From Richelia sp. SL_2_1 (lineage in GTDB: Bacteria; Cyanobacteriota; Cyanobacteriia; Cyanobacteriales; Nostocaceae): a stretch of DNA of 64,000 bases. The notes beneath the pieces are model-generated. The model saw only the letters and a list, made by a program, of their open reading frames with translations. It did not search any database and was not told where the DNA came from. Both the position numbers and the translations under genes were made by a program. The stretch lies in contig JAAUSO010000016.1 in NCBI GenBank assembly GCA_012033205.1, forward strand, positions 1-64,000, read 5' to 3'. The first letter of the stretch is position 1. Every line of letters starts with the position of its first letter. Positions 1 through 64,000 of this stretch are shown here, one piece after another.

Positions 1-45
1 CTCCCCATCTCCCCATCTCCCATCCCCCATCTCCCCATCTCTTCT
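1..45. repeat. CCCCATCT-type tandem repeat
   Basis: The window opens with several imperfect copies of a C-rich octamer, CTCCCCAT. This is a low-complexity intergenic tandem repeat. A shorter relative lies at about 33626-33656. No gene is seen in the first 108 bases. Confidence 0.7.
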
Positions 46-108
46 TCCTGTTGAGACACTCAGCGTATTAGAATCTCGGCAGTATATAAAAGCAGGTGTA
101 TTAAGTTC

Positions 109-846
109 ATGAAGCTATTTATTTATCATAGTCCAGAAGAAACCCCAACTTCCGAGATGCCAGAATGCGCGATTGCGGTTGATGTGTTGCGTGCAACTAC
201 AACAATGGCAACGGTTTTGGCGAATGGTGGGGAAGCGGTTCAAGTTTTCAGTGACTTGGATAAACTTGTGGAAGTCAGTGAACTATTTCCCGTTGAAAAA
301 CGTTTGCGGGCTGGAGAAAGGGGTGGTGCAAAGGTTCCTGGGTTTGATTTGGGGAATTCTCCTCTCGATTGTAAACCGGAATTGGTGGAAGGAAAGCGTT
401 TGTTTATTAGTACTACTAATGGTACTCGTGCTTTACAACGAATACAGTCCGCATCAACAGTTATTACCGGAGCATTTGTTAATTTAACAACAGTTGTGCA
501 ATATTTAGCACAAAATCAGCCAGAAACCGTTTGGATACTCGGTTCAGGATGGGAAGGTAGTTACTCTCTTGAGGATACAGCTTGCGCGGGTGCGATCGCC
601 AATCATCTATTGGAAAAAACTAAGTTATCTATAGATGAGGTTACGGGTAACGATGAAGTAATTGGTGCGATGGCGCTATATTCTCAGTGGAAAGATGATT
701 TATTACAAATGTTTAAACAAGCAAGTCACGGTAAACGTTTGTTAGGTTTAGATTGCCATGAGGATTTAAAGTACTGTTCTCAAATTGATACTCTAGATGT
801 GTTACCAATGCAGCAAGAGCCGGGAGTTCTCAAAAGACACGTTTAA
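109..846 (+). CDS. comB: 2-phosphosulfolactate phosphatase family protein (ComB-like)
   Basis: A full-length 245-aa ComB-family protein. It shows the family's conserved acidic/threonine loop DVLRATTT at residues 25-32, the AGERGG segment at 68-73, the TTNGTRAL segment at 102-109, and an EDTACAGA segment near 157. The named family reaction is Mg-dependent hydrolysis of 2-phosphosulfolactate to sulfolactate, in coenzyme M synthesis of archaea. Cyanobacteria do not make coenzyme M, so the true substrate here is unknown and only the fold assignment is firm. The ATG at 109 is the only reasonable start; the ribosome site is weak. The gene stands alone and is followed by a palindromic element that could end its transcript. 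Confidence 0.88.
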
Positions 847-864
847 GCTAGAGAAGTTCGGTTG

Positions 865-930
865 AGAAGTCGGGTTTTTAGCAAAATTTGTGCGCGTGTT
901 ACAGATACTTATCCTAAAAACCCGACTTCT
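865..930. repeat. Palindromic interspersed element, copy 1
   Basis: Arms AGAAGTCGGGTTTTT and AAAAACCCGACTTCT enclose about 36 bases. Ten copies of this element lie in the window, all between genes and often just 3' of one. The transcript could form a long GC-topped hairpin with U-rich flanks, so some copies may act as terminators. Here it sits 18 bases past the comB stop. Confidence 0.8.
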
Positions 931-1026
931 GATAATTGCCAAATATACATCTCAACTTTTCAGTAATTATTTTCACCCACACTGTAGGAGTTAATAGAAA
1001 ATTCAACTATATGAGAGTAATAAAAA

Positions 1027-1431
1027 ATGCAATTTCGTTCTTTATCTTGGCAACGATTAATCTTATCTGTAATCGGTGTAGGTTCACTATCAATTCCCTT
1101 TTTCCAATCTGTACAACCTGCTCAGGCACAAGAAGTACGTCACTATTGTAAAAAGACTGAAAGTGTATTTGTAGCTGCGGAAACTAAGAATTTTTGGGTA
1201 AGTATTTGCGGTAGTCATTTACCATATCATTATGTAGGAGTAAATAAAAAAACTGGCAAGTCTATACGCTTACCTTTAAGTGTGAATGGAGTTGAATCCA
1301 GAGGACGCTACTTTGAAGCGGTGAGTGGAAATTATACTTATATCCTGGCAGAATCAACTAAAGGTAAAAATTTAACAGTTGCCAATGGTACTCGTGAAAT
1401 TTTACGGGAACCAGTATTAAGAGGTTGGTAA
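1027..1431 (+). CDS. Small secreted protein of unknown function
   Basis: A 134-aa protein with a typical Sec signal peptide: a basic start, a hydrophobic core at about residues 10-27, and a probable cut after AQA near residue 35. The mature part of about 100 residues has two cysteines that could form one disulfide and is otherwise polar and beta-rich in appearance. The ATG at 1027 follows a GAG-containing ribosome site. An overlapping ORF starting at 936 in another frame is a shadow. I do not recognise a family; export to the periplasm or outside is the only supported inference. Confidence 0.6.
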   Translation: MQFRSLSWQRLILSVIGVGSLSIPFFQSVQPAQAQEVRHYCKKTESVFVAAETKNFWVSICGSHLPYHYVGVNKKTGKSIRLPLSVNGVESRGRYFEAVSGNYTYILAESTKGKNLTVANGTREILREPVLRGW

Positions 1432-1512
1432 TTTATATACCGTTTCACAAGATTATTTGTTTAAATTAAAAATTATGGAGACGTTGCATTGCAACGTCTC
1501 TACATTATGATC

Positions 1513-2136
1513 TTATCCTTTTAAGAGACCCTTAATTTGGTCGAGAATACTGGTACCACCCCAAATTAAGGCTACAAAAATAGAAGTTACCAAAATTGCT
1601 GCGATTAAACAAATAGTTAAACCTGCCAAACTGATTGCACCGTCATCTTCTAATAATCCGAATCCAGTTACTAAAATACCAATTGCTGGTAAAGTATTAG
1701 TTCCGGGGATAGGAATCATCATAAAAATAGACATTAACCCGATCGCAATCCCAATTATTACTTTTCCTGGTAAAGTAGTACAAACAAACGGCAAACGGGG
1801 ACGACTTACTGCTTCAATTTTCTTTAACCAAGGAATTCCACCTTTGACAAATTTTTGTACTGTTAGAAGTTTAATGCGGTAATTGACCATTTTTTGAGGT
1901 AGCCAAGGTATTTGGCGACCTATAATTAACTGTACCGCCAGTAAAAACATTAAAATCCCAAAAGGAATTGAGTAACCAGGTGCGGGAACTGGTAAAGCTG
2001 AAGGTAAGGCTAGGATAACGAACAAAAAACCAAAAATTCGTTCCCCTGCTAATTCTAAGATGTCTTCTAAAGATACCGTGGAAGTACGTTCTTCTTCAAA
2101 GAAAAAGCGATTTAATTCGTTGGACAGTTTAGCCAT
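1513..2136 (-). CDS. ExoD family membrane protein
   Basis: A cyanobacterial ExoD (exopolysaccharide synthesis, ExoD) homologue of 207 aa when started at the ATG at 2136. The ORF runs open to 2220, but that longer start would overlap the divergent gene at 2219, and the family normally begins close to the MAKLSN start. Recognisable signs are the amphipathic N-terminus, the LPSALPVPAPGYS loop followed by membrane helices, and a second IPIPGTNTLPAIGI loop, giving the two-fold pattern typical of the family. ExoD was named from a Rhizobium mutant with altered exopolysaccharide and alkali sensitivity; its molecular role is not known. Confidence 0.8.
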   Translation of the reverse strand: MAKLSNELNRFFFEEERTSTVSLEDILELAGERIFGFLFVILALPSALPVPAPGYSIPFGILMFLLAVQLIIGRQIPWLPQKMVNYRIKLLTVQKFVKGGIPWLKKIEAVSRPRLPFVCTTLPGKVIIGIAIGLMSIFMMIPIPGTNTLPAIGILVTGFGLLEDDGAISLAGLTICLIAAILVTSIFVALIWGGTSILDQIKGLLKG

Positions 2137-2218
2137 AAGATTATCAACAGCACAGTTTATATCAGCACAATATACAGTCTGAAAATTAACTATACCGGAA
2201 GCGCTAAGAGTTTTCACC

Positions 2219-3001
2219 ATGCAAAGATACTTAAAAGTTATTAAATTATTTTGGAGTGCTGCTATAGCTGCTGAAATGGAGTATCGGGTTAATTTTGTAA
2301 TTGCAACTCTCAGCAGTGTGGGAAACCTTGCAGGAAGCTTGTTCAGTTTGTTTTTGTTTTACCGTACTGGCTATACTTTCTCTGGATGGCAATGGGAAGC
2401 TGCTTTGATTGTCGTGGGGATTTACACTTTATTGCAAGGTTTTGCAGAAACTTTTCTCGCTCCTAATTTAAACCGTATTGTGCGTCATGTACAAGAAGGA
2501 ACTCTGGATTTTGTGCTGTTAAAACCTATCCACAGTCAATTTTGGCTTTCTTCTCACAGTATTTCACCTTGGGGAATCTCTGATTTAATTTTCGGCAGTA
2601 TTATCATTATTTACGCGGGTACTCGTCTCGGTTTGGGAATCGGTGATTATCTTGCGAGTATTCCAGCGCTGTTTTTTAGTGTGATAATTCTTTATAGCTT
2701 GTGGTTTATGCTGGGAGCTACGAGTATTTGGTTTGTCAAAATATACAATGTTACTGAAGTATTGCGGGGATTGATTGAAGCTGGGAGATATCCAATGGTG
2801 GCTTATCCTGCGGGTTTTCGTTTGTTTTTTACGTTTGTAGTTCCGGTGGCTTTTTTAACTACTGTTCCTGCGGAAGCGATGCTTGGTAGAAGTCAAGTTG
2901 TTTGGGTGATAGGTGCGGGGATGTTAGCTTTGGGATTGTTTTTTGTTTCTTCGAGGTTTTGGCGGTTTGCTTTGAGGTTTTATACTAGTGCTTCGAGTTA
3001 G
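2219..3001 (+). CDS. ABC-2 type transporter permease
   Basis: A 260-aa integral membrane protein with about six hydrophobic segments. The opening pattern (VIKLFWSAAIAAEMEYR, then a membrane helix) and the cytoplasmic RIVRHVQEGTLDFVLLKPI segment mark the ABC-2 permease subfamily (DUF990-like), which pairs with a second permease and an ATPase of the drug/polysaccharide exporter type. No ATPase partner is next to it. The gene is divergent from the ExoD-like gene, with about 80 bases between the preferred starts. The substrate cannot be told. Confidence 0.82.
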   Translation: MQRYLKVIKLFWSAAIAAEMEYRVNFVIATLSSVGNLAGSLFSLFLFYRTGYTFSGWQWEAALIVVGIYTLLQGFAETFLAPNLNRIVRHVQEGTLDFVLLKPIHSQFWLSSHSISPWGISDLIFGSIIIIYAGTRLGLGIGDYLASIPALFFSVIILYSLWFMLGATSIWFVKIYNVTEVLRGLIEAGRYPMVAYPAGFRLFFTFVVPVAFLTTVPAEAMLGRSQVVWVIGAGMLALGLFFVSSRFWRFALRFYTSASS

Positions 3002-3015
3002 AGTGTGGGAATAAG

Positions 3016-3066
3016 ATGTTTTTAAACGCAGAGGGGCGCAAAGGTTAACGCGGAGGTACGCGGAGT
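3016..3066 (+). repeat. GCGCAAAGG/ACGCGGAG dispersed repeat
   Basis: Begins ATGTTTTTAAACGCAGAGG and continues with GCGCAAAGGTTAACGCGGAG. The same unit forms the first codons of the binding-protein gene at 48877 on the opposite strand, and a third copy is at 12167. Confidence 0.7.
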
Positions 3067-3231
3067 TTTGGGTTGAGAGATATCGTAAGTTGATTATTGG
3101 TTTAGTGTGACATCAGATACATAAATGTTCTCGTCAACAGTTAGATAAAAATGAAATAACAGAGTTTTTAAATTATCTTAAATCTTTACCTAGTAGTTGA
3201 AATAAATGATTTCTATACTGAAGCAATTAGA

Positions 3232-3383
3232 AATAAAACTATTACTAACATAAAAATGTCATATTTTTAGTCCATTTTAATGGAGTTATGTTATTAGACT
3301 GGGACTTGCAGTCCTAGGCGGGTAAGAATTAAGTCAAACAATTAGTAATTATTTTAAGGATAGGTATTTATGGTGCAAGATGT
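3232..3383 (+). repeat. 150-bp dispersed repeat, copy A
   Basis: Matches, in reverse orientation, 24320-24482. Shared blocks include ATATTTTTAGTCCATTT, AGACTGGGACTTGCAGTC, AGGCGGG, AAGTCAAACAATT and GTAATTATTTTAA in the same order. The inner segment GACTGGGACTTGCAGTC can fold back. It has no coding capacity, so it is MITE-like. Confidence 0.75.
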
Positions 3384-3403
3384 AAATTAAGGAATTTTCA
3401 ATA

Positions 3404-4726
3404 TCACCTAATAATAGCTCTTTCTTTAATTTTTAGATCAATATAATTAAACAGTGGAACAAAATACAGATAAAATGCAAAGGGAATAAATCCTGAATCT
3501 GTCATCAAAACGGTTGCCGGAACTAACCCAGCAATATTCCAAGGAATTAAGGGAGAAAGTACAACTACAGAATTTTCTAAATCCACTGCAAGCTGGTAAT
3601 TATCTATTTTATTTTCTTGATAATTATCTCTAACTAATTCTTCAGTTAAAAGAATTGCAATTGTTTGAGTACAACCAAATGCTGCTGAAGCTATACCGAC
3701 AAGATTTGTCCCTAAAAATAAATTAGACCTAGATTTCAGTTTTTTGAGATATATTTCTACAGATTCTAATATTTTAGTTCCGCTGAAAAGACCAGCAAAT
3801 GCTGTAGAGACAATCACAATCAAAGATACTTTAGCCATAGAAATTATACCACCTCCAAGGATAATATTTTTCAAGGTACTATCTTCTGATAAGTTGAAGC
3901 CTAGAAGCATATATCGAAAAATATCAAAGAAGGAATAGTTTTGAATATATATACTAATAAATAGACCAATAATTATACTTATCAGCATCGATATTTTGAT
4001 TTCTATCCGCAACCAAGCAAGTAATAAAATAGCAAAAGCTGGTAAAAGTACAATTGGATTAATGTTAAATAATCGACTAATTTCAGAAGTGATATTTTGC
4101 TGTTCAAATTTTACGGGATTAGCAATAGAAAGCAGTAAATAAACTATAGTAGAAACAACCAAAGGTAGAAAAGTTGTTTTTAACATCCTTCTAATATTTG
4201 TGTGGATTTTGGTTTGGGTAATTATAGAAATTAAATTAGCACTCGAAGACATCGGAGAACAACGATCGCCAAAATAAGCTCCGGCTATAATTGCACCAGC
4301 AATCAGATGAGGATTTACGCTACTCCCGCTTGCCATTATCATTAAAGCAATCCCAATTGTACTTACAGTTCCAAAAGAAGTTCCAATTAATAAGGAGACA
4401 AAAATAGTTAATAAAAAGGCTGACACGATAAAGTATGAAGGATTAATCATTTGAATGCCATAGTAGACAATAGCTGGTACTGTTCCTGCCATCATCCAAA
4501 CTGCTATAACTACTCCAATAAGTAAGAGAATAGATATTACTGAAAAAGATTTTTTACTACCAATCCAAGCTAAAGTAAATAGTTTCTTTAGTTTAAATCC
4601 TCTTTTTACAAGTAAGAAAAATAAAGCAGTTATGGAAGCTAGTAAAGGATAAACAATAAAATATCCCTTAAAAACACTAATTAAAAGTAAAACAAACGAA
4701 CAAAACAAAAATAAGATTAAATCCAT
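3404..4726 (-). CDS. NhaC family Na+/H+ antiporter
   Basis: A 440-aa polytopic protein with about eleven hydrophobic stretches. The segment around GTSFGTVSTIGIALM followed by AGAIIAGAYFGDRCSPMSSS (residues about 115-165) is the hallmark of the NhaC antiporter family. The length is slightly below the usual 450-500 aa. It lies 30 bases downstream of the ATP-grasp gene on the same strand, so the two are probably co-transcribed. NhaC proteins exchange Na+ for H+, but several relatives carry organic acids or amino acids. With an amide-ligase-like partner, transport of the ligase product or substrate is a fair alternative. Confidence 0.85.
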   Translation of the reverse strand: MDLILFLFCSFVLLLISVFKGYFIVYPLLASITALFFLLVKRGFKLKKLFTLAWIGSKKSFSVISILLLIGVVIAVWMMAGTVPAIVYYGIQMINPSYFIVSAFLLTIFVSLLIGTSFGTVSTIGIALMIMASGSSVNPHLIAGAIIAGAYFGDRCSPMSSSANLISIITQTKIHTNIRRMLKTTFLPLVVSTIVYLLLSIANPVKFEQQNITSEISRLFNINPIVLLPAFAILLLAWLRIEIKISMLISIIIGLFISIYIQNYSFFDIFRYMLLGFNLSEDSTLKNIILGGGIISMAKVSLIVIVSTAFAGLFSGTKILESVEIYLKKLKSRSNLFLGTNLVGIASAAFGCTQTIAILLTEELVRDNYQENKIDNYQLAVDLENSVVVLSPLIPWNIAGLVPATVLMTDSGFIPFAFYLYFVPLFNYIDLKIKERAIIR

Positions 4727-4756
4727 TTAAGTGTTTCCCTAGATAAATTCTATTTT

Positions 4757-5944
4757 CTATTCCCTAATCTTCAAAAAACTGTCAAAATCAAGTTCAAGAT
4801 ATGCAAGCACGTCTTCAACTTTATCTGCGACAATATGAGCTACTCCAAAAAAAGGAGTTATTTCCGGATTACTGGGAAGATAATTTAATAATTTATTCCC
4901 GAAGGTATTGCAGAAAGATTGCTCATCAAACCAGTGTTTTTCAGATTCATATTTTGGTGGTAAGCTAGCAAGAATAAATGCATAAACTTGAGAATAATTT
5001 GAATTACTTAATAAAGAATCCCAGTCGGGTGATTCATCTGCAAAAAACAAATCGTAGGGATTAAAACCAAAAGCATATTCTGTAATGTCGGGGAGAGCAA
5101 CTTGTCCAAAACGCAACGGATTTAATTCAATAGGGAAAAGATTACCGTTACTAAATTGAAACTCAAAATGAAACGGAAAGCGACGCATTTCCAGCTTATT
5201 TCCAATATGTTGCAATACCTGTATTGTCGGTTCTATTGTTTGAGCAACTACTTGTTTTGATGTATAATACACCGTGTCACTTACATCCGAATTTGATGCG
5301 AAAGGATGCTGATAAATGCCAGTTATTACTGTTTTTCCGTTAGCATCCCAAAAACCATCGCAAGCAAATTCATCTCCATCAATGAATTCTTCTACAAGAA
5401 AAGAGGAGTCATTTAACATTGCCGGATTCATGTGTTCTTTAGCTATATCGATATCTTTAAGAACCGAATCAACTGCTTTTAGCCACTCTTTTTGTCCGTG
5501 TATGATGTGAATACCGATAGAAGCTGTTCCCAAACAGGGCTTAAGTACTACTGTTTCAACTTCCTGGGGAAACCGAAAATCTTGCAGAGCTTCTCTTGTA
5601 AGTTCTACATAAAATAAGTCTGGATATAACTCTTTAACTAACTTGCGAAAAGCCGCTTTATTTTTAAAAGTATTAACTTGATTTAAGCGTTGCTGGGGAA
5701 GATTTTCAAGAATAAAGGAGAGACTTGCTTCCCAGTTGATAATTACTACTGCGTTTTTATCTTGAATCGAAGATGCTGCTTGGGTATCCGTTAAAATGTT
5801 GATTGTTTCTGGTAGGGTAGGTGTTGGTGGTTGAATGTATGTGGGAATATTCCACTGTTGGATTGCACGTAGTAATATGGGAGAATGAACAGGTCCGGAA
5901 ATAAAGCAATAGTTTGAACCTGCTGGTTTGATGTCTTCATTCAT
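4757..5944 (-). CDS. ATP-grasp domain protein
   Basis: A 395-aa ATP-grasp enzyme. The ATP-binding lysine motif VVLKPCLGTASIGI is at residues 132-145, the acidic loop EEFIDGDEFACDG at 185-197, and the Mg-binding IELNPLRFG at about 272-280. The family makes carboxylate-amine (peptide, amide) bonds through an acyl-phosphate. The N-terminal third (pre-ATP-grasp) is unlike standard D-Ala-D-Ala ligases and I cannot name the substrate. It lies upstream of the NhaC-like gene in an apparent two-gene operon, which suggests that a small amino-acid conjugate is made and moved. Confidence 0.8.
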   Translation of the reverse strand: MNEDIKPAGSNYCFISGPVHSPILLRAIQQWNIPTYIQPPTPTLPETINILTDTQAASSIQDKNAVVIINWEASLSFILENLPQQRLNQVNTFKNKAAFRKLVKELYPDLFYVELTREALQDFRFPQEVETVVLKPCLGTASIGIHIIHGQKEWLKAVDSVLKDIDIAKEHMNPAMLNDSSFLVEEFIDGDEFACDGFWDANGKTVITGIYQHPFASNSDVSDTVYYTSKQVVAQTIEPTIQVLQHIGNKLEMRRFPFHFEFQFSNGNLFPIELNPLRFGQVALPDITEYAFGFNPYDLFFADESPDWDSLLSNSNYSQVYAFILASLPPKYESEKHWFDEQSFCNTFGNKLLNYLPSNPEITPFFGVAHIVADKVEDVLAYLELDFDSFLKIRE

Positions 5945-6063
5945 TGTGTTTTGCTAATATCCGCTACTAGTAATGTAAAATGCCGTTTTACAATTATGAT
6001 ATCCTATGAAATTACGTTTAAATTACCTTGAACTGAAGAAATCAAAGAAGAGGAAGAAAAATA

Positions 6064-6273
6064 ATGTGTTATCCAATTGTAATTGAAAAAGCAACCAATA
6101 ATTACTCAGCTTATGTTCCAGATTTACCTGGATGTGTAGCAACTGGTGCAACTATTCAATTCGTTAATCAACAAATTAAAGAAGCTATTACTTTTCATTT
6201 AGAAGGCTTACGAGAAGAAGGTTTAACTATTCCCGAACCGACTACTTTGTGTGAATATGTGGAAGCTTCGTGA
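6064..6273 (+). CDS. HicB-like antitoxin-type protein, orphan
   Basis: A 69-aa protein with the HicB beta-beta-alpha core: YPIVIEKATNNYSAYVPDLPGCVATG, then a helix and the typical EGLREEGLTIPEP end. HicB proteins neutralise the HicA mRNA interferase. No HicA ORF is seen on either side: upstream there is only an AT-rich stretch with a 26-codon ORF, and downstream is the convergent NACHT gene 11 bases away. HicB homologues without HicA are common in cyanobacteria, so it may be a lone partial HicB or a decayed pair. It has no DNA-binding extension. Confidence 0.75.
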   Translation: MCYPIVIEKATNNYSAYVPDLPGCVATGATIQFVNQQIKEAITFHLEGLREEGLTIPEPTTLCEYVEAS

Positions 6274-6284
6274 CATAAATATGC

Positions 6285-8567
6285 TTATTTTTTATGCTTA
6301 CGCTGTTCAATTTCAGCGATTGGTAGTAGTAATGTGTCTTCTATTTCTTGTCTTACTATCGGACTAATGTTCAAGTTGCTATTTAAACAATCTACAATAA
6401 ATTTATTTGCATAGTAGTAATCCTGTAATAATTCCTCTTCTTCCTCACCAAATTCCCAATCATGAATCCAGGAGTCATATTCATCAATTACATTACACAG
6501 GTTCTCTCTCCAAGCTAGCCAAATCTCTTCCCAGCTTTCTTCACAATTATTATCCAAGTTTTGTTCAAAAACCTCATTACTATTCACTTTACTAGAAAAC
6601 GACAAGTTACGTAAATCTCTTAAAGTATTACGTATTTCTGCATCAAAAATAATAGAACGAGCTATAGCAAATTTTATTGAATTACTAATCTGTGACGCAA
6701 TTGACATCTCTTTAGGTGTGGTATAATCATCAAGATTATGTCCTAAATCAAATTCAATATCATCACAAAGCTCAACAGCATAATAATAATCATTAGCCAA
6801 ATTTGAATCCAGCTTGGGCGTTAAACTTTTTAAGAATTCTTTGTCATAACCTATATATAAAGCTCTAATCGCAGCAAGTTTATAAGGAGTATCCATATAG
6901 TTAACTGCTTGCTGTATATAATCTAAAAACTGTTGAATGCCTTTATTTTTGGCTAACAGTTCATCAGTATTTTTTTTGATCAGTTGAATTACTTCATCCG
7001 GATAATTTGTAATTTCTAATATCAATATAAACACTTCACGCCAATGACGTTTAACTATATAAACAGATAATTGATGTAAATATATTGATTTAATAATATT
7101 TCGGGCTACCAAATACTCCTGAAACGTCAAATGCGAAAAAGACCAAACCTTCCGCGCTCTTTCAATTAACAAACCATGTTGCGCTTCAATAGCCTTTAAT
7201 ACTACTCGACTTTCCCGTAGCGAAATATCTAAAAACTCCGCGATATATCCTTCAATTTCTTCTTGCTCAAACAATACATATTGCTGTTTTTCAAACTTCT
7301 TCACCGCTAAATAACTTAAAAGTTCTTGCTTTCGTTCTACAGATAAATCTCGATAAATCTCATCCCTCTCAATTTCTCGTGACTTATCCCAATTTTCTAG
7401 TAGTAACTCTAATCCTTCTTCGTACAGTTTGGAACGCTTTGAGTAAAATTTTCTAGTTTGATAAAAGACTGCACAAGTTAAAGTAAGCAAAATTGGTGTA
7501 ATAGCTAATTCTCGAATCTGCTTATTTTCGTCTAAGTACAGCTTTTCTAAAAATTCCTTTACTTTTTCTTGTGCTTCACTTTTACTAGAACAAACAGCAT
7601 TAAACCAGTGTTTTGCAAATGCTTTTACCTGCACCTCATTAAAGTCTGCAATTTCTACATAATCAAAACCCTCAAATTTTGATTCTTGGCTTTGCGTTCG
7701 ACAGGTAATTATCAACTTATTCTGTGGATAGGTACGAGCAAATTGCTTAGTTTTTTTAACAATTTTATTTCCATCTTCTCCTACCACTTCATCCAAACCA
7801 TCAAGCAAAATCAAAACTTTACCTTGACTCAGCAATAATTCGATCTCAGCTTCAGAAAGTCGCCATTGTTGAGTAAGATAATCCTTTAAGTTGTATTCAA
7901 ACCTACGTCCATCATTAACAAATTGCCGTAGCTTGATTAATACTGGAATTTTATCTGCTTGCAATCTTCCTTGATTACATTCAGTAACAATATGCTGTAA
8001 ATAAGTGGTTTTACCCGAACCAGGTTTTCCTACAACCATCAAATTGCTGTCTTTAGCTAACACCTCTGAACCAGATACTCGTTTTTGATGTTTTCCTAAG
8101 CCAATTCGCTCCAAACTGCGATAATTAGAATTTTTATCAATACAAGCATTAAAATCTTGCCACAGTTCATCTAGTTCCGATTTACGGTTGCTACTGACTT
8201 GTTTAAGGATATTTACATCTACAAATAATTCACCTAAGTCTACGCAATGGTCAACACCTAACAGGGGCATCGTACCATGTAAGCGTTGGATGTCATCATG
8301 AAAACGTAGACGCACTTGCTGTACTAACTGATTAATTGAAAACTGGCTTTGATCTAGTTTTTTAGATTGGTTGGCTTTATTATTCGTGAAACTATCACCA
8401 AACTGACTGTTCTCAACCTGACTAAAATTGTTAATGTACTTAGCAACTTGTACTGTTATTGTTTCGTTACCTTCCCAACCTTTGGAAATAGCTTTAATTT
8501 CTTCATCGGTTGCATTACCTGCTGCAAGTTTTTCTAAAATAACCTTAATTTCATCTGGAGTAAGCAT
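6285..8567 (-). CDS. NACHT domain NTPase (NLR-like)
   Basis: A 760-aa STAND-class NTPase. Residues 1-30 form a short helical region, and residues 44-62 hold a motif (YINNFSQ...FGDSF) related to ones in the two upstream proteins. The Walker A is GKPGSGKTT at 180-188, the Walker B LILLDGLDEV at 252-261 and the sensor TCRT at 288-291, followed by a winged-helix region ending in SFSHLTFQEYLVARN. The C-terminal part (YYYANKFIVDCLN...IEDTLLLP) matches the helical domain that closes many cyanobacterial NACHT conflict proteins. The start ATG at 8567 lies 30 bases after the caspase stop, so it is the last gene of the operon. The inferred role is a nucleotide-dependent switch that senses an invasion cue and assembles the caspase. 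It is convergent with the HicB gene. Confidence 0.9.
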   Translation of the reverse strand: MLTPDEIKVILEKLAAGNATDEEIKAISKGWEGNETITVQVAKYINNFSQVENSQFGDSFTNNKANQSKKLDQSQFSINQLVQQVRLRFHDDIQRLHGTMPLLGVDHCVDLGELFVDVNILKQVSSNRKSELDELWQDFNACIDKNSNYRSLERIGLGKHQKRVSGSEVLAKDSNLMVVGKPGSGKTTYLQHIVTECNQGRLQADKIPVLIKLRQFVNDGRRFEYNLKDYLTQQWRLSEAEIELLLSQGKVLILLDGLDEVVGEDGNKIVKKTKQFARTYPQNKLIITCRTQSQESKFEGFDYVEIADFNEVQVKAFAKHWFNAVCSSKSEAQEKVKEFLEKLYLDENKQIRELAITPILLTLTCAVFYQTRKFYSKRSKLYEEGLELLLENWDKSREIERDEIYRDLSVERKQELLSYLAVKKFEKQQYVLFEQEEIEGYIAEFLDISLRESRVVLKAIEAQHGLLIERARKVWSFSHLTFQEYLVARNIIKSIYLHQLSVYIVKRHWREVFILILEITNYPDEVIQLIKKNTDELLAKNKGIQQFLDYIQQAVNYMDTPYKLAAIRALYIGYDKEFLKSLTPKLDSNLANDYYYAVELCDDIEFDLGHNLDDYTTPKEMSIASQISNSIKFAIARSIIFDAEIRNTLRDLRNLSFSSKVNSNEVFEQNLDNNCEESWEEIWLAWRENLCNVIDEYDSWIHDWEFGEEEEELLQDYYYANKFIVDCLNSNLNISPIVRQEIEDTLLLPIAEIEQRKHKK

Positions 8568-8597
8568 TTATTTATCATCCCCATTTCTTTGCAGCAA

Positions 8598-9569
8598 TCA
8601 TTTGTGATAAACATCACCAATATGAATTCCTTGAGCCTCATTAATATTAGTAATAAATTTTCCATGCTGATTTATCACATCAGCAATTTTATTTATCTTT
8701 TGTATAGCTTCAGATTTAACCTCATCCCAACCTTTATCCGAAAAACCTTTTCCACCCCGCAATTTAGCAATTACAAAATCTTCACCAGATGTATCATTTT
8801 GAGGAATTTGTTCTTGATTGATTTTCTTCGCACTTTCAGGAACAGCTTTACCCAAATGATTCATAATATTAGAAATCCGGACTTCTGTATCACCTGGTTT
8901 GTTCCCAGCACCTTGCAAAGCTTCTAAAAAATGATAAGTATAGATGCTGCTTGATTCATCTTTAATCCAAGATTTTTGCTCACCTCTCGAAGAAGTAAAA
9001 ACGACTCTACCTTTACCTCGTGCAAGTTCATCAATTAAGCCTTTAGATGGTGCTCTTCTAACAAAATCTCCAAATTCTTGATCAAGTTCTAAATCTGCTT
9101 GTTTAGAAGTTGCCATTCCTGCTGCATGACAGCTATCAATTACAACGAGTAAACGCTGTGCTTCAATTTCTCTCAATGCTTGAGTAAAAGTTTCTGCGGA
9201 TAATGCAGATTTTTCCAGCTTCATGGGATTCACATCATGTTGTAGCAAATAATAATTGTTTGTTTTTTCATTTACACCACCATGTCCGGAATAATAAATA
9301 AATATAGTAGCTTCAGAGTCAGTAATAGTTTTTTCTTTTAACCAATTCAATCCATCTAAAATATTTGCTTTCGTTGCATCTTGATTATTTAACACTCGAA
9401 TATGTTCTTTATCATCGGGATAAGCACATAATTCTGAATCAATTAAAGCCGCATAAATTGCTTGTGTATCTTTGACTGTAACTGGTAAAGACCAAGGTTT
9501 ATAAGCTGATTCTCCAACTCCAATTAATAATGCATAGCCGTGATTAAATTTATTAAAATTATTGCTCAT
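8598..9569 (-). CDS. Caspase-like (peptidase C14) protein with C-terminal recruitment motif
   Basis: A 323-aa cysteine protease of the caspase/metacaspase clan. The catalytic dyad is intact: His96 in YYSGHGG (92-98) and Cys147 in VVIDSCHAAG (142-151). The p20-like core opens with YALLIGVGESAY (12-23). The protease domain ends near residue 275. A linker helix follows, and the last 19 residues (FITNINEAQG then IHIGDVYHK) form a short tail motif like that near the start of the NACHT protein. Bacterial caspases of this type cleave a few cellular proteins when activated and often kill the cell. It is the middle gene of a three-gene operon (33 bases after the 308-aa gene, 30 before NACHT). The local target could be the upstream protein. 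Confidence 0.92.
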   Translation of the reverse strand: MSNNFNKFNHGYALLIGVGESAYKPWSLPVTVKDTQAIYAALIDSELCAYPDDKEHIRVLNNQDATKANILDGLNWLKEKTITDSEATIFIYYSGHGGVNEKTNNYYLLQHDVNPMKLEKSALSAETFTQALREIEAQRLLVVIDSCHAAGMATSKQADLELDQEFGDFVRRAPSKGLIDELARGKGRVVFTSSRGEQKSWIKDESSSIYTYHFLEALQGAGNKPGDTEVRISNIMNHLGKAVPESAKKINQEQIPQNDTSGEDFVIAKLRGGKGFSDKGWDEVKSEAIQKINKIADVINQHGKFITNINEAQGIHIGDVYHK

Positions 9570-9602
9570 ATTTTTTACTCATATTTATTTAACTCCATTT
9601 AA

Positions 9603-10529
9603 TTATGATTCTTCATAGCGACTAACGCGGAAAATTACATAGTTATAAGCAAGGGTTTCATGATTATCACCTTTATGTACAATTGCACCGATATCCGGCT
9701 TATAAATCCATTTATGCCAATCAATTATCGTTTCATCATCAACCTGTACTGCAATATAATTACCTTCAGCAAGACGACACCCCATTGCGGAATTTTCAAA
9801 ATCTAATCCCAGGTAAAATTTTTGTACCGCAACATTTTCATGATGTTCAGCTAGCATTTTTACAACACCCAGAGTAATCTCTGTAAAAGGTGCAATGGCT
9901 GGTTGAGTAGTTTTCAATAATTTGAGTCCACTTTGAAATGGCGAAGATTCTAAGGCTGTTAATATTGCTTTGTCTGCTTCATTTTTGACATTCACCGTCG
10001 AGCATTCAAAAGCTACTCCCTGTAAACCGACGTTTAAACCTATAAATACAGGATAGCCCGCAATACCAGCCGAATTTCCTTCTTTTACCCGATAAGTTTG
10101 GCTAAAACTGATGGATTCTTGGGTGTCGGCTACTTGATTACGAGCAGCAAAAGTTACCATCACATTATGTGTACCCGCACCAGGATACTTTTCAATATGC
10201 AAACGGTCTAAACGGATATTAATACGGCTATTTTTGAGACTATTATCGGCAGTAATTGCACTGGGATGTTGAATAGGTAAAGGCTCCATTGAAGCTGACT
10301 TCCGAGGAGCTATGTAACCAAATTTGTGTGTAGCATACATCCAAGGTTGGTCTTGGATTAAATTAAGAAAATGGAAAAAATCCCCAATACTTTTACTACC
10401 TCTTTCTAGATTATTCCCCGTAATGTTACTGATGCTTGAGTCTTGCATCTGTTGCAGTTTTTCAGCTATCCATTCAGGACTTTCGGATTCACCAATAACC
10501 TTGATATTTTCTAATAGACTATTAGACAC
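9603..10529 (-). CDS. Unassigned 308-aa protein, first gene of caspase-NACHT operon
   Basis: I do not recognise a family. The protein has no signal peptide or membrane helix. Residues 5-30 are a predicted amphipathic helix. Residues 33-53 read ISNITGNNLERGSKSIGDFFH and resemble the tail motif of the caspase. Residues about 95-300 look like an all-beta domain (repeated alternating strands such as NIRLDRLHIEKY, HNVMVTFAARNQ, QKFYLGLDFEN). It starts with GTG at 10529, preceded by AGGAG at a good distance, and is followed 33 bases later by the caspase gene. It may be a caspase substrate, an effector released by cleavage, or a target-sensing partner; nothing in the sequence decides between these. 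Confidence 0.8.
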   Translation of the reverse strand: MSNSLLENIKVIGESESPEWIAEKLQQMQDSSISNITGNNLERGSKSIGDFFHFLNLIQDQPWMYATHKFGYIAPRKSASMEPLPIQHPSAITADNSLKNSRINIRLDRLHIEKYPGAGTHNVMVTFAARNQVADTQESISFSQTYRVKEGNSAGIAGYPVFIGLNVGLQGVAFECSTVNVKNEADKAILTALESSPFQSGLKLLKTTQPAIAPFTEITLGVVKMLAEHHENVAVQKFYLGLDFENSAMGCRLAEGNYIAVQVDDETIIDWHKWIYKPDIGAIVHKGDNHETLAYNYVIFRVSRYEES

Positions 10530-10705
10530 TATATTCTCCTATTGGCTACGATATATATGGTTTATAAAAATTAGCTCTTGTCAATATTTCTAAAGGTAGA
10601 GATATTCACATTAGTGATAAAATCTATCAAACAAGCGTTGCGTTTAATTTTCCAAAAAACTACTACATAAACATTTTGTTGAAATCCCTTAAAATAATAG
10701 TTTAA

Positions 10706-11362
10706 TTAATTTTCCAACTGCAACAAAGTATCTACCAATTTACCAGAACTTACCACATAAACACCATTAACTTCTGACTCAGAAATATCCACCCCACCTC
10801 TAGTAAAACAAAGCATTGCAGTTACCCAGGGTGCATTTTTTAACCGCTTGACTTGTTTTGCTTGTCCCTTGACTTTATCAATCAAATCTCCTTCTTTGAA
10901 ATCATAAATATTTTTACCATAACGCTTTCTTAAACGTCCATTGTCATATATTTTGGTTCCACCATGAGACTTAACGTCAATTACATACCAATTACCTTTA
11001 GGAGAATGTAAAACGACATCTGCATCTCCCCATTTTTTAATTCTTAAATTATATTCAATTTGCCATCTTTGAGATTCTAAAATATCTAATAAATTGGCTA
11101 CTTTAGTTTCAGCTTCAGCACCACGTTGAGCATCACCTGCTCGTTTTTGAAAATGTTTCCCACTACGGTATAAGTAGTATGAGCCGCTGATACCTGCTAA
11201 TAAAAATAAAATTCCTAATGACGAGTTAGCGAAAATACTAAATAAGAATCCCGCAACTATTAAAATACCCACAGCCAGAAAATAACGTATTATTGCCGAT
11301 AAATTTCTTTTTCTAGCTAGTTTAAGGATATATTCCCCCGGTTTTTTTGTTTTTGATGACAA
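10706..11362 (-). CDS. Membrane-anchored NERD domain protein
   Basis: A 218-aa protein. Two hydrophobic helices at about 23-43 and 47-66 are followed by a NERD (nuclease-related) domain at about 78-200. The restriction-endonuclease-like active site appears present: GAEAE (81-85), the Asp in WGDADVVLHS (111-120), and VIDVKSHGG (127-135). NERD proteins are predicted nucleases, often in mobile or defence contexts. The gene lies upstream of the caspase operon on the same strand but is separated by 176 bases, so it is a neighbour rather than a proven operon member. Confidence 0.85.
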   Translation of the reverse strand: MSSKTKKPGEYILKLARKRNLSAIIRYFLAVGILIVAGFLFSIFANSSLGILFLLAGISGSYYLYRSGKHFQKRAGDAQRGAEAETKVANLLDILESQRWQIEYNLRIKKWGDADVVLHSPKGNWYVIDVKSHGGTKIYDNGRLRKRYGKNIYDFKEGDLIDKVKGQAKQVKRLKNAPWVTAMLCFTRGGVDISESEVNGVYVVSSGKLVDTLLQLEN

Positions 11363-11432
11363 TTTTTTAATTTTTTGATTTTTTTTAATTCTTATATAAA
11401 CTATATATCATAATCATAAACAGTGAAATATT

Positions 11433-12011
11433 CTATTTCCAAATCTTCTGCAAATTAAGCATAAATCCAGGTAACAGATCCTCTCCGGAAATAGTTTGAG
11501 GTAATTGCAAAACTTCCACTTGTTTGCCCGGACGATAAATTTCTACTTCCTGTTTTTTGCGATTAATCAACCAACCTAAACGACAACCATTTTCGATATA
11601 TTCGAGCATCTTATTTTGCAGTTTTTTCAAATTGTCGGAGGGTGACATAATTTCAATGACAAAATCAGGACAAAGAGGAATAAATTTTTCTTTTTCTTCC
11701 TTTGTTAAAGCATCCCAACGAGATTTTTCTATCCAAGAAACATCTGGAGAACGATTGGCACCTGATGGTAATATAAATCCTGTTGATGAATCAAAAACTT
11801 CACCAAGTTGGTTTTGTTCATTCCATTTTCCAATTTGAACAATTAGATTTACGTTACTTCTTCCTGTTTCTCCTCCGGTTGGTGGCATAACAATTAATTC
11901 TCCTCGAACATTACGTTCTAGTTTTAATTCCGGGTTTGCTTCACACAGTTTATAAAACTGCTCTTGGGTGAGGTTGATTATAGAGTCTAAATTTAAGGTT
12001 AGTGATGTCAT
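11433..12011 (-). CDS. Uma2 family endonuclease-fold protein
   Basis: A 192-aa Uma2/DUF820 protein. The PD-(D/E)XK-like residues are visible: SPDVSWI with Asp90 and CPDFVIEIMSP with Asp116 and Glu120, and the later LGWLINRKKQEVEIYRPG strand is typical. Hundreds of copies occur in filamentous cyanobacteria; biochemical function is unproven, though a nuclease is assumed from the fold. It stands 70 bases upstream of the NERD gene in the same direction. Confidence 0.88.
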   Translation of the reverse strand: MTSLTLNLDSIINLTQEQFYKLCEANPELKLERNVRGELIVMPPTGGETGRSNVNLIVQIGKWNEQNQLGEVFDSSTGFILPSGANRSPDVSWIEKSRWDALTKEEKEKFIPLCPDFVIEIMSPSDNLKKLQNKMLEYIENGCRLGWLINRKKQEVEIYRPGKQVEVLQLPQTISGEDLLPGFMLNLQKIWK

Positions 12012-12320
12012 AGTAGTTTTTTCTATTAATTGTAAATTAAATGTGCTGCGAATCTATCTTTATTTTGTGATATGTTGGATAGTTTTGCAGTAAAATTTTA
12101 ATCATAATTATTGGTTAAGATTTTATAATAGTTCTTGGAGTTAGAGTCTCAGATAATCATATATTTTTAAACGCAAAGGAACGCAAAGCTGAACGCGGAG
12201 GAAGAAAGAGAGAAGATTTTGCAATAGTTAAGGCATTTTCAATCTTACCTAACAATAAAAACAAGGGTGTCAACACTCAAATAGCGGACACCCGTTAACG
12301 GAATAGCGAGAAAATCTCGA
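12012..12320. other. Intergenic region with one dispersed repeat
   Basis: Carries the third copy of the ACGCAAAGG/ACGCGGAG repeat at about 12167-12203. The inverted pair GTGTCAACACTC...GCGGACACCCG near 12269-12295 might form a weak terminator for the bicA gene. No gene is seen. Confidence 0.5.
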
Positions 12321-14027
12321 TTAAGAAAAAGAAGTAAAAGGTTTGTCGGGTTGCTCGTAATTATAATTTTGTTTTTCACGAACTATAGTTAAACCTTCTT
12401 GGAGTGCATTCAGTCGATCTCCCATCCAATGATGTCCCGGAATTAACCCAGCAATACCCAATTTTTCTAAACGACGTTTTACCTTTCCTGTTGCTCCCAC
12501 AACTATTACTTCCCGTTTTTCATCAATAGCCTCTTGAATGGCATTTTCAATTGCTAAGGAAGAAGTTACACCTAGTACAGGTACTTCACCTAAATCGACT
12601 ATTAAAACATCGTAGTTAGCAATGGCACGATGTTCTCTCTCAATGGCTTTAGCTACACCAAAAATCATCGGTCCACTGAGATGGAACAGTAAAACTCGTC
12701 CATTGGCTAAATCTAAAAGTTGCTTTTCTTCGCTATTTAGGACAATTTGATCGTCAGCATCGGTAATTGCTTTTACGGAATTGGATTGCAGTTGTTCGAG
12801 TCCCTCAATGGTCAAAATATTCGCAATAAACACCCCGACGGCTACGGCAATCATTAAATCCACAAACACTGTGAGTAATACGACTGTATAGACAATTCCG
12901 GCTGCTTTCCAAGAAATTTTGTGAACCCGTTTTAGGAAGCCCCAATCGATAATATTAATCCCTACTTTTAAGACAATTGCAGCTAATACAGCCAAAGGAA
13001 TACCAGAAGTTAGGGGGGCTGCCCACAAAACGACGATTAATAGCACTAAAGCCCGACTAATACCAGATAATGCCGTACGTCCACCAGCTTGGATATTAAC
13101 TACAGTTGCGGTTGTGGCTCCAGAACCAGCAATTCCACCACACAAGCCAGTAATTATATTCGCAACACCTTGACCGATTAATTCTTTGTTAGATTTGTGT
13201 TCGGTACGGGTGAGACTGTCAGATACTAAACAAGTTAATAAACAATCAATTGAACCCACCATTCCCAAAATTACAGCATTTACAAACATTAATTGCAAAT
13301 TTCCAGGGCTAAAAGTAGGCATCTGGAATTGAGGTAAACCGGGAGTAATTTCACCGATAGTGGCAATTGTACGGATTTCTACACCACTAAATAAAGTCAA
13401 AGAAATTACTGTACCAACAACTAAAGCTACCAATTGTGGGGGAACAACTTTTTTGAGTTTAGAAGGGTAAAAGAACAGAATCCCTAAAGTTATTAGCCCT
13501 AAAATAGTTTCTGGAATACTGATTTTAGTAATTAGGGTTGGTATATTATGGATGACACCAATAACACCACCTTCAGGAGTTTTTTGCCCCAAGAAGGGTG
13601 CTATTTGCAGAAAAATTAGAATCACGCCGATTCCGGTCATAAATCCAGAAATTACGTTGTAGGGCAACATGGTAATGTACCGCCCCAATCGCAATACCCC
13701 AAAGAGGATTTGAACTAATCCTGCCATCATCACTACAGTAAATGCCATTGGCAGAAAATTGTCCGGGTTATTAATTTTAAGTCCAGCAATAACTGCGGTG
13801 ACAATTACTGTCATCGGACCTGTTGGTTCAGAAATCAAGCTCGGTGTACCACCAAATAAAGCGGCAAAAAATCCCACTAATATGGCTCCCCATAATCCCG
13901 CAGAAGCACCCGCACCAGAAGCGATACCAAATGCTAATGCCATCGGTAAGGCAACTACAGCAGCCGTTAAACCCCCAAGAATATCTCCTTGGAGGTTACG
14001 AAAATGGATTTGGTTGGTTATTTGCAT
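12321..14027 (-). CDS. bicA: BicA-type Na+-dependent bicarbonate transporter (SulP)
   Basis: A SulP permease with C-terminal STAS domain, 568 aa from the ATG at 14027. The open frame extends ten codons further, but a GAGGA ribosome site lies just before 14027 and the protein then starts MQITNQIHFRNLQGDI, like known cyanobacterial BicA. Other family landmarks are GGTPSLISEPTGPMTV in the substrate region, DSLTRTEHKSNKELIGQG, and a STAS domain from about residue 435 (VLLFHLSGPMIFGVAKAI). BicA is a high-flux, low-affinity HCO3-/Na+ symporter of the plasma membrane that feeds the carboxysome. The next two upstream genes, a universal stress protein and another SulP, point in the same direction. Confidence 0.92.
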   Translation of the reverse strand: MQITNQIHFRNLQGDILGGLTAAVVALPMALAFGIASGAGASAGLWGAILVGFFAALFGGTPSLISEPTGPMTVIVTAVIAGLKINNPDNFLPMAFTVVMMAGLVQILFGVLRLGRYITMLPYNVISGFMTGIGVILIFLQIAPFLGQKTPEGGVIGVIHNIPTLITKISIPETILGLITLGILFFYPSKLKKVVPPQLVALVVGTVISLTLFSGVEIRTIATIGEITPGLPQFQMPTFSPGNLQLMFVNAVILGMVGSIDCLLTCLVSDSLTRTEHKSNKELIGQGVANIITGLCGGIAGSGATTATVVNIQAGGRTALSGISRALVLLIVVLWAAPLTSGIPLAVLAAIVLKVGINIIDWGFLKRVHKISWKAAGIVYTVVLLTVFVDLMIAVAVGVFIANILTIEGLEQLQSNSVKAITDADDQIVLNSEEKQLLDLANGRVLLFHLSGPMIFGVAKAIEREHRAIANYDVLIVDLGEVPVLGVTSSLAIENAIQEAIDEKREVIVVGATGKVKRRLEKLGIAGLIPGHHWMGDRLNALQEGLTIVREKQNYNYEQPDKPFTSFS

Positions 14028-14209
14028 CAAAGGTTTTCCTCTATTAAACAATTGCAATTAATTCATCTCAATTGAGTCAGAATCTATTTCTAGAACTCCA
14101 TATATCCCCAAAAACAAGAGATTTTACGTCTAAATCTTCTATTTAAGGGGGACTCAAGGGGATTAATGGAAACCTAAAGTTATGAAGAATCACTTTGATT
14201 AACAACCTC

Positions 14210-15073
14210 TTAACGGAACAACAAAACAGGAATATTACTACTTCTAAGAATTTGAACTGTCGTACTACCAATTACTAAATTACGGATACGGCTATGTCCG
14301 TAAGCTCCCATTAGTAATAGGCTGATATTTTGCTCAGTAATATATTTATTAATAACCTCTTCTGCTTCACCTTCTCTAATGTTATAAATGATATTAAAAC
14401 CTGCTGAGTCTAAAATCTGTCTAGCTTCATTGACTCTATTTTCTGCTCTAGAATATGTTTCATTTTTAGTTACTTTTAACAGATGTATTTCTAATTTTTG
14501 GAAGCACGAATAATTAACTAAAAATTGTAGTGTTTTCTTCCCTGTTAAACTACCGTCATAAGCAATTAAAACCCTCTCAATTGGTTTATATTCACGCGGG
14601 GTCACTAAACATGGTTTTTTTGTGCTACGAACAATTCGCTCTACATTTGCCCCTAAATGTGCAGAAGCAAATTCTGCGGCTTCTCCTCTTTTACCTAAAA
14701 CAATTAAATCGGAATTTTCTTCAAATTCATGAAAAGAATCTACTAAAAATCCTGTTTTATTAGTTAATTTAACATCTTTTATACCTTCAGATTTGAGAGT
14801 TTCCCCAGCTTTTTGTAAAATTAATCTTGCCCGTTTATTGTTGATTTTGGCTCTTTCATGTTCTAAATTCACTAATTCATGGAGCAATTGTTCGGAAGCC
14901 CCAAGTCCAATACTACCGCTGAGGTTATCAGTAGAAACTAGTTTCTGACTACGAATATCTGTGACAAATAAAACGTTAATTTGGGCATTGAATTGAATAG
15001 CAAACCAAGCTCCATATTTATAAACATTTTCTGCAAAAGATGAACCATCGGTACAAAGTAAAATATTTTTCAT
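14210..15073 (-). CDS. Tandem universal stress protein
   Basis: A 287-aa protein built of two UspA domains (about 1-145 and 150-287). The second ends in the ATP-binding signature GAYGHSRIRNLVIGST; the first has a variant GKRGEAAEFASAHLGA, so only one site may bind nucleotide. It lies between two SulP transporter genes, all on the minus strand with short gaps (45 bases to the upstream SulP, 182 to bicA). This suggests that a stress or energy signal is linked to anion or bicarbonate uptake, as often seen in cyanobacterial SulP-Usp neighbours. Confidence 0.88.
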   Translation of the reverse strand: MKNILLCTDGSSFAENVYKYGAWFAIQFNAQINVLFVTDIRSQKLVSTDNLSGSIGLGASEQLLHELVNLEHERAKINNKRARLILQKAGETLKSEGIKDVKLTNKTGFLVDSFHEFEENSDLIVLGKRGEAAEFASAHLGANVERIVRSTKKPCLVTPREYKPIERVLIAYDGSLTGKKTLQFLVNYSCFQKLEIHLLKVTKNETYSRAENRVNEARQILDSAGFNIIYNIREGEAEEVINKYITEQNISLLLMGAYGHSRIRNLVIGSTTVQILRSSNIPVLLFR

Positions 15074-15118
15074 TGTGGTTTTAGCCCCTGAAAATCAAAG
15101 GATTGAAAGGTAAAAATC

Positions 15119-16573
15119 TTATTGAATTTGATTAACTGCTAATTTATTCAGCAAGGTATTACTAGCTTCATTGAGTCCGATTAGTTCTACTTCTGCTCCA
15201 TTACGACGAAATTTCAATACTGCTTTATCGAGTACTTCTACTGCTCCTTGATCCCAAAGGTGAGCATAAGTTAAATCAATGGTGACGCGCTCTACCAATT
15301 CTGTAAAATCAAAAAAGCTGAGAAATTCATCTCTGGATAAAAAGAAAATTTGTCCGCTGACTTTATAAATGCGATGCAAACCATCTTCACTCAACACTTT
15401 ATCTACAAATACTAATTGGGCAATTTTATTAGAAAAGAATACGGTACTCATCACGATACCTGTCACCACACCCAAGGCAAAATTCCGGGTGAAAATGGTC
15501 ACAAACATCGTTGTTAACATCACCGCTGTTTCGGTGCGGGGAATGCGCGGCATATTTTTCAAGGATGACCAACGAAATGTACCAATTGACACCATAATCA
15601 TCACGGCTACTAATGCTGCCATCGGCATTTGCTTGACCCAATCTTGTAAAAATAAAATGGCAAATAACAGAAAAATGCCTGCACAAAGGGTTGAGAGTCT
15701 TCCTCTTCCGCCAGATTGAACATTAATTACCGATTGTCCAATCATCCCACATCCAGCCATTCCTCCAAAGAAGGCTGTCACAATATTTGCAATTCCTTGT
15801 CCTCTCGCTTCTTGATTTTTATTGCTGGGGGTGTCTGTAAGTTCATCTACCAGTGAAGCGGTTAATAATGAAGCCAATAAACCAACCAGCGCCAAGGTTA
15901 GGGAATAAGGCAAAATAATATTGAGTGTTTCTAGAGTTAATGGCACCCCCGGCAGAGCAAAACTCGGTAGGGCTGTAGGTAATTCTCCCATATCCCCCAC
16001 TGTGGGAACATCTAATTTTAGGGCGATCGCTGTTATGGTCATTACTGCTAATGCCACTAAGGGTGAGGGGACTACTTTAGTAAAGCGCGGCAGAATATAA
16101 ATAATCGCTAAGGAAAGCAGAGTCAATATATATACAGTCGGCGGCACATTCGTCAGTTGGGGTAACTGTGCTAGAAAAATCAACACCGCCAAGGCATTAA
16201 TATAACCAATCATTACTGCTCTGGGTACAAATCTCATGTACCGTCCGAGTTTTAGTACCCCACATAAAAGTTGAAATACTCCTGTTAATAAGGTGGCTGC
16301 AAATAAATACTGCAAGCCATAATTTCTAACTAAATCAATCATTAACAGCGCCATTGCTCCGGTAGCGGCGGAAATTGATCCCGGTCTACCTCCTAAAAAC
16401 GCTGTGATCACTGCAATAATAAATGAGGCGTAAAGTCCAACTTTCGGATCTACCCCGGCAATAATCGAAAAGGCGATCGCTTCTGGAATCAAAGCCAATC
16501 CCACTACTGCACCCGCCATAATATCCCGCTGAGTGTTAAAAAACCACTCTCGCTTCAAATTTCTCACGGTCAA
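15119..16573 (-). CDS. SulP family anion transporter with STAS domain
   Basis: A 484-aa SulP protein, shorter than BicA. N-terminal landmarks are [20 protein letters not shown] and [41 protein letters not shown] follows in the central part. A compact STAS domain lies at about 390-484. The N-terminal transmembrane part resembles the sulfate-permease branch rather than BicA, so sulfate or another anion is as likely as bicarbonate. It is the first gene of the run with the Usp and bicA. Confidence 0.88.
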
Positions 16574-17296
16574 ATTACCTCCTAATATCGTTATTCATAT
16601 ACATACATGAATTTTTTTAGTGCTTTATTCGCTGTCTAAACAGCATATCGAATCGTATAATTACGCAGATATAAGTGATCAAAAATTCAAAATTCAAAAT
16701 TCAAAATTCAAACTGTCCTGGCTTAAAGGATTTATCTATGTAGTTGCAATCGTCAGTTGCTTTATTCGTGTTAATTACGAATTACCTGAATCTTGCCCCA
16801 AACCGATTGGTAATTATTTTTTGTCGCAGAAGAGAAGAAAGTATGGAAAATTATTCGTGTAGCTGAATAGCTCACAGGAAAGATCAAGTAGACAAATCAG
16901 GCACAAACGTCATTGCCTAGTCTTATACACCAATAGTTGCAAATACTTCTGACCAATGCTGTAAAGTTCACACTTCACTTCACGATGGACAATTTGAAGT
17001 TATCGAAGAGATTGTTGAAAGCGACATTATCCAAACCTGATTACTATTAAATAATTACGAAGACGTTTAATCGTAACGAAAGCATATCATAGCATTGTTA
17101 CAAATCGCAACAGAAGTTAATCGTACCTTTAAATCTTGTTTTTTGGCGTTCTGACTGAACAATTGTCAATTTTTAAGCGCCCTACTTTAAACTATGGGAA
17201 TAATCCAAAATCTCAAATCTAAAATTCAAAATCAATTTGACCCTAATCTCTTGTAAAATTAACTTTTAGATAATTGGTAAAAGGGAGAAAACAGGG
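16574..17296. other. Divergent intergenic region, no gene supported
   Basis: Contains the promoter areas of the minus-strand SulP gene and of pdxJ. An AAAATTC tandem repeat (16682-16712) runs through the only sizable ORF (16620-16862), which argues against that ORF. The rest is AT-rich without a recognised RNA gene. Confidence 0.55.
16682..16712. repeat. AAAATTC heptamer tandem repeat
   Basis: About four copies of a heptamer (AAAATTC). Such short tandem heptamers are typical of heterocystous cyanobacterial genomes. Confidence 0.8.
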
Positions 17297-18019
17297 TTGC
17301 TGACACTCGGTGTAAATATTGACCATATCGCTACGATTCGACAAGCGCGGCGGACTGTGGAACCTGACCCTGTAGCGGCTGCCGTACTAGCTGAGTTGGG
17401 TGGTGCGGATGGAATTACCGTACATTTACGGGAAGACAGAAGACATATTCAAGACAGAGATGTGCGAATACTGAGAGAAACTGTCAGGACTCATCTGAAT
17501 TTAGAAATGGCGGCTACTGATGAAATGTTGGCGATCGCTCTTGATATTAAACCGGATTATGTGACTTTAGTTCCGGAAAAACGGGAAGAAGTTACGACGG
17601 AAGGGGGTTTAGATATTGTCGGTCAAGTTGATAGAATCGGAAATATAGTTGATAAGTTGCAGAGTGTTGGTATTCCGGTAAGTTTATTTATTGATGCCGA
17701 TAAACCACAAATTGAAGCTTCTGTCAAGGTAAAAGCAAAGTTTATTGAATTGCATACGGGGAAGTATGCGGAAGCAAAAGACGAAGCAAGTAGGGATAAA
17801 GAGTTAGAATTTTTAGCATCAGGTTGTAGACAGGCAATCAAAGCCGGATTGCGGGTAAATGCGGGACATGGACTCACTTACACCAATGTTTATCCAGTTG
17901 CTTGTATTGAGGGCATGGAAGAACTTAATATTGGTCATACTATCGTTAGTAGAGCAGCTTTAGTAGGGATGGAAAGAGCGGTGCGAGAAATGAAGCAAAT
18001 TATGGATGGTAAACAGTGA
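17297..18019 (+). CDS. pdxJ: Pyridoxine 5'-phosphate synthase
   Basis: A full-length 240-aa PdxJ. It condenses 1-deoxyxylulose 5-phosphate with 3-amino-2-oxopropyl phosphate to form pyridoxine 5'-phosphate, the last ring-closing step of the DXP-dependent vitamin B6 route, in the cytosol. Landmarks are [15 protein letters not shown] (4-18), [14 protein letters not shown] (43-56), the ELHTGKYA segment, and NAGHGL near the C-terminus. The start is a TTG at 17297, placed eight bases or so after GGGAGAAAACAGGG; no in-frame ATG is nearby and the family begins exactly at this residue. Confidence 0.96.
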
Positions 18020-18088
18020 GCAGTGAGCAGTAAGCAGTTTACTGTTAACTGTTAACTATTAACTGTTAAGTTTTAACTGTTAATTGTG
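18010..18088. repeat. Degenerate GTTAACT / GTGAGCA heptamer repeats
   Basis: Runs of AGTGAGC followed by TGTTAACT units fill the gap between pdxJ and the next gene; the first unit touches the pdxJ stop. Confidence 0.75.
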
Positions 18089-18090
18089 AT

Positions 18091-18876
18091 ATGAGCGCAA
18101 CCCAATCTCAAAATTTACCACTGTGGGTACAAGAAAGAGAAAAAGTAATTGCTAAGAGCATCGATAATGAATGGCGTGGTGGAAATCCTCCCGACTATTC
18201 CGAATCGAATCAAGGTTTAGCTTCCGAAAGTCAAGCCAATCATAATATGGGTTCTCTCGAAGCGATTGTGGAAAACTTAGTCAGAACCTTTGAGTTAGAA
18301 GCTTCCTTTAAAACCAATCCACAACAGTGGTTATCGGTGGTTAAAGATAAGTTTCGCATGAGTAGTAACGGTGGCGAACAATTTACCGCCGAAGATGTTT
18401 CCGCAGCGGGAACTTATAATTTATTTATCGGCGAGACAGAACAATATAAAGCTTCTGAAGAAAACTTTCAATCATCAGGAAGGTTGTTTCGCAGTGCATT
18501 TCCTAAAGGATTTTTATGGGAAGTGTTAGAAGTTTACAGTTCTCCACCAAATGTTACATTTAAATGGCGGCATTGGGGAACTTTTAACGGTCGATATAAA
18601 GACTATGCTCCTACAGGGGAAGTTGTGGAGATAATAGGAATGAGTATTGCTCGCGTTACCGATGACTTGAAAATCATCAATGTGGAACACTATTTTGATA
18701 ACAGTCAGTTTTTTGCAAAGCTGACGAGTGGTGGAAAGCATGGAAGTGAGGATAAATCAGTTTGGGCAACAATTAAAAGATTTTTCTTCGGTAGAGAAAA
18801 GCAGCAAACTTCACCGCAACTAGCAACTAGCTGTCCATTTAAAAAATTGGCTGCTGGTTTCAATTCTTCTAATTAA
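18091..18876 (+). CDS. SnoaL-like (NTF2-fold) protein
   Basis: A 261-aa protein. Residues about 75-215 look like a SnoaL/NTF2-type cone fold: a helix LEAIVENLVRTFELEASFK and then strands including VTFKWRHWGTFNGRYK and GEVVEIIGMSIARVTDDLKIINVEHYFD. Members of this fold include polyketide cyclases and many enzymes of unknown role, so a catalytic activity cannot be assigned. The N-terminal 60 residues and the basic, Cys-containing C-terminal tail lie outside the fold. It sits between pdxJ and ycf54, all on the plus strand. Confidence 0.7.
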   Translation: MSATQSQNLPLWVQEREKVIAKSIDNEWRGGNPPDYSESNQGLASESQANHNMGSLEAIVENLVRTFELEASFKTNPQQWLSVVKDKFRMSSNGGEQFTAEDVSAAGTYNLFIGETEQYKASEENFQSSGRLFRSAFPKGFLWEVLEVYSSPPNVTFKWRHWGTFNGRYKDYAPTGEVVEIIGMSIARVTDDLKIINVEHYFDNSQFFAKLTSGGKHGSEDKSVWATIKRFFFGREKQQTSPQLATSCPFKKLAAGFNSSN

Positions 18877-18962
18877 ACTTGACCCGGACGCAGTACTATA
18901 TGCTGTGTCCTCAAATTTGTTCAGTTCAGTTAGTTAATTAATTTAATCCACAAACAGTGAAA

Positions 18963-19292
18963 ATGCAAACATACTATTACGTAATGGCTTCTCAACGCTT
19001 TTTATTGGAAGAAGAACCTTTAGAGGAAGTTTTAAAGGAGCGTACTCGCTATTATCACGAACAAGAGAAAGAGATTGATTTTTGGTTGGTGAAGCAACCA
19101 GCTTTTCTAGAAACCAGTCAAATGTTAGAAGTCAAAGCCAAATGTCCCCAACCAGCAGCAGCGGTTGTTTCCACCAATCCTCAATTTATTACTTGGTTGA
19201 AATTACGATTGGAATATGTCGCAACGGGTGAGTTTCAAGCTCCTTCATCAGAAATTCCTGATGCTTTAGCGTCTCTTGCTTCAGTTTCTTAA
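18963..19292 (+). CDS. ycf54: Ycf54, Mg-protoporphyrin IX monomethyl ester cyclase accessory protein
   Basis: A 109-aa Ycf54 (DUF2488). The conserved pattern YYYVMASQRFLLEEEPLEEV near the N-terminus, then IDFWLVKQPAFL, AAVVSTNPQFITWLKLRLE and VATGEFQAPS, matches the cyanobacterial and plastid protein over its whole length. It binds and stabilises the AcsF/CycI cyclase that makes the fifth ring of chlorophyll at the thylakoid membrane. The frame is open two codons upstream with a GTG at 18957, but the ATG at 18963 fits the family start. Confidence 0.95.
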   Translation: MQTYYYVMASQRFLLEEEPLEEVLKERTRYYHEQEKEIDFWLVKQPAFLETSQMLEVKAKCPQPAAAVVSTNPQFITWLKLRLEYVATGEFQAPSSEIPDALASLASVS

Positions 19293-19397
19293 TCAGTTAA
19301 CAGTTAACAGTGTTAGCGAAGCGTGTCATTTATGACATAAAGTTATCTATTGATATGCTTTCTATCTTATCTCCCAACATACACGCCCGGAAGAGGA

Positions 19398-19447
19398 CTG
19401 ATAACTGATAACTGATAACTGATAACTGATAACTGATAACTGATAAC
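19398..19447. repeat. CTGATAA heptamer tandem repeat
   Basis: Seven consecutive copies of CTGATAA immediately upstream of the next gene's ribosome site. Confidence 0.9.
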
Positions 19448-19477
19448 TGTGGTGTGAGTTTTAGGAGAATACAAACG

Positions 19478-20131
19478 ATGAATTCAGCTATTTTAGGTAA
19501 ATTTAAAAGTTTACCAAGCGTTTTAATATTATCAACAATGGGTTTATTTTACGGAATTAATTCTGTAAATGCCCAACAAAACCCTCCCACCTGTGAAGCT
19601 CCCAAAGGTGGTGAATATTTGTTATTAGTAGTGAGTCCCACAACAGACAATCAAACTCAGTTAAAGCGAGTTCTACCGGCAAAAATTAACACAAATACTT
19701 GTAGATACCTGAGCGATACAGTTACCCGTATCGGAGGATTTAAAAATATTGACGATGCCAATCGCTGGGCAAGATATATCAAAGATGCTGCTGGTTTATC
19801 TGCAATAATCACTACTAGACCTACAGAAACACCAACACCCACTCAAGCAAGTACGGTAAGTTATAAACCTCGAAACTTAGGAACTGGTTATGCTGTATTA
19901 GTAGATTATTACAATCGTCCTCAATTAGTATCTGATGTTCGTAAAGCAGTTAAAGGAGATGTGGGTTTTGTCGCTTACGGAAAACGACCTTACTTATTGG
20001 CTAATTACACTAGTAACCAAAAAGAAGCCTATGAAACCTTACAAGAACTTTCAAAACGCGGTTTCTTTGCCATCATTGTTGATAGTCAAAAAGTGATGTT
20101 ATTGCGTTCTGCTGTAAAGTTGCCCAATTAG
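19478..20131 (+). CDS. Exported SPOR-like repeat protein
   Basis: A 217-aa protein when started at the ATG at 19478, which follows AGGAG at a good distance; the frame is open to a GTG at 19454. A signal peptide ends near NAQQ. Two related alpha/beta modules follow, the first around YLLLVVSPTTDN...GGFKNIDDANRWARYIKDAAG and the second around YAVLVDYYNRPQL...NQKEAYETLQELSKRGFFAIIV, separated by a Thr/Pro-rich linker. The pattern is that of SPOR-type peptidoglycan-binding domains, but divergent. Periplasmic location is likely; function unknown. Confidence 0.65.
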   Translation: MNSAILGKFKSLPSVLILSTMGLFYGINSVNAQQNPPTCEAPKGGEYLLLVVSPTTDNQTQLKRVLPAKINTNTCRYLSDTVTRIGGFKNIDDANRWARYIKDAAGLSAIITTRPTETPTPTQASTVSYKPRNLGTGYAVLVDYYNRPQLVSDVRKAVKGDVGFVAYGKRPYLLANYTSNQKEAYETLQELSKRGFFAIIVDSQKVMLLRSAVKLPN

Positions 20132-20315
20132 TTGTTAATTGTTGATAGTTAATTGTTGGTAGTTAGTTGTTAGTAATAACTCCTAACTCATAACTCACGT
20201 CTGATGTGAATTAAGCGCTCAAACCATTATCATTACATTGATAAATTAAAAATCTGAGATTTAAACAAGCTTCAAAACTCTTGTAGGATAAGGAACGTTT
20301 TTAATTCACATTAGG

Positions 20316-20419
20316 CGTAACTCTTAACTCCTCACTCATAACTCCTAACTCTTAACTCATCACTCCTAACTCCTCACTCTTAACTCCTAACTCATAACTC
20401 ATAACTCATAACTCATAAC
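20316..20419. repeat. TAACTCC/TAACTCA heptamer tandem repeat
   Basis: About fourteen heptamer units (CTAACTC, ATAACTC, TCACTCC variants) fill the convergent gap and end right at the PAP2 gene's stop. Confidence 0.9.
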
Positions 20420-20420
20420 T

Positions 20421-20876
20421 TTAATAGGCTGCTTGAGCTAACAAAGAAATGGTAACACCCAAAGCTGAACCGGCTATGACTTGAAAGGGTGTGTGTCCGA
20501 GTAATTCTTTAAGACGTTCGGCGGCTATTTCTGGGTGATCGTGAAACATTTCGTCAATGACTTGATTGAGGATGCGAGCTTGTTTTCCGGCAGCTTGACG
20601 GACACCAGCAGCATCGTACATGACGATGATGGCGAAAATAGCAGCTAAAGCGAATTCAGGGGAAGCCCAACCGATAGTTTGTCCAACACCAGCAGCTAAG
20701 GCAGTTACTAAGGCTGAATGAGCGCTGGGCATTCCTCCAGTTGTGACTAAAACACTCACACTCACTTTACCGTTCTTGATTAACTCAATTAGGAGCTTTA
20801 AAGCCTGAGCGACAAAACAAGCTATTAAGGCAACCAGTAGCACGTGATTATTAAATATATTACCTATGTCTTGCAT
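20421..20876 (-). CDS. Divergent PAP2 family protein
   Basis: A 151-aa membrane protein of the divergent PAP2 (acid phosphatase/haloperoxidase-related, DUF212) family. The segment GGMPSAHSALVTALAAGVG carries the PSAHS part of the PAP2 signature, and MYDAAGVRQAAGKQARILN is a family block. Several hydrophobic helices are present. Family members are thought to act on lipid-linked phosphates, but activity is unproven. The order folD-crtE-PAP2 on one strand is common in cyanobacteria and suggests a link with isoprenoid diphosphates. Confidence 0.88.
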   Translation of the reverse strand: MQDIGNIFNNHVLLVALIACFVAQALKLLIELIKNGKVSVSVLVTTGGMPSAHSALVTALAAGVGQTIGWASPEFALAAIFAIIVMYDAAGVRQAAGKQARILNQVIDEMFHDHPEIAAERLKELLGHTPFQVIAGSALGVTISLLAQAAY

Positions 20877-20969
20877 GGTATTACGGTTAAATTAGGCTAA
20901 TATTAGCAGCGGTTGCGTGGGTGAGGAAGTGCGGGATACTACTTAACATCCCAAATCTGAAAAATTGAA

Positions 20970-21905
20970 TTAGTTATTACGACTAGTAATAAAGTACGCG
21001 AGGGCAATTAAAGGTTTAGCTTGCTCTCCAAAGGTTTCTAATTCGGCAACTGCTGCTTCAACGAGCAATTGTGCTTGTTTTTTGGATTCTTCCAGACCCC
21101 AAAGACTGGGATAGGTAACTTTTTGCGCTTTTTGGTCTTTACCCGCAGTTTTACCTAACTGTTCTTGGGTGGCGGTGATATCCAGAATATCATCAACTAT
21201 CTGAAATGCAAGTCCAATATTTTGAGAATAGCGAGACAATCGTTGTAATTGTTCTGGGGATGCGGAAGCTAATATACCACCGCAAACGACGCTAGCTTCT
21301 AAAAGGGCTGCTGTTTTATGATTATGAATAAAATTCAACGTTTCTAAAGGAACATCTGTCTTTCCTTCCATTTCCAAGTCTACAACTTGACCGCCGACTA
21401 AACCCGCAGCGCCGACTGCACGTCCCAAACGAGAAATTACCTGTAAAACTTGGGGTGGTGGTACATTTTGAGTATGAGTTGCCACATACTCGAAAGCGTA
21501 AGCTAATAATCCATCCCCGGCTAAGATTGCCACATCATCGCCATATACTTTGTGGTTGGTTAATTTACCCCGACGGTAATCATCGTTATCCATCGCTGGC
21601 AGGTCATCATGAATCAAAGACATGGTGTGAATCATCTCTAAAGCGCAAGCTGTCGGCAAAGACATTTCGATGTTTCCACCAGTCATTTCACAAGTAGCAA
21701 GACACAGAATCGGACGCAAGCGCTTACCTCCAGCTAAAAGGGAATAACGCATTGCTTGATAAATTTTATCGGGATAAACAATCTCAATCGATTTATCCAA
21801 AGCATTTTCTACAAGTTTTTGTCGTTCCTTGAGATAAGCCGATAAATCGAACTCTAATTTTTTTAATTCGGGTGAATTTTTCGATAAATTATCTGCTGCA
21901 ACCAT
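20970..21905 (-). CDS. crtE: Geranylgeranyl/farnesyl diphosphate synthase
   Basis: A 311-aa trans-isoprenyl diphosphate synthase. The first Asp-rich motif DDLPAMD is at residues 100-106 and the second, DDILD, at 238-242. [10 protein letters not shown] (57-66) binds the diphosphate. It joins isopentenyl diphosphate to allylic diphosphates to make the C20 precursor of carotenoids, the chlorophyll phytyl tail and quinones. The residues before the first motif (HTMSLIH) are compatible with C20 products. It is in a row with folD (26 bases apart) and the PAP2 gene. Confidence 0.94.
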
Positions 21906-21931
21906 TCTAAGTTTCCTTATTTTATTTCAAA

Positions 21932-22810
21932 TTAACTGGTCACTGATAACTGATAACTGTTAACTGTATTTTGTAACAACATTGCAACAGTCATTGGTCC
22001 GATACCACCGGGAACTGGGGTAAGGAAATTGGCGACGGTTGCAACTTCCTCAAAATTGACATCACCGGTTAACCGACTTTTGCCGTTTTGATCAGTAATG
22101 CGGTTTATCCCCACATCTACCACAACTGCGCCTTTTTTCACCATTTGGGCAGTAATTAATTGGGGAATCCCTACCGCAGCGATGAGAATATCGGCATTTT
22201 TGGTAATTTCTTGTAAGTTTTGGGTACGCGAATGAGCAATAGTAACGGTGGCATTTGCTTCTAAGAGCATCATCGACATTGGTTTACCAACCAAAATCGA
22301 ACGTCCTAATACTACTGCGTGTTTTCCTTCTAGAGATATAGAATATTCCTGCAACAAACGCATTACCCCCGCAGGAGTACAGCTACGTAAACCCGGTTCG
22401 CTTCTTAATAATCGTCCCAAATTTAACGGATGCAGTCCATCAACATCTTTTTCGGCAGCAATTTCGTGTAATAGAGCCACACTATCCAATTCTGGGGGAA
22501 GGGGTAACTGTACTAAAATCCCATCGACTCGTTCGTCATCATTTAAGCTATGAATAACCGACTGAAGCTCGCTAAAACTAGTAGAGTGCGGGAAATGTCG
22601 ATTAAATGAAGCAATACCCACCGATTCACAAGCTCGTTCCTTGTTGCGGACGTAAGCAGCACTCGCGGGGTTATCACCAACCATCAACACCGCTAAACCT
22701 GGAGGACGACCCACTATAGATTCTAATTGCGCGATCGCCGATTTAAGTTGTTCGTGAATCTTTAACCCTAAAGCTTTACCATCAAGCAGTTTTGCTGTTT
22801 TTGTTTCCAT
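21932..22810 (-). CDS. folD: Bifunctional methylenetetrahydrofolate dehydrogenase / cyclohydrolase
   Basis: A 292-aa FolD, started at the ATG at 22810 (a TTG two codons earlier is also open). It interconverts 5,10-methylene-, methenyl- and 10-formyl-tetrahydrofolate using NADP. Landmarks are the substrate segment [17 protein letters not shown] with its catalytic Tyr and Lys, [11 protein letters not shown], the [13 protein letters not shown] block, and the NADP-binding [15 protein letters not shown]. The last ten residues (NSYQLSVTS) are read from the TAACTGATAACT heptamer repeat that fills the gap to crtE, so the repeat has supplied the C-terminus. Confidence 0.95.
21936..21967. repeat. CTGATAA heptamer repeat overlapping the folD 3' end
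   Basis: Units CTGATAACTGATAACTGTT on the plus strand lie inside the last codons of folD. Confidence 0.8.
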
Positions 22811-22996
22811 GAGCAAATTTTATAACGTAAATAGGTCACGGCATCATTCACCACATTATTTATCTTCTCAGATAGTTTGCCGTGAAGCGAGAATAGATTT
22901 TTTTCTCTCAAGAACTTAGTATTATTGGGAACTATGTATATAAAAGTTACGACGAACCAACCACTGACAGTTAAATTTCGGAATATGGTGCCTACA

Positions 22997-23386
22997 ATGC
23001 AACGAGTTAGAACAAAAATTTTCCCAAATTTATGGATATTGCGTTTAGGGTTAGCTCCTTTAATACTATCGGGACTACTCGGTTGCAATAATTTGAGCGA
23101 ATACGGAATTAATGCCATTGGCGTAAATGTGACTGCGATCGGCGAACTAAAACCCCAAAAAAACAACAATACTCCTGTGTATGTTCAAGGCAAGGTAGAA
23201 AGGAAAGTACCTTTGTTAGAACAACAAATGTATCAGATCGGTGACTCCACTGGCAAAGTTTGGCTATTAACTAATCAAAAAGATTGGAAATTAGGAGATA
23301 AAGTTGTATTTAAGGGATTACCTCGATACGAAAGTATTCCCATATCTGGAGCAGAATTAGGAGAATTTTACTTAGAAGAAAAGTAA
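22997..23386 (+). CDS. Putative lipoprotein with OB-like domain
   Basis: A plus-strand gene of 130 aa from the ATG at 22997; in-frame ATGs at 22934 and 22985 would add up to 21 residues. A hydrophobic stretch ends in a lipobox-like LSGLLGC, so a lipid-anchored outer face location is likely. The mature part (VYVQGKVERKVPLLEQQMYQ, then DSTGKVWLLTN and GDKVVFKGLPRYE) looks like a small OB-fold barrel. It faces folD across a divergent promoter area. No named family is recognised. Confidence 0.65.
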   Translation: MQRVRTKIFPNLWILRLGLAPLILSGLLGCNNLSEYGINAIGVNVTAIGELKPQKNNNTPVYVQGKVERKVPLLEQQMYQIGDSTGKVWLLTNQKDWKLGDKVVFKGLPRYESIPISGAELGEFYLEEK

Positions 23387-23429
23387 TAATTAAAGACAGT
23401 ATTTTGAGCAATATAAATTGTAATTATTT

Positions 23430-23875
23430 ATGAATAATCAACAGATTCATCACGTTGCAATTGCAATCCTCTATAGAGACAACAAATTTTTAATGCAGCT
23501 GCGCGATAATATCCCCACCATTGTTTATCCCGGTTATTGGGCATTTTTCGGTGGACATATTGAACCGGGTGAAACTCCAGAAGTCGCAGTCAGACGAGAA
23601 GTTTTAGAAGAAATTAACTATACTCTACCTGCAAAATTGATCAATTTGGTTGTTATAACTCCGAAACCGCAGTACGTCATGTTTTTCACGCACCCCTAGA
23701 AGTTGATTTAAATCAATTAGTTCTCGCTGAAGGTTGGGATATGGGTTTACTTACTCCCGAAGATATTCGCAACGGTTGCTGTTATTCATCTGTAGCAAAA
23801 GAAGTCAGACCTCTAGGTTCTGTACATCAGCAGATTTTGTTGGATTTTATGAAATTGGTAATTGGTAATTGGTAA
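23430..23875 (+). pseudogene. NUDIX hydrolase interrupted by a one-base deletion
   Basis: The frame from 23430 encodes a normal NUDIX N-terminus, including the Nudix box [22 protein letters not shown], but stops at 23699. The remainder of a typical family protein ([50 protein letters not shown]) continues in the frame one base back. Restoring one A in the A-run at 23633-23636 joins both parts into about 148 codons. This is either a recent frameshift or a sequencing error. The last codons come from a GGTAATT repeat. Family members hydrolyse nucleoside diphosphates linked to another moiety. Confidence 0.85.
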
Positions 23876-23926
23876 TCGGTAATTGGTAATCGGTAATTGG
23901 GAATTGGGAATTGGGAATATAATTTC
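23856..23926. repeat. GGTAATT heptamer tandem repeat
   Basis: About ten units of GGTAATT and GGGAATT variants; the first three supply the final codons of the NUDIX pseudogene. Confidence 0.9.
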
Positions 23927-24062
23927 AATTCCTAACAACTCTCAAAAAATAATTTCGATTTCTTCCGGAATAGATATAAATGGTGTGGAAGTAATAATCA
24001 GCTTGACAAATTATAGCCAATTTTTATAACGAAACTGGGGAACTATGGCCCCGCTAATTATC

Positions 24063-24091
24063 AAAAGCTCAGTCTTTATGGCTGGGCTTTT
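24063..24091. terminator. Hairpin, possible terminator
   Basis: AAAAGCTCAG and CTGGGCTTTT pair over ten base pairs (one G-T) around a 9-base loop, with A-rich and T-rich flanks. It could end transcription in either direction, though no gene ends nearby. Confidence 0.5.
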
Positions 24092-24134
24092 AACATTATT
24101 AGAGTATTTAACGTCAAAAGCTCAATTACATAAC

Positions 24135-24237
24135 GTCCGGTTAAACACTCCTACTGTCTGTAAGGGCTGGTAATGGGTAATTGGTCATGGGTTTTGGGTA
24201 AATGCGTAATCGTCATATAGTAAGCAATTAACCGGAC
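24135..24237. repeat. 103-bp element with inverted GTCCGGTTAA ends, copy 1
   Basis: Begins GTCCGGTTAA and ends TTAACCGGAC, a perfect 10-base inverted pair. The left 70 bases (AAACACTCCTACTGTCTG, then AGGGCTGGTAATGGGTAA) recur at 27603. Non-autonomous-element-like. Confidence 0.7.
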
Positions 24238-24319
24238 TTCATATTACTCAATATTGCGATTCGCAAAGGGCAAGGTTTCGCCTATCGCAATTTTTCAAAT
24301 CTAACAATCAATAACCTTC

Positions 24320-24482
24320 TATCTTGCTCCATAGAAACCTATTGTTAAAATAATTACGAATTGTTTGACTTCGTTTTTTCCCGCCTGAGACTGCAAGTCC
24401 CAGTCTGATACCAGAAGTCCATTCAAATGGACTAAAAATATTACAGCTTTAGGTTAGTTATATTTTTATTTAGATTTTTTAT
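24320..24482 (-). repeat. 150-bp dispersed repeat, copy B
   Basis: Reverse-oriented partner of 3232-3383, with the same ordered blocks and small indels. Confidence 0.75.
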
Positions 24483-25010
24483 TATTTAGCTAATTATACG
24501 TAATTTGCAAGATGTAAGTAACCCAAAATCTCTTTCACATAATCAAAACTTTTTCAAAATGCCTTAACTGATAAAACTTCTGTATTCATATTCCTTTACA
24601 AACCCGTTACTCAAGTTTACAGAAAATTTTTTATTGATAGAATTCTCAATTAATTAACGAGATTACAAGCCATTTTGGTGTAATATACGTTTTATATACT
24701 TAGGGAAGCAGTTTATTTCCTTTTCAACACTTTTCAGAAATTTGACTAATAAACCCTCTATTAGATAGCAATTAACTTGATATTTACATCTTTTACATAC
24801 TACAAAGTTGAGAAGTAGCTGAAAAATAGCCCAAGTCAATGTGAAGCAATGTAAATATTGCTGTGATTTATCATACTAAAAAGATGGTCAATAAATACTT
24901 GGATTGACAAATAATTTGTTTTGTGGATATAGAAAAACAGATCAAACGTGAATTTGAGGTTTAAAAAAAACTACCTCTGAAGAATTTTTAATAGCGGAAG
25001 AGAAGTCGGG

Positions 25011-25066
25011 TTTTGGTCAAAATTTGTCAGGGTGTTACAAATACTTATACTAAAAACGCGACGAAT
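25011..25066. repeat. Palindromic interspersed element, copy 2 (degenerate)
   Basis: The left arm is intact (AGAAGTCGGGTTTT), the right arm is altered (AAAAACGCGACGAAT). The inner sequence resembles copy 1 (AAATTTGT, GTGTTACA, ATACTTAT). Confidence 0.7.
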
Positions 25067-25178
25067 GATGATTGTTCCATGCCCAATTGGCAATTTCTAA
25101 AGCAAAAAGTATGCCCTTGAACTGGTTTAATAAGTCAAAACCACAATAAACTAATAACTATTGTGGACTCACGGTGCT

Positions 25179-26258
25179 ATGCAATCAGCTTTTAAATTGC
25201 CGCGATGGTTAAGCTTGGGATTGGCTTTTCCTTTATTTATTTTGAATATTTGGGTATTACTTGGAGTTATCAAATATCTTCAACCCTTGGTAAGTATTGT
25301 AATTGCTGCAATTCTGCTAGCTTTTGTTTTAGAATACCCAATTGGTTTTTTCCAACGACGAGGAGTAGAACGCAATTTAGCAACAGTCGGAGTGCTGCTG
25401 TTGGCGGTTGTAATACTTGGAGGTTTTGGGATTACAGTACTACCGTTAATTATCGAACAGGTTAATGAACTGATAAATATATTGCCAGCTTGGATTGACT
25501 CTGGTACACAACAGTTACAAGCTCTGCAAGATTGGGCTGCAACTCAACAGTTACCAATTAACCCTAGTGGTTTACTTCCCGATTTGCTTGATAAAATATC
25601 GAATCGAATTCAAAGTTTAAGCGGTAGAATAATCGGCTTAGCCTTCGATACAATCGGTAGTGTTCTCAACATTTTGTTGACAGCAGTCTTAACTTTGTAC
25701 ATGATTTTAAATGGCGATCGCGTTTGGGAAGGAATTCTCAAATGGTTGCCGCAACATATTGCCAAACAGGTAAGCGATTCTTTGCGGGAAGATTTCCAGA
25801 ATTACTTTATTGGACAAGCGACTTTAGCGACTATACTTGCAACGGGCTTGACCTTAGCTTTTGTAGGATTGCGAGTTCCTTTAAATTTATTGTTCGCGTT
25901 GGTGATTGGATTTTTTGCTTTATTCCCCTTCGGTACGGGTATTGGTATTACTTTAGTAAGTTTATTAGTAGGCTTGAAAAACTTTTGGTTGGGAGTAGAA
26001 GTTTTAAGTGTAGCAGTAGCTATAGACCAATTTAATTATAATTTTATTGCGCCGCGCATTTTAAGTAATTTTACGGGTTTAAATCCTGTTTGGGTAGTTA
26101 TTTCATTATTAATAGGAGCAAAACTTTTAGGAGTGTTAGGATTACTAATTGCTATTCCCTTAGCTAGTTTTATTAAAAGCGTCGCTGATAACTGGCGAGA
26201 TGGTGGTTTTATTATGGTAAATGATCGGGAATTAGAAGCGGTTGCCGAAAGTGATTGA
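25179..26258 (+). CDS. AI-2E family transporter
   Basis: A 359-aa member of the AI-2E/PerM/UPF0118 family, counted from the ATG at 25179; the frame is open to a TTG at 25161. About eight hydrophobic segments surround a central amphipathic region (about 95-160), the family architecture. Conserved pieces are FFALFPFGTGIGITLVSLLVGL, the ...VGLRVPLNLLFALVIG helix, and LNPVWVVISLLIGAKLLGVLGLLIAIP at the C-terminal end. Known members export autoinducer-2 or act as Na+/H+ antiporters; substrate here unknown. It stands alone. Confidence 0.88.
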   Translation: MQSAFKLPRWLSLGLAFPLFILNIWVLLGVIKYLQPLVSIVIAAILLAFVLEYPIGFFQRRGVERNLATVGVLLLAVVILGGFGITVLPLIIEQVNELINILPAWIDSGTQQLQALQDWAATQQLPINPSGLLPDLLDKISNRIQSLSGRIIGLAFDTIGSVLNILLTAVLTLYMILNGDRVWEGILKWLPQHIAKQVSDSLREDFQNYFIGQATLATILATGLTLAFVGLRVPLNLLFALVIGFFALFPFGTGIGITLVSLLVGLKNFWLGVEVLSVAVAIDQFNYNFIAPRILSNFTGLNPVWVVISLLIGAKLLGVLGLLIAIPLASFIKSVADNWRDGGFIMVNDRELEAVAESD

Positions 26259-26373
26259 GAGGGTGCGGGGGAAATTCCCTGCCCAGCGATGATTTATCCC
26301 AAACTGTTGATGATGACAAGATACCTTGAAAACTTTTGTGGGATGGACATCTTTGCCCATCCCTTAACAAAAT

Positions 26374-26823
26374 TCACTTACTCGGTTTTTGATAATAACC
26401 CAAAACTTTTTTCACATAATCTGCACTAAAACCACTATCGCAGCCTTTGTATTTACCAGTCATCCACCAACAGGCAGTACCAAGCACGGCTTGTGTTTCA
26501 TTATTATTGGTAGCTTCCAATTGTCCTTTTAACTCTCGTTGTGTAACACAACTAATAACTTGACGTGCTAATTGTGGATTGTTTTCAAACTCTGTTGGTG
26601 AAACTTCTTTTTTCAGACAAAATTTTGACCAACTTGTCAAAGTTGCTGGTTTAACTTGCCATTCGCTGTAATATCCATCATTTGCAGAACCTGTTTTTGG
26701 TGCAGCCAATCGTAATGCTTCTACCATTCTGGCAACTTGAGTGTCGAAGGATTGCGGTTGTGCTTGTACGCTCAAAGGTAACAGCCCTAAAGTCACAATT
26801 ACACCACTGAGTAGAAATTTCAT
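26374..26823 (-). CDS. Secreted protein of unknown function
   Basis: A 149-aa protein with a clear signal peptide (MKFLLSGVIVTLGLLPLSVQAQ, cut after residue 21 or so). The mature part has four cysteines (FCLKKEV, ISCVTQREL, TACWWMTGKYKGC) and is otherwise helical in appearance, suggesting two disulfides in the periplasm. No family is recognised. Confidence 0.65.
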   Translation of the reverse strand: MKFLLSGVIVTLGLLPLSVQAQPQSFDTQVARMVEALRLAAPKTGSANDGYYSEWQVKPATLTSWSKFCLKKEVSPTEFENNPQLARQVISCVTQRELKGQLEATNNNETQAVLGTACWWMTGKYKGCDSGFSADYVKKVLGYYQKPSK

Positions 26824-27295
26824 GACTATTTATTGTAGACAAACACGCATAAGCATACAACATTATCCTTAAGATTCCATCTACCAAAAATAATCGGCGA
26901 TGTTTCTAACAATTGCTTTCTTCGATGTTATTGTCATGAATTTGAGATTGCGATCGCTATATGAAGGTGTTGCATTTGAAGCAGAAGAATAACTAAGTCT
27001 ATAGGTTGCCGAATGTAGTTATTACGATGCTTTTATTCTACTAAATGTATTTATAAATACATTTAAATCATATTTATTGCAATTAATTATTAATAATGTA
27101 CTAAATATACACAATTTTATTGCAAATTATGATTAGATTAAGAACTGTGGATGGTTTTTTGAAGTTACACAGGTTTTCTAGAGTATGGTGAAACCTGCCA
27201 CGAATCGGTGAAAACCATGAATTATAATCACCATTCAACCCTAAGTTAACAAAACAGAAGGCAGAATTTCTTAGATTAATTACAAAAGACTGAAT
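26824..27295. other. AT-rich intergenic region
   Basis: One HIP1 octamer at about 26950. Minus-strand ORFs in this stretch have neither plausible starts nor protein-like composition. Nothing further is recognised. Confidence 0.5.
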
Positions 27296-27529
27296 ATGGA
27301 AAAACACGACTTTTTATACCCTCGCCGTTTCTACCGGGGAGATTTGGAACCAAAGAATGTAGTCTTTAATGCTAATTTACAGGAATTTTCTCAAACTGTA
27401 GAATATATTGCTAACTTGCAGACTGGCGGGAAAATATCTGCTGAATTGGCATACCAGCAAATCAGAGCAGCTTATAAACGCTTAAAGCATTCTAAAAAGG
27501 AGTTAGGAATTAGTAATACTTCTCAATAA
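27296..27529 (+). CDS. Small cyanobacterial protein (DUF7219-like)
   Basis: A 77-aa soluble protein: DFLYPRRFYRGDLEPKNVVFNANLQEF, then GGKISAELAYQQIRAAYKRLKHSKK. This pattern occurs in small conserved cyanobacterial proteins, which I recall as DUF7219. It is mostly helical with a basic end. The role is unknown. Confidence 0.7.
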   Translation: MEKHDFLYPRRFYRGDLEPKNVVFNANLQEFSQTVEYIANLQTGGKISAELAYQQIRAAYKRLKHSKKELGISNTSQ

Positions 27530-27602
27530 GATATCTAGTATTATTAAAACCTTATAGTTTAATAAATGATTTAGTTTTGATTAAAATCTGGCATCATATC
27601 AT

Positions 27603-27673
27603 GTCCGGTTAAACACTCCTACTGTCTGTGAGGGCTGGTAATGGGTAATTGGTGATGGGTGATGGGTAAATGC
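27603..27673 (+). repeat. GTCCGGTTAA element, copy 2 (left part only)
   Basis: Direct repeat of 24135-24205: GTCCGGTTAAACACTCCTAC and so on to GGGTAAATGCGT. The right inverted end is missing here. Confidence 0.75.
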
Positions 27674-27740
27674 GTTTGCCAAAATATCTCGTTGAGAAAC
27701 AAGAAAAATTCAACTAATAAATTCAACTAATAAATATAGA

Positions 27741-28490
27741 ATGGACAAAGATAAAATAGTTGTGGTTGGTGGTTATGTTGGTTGTGGTAAAACTTCTTGG
27801 ATTTATCAACAAATAGCTTGTTTAATAAAAGCTGTTCCTCAGTATTATAAAAAGATACTATATTTAAAAGCTGGTACAGGAAAAGTTCAAATAGACCAAA
27901 AAAGAATTAGTATTGACTTTCCTATGGTTAATGTTTTTTGTGATAATCAGAAAGCTGCTTTTCTCAATGAATTAGAGTCAGCAGATATAGCCTATATTGA
28001 ATTGGGTAATAATTTGGGATTAAGTTATATTGATGAGCTTTTAAATGATTTACCTTATTATCCGGTGGCAATTTTACCTCCGGGATATAAGCGTTGTAAA
28101 TGGCATTCTTGGGCAAAAGAAGTACTTACAGGAGCAGCAATCACAGCTTCTAGTTGGGAAATGGAGACATTGCGGATATCAACTACTGGTAAGATTATTT
28201 GTGGAGAGAAGTTCAATAAATTGTGGAATAAAATTATTGGTAATGCTTATGGAAAAGTTCTGCGTGCTAAAGGAATTTTTCATTTAGAAGATGGCAATAT
28301 AATTTATGCTGATTTTGTTCATGGTACAGAATGTATAGAGTTTTTAAATTTAGATTTAGTGCCTTATTTACATGGTGAACCAAAATGTTTTAGTGGTTTA
28401 GAAATAGTAGGTTTTTCTTTAAATGAAGCAGTTTTACAACGAATTATCAACAAAATTTATATAGCTACATATAGTATTGTAAAATCTTGA
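27741..28490 (+). CDS. CobW-like P-loop protein (paralogue 1)
   Basis: A 249-aa P-loop protein with the Walker A GGYVGCGKTSW at residues 10-20. An IELG segment follows the central strand (DIAYIELGNNLG). The C-terminal domain contains KVLRAKGIFHLEDGNIIYADF, which resembles the CobW_C domain of COG0523 (G3E) metallochaperones. The metal-binding CxCC motif of that family is absent. It is the paralogue of the gene at 34462-35241; shared pieces include LNDLPYY/LNDLSYG, AILPP/AVLPP and WAKEV/WADEI. Its position next to coaT/coaR suggests metal handling, but the metal is not shown by the sequence. Confidence 0.75.
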   Translation: MDKDKIVVVGGYVGCGKTSWIYQQIACLIKAVPQYYKKILYLKAGTGKVQIDQKRISIDFPMVNVFCDNQKAAFLNELESADIAYIELGNNLGLSYIDELLNDLPYYPVAILPPGYKRCKWHSWAKEVLTGAAITASSWEMETLRISTTGKIICGEKFNKLWNKIIGNAYGKVLRAKGIFHLEDGNIIYADFVHGTECIEFLNLDLVPYLHGEPKCFSGLEIVGFSLNEAVLQRIINKIYIATYSIVKS

Positions 28491-28755
28491 ATTCAACTAA
28501 AAGCTAAATAAATTAAACATTTCGTTGGGAAAAGGGAAAAGGGAAGAGTTAGGGCTTATATAACTCACGAGTAATTATGTAAATAATGCAAGCCTAACTA
28601 CTTATAATGCTGTATAAATTAAGCCTGTTGTTTAGTCGGGATATATCTGATCAAGTATTGCGATCGATTATTAGTTTTACTTGATATGGTGATGTTGGGT
28701 TTCACGATGTTCCACCCAACCTACAAACTACAAATTAAAAACCACAAACTATAAA

Positions 28756-29232
28756 TTATTCTTGTATCGCGTCTAAATCTACAACTTTTTTACCAAGATT
28801 AGTAAAGTCAATATCAGCTAATGGTGCTTGACTACGCTGAATAGTAAAAACAGCTCCCTTTGCTTGATTACCATCATTGTACTCAACAACATATGTCATC
28901 TGCTTCTTTTTGAAGGCTAATGGTAATAAACCTAAAGGGCCAAATGCAAGAGTAGTCCAAATAGCAGTTTTGCCCAGACGTTTTGCAGATTTGCTTCGTT
29001 CAACTTTTTTAATGGAGCTTCCTGGAATTACTTGATTAGCGGTTTGATTACTATCCGACTTCATTGTTACACGAATATTGTTATTATCAATAGTTACATT
29101 ACAGCTATCCATGTCTCGTTCGAGCTGGTTGAAGCACTTTCCTTTATAAATTCCAGCTTGTGCAACGGTGGGCGCAATCGCCATGAAACTTGTCAGCAAT
29201 AATAGGGTAAAAGCGGTAACTGATTTATTCAT
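28756..29232 (-). CDS. Secreted protein with one internal hydrophobic segment
   Basis: A 158-aa protein. A signal peptide ends near VAQAG. The mature part has two cysteines (GKCFNQLERDMDSCNVTI), a stretch of polar strands, and an internal hydrophobic segment IWTTLAFGPLGLLPLAF flanked by lysines. I do not recognise the family; a periplasmic or membrane-associated role is likely. Confidence 0.6.
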   Translation of the reverse strand: MNKSVTAFTLLLLTSFMAIAPTVAQAGIYKGKCFNQLERDMDSCNVTIDNNNIRVTMKSDSNQTANQVIPGSSIKKVERSKSAKRLGKTAIWTTLAFGPLGLLPLAFKKKQMTYVVEYNDGNQAKGAVFTIQRSQAPLADIDFTNLGKKVVDLDAIQE

Positions 29233-29354
29233 TTTACGTAGTGAATATACTTAAATAAAGAATAGACTCATGGTAGTTAAATTACTTAATTGAGTCAAGT
29301 ATTTGTATACTCAATGGTAGTGATGATTTCGGAAACAAGTTATATCAGTCAAAA

Positions 29355-31298
29355 TCAAACTTTGGTGTTTCTTAATAACCGTAAACCACTCAAGGTTACT
29401 AATACTGTAGAGCCTTCATGTCCAATAACTCCCAAAGGAAGATTGATACCAGTTGTAAAATTAGCAATTAATAGTAAACCAATGCTACACAGAGCAAAAA
29501 CAATATTTTGTTTGATGACTATGATAGCACGACGACCGAGAGTAATTGCGACAATTAATTTTTCCAAACGGTCAGCCATTAATACAATATCTGCTGTTTC
29601 TAAGGCGATATCGCTACCTGTGGTTCCCATCGCTATTCCCACGGATGCCGTTGCTAAAGCAGGAGCATCGTTTATACCATCGCCAACCATTATAACTGTT
29701 TGATATTGCCTTTTTAAACGACGAATAACGGTTACTTTATCTTCGGGGAGTAATTCGGCATAAACTTCGGAAATGCCTAACTGTTGAGCAATGTAGTTGG
29801 TTGTCAGTTGGCGATCACCACTCAAAATAATTATGTTTTGAATACCGAGTTTTTTTAAGTGCTGAATAGTTTTTATAGCTTCAGGACGTATTGTATCTGC
29901 AATGGCGATAATTCCTAATATTTTCTGGTTATTGGCAACCCAAACGATTGTTTTACCTTGTGTTTCTAGATTTTTACTAATTGCAACTAAATTAGCTGGT
30001 AACTGGGAATCTGATTGAATAAAATTTGCATTACCAACTTTTATATATGTCTGTCTCTCTGTGTCTAAATTACCGCTAATACCAAAACCTGTATGAGAAA
30101 CCACATTATTAGCAGATACTAAAGCGAGATTTTTATTCTGAGCAGCTTTGACAATTGCTTTACCAATGGGATGCTCTGAATAAACTTCCACAGCAGCAGC
30201 AACCGAGAGAATTTGATTTACATCTTCCCCATCAACGGGGATAACTTCCATAACTTGGGGTTCTCCGGTAGTGAGAGTTCCAGTTTTATCAAAGGCGATC
30301 GCCTTAACTTTACCAACTAATTCTAAAACTGCTCCACCTTTAAATAAGATACCACCCCGCGCTCCATTGGCAATCCCCGATAATAATGCCGGCATAATAG
30401 CAGCCATTAAGGCACAGGGAGAAGCGACTACAAGAAAAATTAAAGCTTTATAAATAGTCGTTTCCCAGTCCCAGTTAAAAATAAATGGTGGTAAAGTAGC
30501 TAATAAAATACCGCATATTACAATTATTTTGGCGTAATTGCGTTCTAAATTTTCTACAAATATTTGAGATGGTGGTGCTTCGGTTTGAGCTTGCTGCACT
30601 AAACGAATTACCCTTTGAATTAAACTACTTTCCGGTGGTTGATGAACTCTGATTATCAATGCTCCTGTACCATTGATTGTTCCAGCAAAGACTTCATCCC
30701 CCACAGTTTTTTCCACAGGTAAGGATTCTCCGGTAATCGAAGCTTCATTAAGATTACTCGCACCTTCGATAATTAAAGCATCAGTAGGAATTAACTCTCC
30801 CGGTTTAACTAATAATTTGTCATCTATAGCTAATTTATCAATAGCAACCTGTTTTTCTTCACCATGTAATATTACCCTAGCAGTATCTGGTGTTAAACCC
30901 ATTAAGCTACTAATAGCGTGGTTTGTTCTTTGCATAGCATAGCCTTCCAATGCACCACTGATAGCGAAAATCAGAATTAACACCGCACCATCAACAATTA
31001 AATGATATTCCCCTCGCCAAAGTCCTAAAAATGCTGCACCCAAAGCTGCTACTATCATCAATAGATCAACATCGAATTCTTTTTCTTTAAATAGAGTAGT
31101 CAATCCTTCCTTTGCACTTTCGTAACCTCCAATTACATAAGCTGCACTCAGAATCAGTAAAGCCAATCCAATCCAACTAAACAGCAAACACAACCAACCC
31201 AAGATTAAAAGTACAGCACAAATAATTGCTGCTACAGCATCTGGATGTTCTGATATTAATTTTCTAAAATCAGTTTTTCTCAACAAATAACTAGTCAT
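29355..31298 (-). CDS. coaT: P1B-4 type metal ATPase, cobalt exporter CoaT
   Basis: A 647-aa P-type ATPase without an N-terminal metal-binding domain. The actuator motif TGES is at 189-192, phosphorylation motif DKTGT at 337-341, and hinge GDGINDAP near 537. The metal-site helix carries SPC (293-295) instead of CPC, and the last membrane helix has HEGST (627-631). SPC plus HEG(S/T)T define the P1B-4 subgroup (Co2+, sometimes Zn2+ or Fe2+). Divergent from a CoaR-type regulator with a MerR-style promoter between them, so efflux of cobalt across the plasma membrane is the best call. Confidence 0.92.
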   Translation of the reverse strand: MTSYLLRKTDFRKLISEHPDAVAAIICAVLLILGWLCLLFSWIGLALLILSAAYVIGGYESAKEGLTTLFKEKEFDVDLLMIVAALGAAFLGLWRGEYHLIVDGAVLILIFAISGALEGYAMQRTNHAISSLMGLTPDTARVILHGEEKQVAIDKLAIDDKLLVKPGELIPTDALIIEGASNLNEASITGESLPVEKTVGDEVFAGTINGTGALIIRVHQPPESSLIQRVIRLVQQAQTEAPPSQIFVENLERNYAKIIVICGILLATLPPFIFNWDWETTIYKALIFLVVASPCALMAAIMPALLSGIANGARGGILFKGGAVLELVGKVKAIAFDKTGTLTTGEPQVMEVIPVDGEDVNQILSVAAAVEVYSEHPIGKAIVKAAQNKNLALVSANNVVSHTGFGISGNLDTERQTYIKVGNANFIQSDSQLPANLVAISKNLETQGKTIVWVANNQKILGIIAIADTIRPEAIKTIQHLKKLGIQNIIILSGDRQLTTNYIAQQLGISEVYAELLPEDKVTVIRRLKRQYQTVIMVGDGINDAPALATASVGIAMGTTGSDIALETADIVLMADRLEKLIVAITLGRRAIIVIKQNIVFALCSIGLLLIANFTTGINLPLGVIGHEGSTVLVTLSGLRLLRNTKV

Positions 31299-31329
31299 AC
31301 TGGGAAATCACAAAATAACTTTGATTTCC

Positions 31330-31361
31330 ACTTTAAACCTTGACATCAATGTCAATGTCAA
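31330..31361 (-). promoter_or_regulatory. MerR-type coaT promoter/operator
   Basis: On the minus strand, a -35 TTGACA (31356-31361) and a -10-like TAAAGT (31330-31335) are separated by 20 bases. The spacer holds the dyad TTGACAT-TG-ATGTCAA (31340-31355). An over-long spacer with a dyad inside is the hallmark of MerR-family activated promoters. The coaT ATG is 32 bases downstream. Confidence 0.8.
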
Positions 31362-31520
31362 ATCAATTTTGGATTTACGGAAAGTTTGGGGTGTAGATTC
31401 TCGAACCCCAAAACTTTCCAAGACAGATTTTAGATTTTGGATTGAACCCATAATCACACAAGTGGGGTTACGGATATTTATAGTCAAAACCCGACTTTTT
31501 GCCTCCCACGAGATAATCAT

Positions 31521-31557
31521 AGAAGTCGGGTTTTTTTATTGTAAAAACCCGACTTCT
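31521..31557. repeat. Palindromic interspersed element, copy 3 (compact)
   Basis: Both arms are complete, with a loop of about seven bases (TTATTGT), so it forms the tightest hairpin of the family. A decayed relative (31484-31500) lies just before it. Located in the 5' region of coaR. Confidence 0.85.
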
Positions 31558-31598
31558 TATCCCCCACGAAAATTGTTAACTGTTCGCTTTCTTAAAAA

Positions 31599-32714
31599 AT
31601 GAAAAACAAAGACTTAACAATCAAACAACTAACTCAAGAAGTTGGTGGTGGTTTGACACCGAGGATGGTGAGACATTATCATAAATTAGGTTTATTACCC
31701 GAACCTAAACGGAGTAAAGCTAATTATCGCCTTTACACAGATAAAACCGTGCAACATTTACGAAAAATTGTTGCATTAAAATCTCAGGGTTTTCAACTAG
31801 ACCATATTCAAAAATTATTAACAAGTTATCCCGAACCAAACAATTTTGATAGCTTAACTACTCAACTACAACAGCAATATCAATGTATCATCGAACAATT
31901 ATCCCGATTGCGAAAAACAGCATCGGCTTTAGAAAGTTTATTAGGTAGAGATCAACATTGTCAACATATCCAAGCAGAAGCACTCGCCGAATTACGACAA
32001 ATAGAAATAGAATCAACCTTGGGTAATCACAAATTAGAACAACTGTGGTACGGTTTAGATGCAGCTTGTGATGCTCATCCAGAAGACTTTGACGAATCAT
32101 TACAACAGTTATTACCCGACTTATCGAATAAAAACGAAATCGAAAGAGATTTACTTAGCAAACTAGTATTAGCTTGTGGTGATGTTAGTTTAGTAGATTT
32201 TATCCGCTTGAGTGAAAGTGCCATCGCCGTAGCCAGAAATGCTCTACAAAATAACTGTGAAATAGTCGTAGATGTTCCCCCAGTTTTCGCAGCTCTCGAT
32301 CATACCCGCATTGCACATCTAGGTATAAAAGTCAAGATTTTGATGAATGACCCTCATATTTACAGTGCAACAGAAGCTGAAAACAAATTTTGGCAACATG
32401 AAAAATGGCGCGAGGGTTTGCAAAAGTTAACTCCTGGTTGTATTTTAATTATCGGTTACGCACCATCAGTATTAATATCTGTATTGAAACTCATCCAACA
32501 AGAGCAGTTACAACCATCATTAATTATCGGAATGCCCATCGGTTTTAGTCATGCTCCAGCAGCCAAACGTCGGTTAATGTCTTCTGATGTAGATTATATT
32601 ACCACTGTTGGCACTATTGGCGGGGGTTTATTAGCCGCAGTAGCACTTAATACTTTGATGGAGTCCTTAATTGAAAAGCCTGATTGTCATTGTCATTTAG
32701 ATGTTAACTGTTGA
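31599..32714 (+). CDS. coaR: CoaR cobalt-responsive MerR-family activator with CbiC domain
   Basis: A 371-aa protein. Residues 1-75 form a MerR-type winged helix (MVRHYHKLGLLPEPKRSKANYRLY) followed by a coiled-coil dimerisation helix. Residues about 180-350 are a precorrin-8X methylmutase (CbiC/CobH) domain: IVVDVPPVFAALDHTRIAHLG and LIIGMPIGFSHAPAAKRRL. The C-terminus ends CHCHLDVNC (363-371); a Cys-His-Cys tail is required for cobalt sensing in Synechocystis CoaR. The protein is expected to bind the dyad in front of coaT and switch it on with Co2+, and its enzyme-derived domain may sense corrin intermediates. Confidence 0.93.
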   Translation: MKNKDLTIKQLTQEVGGGLTPRMVRHYHKLGLLPEPKRSKANYRLYTDKTVQHLRKIVALKSQGFQLDHIQKLLTSYPEPNNFDSLTTQLQQQYQCIIEQLSRLRKTASALESLLGRDQHCQHIQAEALAELRQIEIESTLGNHKLEQLWYGLDAACDAHPEDFDESLQQLLPDLSNKNEIERDLLSKLVLACGDVSLVDFIRLSESAIAVARNALQNNCEIVVDVPPVFAALDHTRIAHLGIKVKILMNDPHIYSATEAENKFWQHEKWREGLQKLTPGCILIIGYAPSVLISVLKLIQQEQLQPSLIIGMPIGFSHAPAAKRRLMSSDVDYITTVGTIGGGLLAAVALNTLMESLIEKPDCHCHLDVNC

Positions 32715-32718
32715 CTGT

Positions 32719-32784
32719 AGAAGTCGGGTTTTTACGATAAATATCTGTAATACCCACTTTCACACTAATAAAAACCCGACTTCT
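32719..32784. repeat. Palindromic interspersed element, copy 4
   Basis: Complete arms with a 36-base interior; five bases past the coaR stop and 23 bases from the convergent gene's stop, well placed as a two-way terminator. Confidence 0.85.
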
Positions 32785-32806
32785 GTGAATATTGTCGAAC
32801 TCACGT

Positions 32807-33565
32807 TTAATTAGAATTAGCAGTTGTTTTTTTCATTGCAAAACCCTTGCTTACTCCATAGTAAACAGTTTTGAATTCCACTTGATTATTATTAGGATTG
32901 TAAAGAGTATAAGTTGCTTCTCCTGGCTTTCTCCCCACATTGCCGACACCTACCACCATCCGGGGAGTCACATTGATAGTGTGATTAGGTACTTGACTAT
33001 CAAGAGTAGTTATTCCCGTGTTAATTGAACCAGCTTCTAAATTATATTGAAAAGTTAGACCAGAACGACCGCAAAATAAATTATTAGCTTGCATCCGCGC
33101 TACTCGGTCTAAAATTATAACTGGAGAAGTTTCCGGAGTTAATGCTTCATCTACAGATACAGTTGTACCGTGAATTAATAAAGCATCCAACTCAAAAAAG
33201 CCAAAATCGAGATTTCGTATCCACTCCACAGTATGACGAGAAACATTATCCCATAGTAATTTTACGGTTTCACCACCATATTTTTGCAATAAATCAGTAG
33301 GTTCCGAAGTTGCAGATAAACCATGCAGTATCAAAGATTGCTCCTCCCACCATCCCTTACAAACTAATGGTGATAACCCAGACTCAGAATTATGTGAATT
33401 ATGTAAAAGTTCTACTAGTTTCTCAGATTCAGGAGTCGGTCCAACCACATCCCCTAAAATATATAAAGCCTCAATATAACGACTTTGACGTTTAATATCC
33501 GTCATCACCGCTTCATAAGCCGTCAAATTACCTTCAATACCGCTTAAAATTGCCCACTTCATCAT
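32807..33565 (-). CDS. Degenerate metallophosphoesterase-fold protein
   Basis: A 252-aa protein with the calcineurin-like fold pattern but without most metal ligands. The first motif D-x-H is replaced: LSGIEGN has Gly9 and Glu11. The GD motif remains (LGDVVG, 37-42). The GNH motif reads KGWWEE (70-75), HG is kept (LLIHGTTV), and the final GHTH has become CGRSGLTF. It is probably a non-catalytic paralogue of the next gene upstream. It is third in a minus-strand run (CobW-like, metallophosphoesterase, this gene) with a 90-base gap. Confidence 0.75.
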   Translation of the reverse strand: MMKWAILSGIEGNLTAYEAVMTDIKRQSRYIEALYILGDVVGPTPESEKLVELLHNSHNSESGLSPLVCKGWWEEQSLILHGLSATSEPTDLLQKYGGETVKLLWDNVSRHTVEWIRNLDFGFFELDALLIHGTTVSVDEALTPETSPVIILDRVARMQANNLFCGRSGLTFQYNLEAGSINTGITTLDSQVPNHTINVTPRMVVGVGNVGRKPGEATYTLYNPNNNQVEFKTVYYGVSKGFAMKKTTANSN

Positions 33566-33655
33566 CGTAATTTTGGATTTTAGATTTTAGATTAAAGAGT
33601 TAGTTGACAGTTGACAGTTAATTTTTCCCCATCCCCTTGTCTCCCCCTCTTCCCA

Positions 33656-34465
33656 TCACCGAGTACAAACATGAGTTGGATCATCTGCACGTTCAGCAAA
33701 TTCTATACCACGTGATAAACGCCAAGCAAAGATAGGTGGTAATCCTTTTTCAATAATTGCTGCACAGGTTTTTTGATAATCGTAAGCAACTTCTCGTAAT
33801 ATTACTTCCTGATTGCCAGTGTCATAAATCACATAAGTTGCATTAGGTCGCCCATGTCTTGGTTCTCCCACTGAACCTGCATTAATAATCTTTTTCAAGC
33901 TTGCTGTAAAGCTCTTTTCTTCAGATAAACTTTTGCTTTCGACTCGAACTTTTAACTGACCAGAATCTAAATTACGGAAATAAGGTGCATGAGTATGTCC
34001 GCAAAAAAGCACATCTGCACCTGATGAAATTACTCGTTCTAATGCCACAAATGCATCGAGTTCTGGTAATAAATATTCGTGGTTGCTATGGGGACTACCG
34101 TGAACAAAAGCCAAGTTATCTTCTTGAAGAATATGAGGTAATTGAGCTAAAAAATCACGATTTTCTGGTGTTATTTGCTTATTAGTCCATTCATGGGCGA
34201 TAATACCGCGTTTTTCTGCTAATAAAGAAGGATAACTACAATCGCAAGCATTCAAACCCTCAACCACATCTTCATCCCAACAACCACCACAGGTAGGAAT
34301 TTCCAAAGAACGGATTTTTTCCACTACTTCATTAGGATAAGGACCATATCCAACTAAATCCCCTAAACAAAAGATTTTTTCCGCAAAATGTTGCTCTATA
34401 TCTAATAAAACAGCATCTAAAGCTGCAATATTACCGTGAATACATGAAATAACAGCTATTTTCAT
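33656..34465 (-). CDS. Metallophosphoesterase family protein with Cys-substituted metal site
   Basis: A 269-aa calcineurin-fold protein. Kept motifs are GDLVGYGP (35-42), VHGSPH (121-126) and CGHTHAPYF (155-163). The first motif is ISCIHGN, with Cys8 in place of the usual Asp, and the GNHD motif is replaced by CGGCWDE (59-65). Two further cysteines follow (ACDCS, 73-77). Such changes at the M1 metal site suggest a different metal preference or loss of the usual phosphodiesterase activity. The start ATG overlaps the stop of the CobW-like gene by four bases (ATGA), so translation is probably coupled. Confidence 0.78.
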   Translation of the reverse strand: MKIAVISCIHGNIAALDAVLLDIEQHFAEKIFCLGDLVGYGPYPNEVVEKIRSLEIPTCGGCWDEDVVEGLNACDCSYPSLLAEKRGIIAHEWTNKQITPENRDFLAQLPHILQEDNLAFVHGSPHSNHEYLLPELDAFVALERVISSGADVLFCGHTHAPYFRNLDSGQLKVRVESKSLSEEKSFTASLKKIINAGSVGEPRHGRPNATYVIYDTGNQEVILREVAYDYQKTCAAIIEKGLPPIFAWRLSRGIEFAERADDPTHVCTR

Positions 34466-35241
34466 ACTTCCATACCTTCTAATAACATCTGTTTAACTTG
34501 TTGTTGGAACTGCTTAACTAATAAATCTGATAAAAAACAATCAGATAAAGTTTGCTTGAGCATCACTTCATCCAAACTTTCTCCTACCACTTCAATACCA
34601 CTAAAACGCTGTGGTCTACCTTCCAAATGACGAGGTAAATTTAATTCTAAAAAACCGGCTTGGGGTATACCCGCAACAAAATCACAGTAAATACTTCTAC
34701 CATCATTAACATCAAAAATTGCCTTAGCACGGCTAACATTACCATAAGCACCATGAGTTAATTCATACCAAAACTCTTCCAAACTATCTTCATCAATCAC
34801 CTGAGTATCAGTTCCAACTCTCCATAAATGCTTAGATGAATCCGTTTTAATCGGTATTCCTGAAATAATCTCATCAGCCCAAGCGTGATATTCAGAATCT
34901 TTGAGATGCGGTGGTAAAACAGCTACAGTACCGTAAGATAAATCATTTAATATTGGTGATAAACTTTCTAAATCCAAGTAAAAACCCAATTCTATATAAA
35001 CCGCTTTCGCTTCGGGTATTCGCTTGAGTAATTCAACTTCTTGAGTGTCGCTGAAAACCTGTATCCCCGGAAAATCGGCAGCAATTCGGTTTTTATCGAT
35101 AGAAACGTTACCAGTACCGGGGCTGAAATAAATGATATTATCATCATCTACAGATTTTGTATCTTGGATTTGCTGATGAATCCAAGCAGTTTTTCCCGAA
35201 CCCGCAAGACCAGCAACAACCTTAATTAAAGGTACAGTCAT
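34462..35241 (-). CDS. CobW-like P-loop protein (paralogue 2)
   Basis: A 259-aa P-loop protein. The Walker A GLAGSGKTAW is at residues 11-20, IELGFYLD follows the Walker-B-like strand, and the C-terminal segment NVSRAKAIFDVNDGRSIYCDF resembles the CobW_C fold. As in the paralogue at 27741 there is no CxCC. It is the first gene of a likely operon with two metallophosphoesterase-fold proteins and has a Fur/Zur-type box 62 bases upstream, so zinc- or iron-limited expression is plausible. GTP use is inferred from the family. Confidence 0.78.
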   Translation of the reverse strand: MTVPLIKVVAGLAGSGKTAWIHQQIQDTKSVDDDNIIYFSPGTGNVSIDKNRIAADFPGIQVFSDTQEVELLKRIPEAKAVYIELGFYLDLESLSPILNDLSYGTVAVLPPHLKDSEYHAWADEIISGIPIKTDSSKHLWRVGTDTQVIDEDSLEEFWYELTHGAYGNVSRAKAIFDVNDGRSIYCDFVAGIPQAGFLELNLPRHLEGRPQRFSGIEVVGESLDEVMLKQTLSDCFLSDLLVKQFQQQVKQMLLEGMEV

Positions 35242-35302
35242 AGAAACTTCATTGAGATTTAGAAACCATAAGTTACTCCGCTAATTGTAACTCATATGTG
35301 AA

Positions 35303-35317
35303 TGATAATCGTTTTCA
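35303..35317. promoter_or_regulatory. Fur/Zur-type box upstream of CobW-like operon
   Basis: TGATAATCGTTTTCA matches the 7-1-7 palindrome TGATAATnATTATCA at 12 of 14 positions. It lies in the promoter area of the CobW-like gene starting at 35241. Confidence 0.6.
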
Positions 35318-35336
35318 GTTAGCAAATGACTCTTAT

Positions 35337-35397
35337 AGAAGTCGGGTTTTTATGGGGATTTCGTCGATATTAGAGATGTCGTAAAAACCCGACTTCT
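35337..35397. repeat. Palindromic interspersed element, copy 5
   Basis: Complete arms; ends 17 bases from the stop of the CFA-synthase gene, on the side where its transcript would end. Confidence 0.85.
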
Positions 35398-35413
35398 TGC
35401 CCCCAGGTTTTGA

Positions 35414-36733
<1,320 letters not shown>

Positions 36734-37552
36734 TTACTTCTGCACAACTTTGACATTAGTTGCTAATCCGAGGAATTGTAGTAATCTAATGGTCATCCAA
36801 GTCACATCAATTTCCCACCATTGCAAACCATGACGGGCTGAATATTGAAAAGCATGATGATTATTATGCCAACCTTCGCCAAAAGTCAAGAAAGCAACCC
36901 ACCAACAGTTAGTAGAGCGGTCTTTTGAATCATGACTACGATAGCCAACCATATGACAAGCACTATTCACGAACATCGTAGAGTGAAGTCCGACAAATAA
37001 ACGTACAAAGATTCCCCAAATTACAAAAGACCATCCACCAATCAAATACAGGATAACCCCTAAAGCAACTTGCAACTCGATGTAATATCTGTGACAAAAA
37101 CGATAAAATGGGTCATCAGCAATGTCCTTAGTAAGACGGGGAAGTTCAGTTTTCATCGGCACCGAGTGCATTAACCAACTGATGTGACTCCACCAAAAAC
37201 CCTGGGTGGAATTATGAGGGTCTTTTTCCTGATCGGAATACAAATGATGCGCTCTATGATATCCAACCCAGCCAAGTACACCTCCCTGAAGAGCCAAAGT
37301 ACCGCATAAAATTAGAAAATACTCCAACCATTTGGGAGTTTGTAAACTGCGATGGGTAGCCAAACGATGAAAACCAAAAGAAATTCCCAAACCGATGGTT
37401 ATCCAGTGTAAAAACACTGCCACCCCTAGAGCAGCCCAACTAAATGTATGGGGTAAAAATACTAACAATACTGCTAAGTGTAGTATACAAGTAAAAATAA
37501 TTACCTTTGGTCTTGGGGTAGCTGGATTAAATTGAGATACATTGCTAGTCAT
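36734..37552 (-). CDS. Acyl-lipid desaturase (delta-9 type)
   Basis: A 272-aa membrane di-iron desaturase. The three histidine boxes are HRLATH (62-67), HRAHH (99-103) and HNNHH (229-233), with two pairs of membrane helices between them. This length and box pattern fit the DesC delta-9 group, which introduces the first double bond in acyl chains bound to glycerolipids, using ferredoxin. It is the first gene of a two-gene operon with the cfa-like gene. Confidence 0.9.
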   Translation of the reverse strand: MTSNVSQFNPATPRPKVIIFTCILHLAVLLVFLPHTFSWAALGVAVFLHWITIGLGISFGFHRLATHRSLQTPKWLEYFLILCGTLALQGGVLGWVGYHRAHHLYSDQEKDPHNSTQGFWWSHISWLMHSVPMKTELPRLTKDIADDPFYRFCHRYYIELQVALGVILYLIGGWSFVIWGIFVRLFVGLHSTMFVNSACHMVGYRSHDSKDRSTNCWWVAFLTFGEGWHNNHHAFQYSARHGLQWWEIDVTWMTIRLLQFLGLATNVKVVQK

Positions 37553-37688
37553 AATTTTATTGAATTTTAACTTTACACTGGATTGGATTGATTGGGGTTG
37601 TCACTTGAATCATGTCACCATCACTTGATTTTTTTTAAGAAGTTACCAGAAAACTCATTCTATCGCTGACGCACCTGCGAGTAGTATT

Positions 37689-37818
37689 TTACGGGAGAAT
37701 ATCGACCTCAATTTGGGAACCATCTTTAACCAATAGAATTATTTCCATTTGAGGATTATAACCATCAATCGCTTGTAAGATATTAGAAATTGTTTGCTGT
37801 GCGACAATCCATTCATGT
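37689..37818 (-). pseudogene. Remnant of a small protein gene
   Basis: About 42 open codons without a start encode a protein-like C-terminus (ILQAIDGYNPQMEIILLVKD, then GSQIEVDILP and stop). Upstream of it is a stop codon. It looks like the end of a lost gene; the family is not recognised. Confidence 0.35.
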
Positions 37819-38069
37819 CATGTAAATAAACTGAAAGTTGTTTTTTAAACTGCACCTCTCAAAAAAAAAGCACATTGCCCTAAACTTGATCTGTGCAATA
37901 GTATTGACCACGAACACTAAGAAAATGTTCGCGGGGGTAAATAAAGTTTCTTGATTTGACAACAAAACAGCCCCAAATCTCAGCTTTGTAATTAATTAGT
38001 AAAATATTGGTAAAATATTTGAATTAACGTGAGTACTCCTTCGGGGAAGTAAGCTACGAGAACAATCAT

Positions 38070-38133
38070 AGAAGTCGGGTTTTTACAATCAATATCGGTA
38101 ACACCACAAAACAATCATAAAAACCCGACTTCT
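38070..38133. repeat. Palindromic interspersed element, copy 6
   Basis: Complete arms; interior ACAATCAATATCGGTAACACC almost identical to copy 7, so the pair is a recent tandem duplication. Confidence 0.85.
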
Positions 38134-38142
38134 TACCCCACG

Positions 38143-38205
38143 GAAGTCGGGTTTTTACAATCAATGTCGGTAACACCATAAAACAATCATAAAAACCCGA
38201 CTTCT
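38143..38205. repeat. Palindromic interspersed element, copy 7
   Basis: Tandem neighbour of copy 6, differing at only a few bases; ends 25 bases before the stop of the porin gene. Confidence 0.85.
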
Positions 38206-38229
38206 TAACCTGTTTCCTATTCCCTACTA

Positions 38230-39777
38230 CTAGAAAGTAAAGGTAGTTCTAAGAGTACCAATTACTGCATCATCATTGCTACTGTCGTTACCGGGTGCTG
38301 TCACCCAAATAACTCCCGGAGTAATGCTGATATTATCATTGACCTTATACTGATAAAATCCTTCAATATGATAGGAAGTATCTTGGTCTTTATCTAAACC
38401 AGCAATGGTAGAATCTGTTACTTTAGGAGTCATACCAAAAATTACTCCAGCTAAATTACCTTTTTTACCCAAATCAGGTAATCCCAAAGTCACAGCCCAG
38501 TTCCAGATATCTGCATTACCACGACTGCTAATATTTCCTGCGGTGGCTAAATTACGGGTATTTGTATAGCCAACCCAACCCCCTAACACCAAATTGTCGC
38601 TTAAACCTAGTGTTGCTTCAACGCCGTAGGAATTGCTAGAATACGGCACGTCTAAAGTTTCAGGGTCAGAATCAACCGCAGCTACGTTAGAAAAGGGACT
38701 CAAACTTGCACTATCACTACCAATTCCCAAACCTTGATTATAAGCGTTGATATAGGTAAGACCGACTTTAAAACGCTTACTCGGTTCAAAGGTAAGTTGT
38801 GCTAAAGCACCGTAAGGACCATTAAATATACCGTTTCCTGGACTGGGATCATTATTACTACTAGCTAAATAGCTCAAACTCAATGATAAACTATCCCCAA
38901 ACGCTTGGGTAATTCCCAATCCAGAACCATCCATTTGATAATAAATCGGGTTACGAGTACCAAACCTAGATAAAGCGCCTTCCGCACCATCACCATCAAA
39001 TTGGTTGACTGTATCTACCACATCATCCGCTGCACCTGCATTGGCGATCGCAATGACGTTGGTTGATTTAGTCAAGGGAAAACTATACCATAATGCGTCT
39101 AAATAAGCATTAGTATCCTCATCACCAGCAAAAGCTAGAGGAACTTCGGTATCGGGAACATTATTAGCTTGAATGCGGGTATACAGAGTGTCTTTACCAC
39201 TAAAAGTGGTAACAAAATTAATCCGCGCTCTTGTACCTAAAGTCGTGTTGTTGTCTGTTAAATTACCTTCAAAAGCATCAGTTACGGCTATAACTACTTC
39301 TCCCTCTAATTTGGAAGTTGTAGAGAATTGATTGGCTTCTAATTGAGCAGTTTTCGCTTCGACTGCATCTACTCTACCGCGTAATGTCGCCAATTCAGGA
39401 GAAAATTCTGATTGCAATCTTTTAATGGTTTCTAAATCTTCATTGCTAGTATTGCTGGTTGCGGTTGCGATTAGTTCGTTAACTCGATCCAAACAAGCAT
39501 TCAAACCGGCAGCAAATTCATATCTAGTTAATGCTCGATTACCGCGAAAAGTACCATTAGGATATCCAGCAATACAACCGTAACGTTCTACTAAAGATTG
39601 TAGTGCTTGAAATGCCCAATCTGTAGGTTGTACGTCAGAAAATTGAGAAACAGAAGTAACTTGTCCTAATGTTTCTTCTTGAATTTCAGTTTCTGCAATA
39701 GCAGTGTTGTTAATGAATAACGATGTTGCAAAAACGACGGGACTAACTAGTAGAAACTTCCACAAGTTTTTCTTCAT
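38230..39777 (-). CDS. Iron uptake porin (SLH-OprB family)
   Basis: A 515-aa outer-membrane porin from the ATG at 39777, which has GGAGAG at a good distance; the frame is open seven codons further. A signal peptide ends near AIAE. An SLH domain follows (FSDVQPTDWAFQALQSLVERYGCIAGYPNGTFRG and ALTRYEFAAGLNACLD), then a coiled coil (LQSEFSPELATLRGRVDAVEAK) and an OprB-type beta-barrel with a C-terminal Phe. In Synechocystis, proteins of this build take up inorganic iron. The SLH part binds peptidoglycan-linked polymer in cyanobacteria. Confidence 0.88.
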   Translation of the reverse strand: MKKNLWKFLLVSPVVFATSLFINNTAIAETEIQEETLGQVTSVSQFSDVQPTDWAFQALQSLVERYGCIAGYPNGTFRGNRALTRYEFAAGLNACLDRVNELIATATSNTSNEDLETIKRLQSEFSPELATLRGRVDAVEAKTAQLEANQFSTTSKLEGEVVIAVTDAFEGNLTDNNTTLGTRARINFVTTFSGKDTLYTRIQANNVPDTEVPLAFAGDEDTNAYLDALWYSFPLTKSTNVIAIANAGAADDVVDTVNQFDGDGAEGALSRFGTRNPIYYQMDGSGLGITQAFGDSLSLSLSYLASSNNDPSPGNGIFNGPYGALAQLTFEPSKRFKVGLTYINAYNQGLGIGSDSASLSPFSNVAAVDSDPETLDVPYSSNSYGVEATLGLSDNLVLGGWVGYTNTRNLATAGNISSRGNADIWNWAVTLGLPDLGKKGNLAGVIFGMTPKVTDSTIAGLDKDQDTSYHIEGFYQYKVNDNISITPGVIWVTAPGNDSSNDDAVIGTLRTTFTF

Positions 39778-40140
39778 GATGCTTAATTCTCTCCTCACAC
39801 GTAAATTTAGAAAAATTTAGAAAAATCAAAAATACAGATATGCAGATGTTACGGGTTTAATCCCTGATGTTTATCGACTAATGATTACGAATAAACTAGA
39901 TATCGGAAAACTAAACGGAAACGGAATACACCCTAAATCAAAAAATCAACAACCGGATTTCTATTAATTAAATATTGATGCGAGTAATTTTACTCAATAT
40001 CAAGATTTTATGTGTTATACATTACTAAGAAACCCGGTTTTTATGGGGTACAAGATACAATCAAAAAGTTACTAATAGCATAACCAAAAGTTAATCAGAC
40101 TTATTATTAACTACTTAGCTTCCACTGTCAATTATTCTTT
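39778..40140. other. AT-rich gap between porin and znuA
   Basis: Contains the likely porin promoter and a half palindromic element (AGAAACCCGGTTTTT at 40028). No gene is seen. Confidence 0.5.
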
Positions 40141-41169
40141 CTAGAAAGCCGTATATTTACCTCCCAAACCTTCCACAATGGCTTTAGTATTAGCAATTAG
40201 CTTTTTTTGATAAGTGTCAGCATCTGTTCCCGGTTCGCCTAAACCATCAGCATATAATTTTTGCTCAGAAACCTTCACATTCGCTTCTTGAGCAACTCTT
40301 TCAATCAGTTTAGAACTATGAGTACTTTCAGCAAAAATTGTCGGTACGTTCTCTTGCTTAATTTGTTTTACTAGTTCAGCTATTCTGGCTGCTGTTGGTT
40401 GTGCTTCAGTACTCAAACCTTCGATAGCACCTTCGTACTCAATATTATATGCTTGAGTATAGTAACCTAAAGCATCGTGGGTGGTAACTAATTTACGTTG
40501 ATTTGCAGGTATTGTAGCGATATTTTTTTGAATCCAGCTATCGATTTGTTTGATTTCTCCGGTCACTTTTTCCGCATTAGTTGCATATAATTGAGCATTA
40601 TCTGGAGAAACTTTCTCTAAATTACTACGAATAGCTTCTACCATTTGAACGCCATTTTGAGGATTATGCCATACATGGGGGTCTGGTGCTTTTTCTTCAG
40701 AATGTTTTTCTTCTCCCTCATGTTCCTCATGATCATGGTCATGTGCTTCCCCTATAATCGGTTTGGGTACTGCAACTTCATGAACTGCTACTTTCGGGGC
40801 TGTATTACTACTCGCTTCAACTAATTTGATGATACTCGGTTCAAAATCATAACCACCGTACAAAACTAATTTAGCTTGTTCAATTGCTTTACGGTCATCA
40901 GGTTTGGGCTGATATGTGTGGGGATCTGAACCTGCATCTACCAAACACTTCAAATCAACTGTTTCAGCAGCTACTTGTTTGGTTAAGTCGCAAAGTACGC
41001 TTGTAGTGGCTACAACCAAGGGACGTTCTCCCGTAGTCGCGCTGGTATTCACCGCAGAATCATTTTCCGTGCCAGATTTGGAGTTAACTTGCTCATTGCC
41101 ACCACAGCTAATTATACCGATAGCTAAAGTTAATGCTGCAATTGCATTAAGAGGTAATTTTCTAAACAT
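40141..41169 (-). CDS. znuA: Zinc ABC transporter substrate-binding protein
   Basis: A 342-aa cluster A-I binding protein. Lipobox-like GIISC with Cys22 suggests a lipid anchor. Metal ligands are visible: His84 in DPHTYQP, His165/His168 in PDPHVWHNP, a later His in TTHDALGYY, and an acidic residue near the C-terminus. A charged loop rich in His (143-156, HDHDHEEHEGEEKH) precedes the second ligand group, which marks zinc rather than manganese proteins. Two Fur/Zur-type boxes are upstream. The ZnuB and ZnuC partners are not in this window. Confidence 0.9.
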   Translation of the reverse strand: MFRKLPLNAIAALTLAIGIISCGGNEQVNSKSGTENDSAVNTSATTGERPLVVATTSVLCDLTKQVAAETVDLKCLVDAGSDPHTYQPKPDDRKAIEQAKLVLYGGYDFEPSIIKLVEASSNTAPKVAVHEVAVPKPIIGEAHDHDHEEHEGEEKHSEEKAPDPHVWHNPQNGVQMVEAIRSNLEKVSPDNAQLYATNAEKVTGEIKQIDSWIQKNIATIPANQRKLVTTHDALGYYTQAYNIEYEGAIEGLSTEAQPTAARIAELVKQIKQENVPTIFAESTHSSKLIERVAQEANVKVSEQKLYADGLGEPGTDADTYQKKLIANTKAIVEGLGGKYTAF

Positions 41170-41193
41170 TACTTATGAGAATCGTACAATAAA

Positions 41194-41208
41194 TGATAAT
41201 CGTTATCA
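41194..41208. promoter_or_regulatory. Zur-type box upstream of znuA
   Basis: TGATAATCGTTATCA is a 7-1-7 inverted repeat matching TGATAATnATTATCA at 13 of 14 positions, 25 bases before the znuA start. The neighbouring gene favours Zur over Fur, but the two boxes cannot be told apart by sequence alone. Confidence 0.8.
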
Positions 41209-41252
41209 TACAGCAGCTATTGCACTATGTGAAGTAAGTTTTTAACATGAAA

Positions 41253-41267
41253 TAATTATCATTATCA
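41253..41267. promoter_or_regulatory. Second Fur/Zur-type box upstream of znuA
   Basis: TAATTATCATTATCA matches the same palindrome at 12 of 14 positions, and the surrounding sequence contains two GATAAT hexamers on the minus strand. Confidence 0.55.
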
Positions 41268-41441
41268 TACAGTAAAAATTAATTTTGATCATACTCCTAT
41301 CCCGCTCGAAAATTACCTATTTCTATGAAACCTCTTTCAAGAAGCGTACTCTGCGTCTAGAAGGGTTTTTTTAATCGGTAATCTTCTGCCGGGAAGGGAG
41401 TAATACTGTTAGGTTCGGATACTAGTAATTTTCTATTACCA

Positions 41442-41492
41442 ATTACCCATTACCAATTACCAATTACCAATTACCCATTACCCATTACCAAA
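41442..41492. repeat. CAATTAC/CCATTAC heptamer tandem repeat
   Basis: Seven heptamer units directly before the Zur-type box of the next gene. Confidence 0.9.
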
Positions 41493-41506
41493 ATCAAATG
41501 CTATCA

Positions 41507-41521
41507 TGATAACGATTATCA
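41507..41521. promoter_or_regulatory. Zur-type box in front of flavoprotein gene
   Basis: TGATAACGATTATCA (13 of 14 matches) lies only 13 bases before the ATG at 41535, so a bound repressor would cover the promoter or leader. Confidence 0.8.
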
Positions 41522-41534
41522 TTACGAAAAATGT

Positions 41535-42776
41535 ATGGAAAGTAATCCACCACACCTTTTGAAGAAAATCGACTTAGCGATTATTGGTGCTGGACCTCAT
41601 GCTTTGACTTTGGTTGCTCATTTACTACAAAAAAGGCAAAAAATCCATTCCAAAATTGCGGTGTTTGATCCTAATGGGAAATGGATGAATCAGTGGGAGC
41701 ATCAATTTGCTGCATTGGAAATAGCACATTTACGTTCTCCTGCTGTTCATCATCCAGATCCGAATCCTTTTGCATTACGTAAGTTTGCTGAGTCTCGTGG
41801 AAATGAATTTTACCCGCCCTACGATTTACCGGGAACTCGGTTATTTAACGATTTTTGTCAAGATGTAATTCACCGTTGCGATTTAGAGAATATAGTTATA
41901 GGTGAAAAAGTAACTCGAATTCAACCATTACATAATCCCTTATTGTCGCGGTTTCGTTTATGGTTGGGTTCAGGGGAATCAATTCTAGCGCGTCGGGTGG
42001 TGTTAGCAACTGGTAGCAGTCAAATACAAATACCAGATTGGGTAAATCAGATAAATACAAAATATCCCGAAGATAAACTAATTCATTCTCATCTAATAGA
42101 TTTACGTCAATTATATTTAGCTGGTGAAAGAGTATTGATTATTGGTGGAGGATTAACCAGCGGACATTTAGCAGTGGGTGCGATATCTCGCGGTGCAGAA
42201 GTGCAGATATCGATGCGACGACAATTGCAAGAAAAGATATTTGATGCAGATGCAGGTTGGTTAGGACCGAAATATTTGAAAGGATTTTTTGCGGAATCAA
42301 ATTTTGAACAACGTTTTCAAATGATTCAACAAGCACGTAACGGTGGTTCGATGACACCTGCAATGGGAATCAAGCTGCGACAACAAGTGCGTCATGGTAA
42401 GCTGAAAATTCAGGAAAATATTCAAGTAGTTAAAGCTGAATGGACAGATAATCATTGGTTGGTGAAATTTACTGATGGAAGCGAATATGAATGCGAACGC
42501 ATTTGGTTATCTACCGGAACACGTTTTGATGTCAATTGCGAACCTTTATTAGAAGAAGTTAGCAAGTCATATCCAATTCCTGTGGTGAATGGTTTACCAG
42601 TTTTAGATGGTAATTTACAGTGGAAAGGTTGCTCATTATTTATTATGGGTGGTTTAGCGGCTTTACAAGTTGGACCAACAGCACGAAATTTATCGGGTGC
42701 AAGAATGGCTAGTGAGAAAATGCTCAAAGCTATTATTAAATCTCATGTTGTTCAAAGTCAAGCGAAGTCAGCGTAA
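41535..42776 (+). CDS. FAD/NAD(P)-dependent oxidoreductase, metal-regulated
   Basis: A 413-aa flavoprotein with two Rossmann motifs: an FAD site at LAIIGAGPHALTL (14-25) and an NAD(P) site at VLIIGGGLTSGHLAV (200-214). ATG motifs are VVLATGSSQ (155-163) and the STGTRFD segment. The layout resembles the flavin monooxygenase/lysine-ornithine N-hydroxylase group (COG4529-like), but the family is broad and no substrate can be given. A Zur-type box sits 13 bases upstream, so it should be induced when zinc (or iron) is scarce. Metallophore synthesis or thiol/redox repair are possibilities. Confidence 0.82.
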   Translation: MESNPPHLLKKIDLAIIGAGPHALTLVAHLLQKRQKIHSKIAVFDPNGKWMNQWEHQFAALEIAHLRSPAVHHPDPNPFALRKFAESRGNEFYPPYDLPGTRLFNDFCQDVIHRCDLENIVIGEKVTRIQPLHNPLLSRFRLWLGSGESILARRVVLATGSSQIQIPDWVNQINTKYPEDKLIHSHLIDLRQLYLAGERVLIIGGGLTSGHLAVGAISRGAEVQISMRRQLQEKIFDADAGWLGPKYLKGFFAESNFEQRFQMIQQARNGGSMTPAMGIKLRQQVRHGKLKIQENIQVVKAEWTDNHWLVKFTDGSEYECERIWLSTGTRFDVNCEPLLEEVSKSYPIPVVNGLPVLDGNLQWKGCSLFIMGGLAALQVGPTARNLSGARMASEKMLKAIIKSHVVQSQAKSA

Positions 42777-42880
42777 TCAGTTGACAGTTGATAGTTGATA
42801 GTTGATGGTTGATGGTTGATGGTGGTTAGTTGATAACTGTTACCTGATAACTGATAACTGTTAACTGATAACTGTTTTTT
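42776..42880. repeat. GTTGATA/TTGATGG heptamer repeat
   Basis: Mixed heptamer units fill the convergent gap after the flavoprotein gene. Confidence 0.85.
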
Positions 42881-42895
42881 GGAGAAATTTAATTT

Positions 42896-43969
42896 TCAAG
42901 AAAAACCAAGTCCACGACTAGCTTTAGACCAAATTATGACTTCTCCATTTTGACCTCCAGCAGCAATTTTACTTGCTTGGGGATGCCATGCAACACAAGA
43001 AAAGCCGTTATTAGCACCTTGGAGAACAATTGATAGTTTCTTGGCTTTCTTCCATAAACAAAGCCAACCGTCAGCAGCAGCAGAAGCAAGCATCAAGCTA
43101 TCGGGTGCAAATTCTATTGCTTCGACAATATCGCTGTGATTGCTTAATACAGTCGCACCCCAACCCAAAGATGTGTCATCTTGTTTTTCCCATACAACTA
43201 TACCTTCGGCGCTAGAAGATGCTAATAATGGTTCTTTTTTAGATGTACTAACTTTTGACCATGCTAAATGACGAATTTTACCAGGAAAACCATGCATTAA
43301 CCAAGGCTCGGCTTGTTTAGCATTAATAATAAAATCTGTTTGCAATACACAGATAGTTCGATCCATATTACCCGAAGCAATATATTTACCATCTTGAGAC
43401 CAAGCTACAGTAAGACTAGCGGATGGTACACTAAAAAAATATGGGTCTTCATCCCATTGATGAGAACGCCAAATTTTCACGCCTTGATAACCAGCAATAG
43501 CCAGAAATTTACCATCATGACTCCACTCAATACTCAGCACTGAAGAATTATCAAAGTTTAAGCTGACAACAATTTCTTGAATGTCTGCATCCCAAACCTG
43601 TACATAACGTCCCAAACTAAAAGCTAGTAAATTGTTGCAGGGACTCCATGCTAATTTATCTACCCAAGCCGGTGCATTTTCCAAAGTAGCAACAACTTGA
43701 TTATTAGAAGTACTCCAGATTTTTACTTTACCATCTTGTCCCCCTACTGCAAGAAATTGTCCATCCGCAGAAAAACTCATTCCATCAATAGATGTATTAG
43801 TTACTTCTTGCAAAGCTATCAATTCTTTTTCTACTAATAACTTCACTTCCCCACCCGCAGAAGTCATCGCTAAAGTATTACCATCAGCAGACCAATTTAT
43901 AGCGGTTACATAATCAGAAAGTGTACAATTCCAATGCAAATCAAAGTCAGTAGATTTAATTGTTTTCAT
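42896..43969 (-). CDS. WD40 repeat protein
   Basis: A 357-aa protein made of about seven WD40 blades (for example INWSADGNTLAMTSAGGEVKL, LAWSPCNNLLAFSLGRYVQVW, VAWSQDGKYIASGNMD and VAWHPQASKIAAGGQNGEVIIW). No other domain, signal peptide or membrane helix is visible, so it is a soluble seven-bladed propeller that probably acts as a binding scaffold. It is convergent with the Zur-box flavoprotein gene. A direct link to metal supply is only positional. Confidence 0.88.
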   Translation of the reverse strand: MKTIKSTDFDLHWNCTLSDYVTAINWSADGNTLAMTSAGGEVKLLVEKELIALQEVTNTSIDGMSFSADGQFLAVGGQDGKVKIWSTSNNQVVATLENAPAWVDKLAWSPCNNLLAFSLGRYVQVWDADIQEIVVSLNFDNSSVLSIEWSHDGKFLAIAGYQGVKIWRSHQWDEDPYFFSVPSASLTVAWSQDGKYIASGNMDRTICVLQTDFIINAKQAEPWLMHGFPGKIRHLAWSKVSTSKKEPLLASSSAEGIVVWEKQDDTSLGWGATVLSNHSDIVEAIEFAPDSLMLASAAADGWLCLWKKAKKLSIVLQGANNGFSCVAWHPQASKIAAGGQNGEVIIWSKASRGLGFS

Positions 43970-44108
43970 TTTATTTTACCTTTTTCAATCGATTTTCTCT
44001 GTTTGCAAAAAATAGCCGTTATTGAGTTTTGTTTGTAAATTTACATTTTCTATCTAATATAGCAACTACTAGTCCAAATCATTAATTATCAAGGGTAATT
44101 TAAGGTTC

Positions 44109-44169
44109 GTAGTTGCGCTGTCTTCGCCTCATCCACCAGGAATCCAGAGGGAACCAAGCCCAACTACAA
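44109..44169. repeat. Inverted repeat GTAGTTG...CAACTAC
   Basis: A seven-base inverted pair (GTAGTTG at 44110 and CAACTAC at about 44162) encloses some 45 bases. It resembles intergenic repeats seen in other Nostocales, but only one copy is in this window. Confidence 0.4.
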
Positions 44170-44249
44170 TAGAGTTAGCGATCGCCAGTGGAATTTGAGA
44201 ATTTGTAGTTGTGAATCACACTGGCTTTATTTTTCACCAGAAATAAACT

Positions 44250-45683
44250 TTATTGAATTTCGTATCTCGTAATAATTGTTACTCCTCTTCTGCCATTAGA
44301 ACTAGGTTTGAGTTTCCATTTACGGGCTAAACTCAAATGGTAATTGTCTAATCTGCTGTTTCCGCTACCACTAACCAAGTCCACATTAATCACATTACCT
44401 TGAGCATCAGTATCGACAGATACCGTTACGTTACCTTCTATTTCATTTGCTTTTGCCCAAGACGGATAGCTTGTATTACATCGCCGACAGGCAGCACGTC
44501 CGTCGCCATCACCAACTAAATCACCCGTTCCTTTACCTAATCCATTTCCATTATTAGTATCATTAGTACTGGGTGTAGTTGCAACTTCATTACCTCCAGT
44601 AATAGGTCGTTTTCTTCTAGGAGCATTATCGCTACTTTCGCCGGTAGAAGCATTACTATTACTATTACTAGAAGAATCAGGTAAGGAGGGTGCTGTATCT
44701 CGGTTTTCTCTAATTCCCGAAAGAGTATCTCTTAAGTTTTGATTGTCTTGTTGACTTGGTTGTGTTGGTGGTTCTATGGGAGGATTAACAGGAGCAGGAA
44801 TTTCTCGTGCTGTTCTAGAATCTCGTTGTTGTGCAAGCAAATTTTTTAAATCTTCCGAGGCTTGACTTGGCTGTGTTGGTGGTTCGATGGGAGGTTCAAC
44901 GGGGGCAGGAAGTTCTCGTGCTGTTCTAGAATCTCGTTCTTCTGCGAGTTCACGCAAACGCCTTAAATCTTCCGAAGTTTTCGGTTGCGGTATTGGTGGT
45001 TCTGGAGGAGTAACGACTGTTGTTCTAGAATCTCGTTCTTGTGCAAGTAAACGTCTTAAATCTTCGGAAGCTTGATTTGGCTGTGTTGGTGGTTCAATGG
45101 GAGGTTCAACAGGAGCAGGAATTTCCTGTGGTATTCTAGATTCCGGCTCCGGTTGTGTAGGAATATTATTCTCAGGGATTGGTTGTGGATTTTGTTCTGG
45201 AATAACTGGTGATAATGGTTCTTTGAATGGTTCAAAAGGGATTCGTTTTGGTTTCGGAAGGGGTTCTGTTACGGATGGTGCTTCGGGAGTAATTCTGGGT
45301 TGTGTCGGTATAGGTTCAGGTAAAGAAGTTGGACTTCCACCGCTAATTTGAGATTCGGGGTTAGGAATTTCTAAATCCGGTTCAATTTTAGTTATATCGG
45401 GAACAGGAGGCTTTATTTCTGGCTCTTTTGGGATTTTTTCTAATTTAGGCTCGATTTTTTGCGGTTCTGGTTTTGGTTTTATTTCTTCTATAGGAATATC
45501 AAGAAGAGTTATTTCAACTGGTTCCTCCTCAACTTGGGGAATTCTCTTTAACAGCCTGCCAATACCCGAAGCTAACAACACAATATGAAATAGTAGCGAG
45601 CCGGCTAAACTACACGCTAAAAAAATTCGTAGAGCTTTTAATTCTCTCTCTCGCTGTTGTAGCACTGTATTTGCAAAGCTCAT
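44250..45683 (-). CDS. tonB: TonB family energy transducer
   Basis: A 477-aa TonB protein. One membrane helix lies at about 17-40, followed by a very long Pro/Glu-rich spacer and a TonB C-terminal domain (about 400-477: YPSWAKANEIEGNVTVSVDTDAQGNV and ARKWKLKPSS). The spacer has four related blocks at about 188-221, 222-254, 258-291 and 295-329, with the core PPIEPPTQP..ASEDLRRLLAQ and ERDSRT. A CRRC pair sits just before the C-terminal domain. With ExbB and ExbD (divergent, 420 bases away) it powers the TonB receptors of this region. Confidence 0.9.
   Translation of the reverse strand: MSFANTVLQQRERELKALRIFLACSLAGSLLFHIVLLASGIGRLLKRIPQVEEEPVEITLLDIPIEEIKPKPEPQKIEPKLEKIPKEPEIKPPVPDITKIEPDLEIPNPESQISGGSPTSLPEPIPTQPRITPEAPSVTEPLPKPKRIPFEPFKEPLSPVIPEQNPQPIPENNIPTQPEPESRIPQEIPAPVEPPIEPPTQPNQASEDLRRLLAQERDSRTTVVTPPEPPIPQPKTSEDLRRLRELAEERDSRTARELPAPVEPPIEPPTQPSQASEDLKNLLAQQRDSRTAREIPAPVNPPIEPPTQPSQQDNQNLRDTLSGIRENRDTAPSLPDSSSNSNSNASTGESSDNAPRRKRPITGGNEVATTPSTNDTNNGNGLGKGTGDLVGDGDGRAACRRCNTSYPSWAKANEIEGNVTVSVDTDAQGNVINVDLVSGSGNSRLDNYHLSLARKWKLKPSSNGRRGVTIITRYEIQ
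44696..45125 (-). repeat. Four in-gene repeats in the TonB spacer
   Basis: Each unit is about 33-40 codons; both the protein and DNA copies are visible (GGTTGTGTTGGTGGTTC and CTAGAATCTCGTTCTTGTGC type blocks recur). Copy number could vary between strains and change how far TonB reaches. Confidence 0.8.
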
Positions 45684-46103
45684 GGTTAAAATCTATTAAT
45701 AATTGATATACTTTTGCATTAACTTAGAATTTTAGAATAATTAATTATAAAAGTCAATCAATTTTTTAAATTATTACTTAATAATCTGTTGCAATTATCA
45801 GATTAAATATACCTTTAACTTCAAGTTCAAATTACATTGCGATCGCAAATACCATTGTCAGAATAAAAACGCTCAAAGTCTTGATATTGCATTTATTGAA
45901 TATCTATAGTATTGATAATTGCCTTTGTACAGCACGTTCTTTAATAAAGTAAAAATACCTTGAGACTGAATTTTGTGTTGATTTTTAATACCTCAAATAG
46001 ATTGACATTTATTATCATCTGTTATAAGTTGATTTGATAAGTTCTGTCATCTGCGCCTTTTGACGGTAGTAGTGACTTTTATTAATGTACTTGAGAGCTA
46101 TAC
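45684..46103. other. Divergent promoter region of tonB and exbB
   Basis: AT-rich, one HIP1 octamer at about 45839. The segment TATTATCATCTGTTATAA (46014) is a loose relative of a Fur/Zur box, too weak to call. No gene is seen. Confidence 0.5.
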
Positions 46104-46754
46104 ATGGGAATACAGAATCTATTCTCCGCAGGTGGCATTGTGATGATACCACTGCTGGGTTTTTCAATATTGGCATTAGCGCTGATTGTGGAAAGAATAA
46201 GGTTTTGGCTGAAAATAAATAATCGTCAAACTAAAGTAGTACGAGATGTTTTAAATCTCTATCGTCGGAACAATATCGTCGGTGCAATTGATGGATTGAG
46301 AAAGAACGCAGATTTACCTATCGCTCGGATGTTTCTGACTGCTTTAGAGTTAGAAGAACCGACTCCGGAAGAGTTTCGTTTAGCATTGGAAAGTGAAGCA
46401 CAAGCGGAAATTCCTTTACTCAAACGTTTTCAAACTATATTTGATACTATAATTTCTCTGGCACCGTTATTAGGTCTTCTTGGTACAGTATTAGGACTAA
46501 TTGGTTCCTTTGCTTCTTTAAATCTTGGTAATGTGGGTGGTTCTCAAACAACGGATGTCGTTGGTGGTATTAGTGAAGCTTTGGTTTCCACTGCTGCGGG
46601 ATTGATTGTAGCAATTTTCACGCTTTTATTTGCCAATACCTTTCGAGCAATGTATCAAAGACAAATGGCATTGATTCAAGAATACGGTGGAGAGTTAGAA
46701 TTGCTTTACCGTCGTCGTTACGAAAGAGGAATAAAAGATTATGCGTCTACCTGA
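46104..46754 (+). CDS. exbB: ExbB/TolQ proton channel protein
   Basis: A 216-aa MotA/TolQ/ExbB family protein. Three membrane helices: about 12-32, then, after a cytoplasmic loop, SLAPLLGLLGTVLGLIGSF, and ALVSTAAGLIVAIFTLLFAN. The helices carry the conserved small and Thr residues that line the proton path. It forms the inner-membrane motor with ExbD and TonB. It overlaps exbD by 14 bases. Confidence 0.93.
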   Translation: MGIQNLFSAGGIVMIPLLGFSILALALIVERIRFWLKINNRQTKVVRDVLNLYRRNNIVGAIDGLRKNADLPIARMFLTALELEEPTPEEFRLALESEAQAEIPLLKRFQTIFDTIISLAPLLGLLGTVLGLIGSFASLNLGNVGGSQTTDVVGGISEALVSTAAGLIVAIFTLLFANTFRAMYQRQMALIQEYGGELELLYRRRYERGIKDYAST

Positions 46755-47145
46755 TGAACCTGATGTACCAGCGCAAATTAATATCGTCCCCATGATAGAT
46801 GTGATATTTGCAATTTTGACATTTTTTGTGATGTCAACATTGTTTTTAACTCGTCAAGAAGGATTACCAGTAAATTTACCCCAAGCATCCACCGCGAAAC
46901 AAGCAGCTGAGCCAGCAAGAGTGACTTTGACAGTAGACAAGACTGGAAATTTATTTTTGAACAAGCAGCCGATTACTTTGGAAACATTAGAAGCGGGGGT
47001 GAAAGAACAAGTCAAACCCGAACAGCCTTTAATGGTGGTGTTGAATGCTGATGAAGGGGTGAATCACGGTAAAATTGTTGAGGTTATGGATAAAGTCCGA
47101 CGGGTGAAGGGTGCATCTTTAGCTATCGCCACTCGTCGAGATTAA
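46741..47145 (+). CDS. exbD: ExbD/TolR biopolymer transport protein
   Basis: A 134-aa protein with one membrane helix (about 17-37) that holds the essential Asp of the family (Asp20 in IVPMIDVIFAIL), followed by a periplasmic domain (VNLPQASTAK, LFLNKQPITLETL, ADEGVNHGKIVEVMDKVR). The start lies inside the exbB end, so the two are translationally coupled. Confidence 0.93.
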   Translation: MRLPDEPDVPAQINIVPMIDVIFAILTFFVMSTLFLTRQEGLPVNLPQASTAKQAAEPARVTLTVDKTGNLFLNKQPITLETLEAGVKEQVKPEQPLMVVLNADEGVNHGKIVEVMDKVRRVKGASLAIATRRD

Positions 47146-47545
47146 TTGAATCAACCAACCGTATTCTTATTGGTTTTATTGTCATCAAAATATGCATCTG
47201 TGAGTACCCCCTATCAGTTATCAGTTAACAGTGAACAGTTAACAATCTCACAGAAGTCGGGTTTTTACGAGCAATATCCATAACAAGCTTATAACACTCA
47301 TAAAAACCCGACTTCTTTACCCACGAAAAATTCAGGTTTTACCAATTGATAATAGATAATTGTCAATTATAAATTGTTCTTTATTCCAATCCTCTACCCG
47401 GTATTGGGAGAGGTTAATGATCAATTGTCAATTCTTGAAAGTTTCTTTTGTTGGGAAACACTAATCGAGGATTCAGCATCGAATTCACGTATATTTAAAT
47501 CCGATCAAAACAAAGTTAAATAAATAAATTTTCGCAAAAAAACAT
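47146..47545. other. Intergenic region
   Basis: Holds a TCAGTTA/ACAGTTA repeat (47215-47243) and palindromic element copy 8, which could end the exbBD transcript. No gene is seen. Confidence 0.55.
47252..47316. repeat. Palindromic interspersed element, copy 8
   Basis: Complete arms, about 107 bases after the exbD stop. Confidence 0.85.
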
Positions 47546-47809
47546 ATGTATATATTATCAAACCGAAAATCTGTAATAGGGTTAATAATCGGATGTTTGG
47601 TGCTTAGTATCTGTGTTGTTTTCAGCGTCACTTTGGGTGCGGCAAAAATTCCTCTGGATACGATTTATCAATCATTTCTGTCTTTCGATGCTTCCAGAGA
47701 ACATTTAATCATTCATACTGTGAGATTACCGCGATCGCTATTAGCAATCTTAGTCGGTGGATCAATATTTTGCCATCTTTTAGATCAAGGCATAACCATC
47801 GCTTTCTGA
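47546..47809 (+). pseudogene. FecCD-type permease, N-terminal fragment
   Basis: The first 75 codons or so are a normal FecCD start: a membrane helix, VTLGAAKIPLDTIYQSF, and HTVRLPRSLLAILVGGS. The usual continuation of the second helix (a G-rich, MQG-containing segment) is missing; a short unrelated tail leads to a stop at 47809. A functional permease needs about 330 aa, so this is a truncated gene, probably left by a deletion. It faces the binding-protein gene at 47879. Confidence 0.85.
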
Positions 47810-47878
47810 TACTTTTAAGTTTTTAAAATCCAAAATGTGCTGTTGTCTAAGGGGAACATCTTGCTCCCCCTTTATTGA

Positions 47879-48877
47879 TTATAGTGGTAAATATTTGAAC
47901 AGATCATCTAAAACTAGATTTGCACCAATCATTCCCCAGGAACTAATCCAGGTATCGCTAGAAACTTTATAAACCCGCTCTTCCCGTACAGCTTCTAATT
48001 TCGACCGCAACGGGTGATTGGTAAATTGTTTCAACTTGGATGGATTATGTTCTCCTAGAATCAAAAAAATTACATCACCTTCCAATTGTGGAATTAGTTC
48101 TAAGGAAATATTTTCGCTATTTTTATCTTTATCTTGATAGTTCGGACGAGGTAAGCCAATTTCTTTAATAATTGAACCAGCAAAAGAATCATTCATGTAA
48201 ATACGAGTATAGTTATTCCAAAAATTCACCAAAGATACTTGAGTTTCAGAAAGGTTATTACCCATTTTTTGACGTAAAGTATTTATCCTTTGCTCGTAAG
48301 AAAGCAGCAATTTTTCTGCTTTTTCCGTTTCACCTAGTGCTTGGGCAAATTTTGTTAGCCATTCTTTCCAACTCTTATCTCCATCAGCCAAAACTGTTGG
48401 TGCAATTTGAGATAACTGCTGATATAAATCGGCATCCCAATTAAGTCCTAAAATTAAATCGGGTTTAAGATATAAAATTTTTTCTAAATTGGCACTACCA
48501 TTAACTCCAACTTTCTGGATTTCTTCAGTCTTTGATTGCAGATAATTCGGATATTGATCGTAGAGTAAGGTGGTGGCTGCAATTGGTTTTATTCCTAAAG
48601 CCAAAACATGATCTAATCCACCTAAGACAACTACTCGTTTGGGATTTAGTGGTACTTTAGTTTCACCCATAGCGTGTTTCACAACTCGCGTTTGGGAAGT
48701 TGTATTCTGAGTATTTGAACTGAAATTTCCAGTAGTATTTATTCCACAGCCGATGACAATTAAAGCTGTGAGGATACTAAATAAAAATAACTTAATTTGA
48801 CGTGAATCAAAAATGTAAGTAAATAAACTCCGCGTGACTCCGCGTTTACCTTTGCGTCCCTTTGCGTTAAAAAACAT
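47879..48877 (-). CDS. Fe-siderophore ABC transporter binding protein, repeat-derived N-terminus
   Basis: A 332-aa FecB/BtuF-type binding protein with a lipoprotein signal (LTALIVIGC). Family blocks are KRVVVLGGLDHVLALGIKP, KILYLKPDLILGL and SDTWISSWGMIGANLVLDDL. The first 18 codons (MFFNAKGRKGKRGVTRS) are read from the dispersed repeat also found at 3016 and 12167, so the repeat supplies the only ATG; no later in-frame start precedes the signal helix. It should bind a ferric siderophore in the periplasm. Its permease partner next door is truncated. Confidence 0.85.
   Translation of the reverse strand: MFFNAKGRKGKRGVTRSLFTYIFDSRQIKLFLFSILTALIVIGCGINTTGNFSSNTQNTTSQTRVVKHAMGETKVPLNPKRVVVLGGLDHVLALGIKPIAATTLLYDQYPNYLQSKTEEIQKVGVNGSANLEKILYLKPDLILGLNWDADLYQQLSQIAPTVLADGDKSWKEWLTKFAQALGETEKAEKLLLSYEQRINTLRQKMGNNLSETQVSLVNFWNNYTRIYMNDSFAGSIIKEIGLPRPNYQDKDKNSENISLELIPQLEGDVIFLILGEHNPSKLKQFTNHPLRSKLEAVREERVYKVSSDTWISSWGMIGANLVLDDLFKYLPL
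48800..48877 (-). repeat. GCGCAAAGG/ACGCGGAG dispersed repeat inside a gene start
   Basis: Minus-strand sequence ATGTTTTTTAACGCAAAGG, GACGCAAAGGTAAACGCGGA, GTCACGCGGAG matches the copies at 3016 and 12167. Confidence 0.75.
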
Positions 48878-48941
48878 AATATAGCTACTACTAATAATTA
48901 AACTTTCAATAAATTTGTAATTTTAAATTGTGGAGTTTCAG

Positions 48942-49175
48942 CTAATTCAGTATTACAACATTCACCATAAATACCAGCCTTAAAAATAATTCTACATCTT
49001 CATTAATAGCTACTTTTAAATGTTTGAATTTATCAGAAAGGGCTTTTGTATCTAAGGGGTCAGATGCCCAAGGTGGAGGAAACTCTATTAAGACATAATA
49101 TCGGCGATTTAATGCACAGCCAATCGGGTCTTCTTTTACTTCACAAGATTCTTCTGCACAGAAAAAATTGTTCAT
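48942..49175 (-). pseudogene. Sucrase/ferredoxin-like protein, N-terminal fragment
   Basis: 77 codons resemble the beginning of the sucrase/ferredoxin-like family (FFCAEESCEVKEDPIGCALN, YYVLIEFPPPWASDPLDT), whose members are about 300 aa with a thioredoxin-like ferredoxin part. Here the frame ends after residue 77, losing the Fe-S region. These genes often sit in siderophore clusters, so this looks like a relic. Confidence 0.65.
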
Positions 49176-49202
49176 AATCTCAAAAATTAAATATTATTTA
49201 TA

Positions 49203-50525
49203 TCAATCATCTTCAGTATCATAATCTGGTACAATAGTTTCCACATTCCGCAGTTGTGGAAAAAAATATCCGCTCAAACCAATTAACAATAAACTAACAG
49301 AAGAAACTACATATAAAATTGCCATTCCCGCACCTTTTCCACTACCAAATACATTACTGAATAAAGGAACAAGATTACCTCCTGGCATCATAGCAGGTTC
49401 AAAAACATGGTCGGCAAGCAAAGCAGCAATAAAAACCGCGATCGCCGAAACAATCTGTTGCATAATAGACTCGGTAGCAAAGACTCGTCCTTGTATATCC
49501 GGTTTAACTTTACTCAGTAATATAGCCCTTGAAGAACTTGTCAACATGGGAAAATTGAGAGAGGAACAAAATTGAGCGGGTAGCCAAATCATTAATCCTT
49601 GTCCCAAAGCAAATATCGTTTTACTGACTCCAGCACCCATCATTCCCAAAAGAAAGCCATTAATCCGCCGTTTGGAACCACCCCAAATACTCAAAAGCAC
49701 AGTTCCTGTTACTCCTCCTAATCCAGCAGCAGAGGAAATAGTACCTAATATCCTGGTGTCATTATTGGTACGTGCCAAAATCATCGGTGAGTGTAAGGTT
49801 GCACCGATGTCATGAGCAAACCAAAATAAAGAACCAACGACTACCATCGCTAAAAGGCTGGGATTTCTGATCAGATAGCGAAAACCAAAGATAATTTGTT
49901 GCCAAATCCCAGTACTTTCCTCAGATTGAGTTGTTATTTTTGGTTGAGGAATACGTACCTTCAAAATGGTCGCGATCGCGATTGTAAAGGTAATAAAATC
50001 AATTAATAAAATGCCACCCAAACTTACTATGTAATATAAAAAACCTGCCAATGCTGGGGCGATGATGATTGAACTATAATGAATTGCAGAATTCATGCTA
50101 GTAGCCCTTTGGTAATGTTGTTTGGGTACTAGCATGGAAATTGAGGACGAATAAGCTAATGCTTGAACTTCGCTAAATGCTCCATTTACCGCACCAGTTG
50201 CGTAAATATGCCATATTTGTAAGTGGTCAGTAAAATAGAAATAGCCGATAATTATAGTAGATATTGCCGCTACACAATCAGCAATTATCAACAAAAATTT
50301 CCGGTTTATACGGTCTACAATTAATCCCGATACCAAGGTAATGAAAATACTTGGAATTAATTCAAAAAAACTCAATAAAGCGATTGTAGTTACCTGATTT
50401 GTCAGTTCCCATGCCCAAATTTTGATCGCAAAATAGGTCATGGAACTACCAATATTTGATATTAACTGACCAAACCAAATGATTATGAAAGGACGCAGGT
50501 GGTGAGGATTTTTTTGTTTTGTCAT
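49203..50525 (-). CDS. MFS transporter (siderophore-export type)
   Basis: A 440-aa major facilitator with about twelve hydrophobic helices. The pattern LRPFIIIWFGQLISNIGSSMTYFAIKIW near the start, VSGLIVDRINRKFLLI and the GRVFATESIMQQIVS segment place it in the EntS-like MFS group that exports siderophores or drugs. It lies between two siderophore binding-protein genes on the same strand, with eight bases to the upstream one, so it is probably part of the same operon. Confidence 0.85.
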   Translation of the reverse strand: MTKQKNPHHLRPFIIIWFGQLISNIGSSMTYFAIKIWAWELTNQVTTIALLSFFELIPSIFITLVSGLIVDRINRKFLLIIADCVAAISTIIIGYFYFTDHLQIWHIYATGAVNGAFSEVQALAYSSSISMLVPKQHYQRATSMNSAIHYSSIIIAPALAGFLYYIVSLGGILLIDFITFTIAIATILKVRIPQPKITTQSEESTGIWQQIIFGFRYLIRNPSLLAMVVVGSLFWFAHDIGATLHSPMILARTNNDTRILGTISSAAGLGGVTGTVLLSIWGGSKRRINGFLLGMMGAGVSKTIFALGQGLMIWLPAQFCSSLNFPMLTSSSRAILLSKVKPDIQGRVFATESIMQQIVSAIAVFIAALLADHVFEPAMMPGGNLVPLFSNVFGSGKGAGMAILYVVSSVSLLLIGLSGYFFPQLRNVETIVPDYDTEDD

Positions 50526-50533
50526 GGAAATAA

Positions 50534-51538
50534 TTATGGCGTTTCATTTTTGAGATTTTTATTATTCAATAAATATTTTTCTAAATCATCTAAAATGGCA
50601 TTTGCTGAGAGAATATTACCAAATATCCAGTAACTTGAATCAACAGTATATACTTGGTTATTTTGTACAACATTCAGCTTTTGCCATAAAGCACTATTTT
50701 GGTATTTCTGGAAGTTTTCTTCTGCTTTATAGTCTAATGCTGCAAATAAAATATCTGCATCAAATAAATCTATACGTTCTAAACTTACTGATACATAAGG
50801 ATAGTCTGAAGTAGTATTAATTTGACTTTGTTTTTCTGGAATAGATAGTCCCACTTCTGAAATAACGCTGACGGGAAATGAAAATTTGTTGCGAAATTCT
50901 GGGATTCCTCCGGGTGCATAAAAGCGGCTGACAGTAACTGTTTTTAGATTATCTTTATTATTCAACTTTTTCCGTAATACTTCTATCCGTTGTCGATATT
51001 CATCTAATAATTGTTGTACTTGTTTACTTTTACCTGTGATTTCACCAATACGCACTAAAGCATCTTTCCAACCAGCTTGGACATAATCAATTGCAACTGT
51101 GGGAGCAATATTAGAAAGTGATTTATAATTTTGTTCTACACCAAAAGAAAAACCTAGGATTAAATCTGGTTTTAACTGCACTATTTTTTCTAAATTTGGC
51201 TGAGCTACTTTCCCTAGAGTCGCTATATCTTTGGCTTTGTTGGTAAATTTTTGTCTTTTACTACCTGTTAACGGTGGCTCTGGTGCTGCTACTACTTTTA
51301 AATCCAGTGCTAGTAATATTTCCATCATGTTCTCATCTAAAGCGATGATACGTTGAGGACTAAGAGGAATGCAAGCTTGTCCTAAATCATGCTTCACTAC
51401 TCTACACTCAGATGTAACTGAATTAGTTTTTGAAGTTTGACTTTTTTGAGGTGAATAATTATTGCAACCTGTAACTATGGTAAATGTAATGATTGTTAAT
51501 AAGAATAATTTTATAAGTTTGGATGGTGGTTTTGTCAT
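50534..51538 (-). CDS. Fe-siderophore ABC transporter binding protein
   Basis: A 334-aa FecB-type protein. Lipoprotein signal ends FTIVTGC. Family blocks include RIIALDENMMEILLALDLKV, KIVQLKPDLILGFSFG and a C-terminal VDSSYWIFGNILSANAILDDL. It should deliver a ferric siderophore taken in by the TonB receptor encoded just upstream (200 bases away) to an ABC permease, possibly the FecCD/FecE pair at 60-62 kb. Confidence 0.9.
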   Translation of the reverse strand: MTKPPSKLIKLFLLTIITFTIVTGCNNYSPQKSQTSKTNSVTSECRVVKHDLGQACIPLSPQRIIALDENMMEILLALDLKVVAAPEPPLTGSKRQKFTNKAKDIATLGKVAQPNLEKIVQLKPDLILGFSFGVEQNYKSLSNIAPTVAIDYVQAGWKDALVRIGEITGKSKQVQQLLDEYRQRIEVLRKKLNNKDNLKTVTVSRFYAPGGIPEFRNKFSFPVSVISEVGLSIPEKQSQINTTSDYPYVSVSLERIDLFDADILFAALDYKAEENFQKYQNSALWQKLNVVQNNQVYTVDSSYWIFGNILSANAILDDLEKYLLNNKNLKNETP

Positions 51539-51688
51539 TAGTTAAAAAGAGGAAATAGGGAATAGAGAATATTAGAAATAAATAATTTTAGTTTTGGTAA
51601 ATTATTTAGTGGTGAAGGATATTAAATATTGTATATTTAGCTTTACAACTTAATATAATTAACTAGAGGTAAAGCCTCTAAAACTGAA

Positions 51689-51709
51689 TTCCCAGGTTGA
51701 ACCTGGGAA
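51689..51709. terminator. Perfect hairpin between receptor and binding-protein genes
   Basis: TTCCCAGGTT and AACCTGGGAA pair perfectly around one base, preceded by a second small hairpin (AGAGG...CCTCT, 51665-51679). It may reduce read-through from the receptor gene into the following genes. A relative (CAGGCTGAGCCTGGGAATT) occurs at about 58938. Confidence 0.6.
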
Positions 51710-51738
51710 CTAGAAAAATTACCAATTACCAATTATAT

Positions 51739-54561
51739 TTACCAACTCCAACGATAATTTAAAGTAAAAGTTCGACCCCTTGAAGCTATAGCAAAAGCAG
51801 GGTCAAAGCCAAAGTTAAGTTGATTGCTAATATTGAAGTATTGGTTATTCAGCAAGTTCCGAACGCCCAAACTGAGGCTACCATTACCAAGTTTCAAACT
51901 GCTAACTAAATCCATCAGTAAATAACTATCTATACCAATCGGGTCAACTTCTGCATCAAAAGCGCGGTCTCTACTTCCAACATATAATGCTTGCAGACGG
52001 TTACTCCATCCTGGTAAAGTTTCATTTTCCAAATATGCTGTTAGTTTTAAAGGTGAAACTTCATAACCAGTAATGGCAACAAATCCACTTTCTTCTGATT
52101 CTTCCCGTTCTCCTTCACTCCAAGTCAATGTACTTCCCAATTTCCATTTGTCGCTTGGTTGCCAATCTACTGCTAATTCAATTCCATAATTACGCTGGGG
52201 AGAACGTAAAATACTAAAACGACCAGTGTTAAAGTCTTCAAATCGTATTGATGATCCTAAAGCTGAATAACTGTAAAATCCTGCTAGAGAAGCTTGAAAA
52301 TTGTTCCACCGTCCGCGAATTCCCAATTCGTAACTATCAACTTTTTGTGGTGCTGATAGTTCCACATCTTCAACAAAATTGAAACCTTCTTGGGGACTTT
52401 GTACAATACGGGAAATATTCGGAAGCGAAAATCCTTGAGCAAAGTTAGCAAATACACTTACTTCTGGAGTCGCTTTATAAACTACACCAGCATTAAATAC
52501 CACATCATCTAAATTTTTCTCCCCACCTTGAGCAGATGCTCCATTTCTTCCATCCACCCAGTTATCGATTACCGATACATTGAAATTTTCGTAACGAACT
52601 CCACCACTAAGAGATAAACGTTCGCTTGCATCCCACTTTAACTGAGAGAATAAACCTAAGTTTTCGATATCGAAAGGTGCAATCCGAATTGATGAACCAA
52701 TTTTTCGCGCTCTTATACCACCACTATTGTCAAATTCATCAGCATCAAATACATCAAAATTACCTTCGCTCTCTTCATTAGAATAATCTGCACCCCATAG
52801 CAAACTCAAATTATTAGATAAAGATGTATCCAACTGCAAACGTCCACCAAATCTTTCTGCACTCACCACCGAACGACCAATACCTAAGGGACTTTCGGGG
52901 CTAAATATACGGTTATCGAAAAGACTAGAAGCTGTTTTTGTTTGACGGTAATAAGCTTGTGCTTTGAAGGAGCTGTTGAGAATATCGTTGTGACTGTAGT
53001 CGAGACTAATTACAGTTCCTCGGTTAAAAGGGTCGGCAGAATCAATAAAATCAATTGGTGTATCTAGAAAACGTGCTTTTTGGATATCTTCTCCAGGAGT
53101 CTCATCTAACTGTCCCTCTTGACTTTGAGAATCATTAAAATGGTTTGCACTAATTTGCAATCGCTGTTGCGAACCTAAATCAAAACCTAGCTTACCAAAA
53201 ACGTTGATAGAAGCACTATCTGCTTCCGAGTCAGCAAACAAAGGAATGCGATCGCCTTCTGCATCAAATGGAGTTCCAAAGCTATCACGGGTCAAAGAAG
53301 CAACAAAATCAACATCACCTTGCTTACCAGAAATCCCGTAGTTAATAAAGTTGCCAAAGCTACCAGATTTGAAGTTACCAACAGAACGTACTCCAATTTC
53401 TGCTTCTGATAAAACCCTATCTTGGTTTGGCCTACGAGTGATAATATTAATTACCCCACCTGCGGCTCCATCACCATAAGTAGCACTTGGTCCCCTAATT
53501 ACTTCTATTCGCTCAATTGCCGCAGTATCAATCCGACGTAAATTTGCAACTGAAGTATCATTATCGATATTCGAGGTAATTGGTACCCCATCTACCAATA
53601 CTAAAGGTGGTCTTCCTCGCAAAGTCTGAGTAAAACTTTGTTGTGATTCAGAACTTGGACCTAAACCAGGAACTGTATTAGCAAGTATCGATGTTAGATC
53701 GCGATTAACAGTAGTTTGCTCCTCAATTTGTTCGCGGGTTATTACCGTCACCGAACGTGGTACATTTTGAACATCTTCTTCAGTACGTGTCGCACTCACT
53801 ATCAATTCAATTGGCTTATCATTATCTGTTGTTGGTTGTGCTGGTTTTTTTGATGGAGTTTCACTTGTAGTAGGCTTCTCTTCTTCTGGTTTTGGTGTTG
53901 GGGTTTGTGCGGTAGAAGCAGTAGGTGCTAACCCAAAAATCAAACCTTCTCCACTATCAAATAATTCAATTTTTGGTAATCCTGTTTCACCCTTGACTGC
54001 AATCCTGACGGTATTCGCATTCAAATTAGTTACTCTAATTTCAGTAATTCCCTCTAGTGGTTTTTCTTGAGTAAATTTAAACGCATCTCCGGTGGCTTGT
54101 TGCAGTTGAGCATTAGGAATATCGGCAATAAAATCATTACCACTGCTGCGATTTACTACCTGTAGCTGTCTTGCTTGAGGTGTCTGTAAGATTATTTCTA
54201 AGCCTTTATCTGTAGAATTCGTCTTAACTCCGGTAATTGGTACAATACTCACTTGAGAAGGAGTTGGAGTTTGCACCAACATTTGAGCGCTAGTTGCAGG
54301 AAGTTCGATTTCGCTAAGTTGGAGAATATTTTTACCTGTTTCACCCAACTTTATCCTTTTTTCCGAACTTGCTCTTGGCAATTGGAAATTTCGGCGTATC
54401 CGAGAACCCAAAGATTTATGATCTGTAACAGTAATCTTTTTACGTACTCCAGATTTACTGATTCTATCTTCTTGTAATTCTTCACTTTTCGCAGGAGTAG
54501 CAATTAGAAAAACAATCGCACTTGTCAGCAGCAGGCTTTGAAACAATTTATCTGACTTCAT
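51739..54561 (-). CDS. TonB-dependent siderophore receptor with N-terminal AMIN domain
   Basis: A 940-aa outer-membrane receptor. Signal peptide (about 1-26), an AMIN domain at about 104-212, a Pro/Thr-rich linker, the TonB box IELIVSATR (251-259), the plug (VTVITREQIEEQ, RIEVIRGPSATYGDGAAGGVINIITRRP) and a 22-strand barrel ending in a C-terminal aromatic residue (YRWSW). AMIN-receptor fusions are typical of cyanobacteria; AMIN domains bind cell-wall polymer. The plug and barrel fit catecholate/hydroxamate siderophore receptors. A PchR-like regulator gene is 180 bases upstream. Confidence 0.92.
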   Translation of the reverse strand: MKSDKLFQSLLLTSAIVFLIATPAKSEELQEDRISKSGVRKKITVTDHKSLGSRIRRNFQLPRASSEKRIKLGETGKNILQLSEIELPATSAQMLVQTPTPSQVSIVPITGVKTNSTDKGLEIILQTPQARQLQVVNRSSGNDFIADIPNAQLQQATGDAFKFTQEKPLEGITEIRVTNLNANTVRIAVKGETGLPKIELFDSGEGLIFGLAPTASTAQTPTPKPEEEKPTTSETPSKKPAQPTTDNDKPIELIVSATRTEEDVQNVPRSVTVITREQIEEQTTVNRDLTSILANTVPGLGPSSESQQSFTQTLRGRPPLVLVDGVPITSNIDNDTSVANLRRIDTAAIERIEVIRGPSATYGDGAAGGVINIITRRPNQDRVLSEAEIGVRSVGNFKSGSFGNFINYGISGKQGDVDFVASLTRDSFGTPFDAEGDRIPLFADSEADSASINVFGKLGFDLGSQQRLQISANHFNDSQSQEGQLDETPGEDIQKARFLDTPIDFIDSADPFNRGTVISLDYSHNDILNSSFKAQAYYRQTKTASSLFDNRIFSPESPLGIGRSVVSAERFGGRLQLDTSLSNNLSLLWGADYSNEESEGNFDVFDADEFDNSGGIRARKIGSSIRIAPFDIENLGLFSQLKWDASERLSLSGGVRYENFNVSVIDNWVDGRNGASAQGGEKNLDDVVFNAGVVYKATPEVSVFANFAQGFSLPNISRIVQSPQEGFNFVEDVELSAPQKVDSYELGIRGRWNNFQASLAGFYSYSALGSSIRFEDFNTGRFSILRSPQRNYGIELAVDWQPSDKWKLGSTLTWSEGEREESEESGFVAITGYEVSPLKLTAYLENETLPGWSNRLQALYVGSRDRAFDAEVDPIGIDSYLLMDLVSSLKLGNGSLSLGVRNLLNNQYFNISNQLNFGFDPAFAIASRGRTFTLNYRWSW

Positions 54562-54658
54562 CTATCTCCCCACATTAAATAATAATACTTGCCTGTAACC
54601 GAAGCCACCCGACGATTGATGCTCAAACAATTTTTTGGACTGCAAACTACGGTCTTAT

Positions 54659-54673
54659 TAATAACTATTATCA
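54659..54673. promoter_or_regulatory. Fur/Zur-type box upstream of TonB receptor
   Basis: TAATAACTATTATCA matches TGATAATnATTATCA at 12 of 14 positions, about 98 bases before the receptor start. In an iron-transport context Fur is the more likely ligand. Confidence 0.55.
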
Positions 54674-54740
54674 GTAATCTTACGGGAAGTAAGAAAAAAA
54701 AGAAGCCCAGTATGTTCTCAAGACGGAATTTAATCGTTCC

Positions 54741-55742
54741 CTAAACGGAATTTTTTCGGGAATAAACGCTAGGATTAGCACCAAGTTTTTTGCTAAAAGC
54801 CCTCACAAAAGCGCTGCGGCTAGCATAGCCCACGGTTTGTGCAACTTGATTTACCGTGAGCTTGGTTTCTAGCAATAATTCTTTGGCTCGTTCCATGCGA
54901 TAATCGTGTAAATAACCAAATACAGTTGTACCAAATACTTCCTGAAAGCCTTTTTTAAGAGTGCAATCATTGAGATTTACTTGCCGCGCTAGTGTCAATA
55001 ATGACGGTGGATTGCTAAAATTCTTAATGATAATATCTCTCGCTTGGTAAATACTATCGATTTGTTCAGGCTTGAGATTCGTATTTGACTTTAACGGCTT
55101 AGAATCTTGCAAATCTTCCAAACGTAGCGCCATTAATTCTAATACTTTGCCTTCTAAATAAAGCTGTCTTGTTAAACCTTGATAAGGACAAGTTAAAATT
55201 TGCCGCAAAATAGTTTGCATTTGCGGTGTTGTCCTACCAACTTGAAAATAATTTGTATCGCTATTTGTTTTGTCAATAATATTTCGGAAATTGTCAGGTA
55301 ATTTATCGTTAGGAGACAAGACCAAACTTTCAAACAATGAATATTCGATATGAATATCTAATTTTAAAATTCTTTCCTGTGCCTGCCATTCCTTTGTGTT
55401 ACCTTCATCTGCATATGTATCTAAGTCAAGTGATATAAAATTTTGTCCTGAGTTTATATTGATACCACAACCATGACCAAAAATACTAAAACCTAATTCT
55501 AAACAAGTACAAGATTGAGTTGGGGAAGTTTCAATAACTAAGTTTTCTTGCAATTTGTAATCTTCTATCAAAAGAGAGATTCCTGGACGCAAATGAAACC
55601 AACGTCTCTTACCATGACTGATTCCTTTGGGGTCATGCAGTTGAAATTCGTAAGTTTTTGGTTGAAAACGGCTTTGATTATCTAGTGAATTTAAAGGCAA
55701 TAAGCGATCGCAATCTGCTGATTCTTTTATGAGAAGGGTCAT
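54741..55742 (-). CDS. AraC family regulator (PchR-like)
   Basis: A 333-aa regulator. The C-terminal ~100 residues are an AraC double helix-turn-helix (LTLARQVNLNDCTLKKGFQEVFG and VNQVAQTVGYASRSAFVRAFSKKLG). The N-terminal 230 residues fit the PchR type, which senses iron-siderophores and activates uptake genes. It sits directly upstream of the receptor gene, on the same strand, and probably controls it. Confidence 0.9.
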   Translation of the reverse strand: MTLLIKESADCDRLLPLNSLDNQSRFQPKTYEFQLHDPKGISHGKRRWFHLRPGISLLIEDYKLQENLVIETSPTQSCTCLELGFSIFGHGCGININSGQNFISLDLDTYADEGNTKEWQAQERILKLDIHIEYSLFESLVLSPNDKLPDNFRNIIDKTNSDTNYFQVGRTTPQMQTILRQILTCPYQGLTRQLYLEGKVLELMALRLEDLQDSKPLKSNTNLKPEQIDSIYQARDIIIKNFSNPPSLLTLARQVNLNDCTLKKGFQEVFGTTVFGYLHDYRMERAKELLLETKLTVNQVAQTVGYASRSAFVRAFSKKLGANPSVYSRKNSV

Positions 55743-56185
55743 GTCAATTTTGGATTTTAAATTAAAATTTTCAAAGGCAGATGAGAAATAATACCATTAA
55801 TTTGGATCTGAAATGAGTATCGTGAGTTACAGATATTGTTTCAGGAAAGCAGGACAATCTGTATAAATTCGAGCAATGCTGAGGTTTCTTCTTCATCTGG
55901 AGGCAGATCGACAATTAGTTAAGTCAGTTTTTTTAGAGACCGCAAATCAAAGCTGGCCACCAAAATCATCATGTTGATCAAGTTGAACAATTATGGCACT
56001 ATGCTAATGGGACTCCGATGATTAGTTTAACTCTGGATAAATTAATGCCAAGAATCTATCCTGAAATTCTAGAAGCAGATACAAAGATAATTGATTAAAT
56101 CTTTTATGTATGTATTGAGAATTATTGTAATTGTATATTTTTGTCGTATTATTAATAAATATTTTCAATATACAGCAAACATAAA
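55743..56185. other. Gap with gene remnants
   Basis: Two short protein-like stretches are visible: a minus-strand C-terminus (LPPDEEETSALLEFIQIVLLS, about 55846-55918) and a plus-strand one (55937-56098). Neither has a start. No intact gene. Confidence 0.5.
55937..56098 (+). pseudogene. Remnant of an unidentified gene
   Basis: 53 open codons between stops, with the protein-like end DQVEQLWHYANGTPMISLTL and MPRIYPEILEADTKIID. No start or upstream part remains; the family is not recognised. Confidence 0.35.
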
Positions 56186-56932
56186 ATGTTGAAATCGCTA
56201 CAATCGAAGTATCATGCCCTTGTAAGTGGATCTATTATCGCTGCGATCGCGCTTCTGGCTGGATGTAATTCTACTCCTAGTGAGACAATAAGTGGTGACA
56301 CAAAAGCACCTGAAACCACTGCTCAACCTGTTGCAAGTGAGGAAAAAATCAGTGAGGGAGAAAAAGCCAATGCAGATTTTCAGGATAAACTTAGTGGTCA
56401 AGCCCTTCTGAATGCTTTAAAACAAGGGGGTCATGTAATTTATTTTCGCCATGCCCAAACTGAAAAAGACTATGCTGACCAAGTAAAAGCAGTGATGGGT
56501 GATTGTTCAACTCAACGGATGCTAAGTGAAGCGGGATGGAAACAAGCTAAAGCTATTGGGGAAGGGTTTCGCAAGTATACCATTCCTTTTGATAAAGTGA
56601 TTTCCAGTCAGTATTGTCGGGCTTGGCAGACCGCAGACTTAGCTTTTGGTAAATACGAGAAAAATGCTGACCTCAACTTTCCCAAAGCAGAAGACTATAC
56701 ACCTGAACAAACGGCTCAGATGAAAGCTCAGTTAACACCGATGTTAACGGCTGTACCGGCAAAAGCGACTAATACTGTAATTGTCGGTCATGATGACTTG
56801 TTTGAAGCCGCAACAGGGATTTATCCAGATCCACAGGGTATGGCTTATGTTGTGAAGCCTGATGGTAAAGGTGCTTTCGAGTTGATTGCCAATATGCTTC
56901 CTGAAGAATGGGTAAAATTAGCAGATAAATAA
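56186..56932 (+). CDS. Histidine phosphatase family lipoprotein
   Basis: A 248-aa protein. Lipobox ALLAGC with Cys27, then an Ala/Glu-rich linker. The histidine phosphatase core starts with HVIYFRHAQTEKD (83-95), holding the RH of the catalytic motif (Arg88, His89; the usual RHG reads RHA), and has the second catalytic His in VIVGHDDLFEAA. A phosphohistidine mechanism is expected, acting outside the plasma membrane on an unknown phosphate ester. It stands alone between iron genes. Confidence 0.85.
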   Translation: MLKSLQSKYHALVSGSIIAAIALLAGCNSTPSETISGDTKAPETTAQPVASEEKISEGEKANADFQDKLSGQALLNALKQGGHVIYFRHAQTEKDYADQVKAVMGDCSTQRMLSEAGWKQAKAIGEGFRKYTIPFDKVISSQYCRAWQTADLAFGKYEKNADLNFPKAEDYTPEQTAQMKAQLTPMLTAVPAKATNTVIVGHDDLFEAATGIYPDPQGMAYVVKPDGKGAFELIANMLPEEWVKLADK

Positions 56933-57017
56933 ATACCAAATACGCCATCCCGTTAGGGGAAGTGAGCTACGATGAGATTAACCTACAATCATCACTTTGA
57001 CAAGCGAGCATGACCAC

Positions 57018-57080
57018 AGAAGTCGGGTTGTTAGGATAAGTCTCATAGCATCAGACAAACCTGATAAAAACCCGACTTTT
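57018..57080. repeat. Palindromic interspersed element, copy 9
   Basis: Arms slightly diverged (GGGTTGTT, CCCGACTTTT). Preceded at 56956 by GGGGAAGTGAGCTACGA, the same module that precedes copy 6. Confidence 0.75.
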
Positions 57081-57185
57081 CACCAATCGGATGCGGCTAT
57101 TAGACATTTCCGAAAAAGAATGTAGAGACGCTCATTGTATCGCCTCTCTACAAGGATTTCGATTGACGCATATTTAATTTCCGAA

Positions 57186-58388
57186 TTATTCTAGTATTTT
57201 CTTCAACTGGTTACAAGTTTCTTCGATTTTATCAATACTACCAGGATTTACCAGTCCATAATAATCAAAAACATAAACTTGTTCCTTTTGAGCAGCTTTA
57301 AGTTTATTCCAGAAATTCTTTGATTTTAATTGTGTAATTACTCCTGCATTAGCAGGGTCTACTACTAATAATATTTCTGGATTTTGTTGCACTATTTTTT
57401 CTTCGGAAAGTGTGACATAACCTTGTCCTATGGATTCTCCCTGTAAATCCGCTGTTAAATTATTCACATTAAATTTTGACAGTAAATCTCCAGTCCAACT
57501 ATTTTTATTAGGAGATAAAACTGGTTGACTGCTAACTAATACAAGAAGCGAATTATTACTTTTTGGAATGTCTTTCAAAAATGAATCGTATTTTTCTAAT
57601 AAAGTTGTTGGGTCTGTATTTGTAGCTTCAGCTAGTTCTTGTGTATGTTTAATTAAAGCATCCCAACTGTTTGTTTCACTGGCTAAAGTTGTAATTCCTA
57701 AATCTTTTAATTTTTTAAATGTTTGGTCATGAAATCCAACCGCACCAATCACTAAATCAGGTTTAAGAGCAACTATTTTTTCGATGTTTGGAGGTGTTCT
57801 ACCTTCACTAACTGCTGGTAGTTTTTCAAAACGTTTATCTTTTCTGAGCAAACTACTACCGGGAATTCCAACTAGTTTTGTAGCATCAAGTCGGTGAATA
57901 ATATCAGCAGATAATGATGTTAAAGCAACAACTCTTTTAGCATTTTCAATTTCAGGTTTGGAGACTTGATTTTCTTGAATTTGAGTTACATTAGCTGAAA
58001 ATTCTGACCTATTTTCAGTAGTTGTAGAATTACAAGCTATTAAAAGGAAGTTTACTAACTGTCTATCGACATCCTCTGATTGAATTACTGTAATGTTTCC
58101 GGGAGTATCTTTGACAGGACGTTCACTCCTCGTTCCTGTCACCGTAATATCAATATCAGCTTCTTGATTTTCCGTTTTTTGATCAGATTCCGCTTGTGCC
58201 AAAGTTTTACTTTCTTTGGTTTGTGGTTCCCCAATTAAATCTTGAGCATTAGTACTGAATTGTTCAACTTCCTCTAAATTTTTAATTTCGGGTGATGCAG
58301 ATTCAGCCAGCGTTGCAGGTAAGATTCCTAAATTCAACAATACAAGATTGAAGAGCAATACGTACAAATTTTTGAGATTCATTGTCAT
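57186..58388 (-). CDS. Fusion of a TonB-receptor N-terminus to a haem/siderophore binding protein
   Basis: A 400-aa protein from the ATG at 58388 (numbering here includes one extra upstream codon). Residues 1-30 are a signal peptide; 80-110 read like the TonB box and plug start of a receptor (DITVTGTRSERPVKDTPGNI then TVIQSEDVDRQ). At about residue 112 the sequence changes to a lipobox-like FLLIAC (Cys120) and a complete FecB/BtuF-type binding protein (RVVALTSLSADIIHRLDATK, KIVALKPDLVIGAVGF, VDPANAGVITQL). A deletion appears to have joined a receptor gene to the following binding-protein gene in frame. Whether the product is exported and active is open. Confidence 0.85.
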   Translation of the reverse strand: MTMNLKNLYVLLFNLVLLNLGILPATLAESASPEIKNLEEVEQFSTNAQDLIGEPQTKESKTLAQAESDQKTENQEADIDITVTGTRSERPVKDTPGNITVIQSEDVDRQLVNFLLIACNSTTTENRSEFSANVTQIQENQVSKPEIENAKRVVALTSLSADIIHRLDATKLVGIPGSSLLRKDKRFEKLPAVSEGRTPPNIEKIVALKPDLVIGAVGFHDQTFKKLKDLGITTLASETNSWDALIKHTQELAEATNTDPTTLLEKYDSFLKDIPKSNNSLLVLVSSQPVLSPNKNSWTGDLLSKFNVNNLTADLQGESIGQGYVTLSEEKIVQQNPEILLVVDPANAGVITQLKSKNFWNKLKAAQKEQVYVFDYYGLVNPGSIDKIEETCNQLKKILE

Positions 58389-59289
58389 CAAGACCTAATG
58401 GTAAGAATAGCTACAAACTTTTCAGCCACAGTCACCCGTCATGCTTTCGCTACAACAATCGTTATACTCTCTTCAGGACTTATACAGAAATATTTCCATT
58501 AAGAGAGTGGTGAATATTACTTTAGAGTTATTGAATAGATTTGTCAATAATCTTATAAAGAAAACAGAAGATTTCTCAAAAGTAAAAAAACTAAAAAAAA
58601 ACTTGTAAATTCAGCAACAGCAAACTTACAAGTAAATGGTTTGATTAAGGATTAAGCAGCATCAATAGCGAATCGAGGCTATCTGCAATATGTAAAAATG
58701 CAAATATCCATGATGTTCTTAAATCCTTTGCAAAAGTAAAGGTTAGGTTAATTAAGTGAGAATTATGTGCCGACTGCTGATGTCAACACAGAGTTTGTAA
58801 AAAATATGCCCTGATGTATGAAAATATAATCTAGTTGAAATTTTTTATCAACTATTTTTCTTGTATACTATACTGGTTCATAAGACACACTTCTTGCACC
58901 ATTCTCAACAAAACCCGCTCCGCTCTGTATTCTTGCAGGCTGAGCCTGGGAATTTAAGCATGGAATTCAACCCTGGAAGAGTTACAGTATTATTAATAAT
59001 CTGCAACTAACTTCCAGGGTTGTTAAGCTTTGGTAATAATATTTTTTAGATTGGCTGTAAATAAGCAACAGTTTCTAACCTCTGAAATAAATAATTGATT
59101 GTAATATTCAATACTTACCTCTATTTGTATTCAAGGAAAATAATTGATATTTTTTAGAGTATTATTTTATAATTAGTGATTTAATTACTACAAATTGAGA
59201 ATTATTAGTGATAAATTATTAGAGAAATTGTAAATTAAGATGATGGTTCAACTAATTATTAATATATTTTCTTAATAAGGGGGTATGTT
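58389..59289. other. 900-bp AT-rich region without a recognised gene
   Basis: Contains a hairpin-like repeat AGGCTGAGCCTGGGAATT (58937) and a CCTGGAAG...CTTCCAGG inverted pair (58973-59018). It also carries promoter areas for the fusion gene and the FeoA-like gene. No RNA gene was recognised. Confidence 0.55.
58973..59018. repeat. Inverted repeat AACCCTGGAAG...CTTCCAGGGTT
   Basis: Eleven-base inverted pair around about 24 bases; would form a long hairpin in RNA from either strand. Confidence 0.6.
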
Positions 59290-59664
59290 TTGCACAGTGA
59301 CGAGAATTTAGATCAAAGTCCAGAAAAATCTGAATCTGAACAATGGCAGAAATTTAAATTTTTTTGTGGAAATTCGGCTGGAGAGTTGAATCAGAATTCT
59401 AGTTTGTCAGATTTTTTAGATTCTGATGATATTATCCCTCTTTCTCAGGTTAGAGCGGGTGATATTGTCTCGATTGTAGAACTACTTTCTATAGATTGTG
59501 CTGAAGATTTGCGAAATATGGGCTTAATCCCTGGGGCAGATATTCAGGTAATCAGTCGTACTACAACTGGTTCTGTAATTGTTGTTTTGCAAAATCAACC
59601 TATAGGTTTGGGTAAAGATATGTCCGAGAGTATTTTAGTGAGAAAAAATTGCGATCAAAGTTGA
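59290..59664 (+). CDS. FeoA domain protein with acidic N-terminal extension
   Basis: A 124-aa protein starting with TTG at 59290, nine bases after AAGGGGG. The C-terminal 75 residues are a FeoA (SH3-like) domain: PLSQVRAGDIVSIVELL, DLRNMGLIPGADIQVISR, SVIVVLQNQPIGLGKDMSESILVR. The first 45 residues are acidic and probably disordered. FeoA assists the FeoB ferrous-iron channel, but no feoB is in the window; here it precedes a FecCD/FecE transporter. Confidence 0.85.
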   Translation: MHSDENLDQSPEKSESEQWQKFKFFCGNSAGELNQNSSLSDFLDSDDIIPLSQVRAGDIVSIVELLSIDCAEDLRNMGLIPGADIQVISRTTTGSVIVVLQNQPIGLGKDMSESILVRKNCDQS

Positions 59665-59734
59665 TTTTTTAACCATTTTATAATGCAAAATCTAAGTTTT
59701 ACTAATTTTACTAAATTTTATTAGGGCATAATTT

Positions 59735-60031
59735 ATGCTAACTATATGTTTTATTTGCTTATGGGTATCGATGGTATTAATGTTTATCGTGAGTGTGTTA
59801 CAAGCCTTAAAACATGGTACAAATAATCTCAAAAAGCTACACCAAATTCCTTGCTCTAAATGTGATTTTTTCACTAATGACTATCGGCTAAAATGTGCTT
59901 TACATCCAATGAAAGCTTGTACAGAAGAAGCAATTAATTGTTTGGATTTTGAAGCAAAAACTAGAATTACTAATATTAATCATCGTCCTTGGTGGAAGTT
60001 CTATAAGTTAATTAATTTCAGGGATTATTAA
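59735..60031 (+). CDS. Small membrane protein with Cys-rich cytoplasmic part
   Basis: A 98-aa protein. One N-terminal membrane helix (about 1-24) is followed by a soluble part with five cysteines: IPCSKCDFF, LKCALHPMKAC, INCLDFE. The spacing CxxC-x9-C-x7-C-x8-C could bind a metal or Fe-S cluster. It is placed between FeoA-like and FecCD genes, all plus-strand, so a role in iron handling is likely but unproven. Confidence 0.75.
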   Translation: MLTICFICLWVSMVLMFIVSVLQALKHGTNNLKKLHQIPCSKCDFFTNDYRLKCALHPMKACTEEAINCLDFEAKTRITNINHRPWWKFYKLINFRDY

Positions 60032-60112
60032 TATAATATTAATATCTTTATATTGCTTACCGCTAAAAGTAACTTGCTAGATATATCAGTAAATATAATA
60101 GAATCAAACAAA

Positions 60113-61123
60113 ATGTACAAAGCTAATCAAAATATAATTAATAGTCGCTTACTTTTAGCTGTTGCAATATTAAGTATTGCCTTAATTTTAACTTTAGCGC
60201 TATCGATATCTCAAGGTGCAGTTGCGATGAGTTTGTCAGATATTTGGCAAGCATTATTACATAAAGGCGATCCTCTCAAACAAACAATTCTGTGGGATTT
60301 GCGAATGCCGCGCATTCTTGCCTCTATGCTAGTAGGTGCAGCTTTAGGGATGTCTGGTGCATTATTACAGGGAATGTTGCGAAATTCACTCGCAGAACCA
60401 TTTATTCTTGGTATTTCTGCGGGTGCGGGATTAGTTGCGATCGCAATGATTGTTTTGCAAATATGGACGGCATGGATTCCTCTTGCAGCATGGTTTGGAG
60501 CTATTTTGACTGCAATTGTAGTTATCTTCCTCGGTCGCGGGCAGGGAGGAATTAGGGTTGAGAAATTGATACTGGGAGGAGTTGCCATTAGTTCGTTATT
60601 AGGTGCGCTTCAAAGTACATTGTTACTTTTAGCTGAGGATGGTAGAGTACAGCAAGCGTTAAATTGGCTAATCGGTAGCTTAAACGGACGCGGTTGGAGT
60701 GAAGTGAAAATGGCTGCTCCCTATATGTTAGTAGCATTAATTGCAGGATGTTTGTTAGCGCGATGGGTAAATGTACTGGCTTTAGGAGACGATTTAGCGG
60801 TAGGTTTGGGAGTTTCCTTGGTACGTAGTCGGATTTTAATTGGTGCAGTAGCTACACTTTTAGCAGCGGGTGCGGTGAGTATCGCTGGATTAATTGGTTT
60901 TGTCGGTTTAGTAGTTCCCCATGGAGTGCGCTTGCTTGTAGGTACTGACTATCGTTTGTGTTTACCACTTTCAGCCTTGGGGGGTGCATGGTTATTAACC
61001 TTTGCAGATTTACTATCTCGTCTGGGAGCAGTCGAGTTACCTGTAGGTGCAGTGACAGCTTTATTGGGTTCACCTCTGTTTATTTGGTTATTGTATCGTG
61101 GTTCGGGAACGATGAACAGTTAA
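60113..61123 (+). CDS. FecCD family Fe/B12 ABC transporter permease
   Basis: A 336-aa permease from the ATG at 60113; the frame is open to a TTG at 60053. About nine or ten membrane helices are visible, with the family segments WDLRMPRILASMLVGAALGMSGALLQGMLRN, ILGGVAISSLLGALQSTLLLLA and GLIGFVGLVVPHGVRLLVG. It would form the channel for ferric siderophore or haem with the ATPase 103 bases downstream. The nearest binding protein is the fused one at 57186. Confidence 0.92.
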   Translation: MYKANQNIINSRLLLAVAILSIALILTLALSISQGAVAMSLSDIWQALLHKGDPLKQTILWDLRMPRILASMLVGAALGMSGALLQGMLRNSLAEPFILGISAGAGLVAIAMIVLQIWTAWIPLAAWFGAILTAIVVIFLGRGQGGIRVEKLILGGVAISSLLGALQSTLLLLAEDGRVQQALNWLIGSLNGRGWSEVKMAAPYMLVALIAGCLLARWVNVLALGDDLAVGLGVSLVRSRILIGAVATLLAAGAVSIAGLIGFVGLVVPHGVRLLVGTDYRLCLPLSALGGAWLLTFADLLSRLGAVELPVGAVTALLGSPLFIWLLYRGSGTMNS

Positions 61124-61197
61124 CAGTTGACAGTTGTCTTTTGCCTCTTGCAAGAAAGCCTCTTGTTTCTATAAACAGTTAACAATTAATAGTTGAG
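61113..61197. repeat. ACAGTTAACAGTTGAC-type heptamer repeat
   Basis: Heptamer units overlap the permease stop codon and fill the gap to the ATPase gene. Confidence 0.7.
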
Positions 61198-61226
61198 TTT
61201 TTGATTTTTTATTCCTAATAAATATT

Positions 61227-62003
61227 ATGTCACTAAATGTTAATAATCTGACTGGTGGTTATTCTAAAAAAGCAATTGTTCGTAATATAAATTTTGATAT
61301 TGCTCGTGGTGAGTGGTTGAGTTTAGTCGGTGCAAATGGTTCTGGAAAATCAACTTTGCTCAAGCTTATTAGTAGAATACTGATACCACAAAAAGGGAGA
61401 ATATTGTTAGATGGAAAAGCAATTCATCATCAAAGTGCGATAGAAGTAGCGCAAAAAATGGCATTATTACCGCAACAGCAAATCGTTCCTACAGGGTTAA
61501 CTGTTTATCAATTAGTAGGTTTGGGACGTAATCCCCATCAAAATTGGTGGCAATGGGAATTAGATGCTCAAGATAGAGATAAAGTCGAATCAGCAATTGA
61601 TGCTGTTGGAATTGAACAATTTAAAAATCGTCCGGTAGAACGATTATCGGGTGGAGAGCGACAAAGAGCTTTTTTAGCTTTAGCTTTAGCTCAAAATCCC
61701 CAATTTTTATTATTAGATGAACCAACTACATATTTAGATTTACGCTATCAATTACAATTATTAGAATTGCTGAAAAAATTAAATTTACAACAAGAATTAA
61801 CAATTATCACCGTATTGCATGAATTGAATTTAGCAGCTAGATACAGCAATCGTTTAGCAATGCTATTAAACGGACAAATTTGGGTTGATGGAGATACCGA
61901 TACTGTGATGAATCCAGAAAATATTCGACAAGTTTTTGGTTTAGAGACAATCGTGATAGATACTCCTGTTGGTAAGCAAATTTGTGCTTTGAGAGCGATT
62001 TGA
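61227..62003 (+). CDS. Fe/B12 ABC transporter ATP-binding protein
   Basis: A 258-aa ABC ATPase of the FecE/BtuD group. Walker A GANGSGKST (35-43), signature LSGGERQ (140-146), Walker B LLLDEP (161-166), and the switch His in LHELNLAARY near 195. Together with the FecCD permease it would drive uptake through the plasma membrane. Confidence 0.93.
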   Translation: MSLNVNNLTGGYSKKAIVRNINFDIARGEWLSLVGANGSGKSTLLKLISRILIPQKGRILLDGKAIHHQSAIEVAQKMALLPQQQIVPTGLTVYQLVGLGRNPHQNWWQWELDAQDRDKVESAIDAVGIEQFKNRPVERLSGGERQRAFLALALAQNPQFLLLDEPTTYLDLRYQLQLLELLKKLNLQQELTIITVLHELNLAARYSNRLAMLLNGQIWVDGDTDTVMNPENIRQVFGLETIVIDTPVGKQICALRAI

Positions 62004-62124
62004 TATTCGTTTACCTTTTGAGTTTAAATAATCGACAATAATCAAAAACCATTAAGAGCCTTAATCTTTAACTCATAATTTTAGAGCTTCCAAGTAAGGC
62101 TCGGATAAAACATTCTCGATTTTC

Positions 62125-62325
62125 TTAAAGTGAAGGAGTAACTTCGTTATCTTCTTCTTCTGTATCTTTACTCATGTTCCCAGTGTTATATTGCTGAGCT
62201 GCTTGGTAATCTTTGTCAAAATCAACATTAGTAGCTTTTTCTTGTTCTTCGCTAATAGCTTCTTTTATTAACTCAGCATCTTGATTTGGTTCACTATCAG
62301 TTTTTGGAACTTTTGCTTCTGTCAT
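62125..62325 (-). CDS. Small acidic protein of unknown function
   Basis: 66 aa when started at the ATG at 62325, which follows AGGA at a good distance; the longer frame to 62460 lacks a ribosome site and has an unlikely composition. The protein is rich in Glu, Asp, Gln and Asn (DAELIKEAISEEQEKATNVD), probably disordered. No family is recognised. Confidence 0.6.
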   Translation of the reverse strand: MTEAKVPKTDSEPNQDAELIKEAISEEQEKATNVDFDKDYQAAQQYNTGNMSKDTEEEDNEVTPSL

Positions 62326-62639
62326 TTTAAATGTCCTATTTTTATTATGTTCTACCCTACAAATCTTATAATACAAAAAATACCGACTCTTTTTAAACAT
62401 TCTTAGGGTGGAATTATTGTTTATATCTATGGGTGAATTTAATTTGGGAATTAAATTCAATAAACCATCCGAAAAGACGATGCTTTAACAGTTTTTTGTT
62501 GGTTTTTTACTAAAACAAATATAACTAAAGTTACAAATTACAAATCAATTAACTAATTGGTTAGAAAAATTTTGGTCAAGTTAGATTTCTAACTTGACCA
62601 AAATTTATATTTTATGTGTTAAAGCATTTAAGTAAATTA
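62326..62639. other. AT-rich gap with inverted repeat
   Basis: TTTTGGTCAAGTTAGA and TCTAACTTGACCAAAA (62571-62604) form a perfect 16-base inverted pair, a likely terminator for the minus-strand gene ending at 62640 or a two-way one. No gene is seen. Confidence 0.6.
62571..62604. terminator. Strong hairpin
   Basis: A 16-bp perfect stem with two loop bases (TT) and T-rich flanks, 36 bases beyond the stop of the gene at 62640-62999. Confidence 0.65.
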
Positions 62640-62999
62640 CTACTTATCACCTGTAATTTTTTCGAGAAAATTCTCTACTTTATCTTCTACAGTTTTAGCA
62701 CCTTGACTGTTGGATGGATTATTCATATTTTCAGCGTTAGCAGCCCCTTGAACTTCGTTCAATCCTTTATTCGATTCTTCAATCACTCTTTTGTTTGAAG
62801 GAGCATTGTTTTCAGTTAATTCTTCAGTTTTTCGTTGAATCTCATTTAACTGCTCTGCTCCTTTGTTAGGAGAACTTTTAGAAGTACCAATTGCAGCAGC
62901 GGGAAGTGTGCTGGAGAATAACAGCATTACACACATGAATGCTGCAACGACAAAACGTAATGGACGCACTGAGGTTAATTTAAAACGATTAAAATTCAT
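62640..62999 (-). CDS. Low-temperature-induced-protein-like secreted protein
   Basis: A 119-aa protein. A signal peptide (VRPLRFVVAAFMCVMLLFSS ... AAA) is followed by a charged helical mature part (GAEQLNEIQRKTEELTE, IEESNKGLNEVQGAANAENM, VEDKVENFLEKITG). The pattern matches small cyanobacterial proteins annotated as low-temperature-induced; mechanism unknown. The ATG at 62999 has a GAGGAGAT ribosome site. Confidence 0.7.
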   Translation of the reverse strand: MNFNRFKLTSVRPLRFVVAAFMCVMLLFSSTLPAAAIGTSKSSPNKGAEQLNEIQRKTEELTENNAPSNKRVIEESNKGLNEVQGAANAENMNNPSNSQGAKTVEDKVENFLEKITGDK

Positions 63000-63061
63000 T
63001 GTATCTCCTCTAAGGTTACGAAACTTTTATTAATTGGGGATGAAATAATGTCTTCCCTATT

Positions 63062-63097
63062 AACAGTTATCAGTTATCAGTTATCAGTTATCAGTCA
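63062..63097. repeat. CAGTTAT heptamer tandem repeat
   Basis: Five CAGTTAT units. Confidence 0.9.
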
Positions 63098-63789
63098 CTT
63101 TTATATTTGGGAAAGTTTAAGTTGGGAGCCGTATTAAAGTGTCCGGCGTTTGAGTATTGCTTTAAATAGAACACCATACGCCCGTGTTTACTGTTCACTG
63201 TTTACTGTTTACTGATTTAATTCTTCTGATATAGTTTAATACAATAAATCTAATGATTGCATCAATCTTCAGAACAAAATTATTAGTTAATCAATTGAAA
63301 AAAAATTACCCCTTAGATAGTTTTCTACAAATTATTAATCATACTTTTGATAGAAGTATTAATAAAGATATTGACAGGTATCGCTAAGTTTTTATTCACC
63401 AATTATTGGCTAATTGATTATATAGTTATCTAAAATTTATATTTTTGAATCTCCCTATTTTATGCTCGCAAATTCACTTAAAAAATTAATTTTCTAGTTA
63501 ATTTAAACTTATATTAAGACAAATAATATCGAATTACCCAGATGCATTTCCCTATGACTTGACATTTATATAGTTTATTTGTACTATAAAAGTATGGGGG
63601 AGTTTATAAAAATCATAGATTTACGCAAGTGTAATCATCTGCTAGGGAGTCACAAATGTGCGATGATGCGTTGTAATTTCTTGAATCCAGATTATTTACC
63701 TGTACGGCGTGCAGAGTGCTACTACTCGGAATCTTCAATCCTTTTTCCTTAGGGGATATGCTGTGAAACCTTTATCTTTTGTGTTGGTG

Positions 63790-63850
63790 AGAAGTCTGGT
63801 TTTTATCAGGTTTGTCTTGTATTACAGATATTTTTAAAAACCCGACTTCT
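63790..63850. repeat. Palindromic interspersed element, copy 10
   Basis: The left arm has one change (AGAAGTCTGGTTTTT), the right arm is intact. Confidence 0.8.
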
Positions 63851-64000
63851 CTAGTTTAGAGTTTACATACTAGGCGTTGCTGAAAAGAAGTATTAATCAA
63901 ATTTAATGGATAACTGAAACTCGTGTAGAGAAGTTACAGTGTAACGTCTTAAAATCTAAATTCATACTCGGATTTTGCAACGCCACATACTATTAGCAAT

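Follow-up and report, generated by a model that had tools for sequence, protein, structure and literature searches.

A single reading frame of 401 residues in the window (the whole stretch of 64,000 nucleotides of Richelia sp. SL_2_1 DNA analysed here) joins the start of a TonB-dependent receptor to a FecB-type binding protein. Comparison with the intact gene pairs of relatives strongly supports an origin by a deletion of about 2.2 kb, which would have fused the neighbouring receptor and binding-protein genes with the frame remaining open. The reading that we favour as a whole, and regard as reasonably probable, is that of a deletion chimera whose product, a soluble binding protein exported by the receptor signal, would serve a FecCD/FecE transporter.

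Architecture of the fused gene

The fused frame lies on the minus strand at 57186–58391 and starts at a TTG or at an ATG just after it. Residues 1–112 (58056–58391, minus strand) match intact receptors and comprise the signal peptide, a linker, the TonB box and about the first 20 residues of the plug. The motif ITVTGTR at residues 82–88 is presumably the TonB box of this part; in the intact receptor of Rivularia sp. T60_A2020_040 (locus L035) the Pfam plug match begins at residue 93. The earlier note had recognised receptor sequence at residues 82–108. This segment is indeed receptor-derived, but its extent was drawn too short, as the whole N-terminus up to residue 112 belongs to the receptor.

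Residues 115–401 (57186–58049, minus strand) form the binding-protein part, in agreement with the boundary of about residue 115 proposed earlier. The part carries a residual lipobox, LLIAC, with the lipobox cysteine at residue 120, and exists as a separate gene in L035. Peripla_BP_2 was detected at residues 154–376 with 99.2 bits against a Pfam cut-off of 27.5, and the match is near full length (profile positions 1–232 of 235), which places the part among FecB-type proteins. No further Pfam domain was found in the fused protein at E 0.001. Thus, of the parts of a TonB-dependent receptor, the fusion has the signal peptide and TonB box, by alignment of residues 1–112 with intact receptors, but lacks both plug and β-barrel, which the L035 relative possesses. 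At the level of NCBIfam, the best match of the binding part is the heme protein IsdE, at 77.7 bits far under the cut-off of 298.65; BtuF (35.9 of 234 bits) and FhuD (22.3 of 252) are also far below theirs. A sequence search against solved structures retrieved 11 distinct sequences, binding proteins such as HtsA and a vitamin B12-binding protein.

Intact gene pairs and probable origin by deletion

The two parts of the fusion occur in the same order, as two genes, at five loci of relatives (L035–L039). Identities were calculated over fusion residues 1–114 for the receptors and 112–401 for the separate binding proteins. The N-terminus and binding part are 97% and 94% identical to the genes of Rivularia sp. 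T60_A2020_040 (L035), and 94% and 92% identical to those of Plectonema cf. radiosum LEGE 06105 (L036); the receptor N-termini of L037–L039 are 70–80% identical. The in-frame fusion described in the earlier note is thus confirmed, as one frame with both parts at least 92% identical to the L035 and L036 genes, a level well outside what chance would give. The receptors of L035 and L036 have 777 residues. At L035, the receptor gene (2450–4783) is followed, after a gap of 160 bp, by the binding-protein gene (4944–5873) on the same strand. The same order was found in L036, L037 and L038, and by BLAST in L039. Compared to the fusion, the intact pair differs in being two genes, in having the full plug and barrel (L035) and in a binding protein that has a lipoprotein signal of its own. 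The upstream region is shared with L035 and L036: the stretch 5′ of the receptor gene (58392–58951, minus strand) is retained in the window and forms a single BLAST segment with the receptor start, at 91% identity to L035 and 94% to L036. The sequence immediately 5′ of the start codon is nearly identical between the fused gene and its relatives.

BLAST of the window against L035 gave colinear matches on either side of 58050/58049, skipping 2218 bp (L035:2792–5009), and a base-by-base comparison showed a clean change from one arm to the other at this point. The deletion junction is therefore at 58049–58050 (minus strand) and not near 58055, where it had been placed before. Compared to L035, the window lacks receptor residues 115–777 (663 residues), all of the 160-bp spacer and 22 codons at the start of the binding-protein gene as listed, which bears out the loss of the remaining plug and barrel put earlier at over 500 residues. 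When the skipped DNA was used as query against eight genomes of the genus, matches of 80–100% over about 2.0 kb or more were obtained in five (G185, G186, G188, G189 and G191). No match was seen in the window's genome or in G187, and G190 gave just two weak stretches of 35–56 bases. As the same search detects this DNA in five genomes of the genus, its absence from the window's genome appears to be real. In the same five relatives receptor and binding protein are adjacent on one contig, and the deletion joining the two genes that the earlier note had proposed is well borne out by this comparison. Both L035 and L036, which rank first and second in closeness to the window when silent changes are counted, keep the DNA, so that loss in the lineage of the window would be the simplest account.

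Relocation of the receptor to another place in the window's genome was rejected, as neither the deleted DNA nor a receptor at the level of TIGR01786 is present there. The fusion N-terminus has four weak matches in the rest of this genome (E 0.002 to 0.19), in frames of 732–940 residues. Recombination between repeats was also considered as the cause: words shared by the two sides are at most 6 bases long within 30 bases of the breakpoints (8 within 100) and are out of register. An AAC beside the junction matches both arms by eye (L036 arms), but it does not explain the junction exactly. With one or two bases fewer after the junction, a stop would follow within 3 or 6 residues and end the frame at residue 117 or 120. 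The downstream side of the fused gene (56186–57180) is rearranged. In the window a histidine-phosphatase gene there is directed opposite to the fused gene; in L036 the histidine-phosphatase gene has the same direction as the binding protein, and at L035 its place is taken by a FecE/FecCD set.

The receptor of L035 exceeds the NCBIfam cut-offs of both TIGR01786 (429.3 bits, cut-off 323.75) and TIGR01785 (409.7 bits, cut-off 316.85), which are hemoglobin/transferrin/lactoferrin and heme receptor subfamilies. By these matches, the lost receptor belongs to the heme/hemoglobin receptor family. A receptor over the TIGR01786 cut-off is present in five of the eight genomes of the genus and in none of the window's genome, G187 and G190. 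G187 and G190 also have no binding-protein match at E 1e-20, whereas the window's genome keeps the binding protein. Seven plug-domain matches are left in this genome, indicating that other receptors remain. In Anabaena sp. PCC 7120, heme uptake through the receptors HutA1 and HutA2 has been tested (PMC10792254). The likeness to the lost receptor is at the family level, through the heme/hemoglobin NCBIfam families, and hutA2 is, according to the same source, also near ABC transporter genes; the difference from HutA1 and HutA2 is that plug and barrel are gone at the locus in the window.

A second nearby deletion point lies at 58952, where the window lacks about 1.25 kb that L035 and L036 both have and that includes a rhodopsin gene. 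The bacteriorhodopsin-like gene of this segment (L035:729–1538, minus strand) matches Pfam Bac_rhodopsin with 138.8 bits. No rhodopsin relative was found in the window's genome at E 1e-10; six of the eight genomes of the genus have one somewhere. In G188, two contigs (L065, L068) each carry the same last part of a rhodopsin, in frames of 150 and 146 residues, and in G187 (L066, L069) the rhodopsin matches are two neighbouring pieces separated by a gap. These pieces are possibly contig-cut or broken genes.

The binding protein is widespread: it was matched at E 1e-20 in 164 of 217 genomes of the family, the window's own included, and among the matches listed its frames are at most 355 residues long, the window's excepted. 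At E 1e-6 the N-terminus was matched 15 times, in 14 of the 217 genomes. The window's own match lies in a frame given as 402 residues, the other 14 in frames of 774–905 residues, and no match but the window's has the fused architecture. The fusion is private to the window's genome within the genomes searched, and a conserved normal family, the finding that would have spoken against the account in the earlier note, was rejected on the same counts. Since close relatives keep both genes intact, the fusion looks like a private local accident rather than a new protein family. Our literature search found no paper on a receptor/binding-protein fusion of this type within the texts it covered, which is not proof that none is in print. 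Among the candidate stretches, a Thiobacillaceae contig (L042) matches residues 1–109 at only 28% (E 2e-4).

Predicted product and transporter partner

The signal peptide of the receptor is wholly retained in the fusion, and cleavage is predicted, from a reading by eye, near residue 29 (ATLA followed by ES). The lipoprotein signal of the binding protein is not retained in the same way. Before the lipobox cysteine, the L035 lipoprotein signal reads KTRTLAIFLSFLLIA, compared to SEDVDRQLVNFLLIA in the fusion. Over the 18 residues preceding the cysteine, hydropathy averages 0.63 in the fusion against 1.38–1.77 in four relatives. With a G+LPP-like lipoprotein pattern (PROSITE-type), the fusion fails in both the anchored and the unanchored form, whereas the relatives pass in 4 of 4 cases unanchored and in 3 of 4 anchored; the exception, L036, probably fails because the TTG listed as its start lies too far upstream. 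A signal of its own is not required for membership of the Pfam family. As the positive charges and roughly half of the core of hydrophobic residues have been replaced, hydropathy is low and the pattern fails, the fusion is unlikely to have a second signal for export or lipidation. A functional second export signal was rejected by pattern and hydropathy, and the idea of two export signals in a row, put forward in the earlier note, is not supported: the lipoprotein signal is without its charged region and retains only about half of its core.

The AlphaFold model, built with 8 sequences, has a mean pLDDT of 57.5, with residues 24–156 below 50. Residues 31–150 are modelled as disordered (block pLDDT 22–31). 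From residue 241 much of the binding domain is modelled at blocks of 76–96, with two blocks at 53–67; weak parts of the binding domain with pLDDT below 50 are 195–204, 209–224 and 320–326.

Two genes on the plus strand of the window, a FecCD-type permease (60053–61123; Pfam FecCD) and a FecE-type ATPase (61227–62003; Pfam ABC_tran), are the probable partners of the fused protein. A FecCD gene is found on the same side of the receptor as in the window in G185, G186, G188 and G189, and the permease on the far side of the receptor is 92% identical in L037 and 89% in L038. Beside the binding protein, ATPases 61–67% identical to that of the window are found in L012, L015, L034 and L040, and permeases 72–76% identical in L012 and L040. 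Outside the genus, 4 of 26 loci (L011–L034, L040 and L041) have window-type FecCD and/or FecE relatives; the other 22 have neither within the flanks viewed, which were at most 1.5 kb for L011–L034 and 5 kb for L040 and L041. Downstream of the binding protein, L035 and L036 have a different FecCD/FecE set, 39–44% identical to that of the window; a relative of its permease, at 76%, is found on contig C346 of the window's genome, adjoining a second FecCD gene. Because of this different set and of the mostly unaccompanied loci outside the genus, the partner is not certain. By gene neighbourhood, the likelier one is the FecCD/FecE pair of the window, which lies about 1.7 kb away from where the fused gene starts. 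The window also has an iron-uptake cluster with an AMIN-domain TonB-dependent receptor (51739–54561) and a TonB_C match (44268–44474), as well as, at 50636–51415 and 47969–48766, two relatives of the binding protein that are more distant.

Changes on the branches were counted with L036 as outgroup, over 286 codons of the binding part and 111 codons of the receptor part. In the binding part, the branch of the window has 7 silent and 5 replacing changes, and that of L035 has 10 and 8. In the receptor part the numbers are 7 silent and 1 replacing for the window and 2 and 1 for L035. The neutral expectation is about 78% replacing changes, or 73% with transitions weighted three times. Replacing changes are fewer than expected, with binomial P of 0.007 for the binding part (0.02 with the transition bias) and 0.0001 for the receptor part (0.0007). 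Both parts look to have been under constraint for most of the branch, the counts being small and the times before and after the deletion inseparable.

Fate of the chimera and its alternatives

In the reading that we favour, one deletion of about 2.2 kb in the lineage removed most of the plug, the whole barrel, the spacer between the genes and about 22 codons at the start of the binding-protein gene, a loss that the comparison of assemblies shows, and the fused gene keeps the upstream region and signal peptide of the receptor. The product would most likely be exported by Sec and cleaved after the receptor signal peptide, as read from the sequence. The mature protein would be soluble in the periplasm and not lipid-anchored, with a disordered extension of about 85 receptor-derived residues. 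Its intact binding domain would still serve the neighbouring FecCD/FecE transporter, and the substrate would enter via other receptors, since the fused locus no longer has receptor function. The TonB box carried by the tail is probably only a passenger, and function might suffer from the missing lipid anchor.

A different outcome, which we hold to be unlikely, is that the deletion is real and the locus is a decaying remnant, its product non-functional (misfolded, unlipidated, degraded) and stop codons not yet acquired. The restriction of the fused frame to a single genome, the broken lipoprotein signal and the second deletion about 900 bp off, which took the rhodopsin gene and points to a changing locus, are all consistent with decay. 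Against it, the Pfam domain is complete, the branch carries fewer replacements than the neutral expectation and the frame is open across the junction, although the last would occur by chance in one case out of three.

It is highly improbable that the fusion is an artefact, in which the strain, or a mixture, has the intact pair and the two genes were joined by the assembler. The draft genome consists of 359 contigs and has two missing segments within about 900 bp of each other. However, the short words shared near the breakpoints, at most 6 bases and out of register, are no repeat that would easily mislead an assembler, and the deleted DNA is on no other contig of the genome; the preserved frame adds weak evidence, given the one-in-three chance.

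Least credence is given to a working, TonB-tethered soluble binding protein, whose tail would be bound directly by TonB through its TonB box, altering delivery or titrating TonB: the TonB box and linker are kept, the receptor part has its low count of replacing changes on the window's branch and the window also contains a TonB_C match, but that conservation is possibly older than the deletion, no second genome among the 217 of the family has the fusion, and TonB boxes function in barrel-anchored receptors, where TonB can pull a fixed plug. Display of the product with a TonB-box tail that TonB might reach, as the earlier note suggested, is a possibility. To our knowledge, FhuD and BtuF, unlike the fusion, have no receptor-type TonB box. 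These two proteins are of the same broad kind as the fusion and share with it a possible contact with TonB, which would favour the tether: E. coli TonB is reported to bind both, according to a paper that cites the original studies (PMC3813593, citing Carter 2006 and James 2009).

The locus suggests that one deletion can make a single exported chimera out of a receptor and its neighbouring binding protein, with the widely found binding protein of the uptake route being kept. Provided that the product is made, it would offer a test of the need of such a binding protein for its lipid anchor, and also whether a free periplasmic TonB box is tolerated or used. Were the TonB-tethered reading true, the fusion would be a natural experiment in which the TonB system is coupled to a periplasmic binding protein with no barrel in the outer membrane. 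If no product is made, it is a curiosity of a single genome, and the chimera is of modest interest unless the protein is made and its TonB box used.
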